A DNA stretch of 10,383 nucleotides, taken from NCBI GenBank assembly GCA_028869615.1, contig JAGWRQ010000062.1, forward strand, positions 1 to 10,383. The letters are read 5' to 3'. Below are positions 1-10,383 of this stretch, piece by piece. The first letter of the stretch is position 1, and every line of letters starts with the position of its first letter. The position numbers and the translations under genes were made by a program. The stretch comes from Candidatus Methylomirabilota bacterium (lineage in GTDB: Bacteria > Methylomirabilota > Methylomirabilia > Methylomirabilales > Methylomirabilaceae). The notes under the pieces are model-generated. The model searched no databases. It saw only the letters and a program-made list of their open reading frames with translations, and was not told where the DNA came from.

Positions 1-1
1 T

Positions 2-55
2 TTCGAGGAGGAGCAGTGGCGCGTCGATCTCGTCGGTCTGCAGCGATGCTATTAG
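2..55 (+). CDS. possible C-terminal end of an upstream gene (partial, unidentified)
   Basis: Reading from base 2 on the + strand gives an open frame FEEEQWRVDLVGLQRCY that ends at TAG 53-55. The composition is protein-like, but 17 residues are too few to assign a family and the start lies outside the window. The + orientation agrees with the two cassette genes that follow and is opposite to everything right of 880. It could also be chance, since frame 1 is also open here. No convincing terminator is seen between this stop and the repeat at 97. Confidence 0.35.
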   Translation, partial: FEEEQWRVDLVGLQRCY

Positions 56-96
56 CTAAAAAGACGGTCGGCAATCTGGTCCGGTCAAGGGGCTTA

Positions 97-127
97 ATTT
101 TGATTATACAACGTCGTATACGACATA
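97..127 (+). repeat. 31-bp direct repeat, left copy, containing a dif-like XerC arm and central hexamer
   Basis: This matches 701-731 at 28 of 31 positions; the differences are at repeat positions 7, 13 and 25. It contains ACGTCGTATAC (111-121), 10/11 identical to the XerC-like arm of the right copy, and an identical central hexamer GACATA (122-127). Similarity stops immediately after 127: the following 11 bases (128-138, AATGGTCTGCT) match the XerD-like arm of the right site at only 5 of 11 positions. The core GTCGTATACGAC (113-124) is also a perfect 12-bp palindrome, so an operator role is an alternative. Being a repeat is directly seen; being a Xer half-site is inference. Confidence 0.85.
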
Positions 128-142
128 AATGGTCTGCTTGGC

Positions 143-150
143 AAGGAGGG
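143..150 (+). promoter_or_regulatory. strong Shine-Dalgarno for the first cassette gene
   Basis: AAGGAGGG lies 4 bases before ATG 155, a near-full anti-SD complement. It supports translation of the 81-aa frame from this ATG and makes it unlikely to be a chance ORF. It lies inside the candidate element, just beyond the degenerate XerD arm. Confidence 0.7.
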
Positions 151-154
151 AGAG

Positions 155-400
155 ATGATTCGAGTACGGTTAAGCGATCCCAATTGCCCAAGTGATGCCC
201 CTTTCAGGTTCAGGATAGGCGACAGGGTTGCCTGGAAGAAAGGGGATGATGCGCCGGGTTTGGACAGTGTAGGTGTAGTTGTCGAGGGGGTTTGGGAGCA
301 TTGGGTAGCTGGTGGATCCGGCGTGGTTTGGTATCGTGTGCAGCGGGAGAAGGACAAACTTTACTACAAGGTTCATCACTCGCGCTTGGTTGGGTTGTAA
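155..400 (+). CDS. small unknown protein, possible SH3-like beta barrel (81 aa)
   Basis: I do not recognise a family. The product is 81 residues, without a signal peptide or membrane segment. Residues 18-81 alternate hydrophobic and charged positions in a pattern typical of small all-beta barrels: an opening FRIGDRVAWKKG, a central GVVVEGVWEHWV, a strand VVWYRVQREKDKLYYKV and a closing SRLVGL. The GDRV...G.V...Y.V layout resembles SH3/KOW-type folds, which is inference from pattern only. ATG 155 has the strong Shine-Dalgarno at 143-150. The stop (398-400) lies 22 bases before the next cassette gene, so the two are probably co-transcribed. It is G-rich on the + strand and opposite in orientation to all genes right of 880. 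A remote fold search would settle the fold. Confidence 0.65.
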   Translation: MIRVRLSDPNCPSDAPFRFRIGDRVAWKKGDDAPGLDSVGVVVEGVWEHWVAGGSGVVWYRVQREKDKLYYKVHHSRLVGL

Positions 401-422
401 TGAAAATTGGCCGAGGGTAGAC

Positions 423-689
423 ATGAGGAAGTGGGAGTACAGCGTACAGTATCTGTGGCCCGCTGATCTCAAGGCTGCGGTGCGACAGCAGGCTATAAGC
501 CAAGCGGCTCTGTTGAAGATAAGCAATCCAGAAGTACCTGATCCGAAGGAAGTTGTGGAAGTCATGGCGAATATCGAGAGTGTTCAGAATAATATGAATG
601 AGATGGGCAAGCAGGGTTGGGAAGCATTTAGTGTGATTCAACAAAAGAGTGGTTGGTGGGTGGTTTATAGACGACCTTTGCTTTCTTAA
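423..689 (+). CDS. DUF4177-like small protein (88 aa)
   Basis: The chosen start is ATG 423, because GAGGG at 413-417 sits 5 bases upstream and the frame further upstream overlaps the first cassette gene in an unlikely composition. The 88-residue product begins MRKWEYSVQYL and, after a helical middle with NISNPE-type polar sequence and MANIESVQNNM, closes with MNEMGKQGWEAFSVIQQKSGWWVVYRRP. An N-terminal KWEY strand, a later N.(L/M)G..GWE.. turn and a terminal aromatic strand ending in RP are the hallmarks of the DUF4177 family, small beta-rich proteins of unknown function. The middle insertion (residues 16-53) is longer than in the shortest members. The family match is from pattern recognition. 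It is the second gene of the two-gene cassette; no toxin or antitoxin signature is seen. Confidence 0.65.
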   Translation: MRKWEYSVQYLWPADLKAAVRQQAISQAALLKISNPEVPDPKEVVEVMANIESVQNNMNEMGKQGWEAFSVIQQKSGWWVVYRRPLLS

Positions 690-700
690 GATCGATCTTG

Positions 701-731
701 ATTTTGGTTATATAACGTCGTATAAGACATA
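701..731 (+). repeat. 31-bp direct repeat, right copy
   Basis: Second copy of the repeat at 97-127 (28/31 identical), starting 12 bases after the stop of the DUF4177-like gene. It comprises 14 bases of A/T-rich flank (including the palindrome GTTATATAAC at 707-716), the XerC-like arm and the central hexamer, and it ends where the XerD-like arm of the dif candidate begins. The shared 14-bp flank outside the Xer arm suggests the two junctions descend from one ancestral site rather than converging by chance. Confidence 0.85.
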
Positions 732-742
732 TTATGTCAACT
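715..742 (+). other. candidate chromosomal dif site (XerC/XerD recombination)
   Basis: The 28 bases have the 11-6-11 layout of dif. The left arm ACGTCGTATAA (715-725) and right arm TTATGTCAACT (732-742) flank a 6-bp centre (726-731). From memory, the right arm matches the XerD arm of B. subtilis dif at 10/11 positions and that of E. coli dif at 9/11. The left arm matches the B. subtilis arm at 8/11 and shares the E. coli ending ATAA. Context agrees: all confident genes to the right run leftward toward it, the cassette genes run rightward, and the G/C strand bias changes sign across it. The site lies in an A/T-rich gap. A whole-chromosome skew plot would confirm that this is the terminus. Confidence 0.72.
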
Positions 743-851
743 ATAATATTTCACTTGAATAATTATGAGGAGGTACGTTCTTAGTGCTGTTTGCTACTAC
801 TCTGCGGGAGCGTGACTCCAACTTACGGTACGGCGGGTTGATCTAGGCAGG

Positions 852-878
852 AAAAAAGGTAACAGCGAAGGGCTTCAC
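852..878 (-). terminator. weak possible terminator after the DUF151 gene
   Basis: Reading the - strand just past the DUF151 stop, GTGAAG and CTTCGC (878-865) can form a short hairpin of about 5 pairs including a G-U, followed 7 bases later by a run of six T (857-852). The stem is short and the T run is displaced, so this is weak. It would end transcription from the right before it reaches dif. Confidence 0.3.
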
Positions 879-879
879 C

Positions 880-1365
880 TCACATCTTGTATTTCCCGAA
901 ATCCTCCGGCTTCAGATTCTCAAGCCACTCCTTCCATTTATCGGTTTCTTCCTTCTCTTCTGAGACCTCAATGTTCTTGGCTTGCGCCACGACGTTCTCG
1001 GCAACAAAGATCGGAGCATTTGTGCGGAGAGCCAATGCAATGGCATCGCTTGGTCGAGAGTCGATCTTGACGACGCTGCCGTTATGATTCAGATCGATGG
1101 TCGCGTAGAACGTATTCTCCTTAAGGTCATTAACAGTAATCTGCTGAACGGTGATGCCCAAGCCGTCCAGGATATTTTTGAGAAGGTCGTGAGTCATGGG
1201 TCGAGGCGTCGATACCTTTTCGAGTTCCAATGCAATAGCATTCGCTTCAAAGATCCCAACCCATATCGGCAGAGCGCGACGCTCATCCGGATCCTTTAAG
1301 ATCACAATCGGCATATTCGTGATCGGATCCAGCGCAATGCCGCGCACCGTCATCTTGATGAACAT
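880..1365 (-). CDS. bifunctional nuclease family protein (DUF151/BFN domain, 161 aa)
   Basis: The protein begins [23 protein letters not shown], followed by [20 protein letters not shown] (residues 26-50), a THDLL..IL..LG segment (58-71) and [19 protein letters not shown] (102-120). This order is characteristic of the DUF151/BFN family, small cytosolic beta-alpha proteins; plant members have been reported with DNase/RNase activity, but bacterial roles are poorly defined. The tail (about 131-161) is highly charged ([12 protein letters not shown]...). ATG 1365 is preceded by AAGGAG (1377-1372), which overlaps the stop codon of the HIT gene. The gap is only 10 bases, so the two are very likely translated from one transcript. 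It is the last gene before the dif candidate. Family call confident, biochemical role not. Confidence 0.9.
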
Positions 1366-1375
1366 CGTGCTCTCC

Positions 1376-1864
1376 TTACGACACAGCCTTATAGAAAACA
1401 GGAGCGAGTTTCCGATACGTTACAGCCAACTCTTCAGGGATAACCTTCGTGTGTGCGACGATCGGCATAAAATTCGTATCGCCGTTCCAACGCGGAACGA
1501 TATGTAAGTGAAGATGATGTTCGACGCCGGCTCCCGCAGCCTTACCCTGATTCATACCCATATTGAATCCATCGGGATTCATAGTCTCACTCAGAAGCGA
1601 TGTGCTTCTCGCAGCCTCTTGGACGAGCTCAATCCGCTCTTCCGCAGACAGTGCTTGCAGATTGCCGAGATGCCGATATGGAGCGATCATTATATGTCCG
1701 GGATTGTATGGATAGAGATTCATCTGGATAAAGACGAACTTCCCACGATACAGGATGAGATGCTTTTCGTCTTGCTGGGTTGCGGGCGCCTCACAAAATA
1801 TACAGCCGGAAGGCCATGCGTTCTCCACATACACCATTCTCCACGGTGCCCATAGCGTTTCCAT
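1376..1864 (-). CDS. HIT-family hydrolase (Ap4A phosphorylase-like, 162 aa)
   Basis: The protein begins [14 protein letters not shown] and has a C-I-F-C pair at 21-24, the N-terminal pattern of bacterial HIT proteins related to Ap4A phosphorylase. The catalytic histidine triad [10 protein letters not shown] starts at residue 117 (H117, H119, H121), with [12 protein letters not shown] just before it. Such enzymes cleave or phosphorolyse nucleotides linked through phosphate, such as diadenosine polyphosphates; the exact substrate cannot be told from sequence. ATG 1864 is chosen over a TTG one codon upstream because METLWAPWR is the conserved family start. There is no Shine-Dalgarno, and promoter-like A/T-rich hexamers end only 10-16 bases upstream, so the message may be leaderless or nearly so. 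The stop overlaps the SD of the DUF151 gene. Confidence 0.92.
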
Positions 1865-1874
1865 CAAGCAGCAA

Positions 1875-1908
1875 TCTATACCTATAAGAGTCTTTGATCC
1901 TCCACCAA
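1875..1908 (-). promoter_or_regulatory. possible promoter of the HIT-DUF151 pair
   Basis: On the - strand TTGGTG (1908-1903) and TATAGG (1886-1881) are 16 bases apart, and a second -10-like TATAGA follows at 1880-1875. Either -10 places the transcription start within about 10 bases of the HIT start codon. The -35 match is modest (4/6), so this is tentative. Confidence 0.38.
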
Positions 1909-1977
1909 CGTCAGCGCAACTTGCTAAGCATTCAACCTACTTAAATCTAACATCCAATCCTCGTCGTCGCAAGATGT

Positions 1978-1988
1978 TTTTACGACGT
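1978..1988 (-). other. third XerC-arm-like sequence in the 317-bp gap
   Basis: The - strand reads ACGTCGTAAAA, 10/11 identical to the left arm of the dif candidate, preceded by GATTGC (compare GATTATAC in the left repeat) and followed by ACAT. No XerD-like arm follows. A one-mismatch 11-mer is expected by chance with appreciable probability in 10 kb on two strands, so this is only a hint. It lies in opposite orientation to the two sites at 111 and 715. Otherwise, 1868-2033 shows only the HIT promoter region. Confidence 0.25.
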
Positions 1989-2033
1989 TGCAATCATGAT
2001 AATGAGCGGATTTCGTGAAATCGAGTTCGTCGG

Positions 2034-2204
2034 CTAAAAAAGGGGCGCAGCCATACGGGTCTCATCGAGGCCAATCCAGGCAGTATCAAACTCTTCGTGT
2101 GGCTTCAGAATCTCGGGAACGTCATGGTGGGGCTCACGCAGCGAGCGCCCTTTACGAACGCGGTAGCCGCCTTCAAGATCAGGACTAGCTGTCGATGAGT
2201 TGCC
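2034..2204 (-). pseudogene. orphan 56-codon C-terminal fragment downstream of ihfB, unidentified
   Basis: Past the ihfB stop, the - strand in another frame is open from 2204 to TAG 2036-2034. It reads protein-like: PDLEGGYRVRKGRSLREPHH, then DVPEILKPHEEF, then DTAWIGLDETRMAAPLF. The composition (acidic, basic and aromatic residues in balanced spacing, GC-rich third positions) is like that of the neighbouring real genes. There is no ATG, GTG or TTG in a useful place and no ribosome-binding site; a stop in this frame sits at 2207-2205 inside ihfB. So it appears to be the tail of a gene that lost its front, or a coincidentally coding-like intergenic stretch. I do not recognise the family. Confidence 0.35.
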
Positions 2205-2466
2205 TCAACTCTTTGCCCGGCTTGAAGAAAGGAATGCGCTTTGAGGGAACGTGGACCGGTGCGCCGCTTTGCGGATTACGACCCTGCCGTGCGCGCCGTT
2301 GCCTCGTACGGAAGCTCCCGAAGCCGCGGAGTTCCACCTTTCCGTCATTTTTTGAAGCAAGCGCCTTCGAGATGCTGTCGAAGATAGTATCAACGACAAC
2401 TTCGGTATCCTTCTTGGTTAAGCACATCTGGGCGGCAACCAATTCTACTAAGTCGGCCTTTGTCAT
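2185..2466 (-). CDS. ihfB: integration host factor, beta-type subunit (HU/IHF family, 93 aa)
   Basis: This is a nucleoid DNA-bending protein of the HU/IHF family. ATG 2466 gives MTKADLVELV and a 93-residue protein, the usual IHF-beta length. The strong GGAGGAG at 2482-2476 lies 9 bases ahead of it, whereas an in-frame ATG at 2499 has no SD and adds a non-family N-terminus. KVELRGFGSF (43-52) is the family signature. The arm carries GRNPQSG (62-68), with P65 at the position of the DNA-intercalating proline. VPSKRIPFFKPGKELRQ (73-89) is the IHF-beta-like C-terminal block, favouring IHF over HU. IHF bends DNA for transcription, replication and site-specific recombination. It is the last gene of the rpsA-sppA-ihfB run (59-bp gap to sppA); cmk-rpsA-ihfB linkage is a familiar bacterial arrangement. 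The alpha partner is not in the window. Confidence 0.92.
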   Translation of the reverse strand: MTKADLVELVAAQMCLTKKDTEVVVDTIFDSISKALASKNDGKVELRGFGSFRTRQRRARQGRNPQSGAPVHVPSKRIPFFKPGKELRQLIDS

Positions 2467-2525
2467 GACTGGCAACTCCTCCACATTCAGGAACTTCATC
2501 AGCCAAATATGTTGTGACGATCCAA

Positions 2526-3398
2526 TTACCAGAGAAGATAGTTTACAGAGAGTGTCGAGGGTGGATAGATCGGCAAAGCGATATCAAACAGACTCAAGCC
2601 GCTACGTAGTAGATCAATAAGGAAAAGCCTCCGTTTTCGCTCTTGAATGACGGTCGGTTTCCCTGGAATCCCAGCCATGGCCCCTGCCCGTTCAATCGCA
2701 TCCTGAAGGTTGCCAAGTTGGTCTACCAATCCAAACGATTGCGCCTCTCGCCCACTGAAGATCCGCCCGTCTGCCATAGCCTCGACCTTTTTACGATCTA
2801 TTTGCCTGCCCTTGGCCACCACATCTATGAACTGGTTATGGACATCATCCAGCATGCCTTGAAGGATTTGGCGCTCGGCATCGGTCATCTCTCGGGTGGG
2901 AGAAGCAAGATCCTTGTGCGCCCCGCTCTTCACGACCACGGACTTCACGCCGATTTTTTGCATGAGACCGGAGATGTTGGGAATCTGAAGCAGAACTCCT
3001 ATACTGCCGGTGATAGAGCCGGGATTAGCCACAATCAGATCCGTCGCACTCGCGATATAGTATCCGCCTGACGCCGCTACGCTCCCCATGGAGGCAACGA
3101 CGGGTTTCTTATCGGTCTTACGAGTCTTGAGAATCTCTTCATAGATTTCCTGAGAGGGTGCCACCCCGCCCCCCGGACTGTTAATCCTGAGGACAATAGC
3201 CTTGACAGATGGATTCGTTCGGTGTTTGTCGAGCTGTTCGATCACCTCTTTTGAATCCAGGATAACCCCTTCGACTGCGATCAGCGCGACCTTGCTTCCG
3301 CCAAATCGCTCCCATCTACCAAGCGAGAAGGCCACGCCGAACAGGAGCAGCAGGCTCACGAACACCGCAAGGCTGACAGCCAGCCAAGTTCGTTTCAT
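2526..3398 (-). CDS. sppA: signal peptide peptidase SppA, short 36-kDa type (290 aa)
   Basis: This membrane-anchored serine protease degrades cleaved signal peptides. An uncleaved-type N-terminal membrane anchor (about residues 5-25, LAVSLAVFVSLLLLFGVAF after MKRTW) is followed by the ClpP/crotonase-fold core: VALIAVEGVI (37-46), INSPGGGV (72-79), GSVAASGGYYIA (105-116) and GSITGSIGV (127-135). The predicted nucleophile is S110 in AASGGYY and the predicted general base is K162 in SGAHKD; the 52-residue spacing equals that of the B. subtilis SppA Ser-Lys dyad. The length fits the short single-domain class, not the 67-kDa E. coli form. The C-terminus (256-290) is hydrophobic/amphipathic (LFLIDLLRSGLSLF). 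It starts 14 bases after the rpsA stop with a weak GAGG-type SD. Confidence 0.95.
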   Translation of the reverse strand: MKRTWLAVSLAVFVSLLLLFGVAFSLGRWERFGGSKVALIAVEGVILDSKEVIEQLDKHRTNPSVKAIVLRINSPGGGVAPSQEIYEEILKTRKTDKKPVVASMGSVAASGGYYIASATDLIVANPGSITGSIGVLLQIPNISGLMQKIGVKSVVVKSGAHKDLASPTREMTDAERQILQGMLDDVHNQFIDVVAKGRQIDRKKVEAMADGRIFSGREAQSFGLVDQLGNLQDAIERAGAMAGIPGKPTVIQERKRRLFLIDLLRSGLSLFDIALPIYPPSTLSVNYLLW

Positions 3399-3412
3399 CG
3401 CCCAGCTCGCCT

Positions 3413-5155
3413 CTACGAAACCTCGATTCCCTCTTCCTGGCGATCTGATGAGTGCTGATCGGGGGAAGCCTGATCGGGTGTCCGGCTCGAGGCGTCCTGG
3501 CTATCCAGGTAGGCGCGAAGGCTCAGCCCGAGCTTGCGCTCGTTGGCATCCAACTTGATGATCTTGAGAGTAAGCTCTTGGTCAATGGAGACCACATCCT
3601 CGGGCTTCGCTACCCGTTCATGACCCAGTTCAGAGATATGGAGGAGCCCTTCTACCCCGTCTTCCAATTCGACGAACGCCCCGAAATCAGTCAGACGAAC
3701 CACCTTGGCTTTCACGTCCATGCCGACGTGGTACTTATCAAGGACGGTAGATTGCCAGGGGTCGGGCTGGCTCTGCTTGAGGCCGAGGGAAATTCGACGA
3801 TTCGTTTTATCGGTGTGCAGGACAACCGCCTCAACTTTGTCCCCTCGCTTCAAGACCTCAGAAGGATGGCGGATTCGCTTGGTCCAAGACATATCGGACA
3901 CGTGAATCAGTCCGTCTATCCCTTCGTTCAACTCAACGAACGCGCCAAAGTCGGTAAGGTTCCTGACGACCCCTTCGACACGCGTCCCCACGGGGTAGCT
4001 TTCCTCGATCGACAACCATGGGTTTGGTTCGATCTGGCGAAGCCCCAGAGAGATCCGCTTATTAAGCTTATCCACATCCAAGACCACAACCTCTATAGAG
4101 TCCCCGACCGAGACGACCTTGGATGGGTGTTTAACTCGCTGAGTCCAGGACATCTCAGAGATATGAACCAGCCCCTCGATCCCCTCGGCGAGCTCAACGA
4201 AGGCGCCATAGTCGGTCAAACTGATGACCTTACCGCGAACACGGGAGCCGACAGGAAACCGCTGATCGACATCCTCCCACGGGTCCTTCGAGCGCTGCTT
4301 ATGGCCAAGTGATACCCGTTCCGCCGCCCGGTCGAACTTGAGAACCACGACCTCGATCTCGTCGCCGACGGTGAAGAGTTCAGAGGGATGACCGACGCGG
4401 CCCCAGGACATATCGGTGATATGAAGCAACCCGTCCAATCCGCCGAGATCGATGAACGCGCCGTACTCAGTAATATTCTTGACCTTGCCCCGTATAATTT
4501 TCCCCTCTTCCAACGATTGCAAGGTCCTTTCCTTGAGGGTTCGCCTCTCTTCTTCAAGCAGCTCTCGCCTGGACAGGACGATGTTGCCTCGGCGCTGGTT
4601 TAACTTTATCACTTTCATCGGAAAGCTCTTACCGATCAGCTTGTCGAGATCACGGACCGGTCGCAGATCAACCTGAGAACCCGGTAAAAAGGCCCTGACA
4701 CCAACATCCACCGTCAGGCCCCCTTTGGTGCGGCCCAGGATCATTCCTGTGATTACTTCACCCTTCTCATAGGCTCGCCGGATATCGTCCCAGATCTTGG
4801 TCTTCTCCGCCTTTTCTCTCGAGAGGACAATGAGGCCGTCGCTATCCTCTTTCTGCTCCAAGTAGACATCGACAGTATCGCCAACCTTGACCGTGACTTC
4901 TCCGGAGGGCGTCTGGAACTCCTTGATGGGTATGGTCCCTTCAGACTTATAGCCGATGTCGATCAGGACCATATCGTTCCTGATTTCCAGCACACTCCCC
5001 CTAACGATCTCCCCCTCAGTGATTTCCCGCAGGCTCTGGGCGTACAGCTCAACCAATTCCTGTTCCTGGGACTGCTCCTGAGCGGGGATCTTACGATCCA
5101 GCGTGTCCGTCGATGTGTTAACAGCCTCTTCTAACTTGTCCGTCTCAGACATCAT
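3413..5155 (-). CDS. rpsA: 30S ribosomal protein S1 (580 aa, six S1 domains)
   Basis: S1 binds mRNA and helps deliver it to the 30S subunit. Six OB-fold S1 repeats are visible at about 46-114, 132-196, 217-285, 300-373, 387-460 and 475-547. Repeats 3-6 carry the typical G.V...T(D/E)(Y/F)GAF(V/I)(D/E)L...GL.H(I/V)(S/T)(D/E)(M/L) pattern. Repeats 1 and 2 are divergent, as expected for the ribosome-binding domains. The total length and six repeats fit full-length Gram-negative-type S1, not the four-domain Firmicute form. After repeat 6 there is a polar S/D/Q-rich tail (about 551-580). ATG 5155 follows AGGAGG (5172-5167) by 11 bases; an adjacent ATG at 5152 would also work. A perfect 6-bp inverted repeat lies between the plsC end and this SD and could affect expression. 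It sits between plsC and sppA in the operon. Confidence 0.97.
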   Translation of the reverse strand: MMSETDKLEEAVNTSTDTLDRKIPAQEQSQEQELVELYAQSLREITEGEIVRGSVLEIRNDMVLIDIGYKSEGTIPIKEFQTPSGEVTVKVGDTVDVYLEQKEDSDGLIVLSREKAEKTKIWDDIRRAYEKGEVITGMILGRTKGGLTVDVGVRAFLPGSQVDLRPVRDLDKLIGKSFPMKVIKLNQRRGNIVLSRRELLEEERRTLKERTLQSLEEGKIIRGKVKNITEYGAFIDLGGLDGLLHITDMSWGRVGHPSELFTVGDEIEVVVLKFDRAAERVSLGHKQRSKDPWEDVDQRFPVGSRVRGKVISLTDYGAFVELAEGIEGLVHISEMSWTQRVKHPSKVVSVGDSIEVVVLDVDKLNKRISLGLRQIEPNPWLSIEESYPVGTRVEGVVRNLTDFGAFVELNEGIDGLIHVSDMSWTKRIRHPSEVLKRGDKVEAVVLHTDKTNRRISLGLKQSQPDPWQSTVLDKYHVGMDVKAKVVRLTDFGAFVELEDGVEGLLHISELGHERVAKPEDVVSIDQELTLKIIKLDANERKLGLSLRAYLDSQDASSRTPDQASPDQHSSDRQEEGIEVS

Positions 5156-5183
5156 ACCCTTTAGTTCCTCCTTTTGATAAGAT

Positions 5184-5204
5184 ACCCACCCTCTTCATGT
5201 GGGT
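5184..5204 (-). promoter_or_regulatory. hairpin-forming inverted repeat ahead of rpsA
   Basis: ACCCAC and GTGGGT form a perfect 6-bp inverted repeat with a 9-base loop, overlapping the plsC stop (5195-5197) and ending 12 bases before the rpsA AGGAGG. Known rpsA genes in other bacteria are translationally autoregulated through leader structure, so a role here is possible. It could equally be a weak attenuator, but no T run follows. The structure is seen; the function is inferred. Confidence 0.4.
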
Positions 5205-5941
5205 TCATTGATGCCTCGCTTCTTTATCGACATAGCCTCTCCTGTTGCGTAAGTCCGATTGACTCCTGATCGAGAACCGCTCGCTGACCAGGTCTTAAGA
5301 GCGGCGATTTTCTCCATAATTATTTGGCTGAATATCACGGCTTGACCCTGTGCCTTCTCCACCTCTTCCTCGGCAAACCGACATGGCGCCCCGAATTGCA
5401 CCGTGATGCGATTCGGTCTGGGGAGCCATGCGCCTCTGGGGAATACCTTCTCTGTGCCCCGATGAAACACTGGAATCACTGGCGCGCCCGTTCGCGCAGC
5501 AATCAGTCCAATCCCCGGCTTGGCGGGCCGCAAGTCGATTCCATCTCCTCGCGTCCCTTCCGGAAAGATTGCAACGATCTCCCCTGCTTTCAGAAGCGAG
5601 TTTGCCCGCTTCAACGCCTGTCGGTCGATTCGGTCCCGATTGACCGGAAAAGCGCCGAACTTCCGAATCAGCCAACCAAATAACCGGAAACGGAACAGCT
5701 CCTGCTTGGCCATGAAACGGACTGGACGACGCATCACGATCCCGATGATGATTGGATCGATATAGCTCACGTGATTCGCCGCCAGGATCGCCGGTCCCGT
5801 ACGGGGAATAAACTCCTGTCCCTCGACATGAAGACGGAACGCGATCTTTGCGATGCCAAGGCATAAAAGACGAGCCGTACTGAAGGCGCAGCGAGTAACC
5901 GCCTTTTTGAGAGCAAGATCCCGAAAAAACCCAATTCTCAT
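5195..5941 (-). CDS. plsC: 1-acyl-sn-glycerol-3-phosphate acyltransferase (PlsC family, 248 aa)
   Basis: The family acylates lysophosphatidic acid to phosphatidic acid at the inner membrane. Acyltransferase motif I is NHVSYID (catalytic H57 and D62, HX4D). Motif II-like GAFPVNRD is at 96-103, motif III FPEGTR at 126-131, and APVIPV (153-158) is motif IV-like. A hydrophobic N-terminal segment (about 18-36) suggests membrane association. The roughly 40-residue C-terminal tail is basic and poorly conserved. The start is ATG 5941 with AGAGGG (5960-5955) 13 bases upstream, rather far. It lies 45 bases after cmk and 39 before rpsA; a plsC between cmk and rpsA is a recurring bacterial arrangement. 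The exact acyl-donor and acceptor specificity within the PlsC superfamily is not determined by sequence. Confidence 0.93.
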   Translation of the reverse strand: MRIGFFRDLALKKAVTRCAFSTARLLCLGIAKIAFRLHVEGQEFIPRTGPAILAANHVSYIDPIIIGIVMRRPVRFMAKQELFRFRLFGWLIRKFGAFPVNRDRIDRQALKRANSLLKAGEIVAIFPEGTRGDGIDLRPAKPGIGLIAARTGAPVIPVFHRGTEKVFPRGAWLPRPNRITVQFGAPCRFAEEEVEKAQGQAVIFSQIIMEKIAALKTWSASGSRSGVNRTYATGEAMSIKKRGINEPT

Positions 5942-5986
5942 AATATCGAACTATCCCTCTGAAACGCAAGAAAAAATTCAGAGCAC

Positions 5987-6688
5987 TTACGTGGAGCCTT
6001 TTGAGGCGGCCGTCTTCCGTCGAATCTCCTCTTCCATCGCATCGACCACCTGAGACACAGGTAAATCGCTTGTATCAATCGTAACGGCCTCGTCAGCTTT
6101 TCGTAGCGGCGAGGCGCGTCTGCCCATATCTCTTGCATCCCGCAACGTAATTTCTTCGGCAAGTTCGTCCATCTTGCGGGTTGCACCGGCAGCCTGCGTC
6201 TCGAGATAGCGACGTTTCGTCCGTACCTCTACACGAGCCGTGAGATAGAATTTCAGATCGGCGTCTGGAAAGACCACCGTGCCAATATCCCGCCCGTCCA
6301 TGACGACCCCTCCCTGCGCCGCCATGTGTCGCTGGTGCGTCACCATCACAGAACGAACGCTCGGGTGGGTAGAGATTTTCGAAGTTGCCTGTTCTACTTC
6401 GCGTTCCCTGATCTGTCGGCTGACCTCCTGTCCATCGACAAGAATCAGTTCCCGATCACCGGCAGGCTCGATGACAATAGAGGTTTCATCGGCCAGTCGC
6501 CGCAGGCTTTGTTCATCGTCCAGGTCAAGACCTGCCCGCAGCGCCTTCCACGACAGCGCGCGATACATGGCCCCGCTGTCGATATACCGATATCCCAGCC
6601 GCTTGGCAAGCAGGCGAGCCGCCGTGCTTTTTCCTGCTCCTACGGGCCCGTCGATTGCAATAATAAGGCCGTCCGTCGTTCTACTCAA
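5987..6688 (-). CDS. cmk: cytidylate kinase (233 aa)
   Basis: The enzyme phosphorylates CMP/dCMP to the diphosphate with ATP. The P-loop GPVGAGKST (14-22) follows the beta strand LIIAIDG. DSGAMYRA (37-44) is the family's nucleotide-binding segment. DGRDIGTVVFPDADLKFYLTA (131-151) is the strongly conserved CMP-kinase block, and RDARDMGRRASPL (183-195) is the lid/catalytic arginine region. The length is typical. The start is UUG at 6688: GGAGGG (6705-6700) lies 11 bases upstream, an in-frame TAG lies shortly upstream, and no ATG occurs before the conserved strand. It is the first gene of the cmk-plsC-rpsA-sppA-ihfB run. A 187-base gap (6689-6875) separates it from aroA, in which I see no gene and no convincing promoter, only a small inverted repeat. 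Confidence 0.96.
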   Translation of the reverse strand: MSRTTDGLIIAIDGPVGAGKSTAARLLAKRLGYRYIDSGAMYRALSWKALRAGLDLDDEQSLRRLADETSIVIEPAGDRELILVDGQEVSRQIREREVEQATSKISTHPSVRSVMVTHQRHMAAQGGVVMDGRDIGTVVFPDADLKFYLTARVEVRTKRRYLETQAAGATRKMDELAEEITLRDARDMGRRASPLRKADEAVTIDTSDLPVSQVVDAMEEEIRRKTAASKGST

Positions 6689-6806
6689 CTGGTCGTTATC
6701 CCTCCAACGCTATGCTGCCTGTGCGCCCAACATCTGCACGATTCCAGTGACCTGCGTCATACCCAGAACCGAGCAGATCAAGGACGCAGGGAGAAGCCGA
6801 CCGGAG

Positions 6807-6821
6807 CGTACGGGTTGTACG
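6807..6821 (-). repeat. small inverted repeat in the aroA-cmk gap
   Basis: CGTAC and GTACG flank a 5-base loop in the 187-base gap. The stem is short, with no T run, so it is not called a terminator. The rest of the gap (6689-6875) shows no supported feature beyond the cmk SD. Confidence 0.3.
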
Positions 6822-6875
6822 TGCGGATCAGCGACGACCCGAGGACGCCGATATGCGACGGTTATCGATATGGCG

Positions 6876-8204
6876 TTAGACCTCCAAGGGAACGGCTGCC
6901 CCTGGCAGGATGGTATCCAACCGGGTCCAGAAATCCGGGAATGAGCTGCCGACACAGGATGGATCGGAGATGGTGGTGCTCCCTCTTGCCGCCAAGCCCG
7001 CCACGGCCAACGCCATCGCTATCCGATGATCTCCCCAACTGTTGCAGTGACATCCGGATAGTGAAGCGCTTCCCTGAATCACCATACCATCATGGCGTTG
7101 TTCAATCTGTACGCCAAACCGACGAAGCTCTTGGTCAAGAGCGGCAAGCCGGTTCACCTCCTTGACCCGGAGTTCGGCCGCATCCCGTATGGTGGTGGCG
7201 CCCGTAGCGAGCGCCGCAGCCACCGCAAACACCGGGATCTCGTCGAGCATCCGGGGGATCAGGGCCCCGACTACCTCGGTCCCGTGCAGCGCTTGGCTCC
7301 TGACATGGAGGTCGGCAACCGGCTCACCGGAGATGATACGCCTTCGGCTGACCTCAATCACCGCACCCATCGACTGCAGCGCATCTAACAGGCCGGTTCG
7401 AGTCGGATTGATGCCCACCCCTCGCAAAGTCAGCTCTGACCCAGGGATCACCAGGGCCGCGACGAGGAAGAAGGCGGCCGCTGAAAAATCGCCCGGAATG
7501 GCGATCTGGAACGCCGGGATCGTCTTGACGCCACTGACTCGGAGACGTAAACCGTTGCGGTGGATCGGTATACCGATCGCTTCGAACATCCGCTCCGTAT
7601 GATCACGCGAGAGGGATGGCTCGGTGACCGTCGTCTCTCCTTCGGCAAAAAGACCGGCCAACAGGATCGCGGACTTAACCTGGGCGCTGGCGATCGGGCT
7701 GACATAGTCGATCGCCCTCAGATGCGTGCCCTTGATGGCGAGGGGTGGGAAGTTGCCGCCGTCACGACCGAGAATGGTGGCCCCCATCGATCTCAGCGGC
7801 ATGGCAACCCTGGCCATCGGCCGTGCGCGCAGATACCGGTCGCCCGTCAGCACGGAAAAGAACGGCTGCGCCGCCAGTACCCCCGCCAGGAGCCTCATCG
7901 TCGTTCCGGAATTCCCAAGATCTAGAACCTCCTCCGGCTCCTTCAATCCGCCCAGCCCGCATCCGCGAATCCGCAGTCGATCGTTGCCCAACTCTTCAAC
8001 CGTGATGCCCATGGTTCCAAACGCTTTGGCGGTGTCGCGACAGTCATGGCTTCGAAGCGCGCCGGTAATCTCCGTGACCCCATCAGCCAGTGACCCCAGG
8101 ATGATCGCGCGATGAGTGATCGACTTATCGCCTGGAAGAGTCAGTTCACCCTTCAACGGACCGATGGGATCGACCCGCATTCGTTCTACACTGTTCTTGA
8201 GCAT
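6876..8204 (-). CDS. aroA: 3-phosphoshikimate 1-carboxyvinyltransferase (EPSP synthase), class II-type motifs (442 aa)
   Basis: The enzyme transfers enolpyruvyl from PEP to shikimate-3-phosphate in aromatic amino acid synthesis. LPGDKSITHRA (23-33), LGNSGTTMRLLAG (96-108), SAQVK (173-177), SRDHTE (199-204), INPTRTG (265-271), RMLDEIPVFAVAA (318-330), RVKEVNRL (346-353) and WGDHRIAMALAVAGL (390-404) occur in order. GDKS, SAQ.K, R.H.E and N.TR are the four motifs used to define class II enzymes, the group that includes naturally glyphosate-tolerant members. The usual RVKESDRL reads RVKEVNRL here. ATG 8204 overlaps the end of miaA by 19 bases and lacks a clear SD. ATG 8180 (5 bases after the miaA stop) would give MRVDPIGPLKGEL, closer to typical starts, and is a real alternative. 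Coupling to miaA translation is likely. Confidence 0.95.
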   Translation of the reverse strand: MLKNSVERMRVDPIGPLKGELTLPGDKSITHRAIILGSLADGVTEITGALRSHDCRDTAKAFGTMGITVEELGNDRLRIRGCGLGGLKEPEEVLDLGNSGTTMRLLAGVLAAQPFFSVLTGDRYLRARPMARVAMPLRSMGATILGRDGGNFPPLAIKGTHLRAIDYVSPIASAQVKSAILLAGLFAEGETTVTEPSLSRDHTERMFEAIGIPIHRNGLRLRVSGVKTIPAFQIAIPGDFSAAAFFLVAALVIPGSELTLRGVGINPTRTGLLDALQSMGAVIEVSRRRIISGEPVADLHVRSQALHGTEVVGALIPRMLDEIPVFAVAAALATGATTIRDAAELRVKEVNRLAALDQELRRFGVQIEQRHDGMVIQGSASLSGCHCNSWGDHRIAMALAVAGLAARGSTTISDPSCVGSSFPDFWTRLDTILPGAAVPLEV

Positions 8205-9139
8205 GTCGTCTCAATTCGTTCGGAGAGCAAGCGGAGCATACGTTCGCTGACCGCCGATCCCTCCACCGGCAGCCACTCGATCTCATCTTGGTGACGGAAC
8301 CAGGTGAGCTGACGTTTGGCATACCGCCGTGTATCGCGCTTGAACGAAGCGACCGCGTTCTCAAGACTGATCTGCCCTTTCAGGTGCGCGATTATATGAC
8401 GGTACCCGATGGCTCGTAGAGGCCTTAGTGTTTCGCGGTAGCCCCGATCAAGCAGGCTCCGGACCTCACGCAGCAATCCTTGCGCCATCATCGTCTCTAC
8501 TCTCGCATCAATCCGTTGGTACAGTTCCTGTCGATTCCGCTCAAGGCCGAATCTCAACACTGGCCCGGAGACCGGTTTATAGTTGCGGCGCCCCTCTACC
8601 CTGAGGGTCGAGATGGGACGACCACTCACGGTTGCAACTTCAAGCGCCCGCACGATTCGAAAGAGGTCATTGGGATGGATCGCCACAGCCGCCTCGGGAT
8701 CGACGACCTCGAGCCGCCGGTGTAGAGTCGCGGAGCCCACTTGCGCCGCCTCCTGATATAGTGTCTCTCTGAGTGGGGTCATCTCCCCCGGTCCGTCAAA
8801 CAGGCCGTAGAAGAGCGCGCGGACATAGAGGCCGGTTCCGCCTACTACGATCGGAAGACGTCCACGAGCGCGGATGTCGACGATGGCGGCAGAAGCCAGC
8901 CTCACATAATCGGCTGCCGTGAAGGGCTGGTCAGGCTCGACGAGGTCCAGAAGATGATGAGGAATACGCCGTCGCTCGTCAACGCTCGGCTTCGCAGTCC
9001 CGATGTCGAGATCGCGGTAGACCTGCATCGAGTCGGCTGCAACGATTTCGCCCCCCACCCTCTCCGCCAGGGCGAGAGCCAACGACGACTTCCCGGACGC
9101 AGTCGGACCCACCAGCACAATAAGCGGCACAGGGCTCAA
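8186..9139 (-). CDS. miaA: tRNA dimethylallyltransferase (317 aa)
   Basis: MiaA adds a dimethylallyl group to N6 of A37 in tRNAs reading U-starting codons. From the chosen UUG start the protein begins MSPVPLIVLV and the P-loop GPTASGKS is at 11-18. ADSMQVYRDLDIGTAKP (35-51), PHHLLD (60-65), GGTGLY (100-105), NDLFRIVRALEV and the LRPLRAIGYR block follow in family order. The start rests on AAGGAGGT (9156-9149), a full SD complement 9 bases ahead of UUG 9139. Upstream in-frame starts (ATG 9163, GTG 9202) extend into sequence holding the SD and a promoter-like TATAAT and give non-family residues. The length then matches typical MiaA. The C-terminus overlaps aroA. No hfq neighbour, the common partner in gamma-proteobacteria, is present in the window. 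Confidence 0.95.
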   Translation of the reverse strand: MSPVPLIVLVGPTASGKSSLALALAERVGGEIVAADSMQVYRDLDIGTAKPSVDERRRIPHHLLDLVEPDQPFTAADYVRLASAAIVDIRARGRLPIVVGGTGLYVRALFYGLFDGPGEMTPLRETLYQEAAQVGSATLHRRLEVVDPEAAVAIHPNDLFRIVRALEVATVSGRPISTLRVEGRRNYKPVSGPVLRFGLERNRQELYQRIDARVETMMAQGLLREVRSLLDRGYRETLRPLRAIGYRHIIAHLKGQISLENAVASFKRDTRRYAKRQLTWFRHQDEIEWLPVEGSAVSERMLRLLSERIETTCSRTV

Positions 9140-9148
9140 GAGATTACT

Positions 9149-9156
9149 ACCTCCTT
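9149..9156 (-). promoter_or_regulatory. full Shine-Dalgarno deciding a UUG start for miaA
   Basis: The - strand AAGGAGGT complements the anti-SD over 8 bases and lies 9 bases from TTG 9139. It is inside the coding frame if ATG 9163 were used, which argues strongly for the UUG. Confidence 0.75.
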
Positions 9157-9181
9157 CAGACATATGATCTACCTGTAAGTA

Positions 9182-9187
9182 ATTATA
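9182..9187 (-). promoter_or_regulatory. -10 hexamer of a possible miaA promoter
   Basis: The - strand has a perfect TATAAT within GTATATAATTAC. A start 7 or so bases downstream would give a leader of about 35 bases carrying the miaA SD. No good -35 hexamer is seen 16-18 bases upstream, so a promoter is likely but not certain. Confidence 0.45.
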
Positions 9188-9214
9188 TACCACACCCAGC
9201 ACCCTCTTGTATCT

Positions 9215-9243
9215 GAAGCTGATAGCTGAGCGCTGAACGCTTC
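9215..9243 (-). repeat. GCTGA-iterated inverted repeat at the end of metF
   Basis: GAAGC (9215-9219) and GCTTC (9239-9243) bracket a stretch in which the pentamer GCTGA occurs three times (9218, 9225, 9232) on the + strand. It overlaps the metF stop (9244-9242). It can fold as a 5-bp stem with a long loop and has no following T run on the - strand, so it looks more like a small interspersed intergenic repeat than a terminator. Whether copies exist elsewhere cannot be seen here. Confidence 0.4.
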
Positions 9244-10114
9244 ACCTTGGCAGCTTCAATGCCTGTAGGATCCGGAAGGTCGCTTCAGCTTTATTGAGGA
9301 GATAAAAGTGTAGGCCAGGGATACCTGCGTCAAGCAGTTCGCGGCATTGTCCGATGGCGTATCGTACCCCTACGTCCACTTGCCCATCAGGGTCATCCCG
9401 ATACGCCTCCAGCTCAGCGAGGAACGATGCCGGTATCTTGGCCCCGCACATGGATGTAATACGCTGAACCTGGCCCAAGTTGACGACCGGCAGGATACCT
9501 GGAATCAGAGGCGCTGCAATTCCGGCCTCTTCGTAACGCCTGCGAAAGTCAAAGAAATCGCGATTGTCATAAAAGAGCTGCGTGATCACTGCATCGGCGC
9601 CCGCATTCACCTTCCGCTTCAAGTTCGCTAAATCGACTGCAGGGCTTGGCGCTTCCTGATGCGTTTCGGGATAGCCGGCGACGGCAATGCTAAAGCGGGG
9701 GAACTCCTGCCGAATCATCGCCACCAATTCATTGGCATACGCAAACCCGCCCTCTGGTTTTTTGAACTCTGCCTGCCCCTTTGGAGGATCGCCGCGCAAG
9801 GCGACGATATTCTCAATGCCCAGATCGGCGGCCTCCTTCAACCACTGCCGAATCTCCTCCACGGTCGATCCCACGCAGGTCCGGTGAGCTGCTGTCGTCA
9901 CGCCAAACGTCTTACTGATCTTTGCAGTCAGCTCTAGGGTTTTTTCCTGAATCGATCCTGCGGCGCCATAGGTGCATGACACGAAGGAAGGGCGATACAC
10001 CATCAGGGCTTCGAGGGCAGCGAACAACTGGGGATTCCCGGCCTCAGACTTGGGGGGGAAGATCTCGAAGGAAAGTCCAAACTTGCCTTTGCCGTACACG
10101 TCGACGATCTTCAT
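9242..10114 (-). CDS. metF: 5,10-methylenetetrahydrofolate reductase (290 aa)
   Basis: The flavoenzyme reduces methylene-THF to methyl-THF for methionine synthesis (or runs in C1 pathways). FGLSFEIFPPKS (12-23) carries the catalytic glutamate E17. PSFVSCTYGAAGS (42-54), AAHRTC (75-80) and VALRGDPPKG (104-113, with D109 at the flavin-contacting aspartate position) are followed by SIAVAGYPETHQEA, DLANLKRKVNAGADAVITQLFYD, PGILPV and PGLHFYLLNKAEAT, collinear with E. coli MetF at similar length. ATG 10114 is chosen because MKIVDVYGKGKFGLSFE has a normal short lead-in; an in-frame GTG at 10141 would add nine Trp/Arg-rich residues. Neither has a strong SD. It is upstream of miaA with a 102-bp gap containing a separate -10-like element, so it may be its own transcription unit. 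Confidence 0.96.
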   Translation of the reverse strand: MKIVDVYGKGKFGLSFEIFPPKSEAGNPQLFAALEALMVYRPSFVSCTYGAAGSIQEKTLELTAKISKTFGVTTAAHRTCVGSTVEEIRQWLKEAADLGIENIVALRGDPPKGQAEFKKPEGGFAYANELVAMIRQEFPRFSIAVAGYPETHQEAPSPAVDLANLKRKVNAGADAVITQLFYDNRDFFDFRRRYEEAGIAAPLIPGILPVVNLGQVQRITSMCGAKIPASFLAELEAYRDDPDGQVDVGVRYAIGQCRELLDAGIPGLHFYLLNKAEATFRILQALKLPR

Positions 10115-10236
10115 CCGTCTCAGCCACCATTCCTGCGCCACTGTCTGCGCTCAAGCGACCACGCGTGAAGAAACGCAACGGCAGCCAACACCATGCGGGT
10201 GGGCCAATGATTGTCAGAGGGCGCCAAATACAAAGA

Positions 10237-10266
10237 CCCTCGCCTCCGTCCGTCCATCTGCGAGGG
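10237..10266 (-). terminator. probable Rho-independent-like terminator upstream of metF
   Basis: On the - strand CCCTCGC (10266-10260 complement) and GCGAGGG form a perfect 7-bp G/C-rich stem with a 16-base loop, followed by the T-rich TCTTTGTATTT. It begins one base after the TAG of the partial frame at 10268. The large loop and the interrupted T tract make it moderate rather than strong. Between it and metF (10115-10236) I see no clear promoter. Confidence 0.5.
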
Positions 10267-10267
10267 C

Positions 10268-10383
10268 CTATCGTATCCTATCGGTTGTGCGAATAAGGCG
10301 TTGACCTGAGCGTCGTGACGTCTCCCTTGACTCCATTGAGGCTCTGGTTAATGTGTCCCTGGTTTCTTGATCCAGGTCATCAT
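10268..10383 (-). CDS. possible C-terminal end of an upstream gene (partial, unidentified)
   Basis: Entering from the right edge, one - strand frame is open for 37 codons to TAG 10270-10268. It reads DDLDQETRDTLTRASMESRE followed by a T/S/R-rich tail ending TTDRIR. It is polar and low in hydrophobics, so it could be a flexible tail or chance. The support is positional: the stop is directly followed by the terminator-like hairpin at 10266-10237. No family is recognised. Confidence 0.35.
   Translation of the reverse strand, partial: DDLDQETRDTLTRASMESRETSRRSGQRLIRTTDRIR

Follow-up and report, generated by a model that had tools for sequence, protein, structure and literature searches.

A 604-bp two-gene insert at the dif site of a Methylomirabilota bacterium, a candidate very small element integrated by host Xer recombination

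Two short genes lying between direct repeats, the right copy of which runs into a dif-like site, raise the question of whether a piece of DNA this small entered the chromosome through the Xer system of its host. The window, by which we mean the whole stretch of DNA analysed, is 10,383 nucleotides long and constitutes all of contig C257 of a Candidatus Methylomirabilota assembly (G000; 278 contigs, 2.06 Mb). A preliminary description of the window had proposed a Xer-integrated element of about 604 bp, residing at the terminus or forming the last unit of a tandem array that extends to the left. The features on which the present account draws are collected in Table 1.

Table 1. Features of the dif locus, in positions of the window
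Feature	Position	Strand	Basis
3'-terminal codons, with stop, of the gene adjoining the insert on the left	2..55	+	5' part at the C223 end adjoining the TPR gene
Left copy of U (18 bp)	93..110	+	15/18 identical to 697-714
Left half-site: XerC arm ACGTCGTATAC, core GACATA, divergent XerD arm AATGGTCTGCT	111..138	+	anatomy as in G008 and G002
604-bp unit, circle expected from core exchange	128..731	+	spacing of 604; excision predicted
ORF1, 81 aa, unnamed small-protein family	155..400	+	relatives found; no Pfam/NCBIfam family
ORF2, 88 aa, C-terminal part weakly DUF4177-like	423..689	+	E 0.025, below Pfam cut-off
Right copy of U	697..714	+	repeat comparison
Chromosomal dif, ACGTCGTATAA-GACATA-TTATGTCAACT, 11-6-11	715..742	+	genus-conserved site
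Bifunctional nuclease-domain gene, conserved right neighbour of dif	880..1365	-	PF02577, 148.3 bits; synteny

A direct repeat ending at the dif of the genus

The direct repeat extends over positions 93-127 and 697-731, with 31 of 35 positions identical and a spacing of 604 bp; the 31-bp copies originally described (97-127 and 701-731) differ at 3 positions, in agreement with the 28/31 claimed for them. Identity of this degree is far beyond chance: the repeat has 4 mismatches, whereas the runner-up on the + strand of the window has 16, and none of 200 mononucleotide-shuffled windows contained a match with fewer than 12. Compared segment by segment, the copies share 15/18 positions of an upstream extension, here termed U, 10/11 of the XerC arm, 6/6 of the core and 5/11 of the XerD arm, while the 20 bases before and after the repeat are identical at 5/20 and 4/20, respectively. 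The drop in identity from core to XerD arm puts the end of the repeat at the boundary between these two segments, where the preliminary description had also placed it. The same description had called the left XerD arm degenerate; its identity to the dif arm is 5/11. Both sites lie on the + strand with the same arm order, that is, in direct orientation. The XerC arm and core, at up to 2 mismatches, match G000 at two places, which are the two sites themselves, this pattern being less specific than the full 28-mer (1 match against 0 in the mirror control). GC content is 0.503 in the insert and 0.558 over positions 880-10383.

The right copy does run into an 11-6-11 site, and this site is the conserved dif of the genus. 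At up to 3 mismatches, the full 28-mer has a single match in 10 of 60 genomes, all within the 15 genomes of the genus, and the mirror-read control has 0 matches in 60/60. Positions 715-742 are the only such match in the 2.06 Mb of G000 (mirror control 0). It had been suggested that a chromosomal dif identified elsewhere, by GC skew and a better 28-bp match, would speak against the proposal; a second full dif was not found in G000. In the one-contig genome G005, GC skew is +0.072 (5.5 kb) and -0.076 (14.5 kb) on the two sides of dif. On the low-coordinate side, six of nine sampled 15-kb stretches have positive skew, a seventh has 0.000 and the remaining two have weakly negative values, the stretch nearest dif (-0.011) being one of these two; on the other side, skew is negative in 10 of 11 sampled 15-kb stretches. 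Residence at the terminus, as first proposed, agrees with the identity of the site as the genus dif and with the sign change in GC skew there in this congener. In G011 a more diverged site, AGGTCATATAA-GGAATA-TTATGTAAACT, adjoins the TPR gene of that genome (see below). G002 shows a half-site and no match to the full dif because its contig ends within the element there, and the dif search gave no match in G001, G006 and G010.

The 6-bp core varies within the genus, being GAGAGA in 7 genomes, GACATA in G000, G002 and G012, GAAATA in G009 and GGAATA in G011. The three GACATA genomes lie apart on the tree and do not form one group, a distribution which would fit core changes at dif. About 15 bp to the right of dif are also conserved in most of the other genomes. 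A scan of public records with the XerC arm and the GACATA core returned 17 stretches, of which L065 and L075 are genus loci and the remaining 15 carry titles naming other phyla. Matches of the XerC arm with a loose core (1 mismatch) at G005:783821, G008:C10, G002:C104 and G014:C68 fall at unrelated places and were counted as chance because the mirror control gave 3; the locus around the G014 match (L037) contains no dif-like site.

Empty sites, larger elements and the 18-bp extension

A gene encoding a TPR protein, present in 13 of the 15 genus genomes, ends ∼40-325 bp left of dif in eight of them (G003, G004, G005, G007, G009, G012, G013, G014), and in these same eight the dif site is empty. 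On the right, the nuclease-domain gene is syntenic in seven congeners (G004, G005, G007, G008, G012, G013, G014). In G003 (L027) and G009 (L032) the left side is syntenic and the nuclease-gene side gave no alignment among the rows listed for four queries. The G000 TPR gene is located on contig C223 and not on the window contig. The right end of C223 (L059:12847-13261) encodes the first part of the gene that ends at the start of the window, the join lacking ∼90 bp, or ∼29 codons, as estimated by eye against L016. Since the two contig ends share one gene, the order is TPR gene, left-neighbour gene, left site, ORF1, ORF2, dif, nuclease gene. This left-neighbour gene is sporadic, occurring in 5 of the 15 genus genomes and at up to 3 places in one of them. 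None of the 10 other genomes read has it at this position, so more than one kind of change has occurred at the locus. Short blastn comparison of the DNA downstream of the TPR gene in G000 and G004 gave a weak reverse-strand match alone, so that the resident left flank of G000 could not be traced.

Further to the left, between a phosphoribosyltransferase-domain gene and the TPR gene, ∼6 kb of extra DNA is present in G009 (L032) and ∼3.5 kb in G012 (L033), with none in G005, and G000 has a tRNA-like stretch at this place. The tRNA-like stretch points to a possible hot spot for integration beside a tRNA gene in the vicinity of dif.

Comparison of the dif locus across relatives, proposed in the preliminary description as a check, yielded larger elements at dif in two genomes (G008, G002) besides the empty sites in 8 of 15. 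Next to its TPR gene, G008 has ACGTCGTATAA-GAGAGA-AATCGTCAACT, separated by 6,393 bp from the full dif (L031:9111-15531). The DNA between contains, besides long ORFs, genes for a G2P-type Rep (PF23343, 96.2 bits) and a Zot/pI-type ATPase (PF05707, 93 bits), and appears to be a filamentous-phage-like prophage of 6.4 kb. The corresponding half-site of G002, ACGTCGTATAA-GACATA-AGTCGTAACCT, also stands after the TPR gene and precedes a Rep gene of PF23343 (37 bits; L036:5058-8358). In the left half-sites of both genomes, the XerC arm and core are kept and the XerD arm is divergent, as in the window. Matches to this Rep family occur in 2 of the 15 genus genomes, G008 and G002, and matches to Zot in G008, plus one at the cut-off elsewhere in G004; neither a Rep nor a Zot/pI-type ATPase was found in the insert or in the remainder of G000. 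The insert itself is not a filamentous phage (inovirus), since it contains neither Rep nor the assembly ATPase. It has the locus and the half-site class in common with the G008 element but differs in length, in the Rep and Zot/pI-type genes of the latter, and in that no shared gene was seen.

The likeness of class rests on the left XerD arm, which is identical to the G008 arm at 8/11 positions, to the G002 arm at 6/11 and to dif at 5/11. A level of 8/11 with the G008 arm is reached by 0.11% of 295,004 11-mers from eight genus sequences and, among 11-mers at least 5/11 like dif, by 1.0%, a comparison which rests on 11 bases. This provides modest evidence that the window and G008 arms may represent a common att class.

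The occurrence of U ahead of both sites is what a single integration fails to account for. Scanning at up to 5 mismatches, U was found before dif in none of 11 other loci. As a remnant of the resident left flank, its best match is 10/18, a level reached in ∼11% of random sets, and this origin was not supported; nor was a hairpin-forming single-strand att of the CTXphi type, the ssDNA folding of both site regions being not unusual (z 0.57 and 0.23). Being shared by both sites, U hints at units with a common (right) end. The tandem array proposed as an alternative, extending to the left, was not found: the flank is the 3' end of an ordinary-looking gene, and no further XerC half-site was detected from the TPR gene to the contig end (best 7 mismatches in 17 on the + strand and 6 on the - strand), a span of which ∼90 bp are unsequenced. 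From U and the phage-like arm, we lean slightly towards the unit being the last of a larger element or array rather than a lone traveller.

The two genes of the insert

Two + strand genes are present between the repeats (155-400 and 423-689), as had been described, and no recombinase is among them, in line with the recombinase-less content first claimed; nor was a replication or transfer gene recognised in the insert. ORF1 is preceded by a strong Shine-Dalgarno sequence, AAGGAGG, at 143-149. A single-sequence query detected one relative of ORF1 and a three-sequence profile 20, the family being present in 3 of 95 genomes of the phylum (G000, G006, G085). Among 60 genomes, ORF1 occurs in one other and ORF2 in no other, and an occurrence of the pair without flanking dif-like repeats, which had been named as evidence against the proposal, was not encountered, the pair not being found elsewhere. 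The G006 relative (51%) lies away from any recognisable Xer site. In G006 and G085 the ORF1-family gene is followed by a HicB-like gene, with HicA next in G006 (L041:5253-6084, L116:314-797), which suggests that the family may be linked to toxin-antitoxin loci. On the two contigs concerned, the genus dif was not found, the best places having 9 mismatches in 22 arm positions; G085 belongs to another family, in which dif may differ.

A search of 5.8 billion proteins, at the sensitivity used, recovered no protein related to ORF2 other than ORF2 itself. Against PHROG, neither ORF gave a convincing family (best E 0.041), and the predicted structures, of low confidence (pLDDT 68.6 for ORF1 and 61.8 for ORF2), matched nothing at E 0.001. 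Searches of viral contigs with both ORFs, the ORF1 family profile and dif-like patterns added nothing, nor did a plasmid search with one ORF1-family member. At a guess, ORF1 and ORF2 are a small accessory or addiction-type pair.

Origin of the insert and its relation to known elements

We consider it probable, at roughly 0.7, that the 604 bp were inserted at the native dif by host XerC and XerD, in the way that an integrative mobile element exploiting Xer (IMEX) would be. Orthologues of XerC and XerD are encoded in G000, on contigs C126 and C86, scoring 352 bits against a cut-off of 335.15 for XerC and 367.7 against 329.6 for XerD. As in an IMEX, the insert lies at the chromosomal dif between direct sites, the site is empty in relatives, and the insert has no recombinase of its own in a host possessing both Xer proteins. 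The genus dif, the empty sites, the half-site anatomy in relatives and the host recombinases combined give the locus the appearance of an IMEX-type Xer insertion; in this respect the proposed Xer-integrated element of about 604 bp holds, while no array was found in the DNA read to its left.

The att of the incoming DNA would have resembled dif in its XerC arm and core and diverged from it in its XerD arm. Exchange within the 6-bp core would place the divergent arm on the left site and, by the same event, rebuild a full dif on the right with the chromosomal XerD arm, so that the chromosome would keep one good dif, still able to serve dimer resolution. From the altered left site, excision is expected to be rare. 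We infer both the role of Xer in the insertion and the weakness of the left site.

TLCphi and the gonococcal island, as presented in passages of PMC5357621, are IMEX that occupy dif, lack a recombinase of their own and have an att with a divergent XerD arm; core exchange by XerCD with an att of this kind produces the anatomy seen in the window. The insert agrees with them in its position at dif, its lack of a recombinase, the conserved XerC arm and core, the divergent XerD arm and the direct sites. In contrast, the IMEX named in the passages concerned are far larger (EludIMEX-1, 29.1 kb, and the gonococcal island, 57 kb, PMC5357621; VGJphi, 7.5 kb, PMC4246890), whereas the insert comprises 604 bp, has no replication or transfer gene and carries the extra 18-bp repeat. 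LME-1 of Legionella also integrates at dif, and, according to the portion of PMC9765430 concerned, a reporter built after this element is excised less when one arm is altered. Integration at dif and one altered flanking site are thus common to LME-1 and the insert, but LME-1 is a different element and depends on a single-recombinase XerL system.

The reading that competes most closely is that a larger IMEX, for example a filamentous prophage, entered dif by Xer and then lost nearly all of its DNA, the 604 bp never having moved as a unit. It shares the Xer entry step with the IMEX reading and therefore competes over size at entry alone. The other two occupied dif loci, in G008 and G002, hold larger elements with Rep genes, the left arm resembles the prophage arm at 8/11 positions, and the insert is without a replication gene; conversely, two tightly packed ORFs with no recognisable phage debris, no convincing PHROG family and no Rep or Zot match in G000 speak against it. 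Taken by itself we give this history somewhat less than an even chance, and place it roughly on a par with independent movement of the unit. Slippage or illegitimate recombination could also have copied U, the XerC arm and the core, the genes being acquired otherwise, and the copy does reach 18 bp past the XerC arm, which simple Xer exchange does not need. However, the repeat stops at the core/XerD boundary, and the half-site structure recurs, without U, at the corresponding position of G008 and G002, which renders an origin independent of Xer improbable.

Small Xer-bounded gene units are known as the pdif/dif modules of Acinetobacter, in which, by the passages of PMC12907356 and PMC6449649 concerned, site orientation alternates; toxin-antitoxin genes are among their cargo, and a higA-higB module of 762 bp, by the coordinates given in PMC12907356, is a precedent for a unit of such size. 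These modules are, however, bounded by inverted sites and reside in plasmids or at additional chromosomal dif sites, whereas the sites of the window are direct, leaving the C/D and D/C order unmatched, and the right one is the main dif; a module of this type is very unlikely here. We put at a similarly low level an assembly chimera or bin contamination. The assembly consists of 278 contigs with a stated contamination of 7.85%, and the contig ends 110 bp left of the site, but the right side is syntenic with 7 congeners and C223 provides the expected left anchor together with the other part of the gene cut at the window start.

The IMEX reading allows an extension, which we hold to be unlikely. 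Sub-kilobase units without recombinase or replication gene may enter the main dif via a phage-class half att and could be strung together because each would bring its own U and XerC end, a Xer-run counterpart, at the replication terminus of an uncultured phylum, to the way integrons gather cassettes. The insert is known from one genome.

Our verdict is that the insert is a very small new variant of IMEX, ordinary in its likely mechanism and unusual in size and host. No description of dif insertions in Methylomirabilota was recognised in the titles and abstract openings among the literature matches listed. A dif sequence for the genus is now well supported, and dif-targeted elements, one of them filamentous-phage-like, are now placed in this phylum. 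An unusually small insert bears the altered-arm signature that stabilises known IMEX and, if such units are self-mobile, tiny genes dependent on nothing beyond the host Xer system would have a place to accumulate at the terminus.
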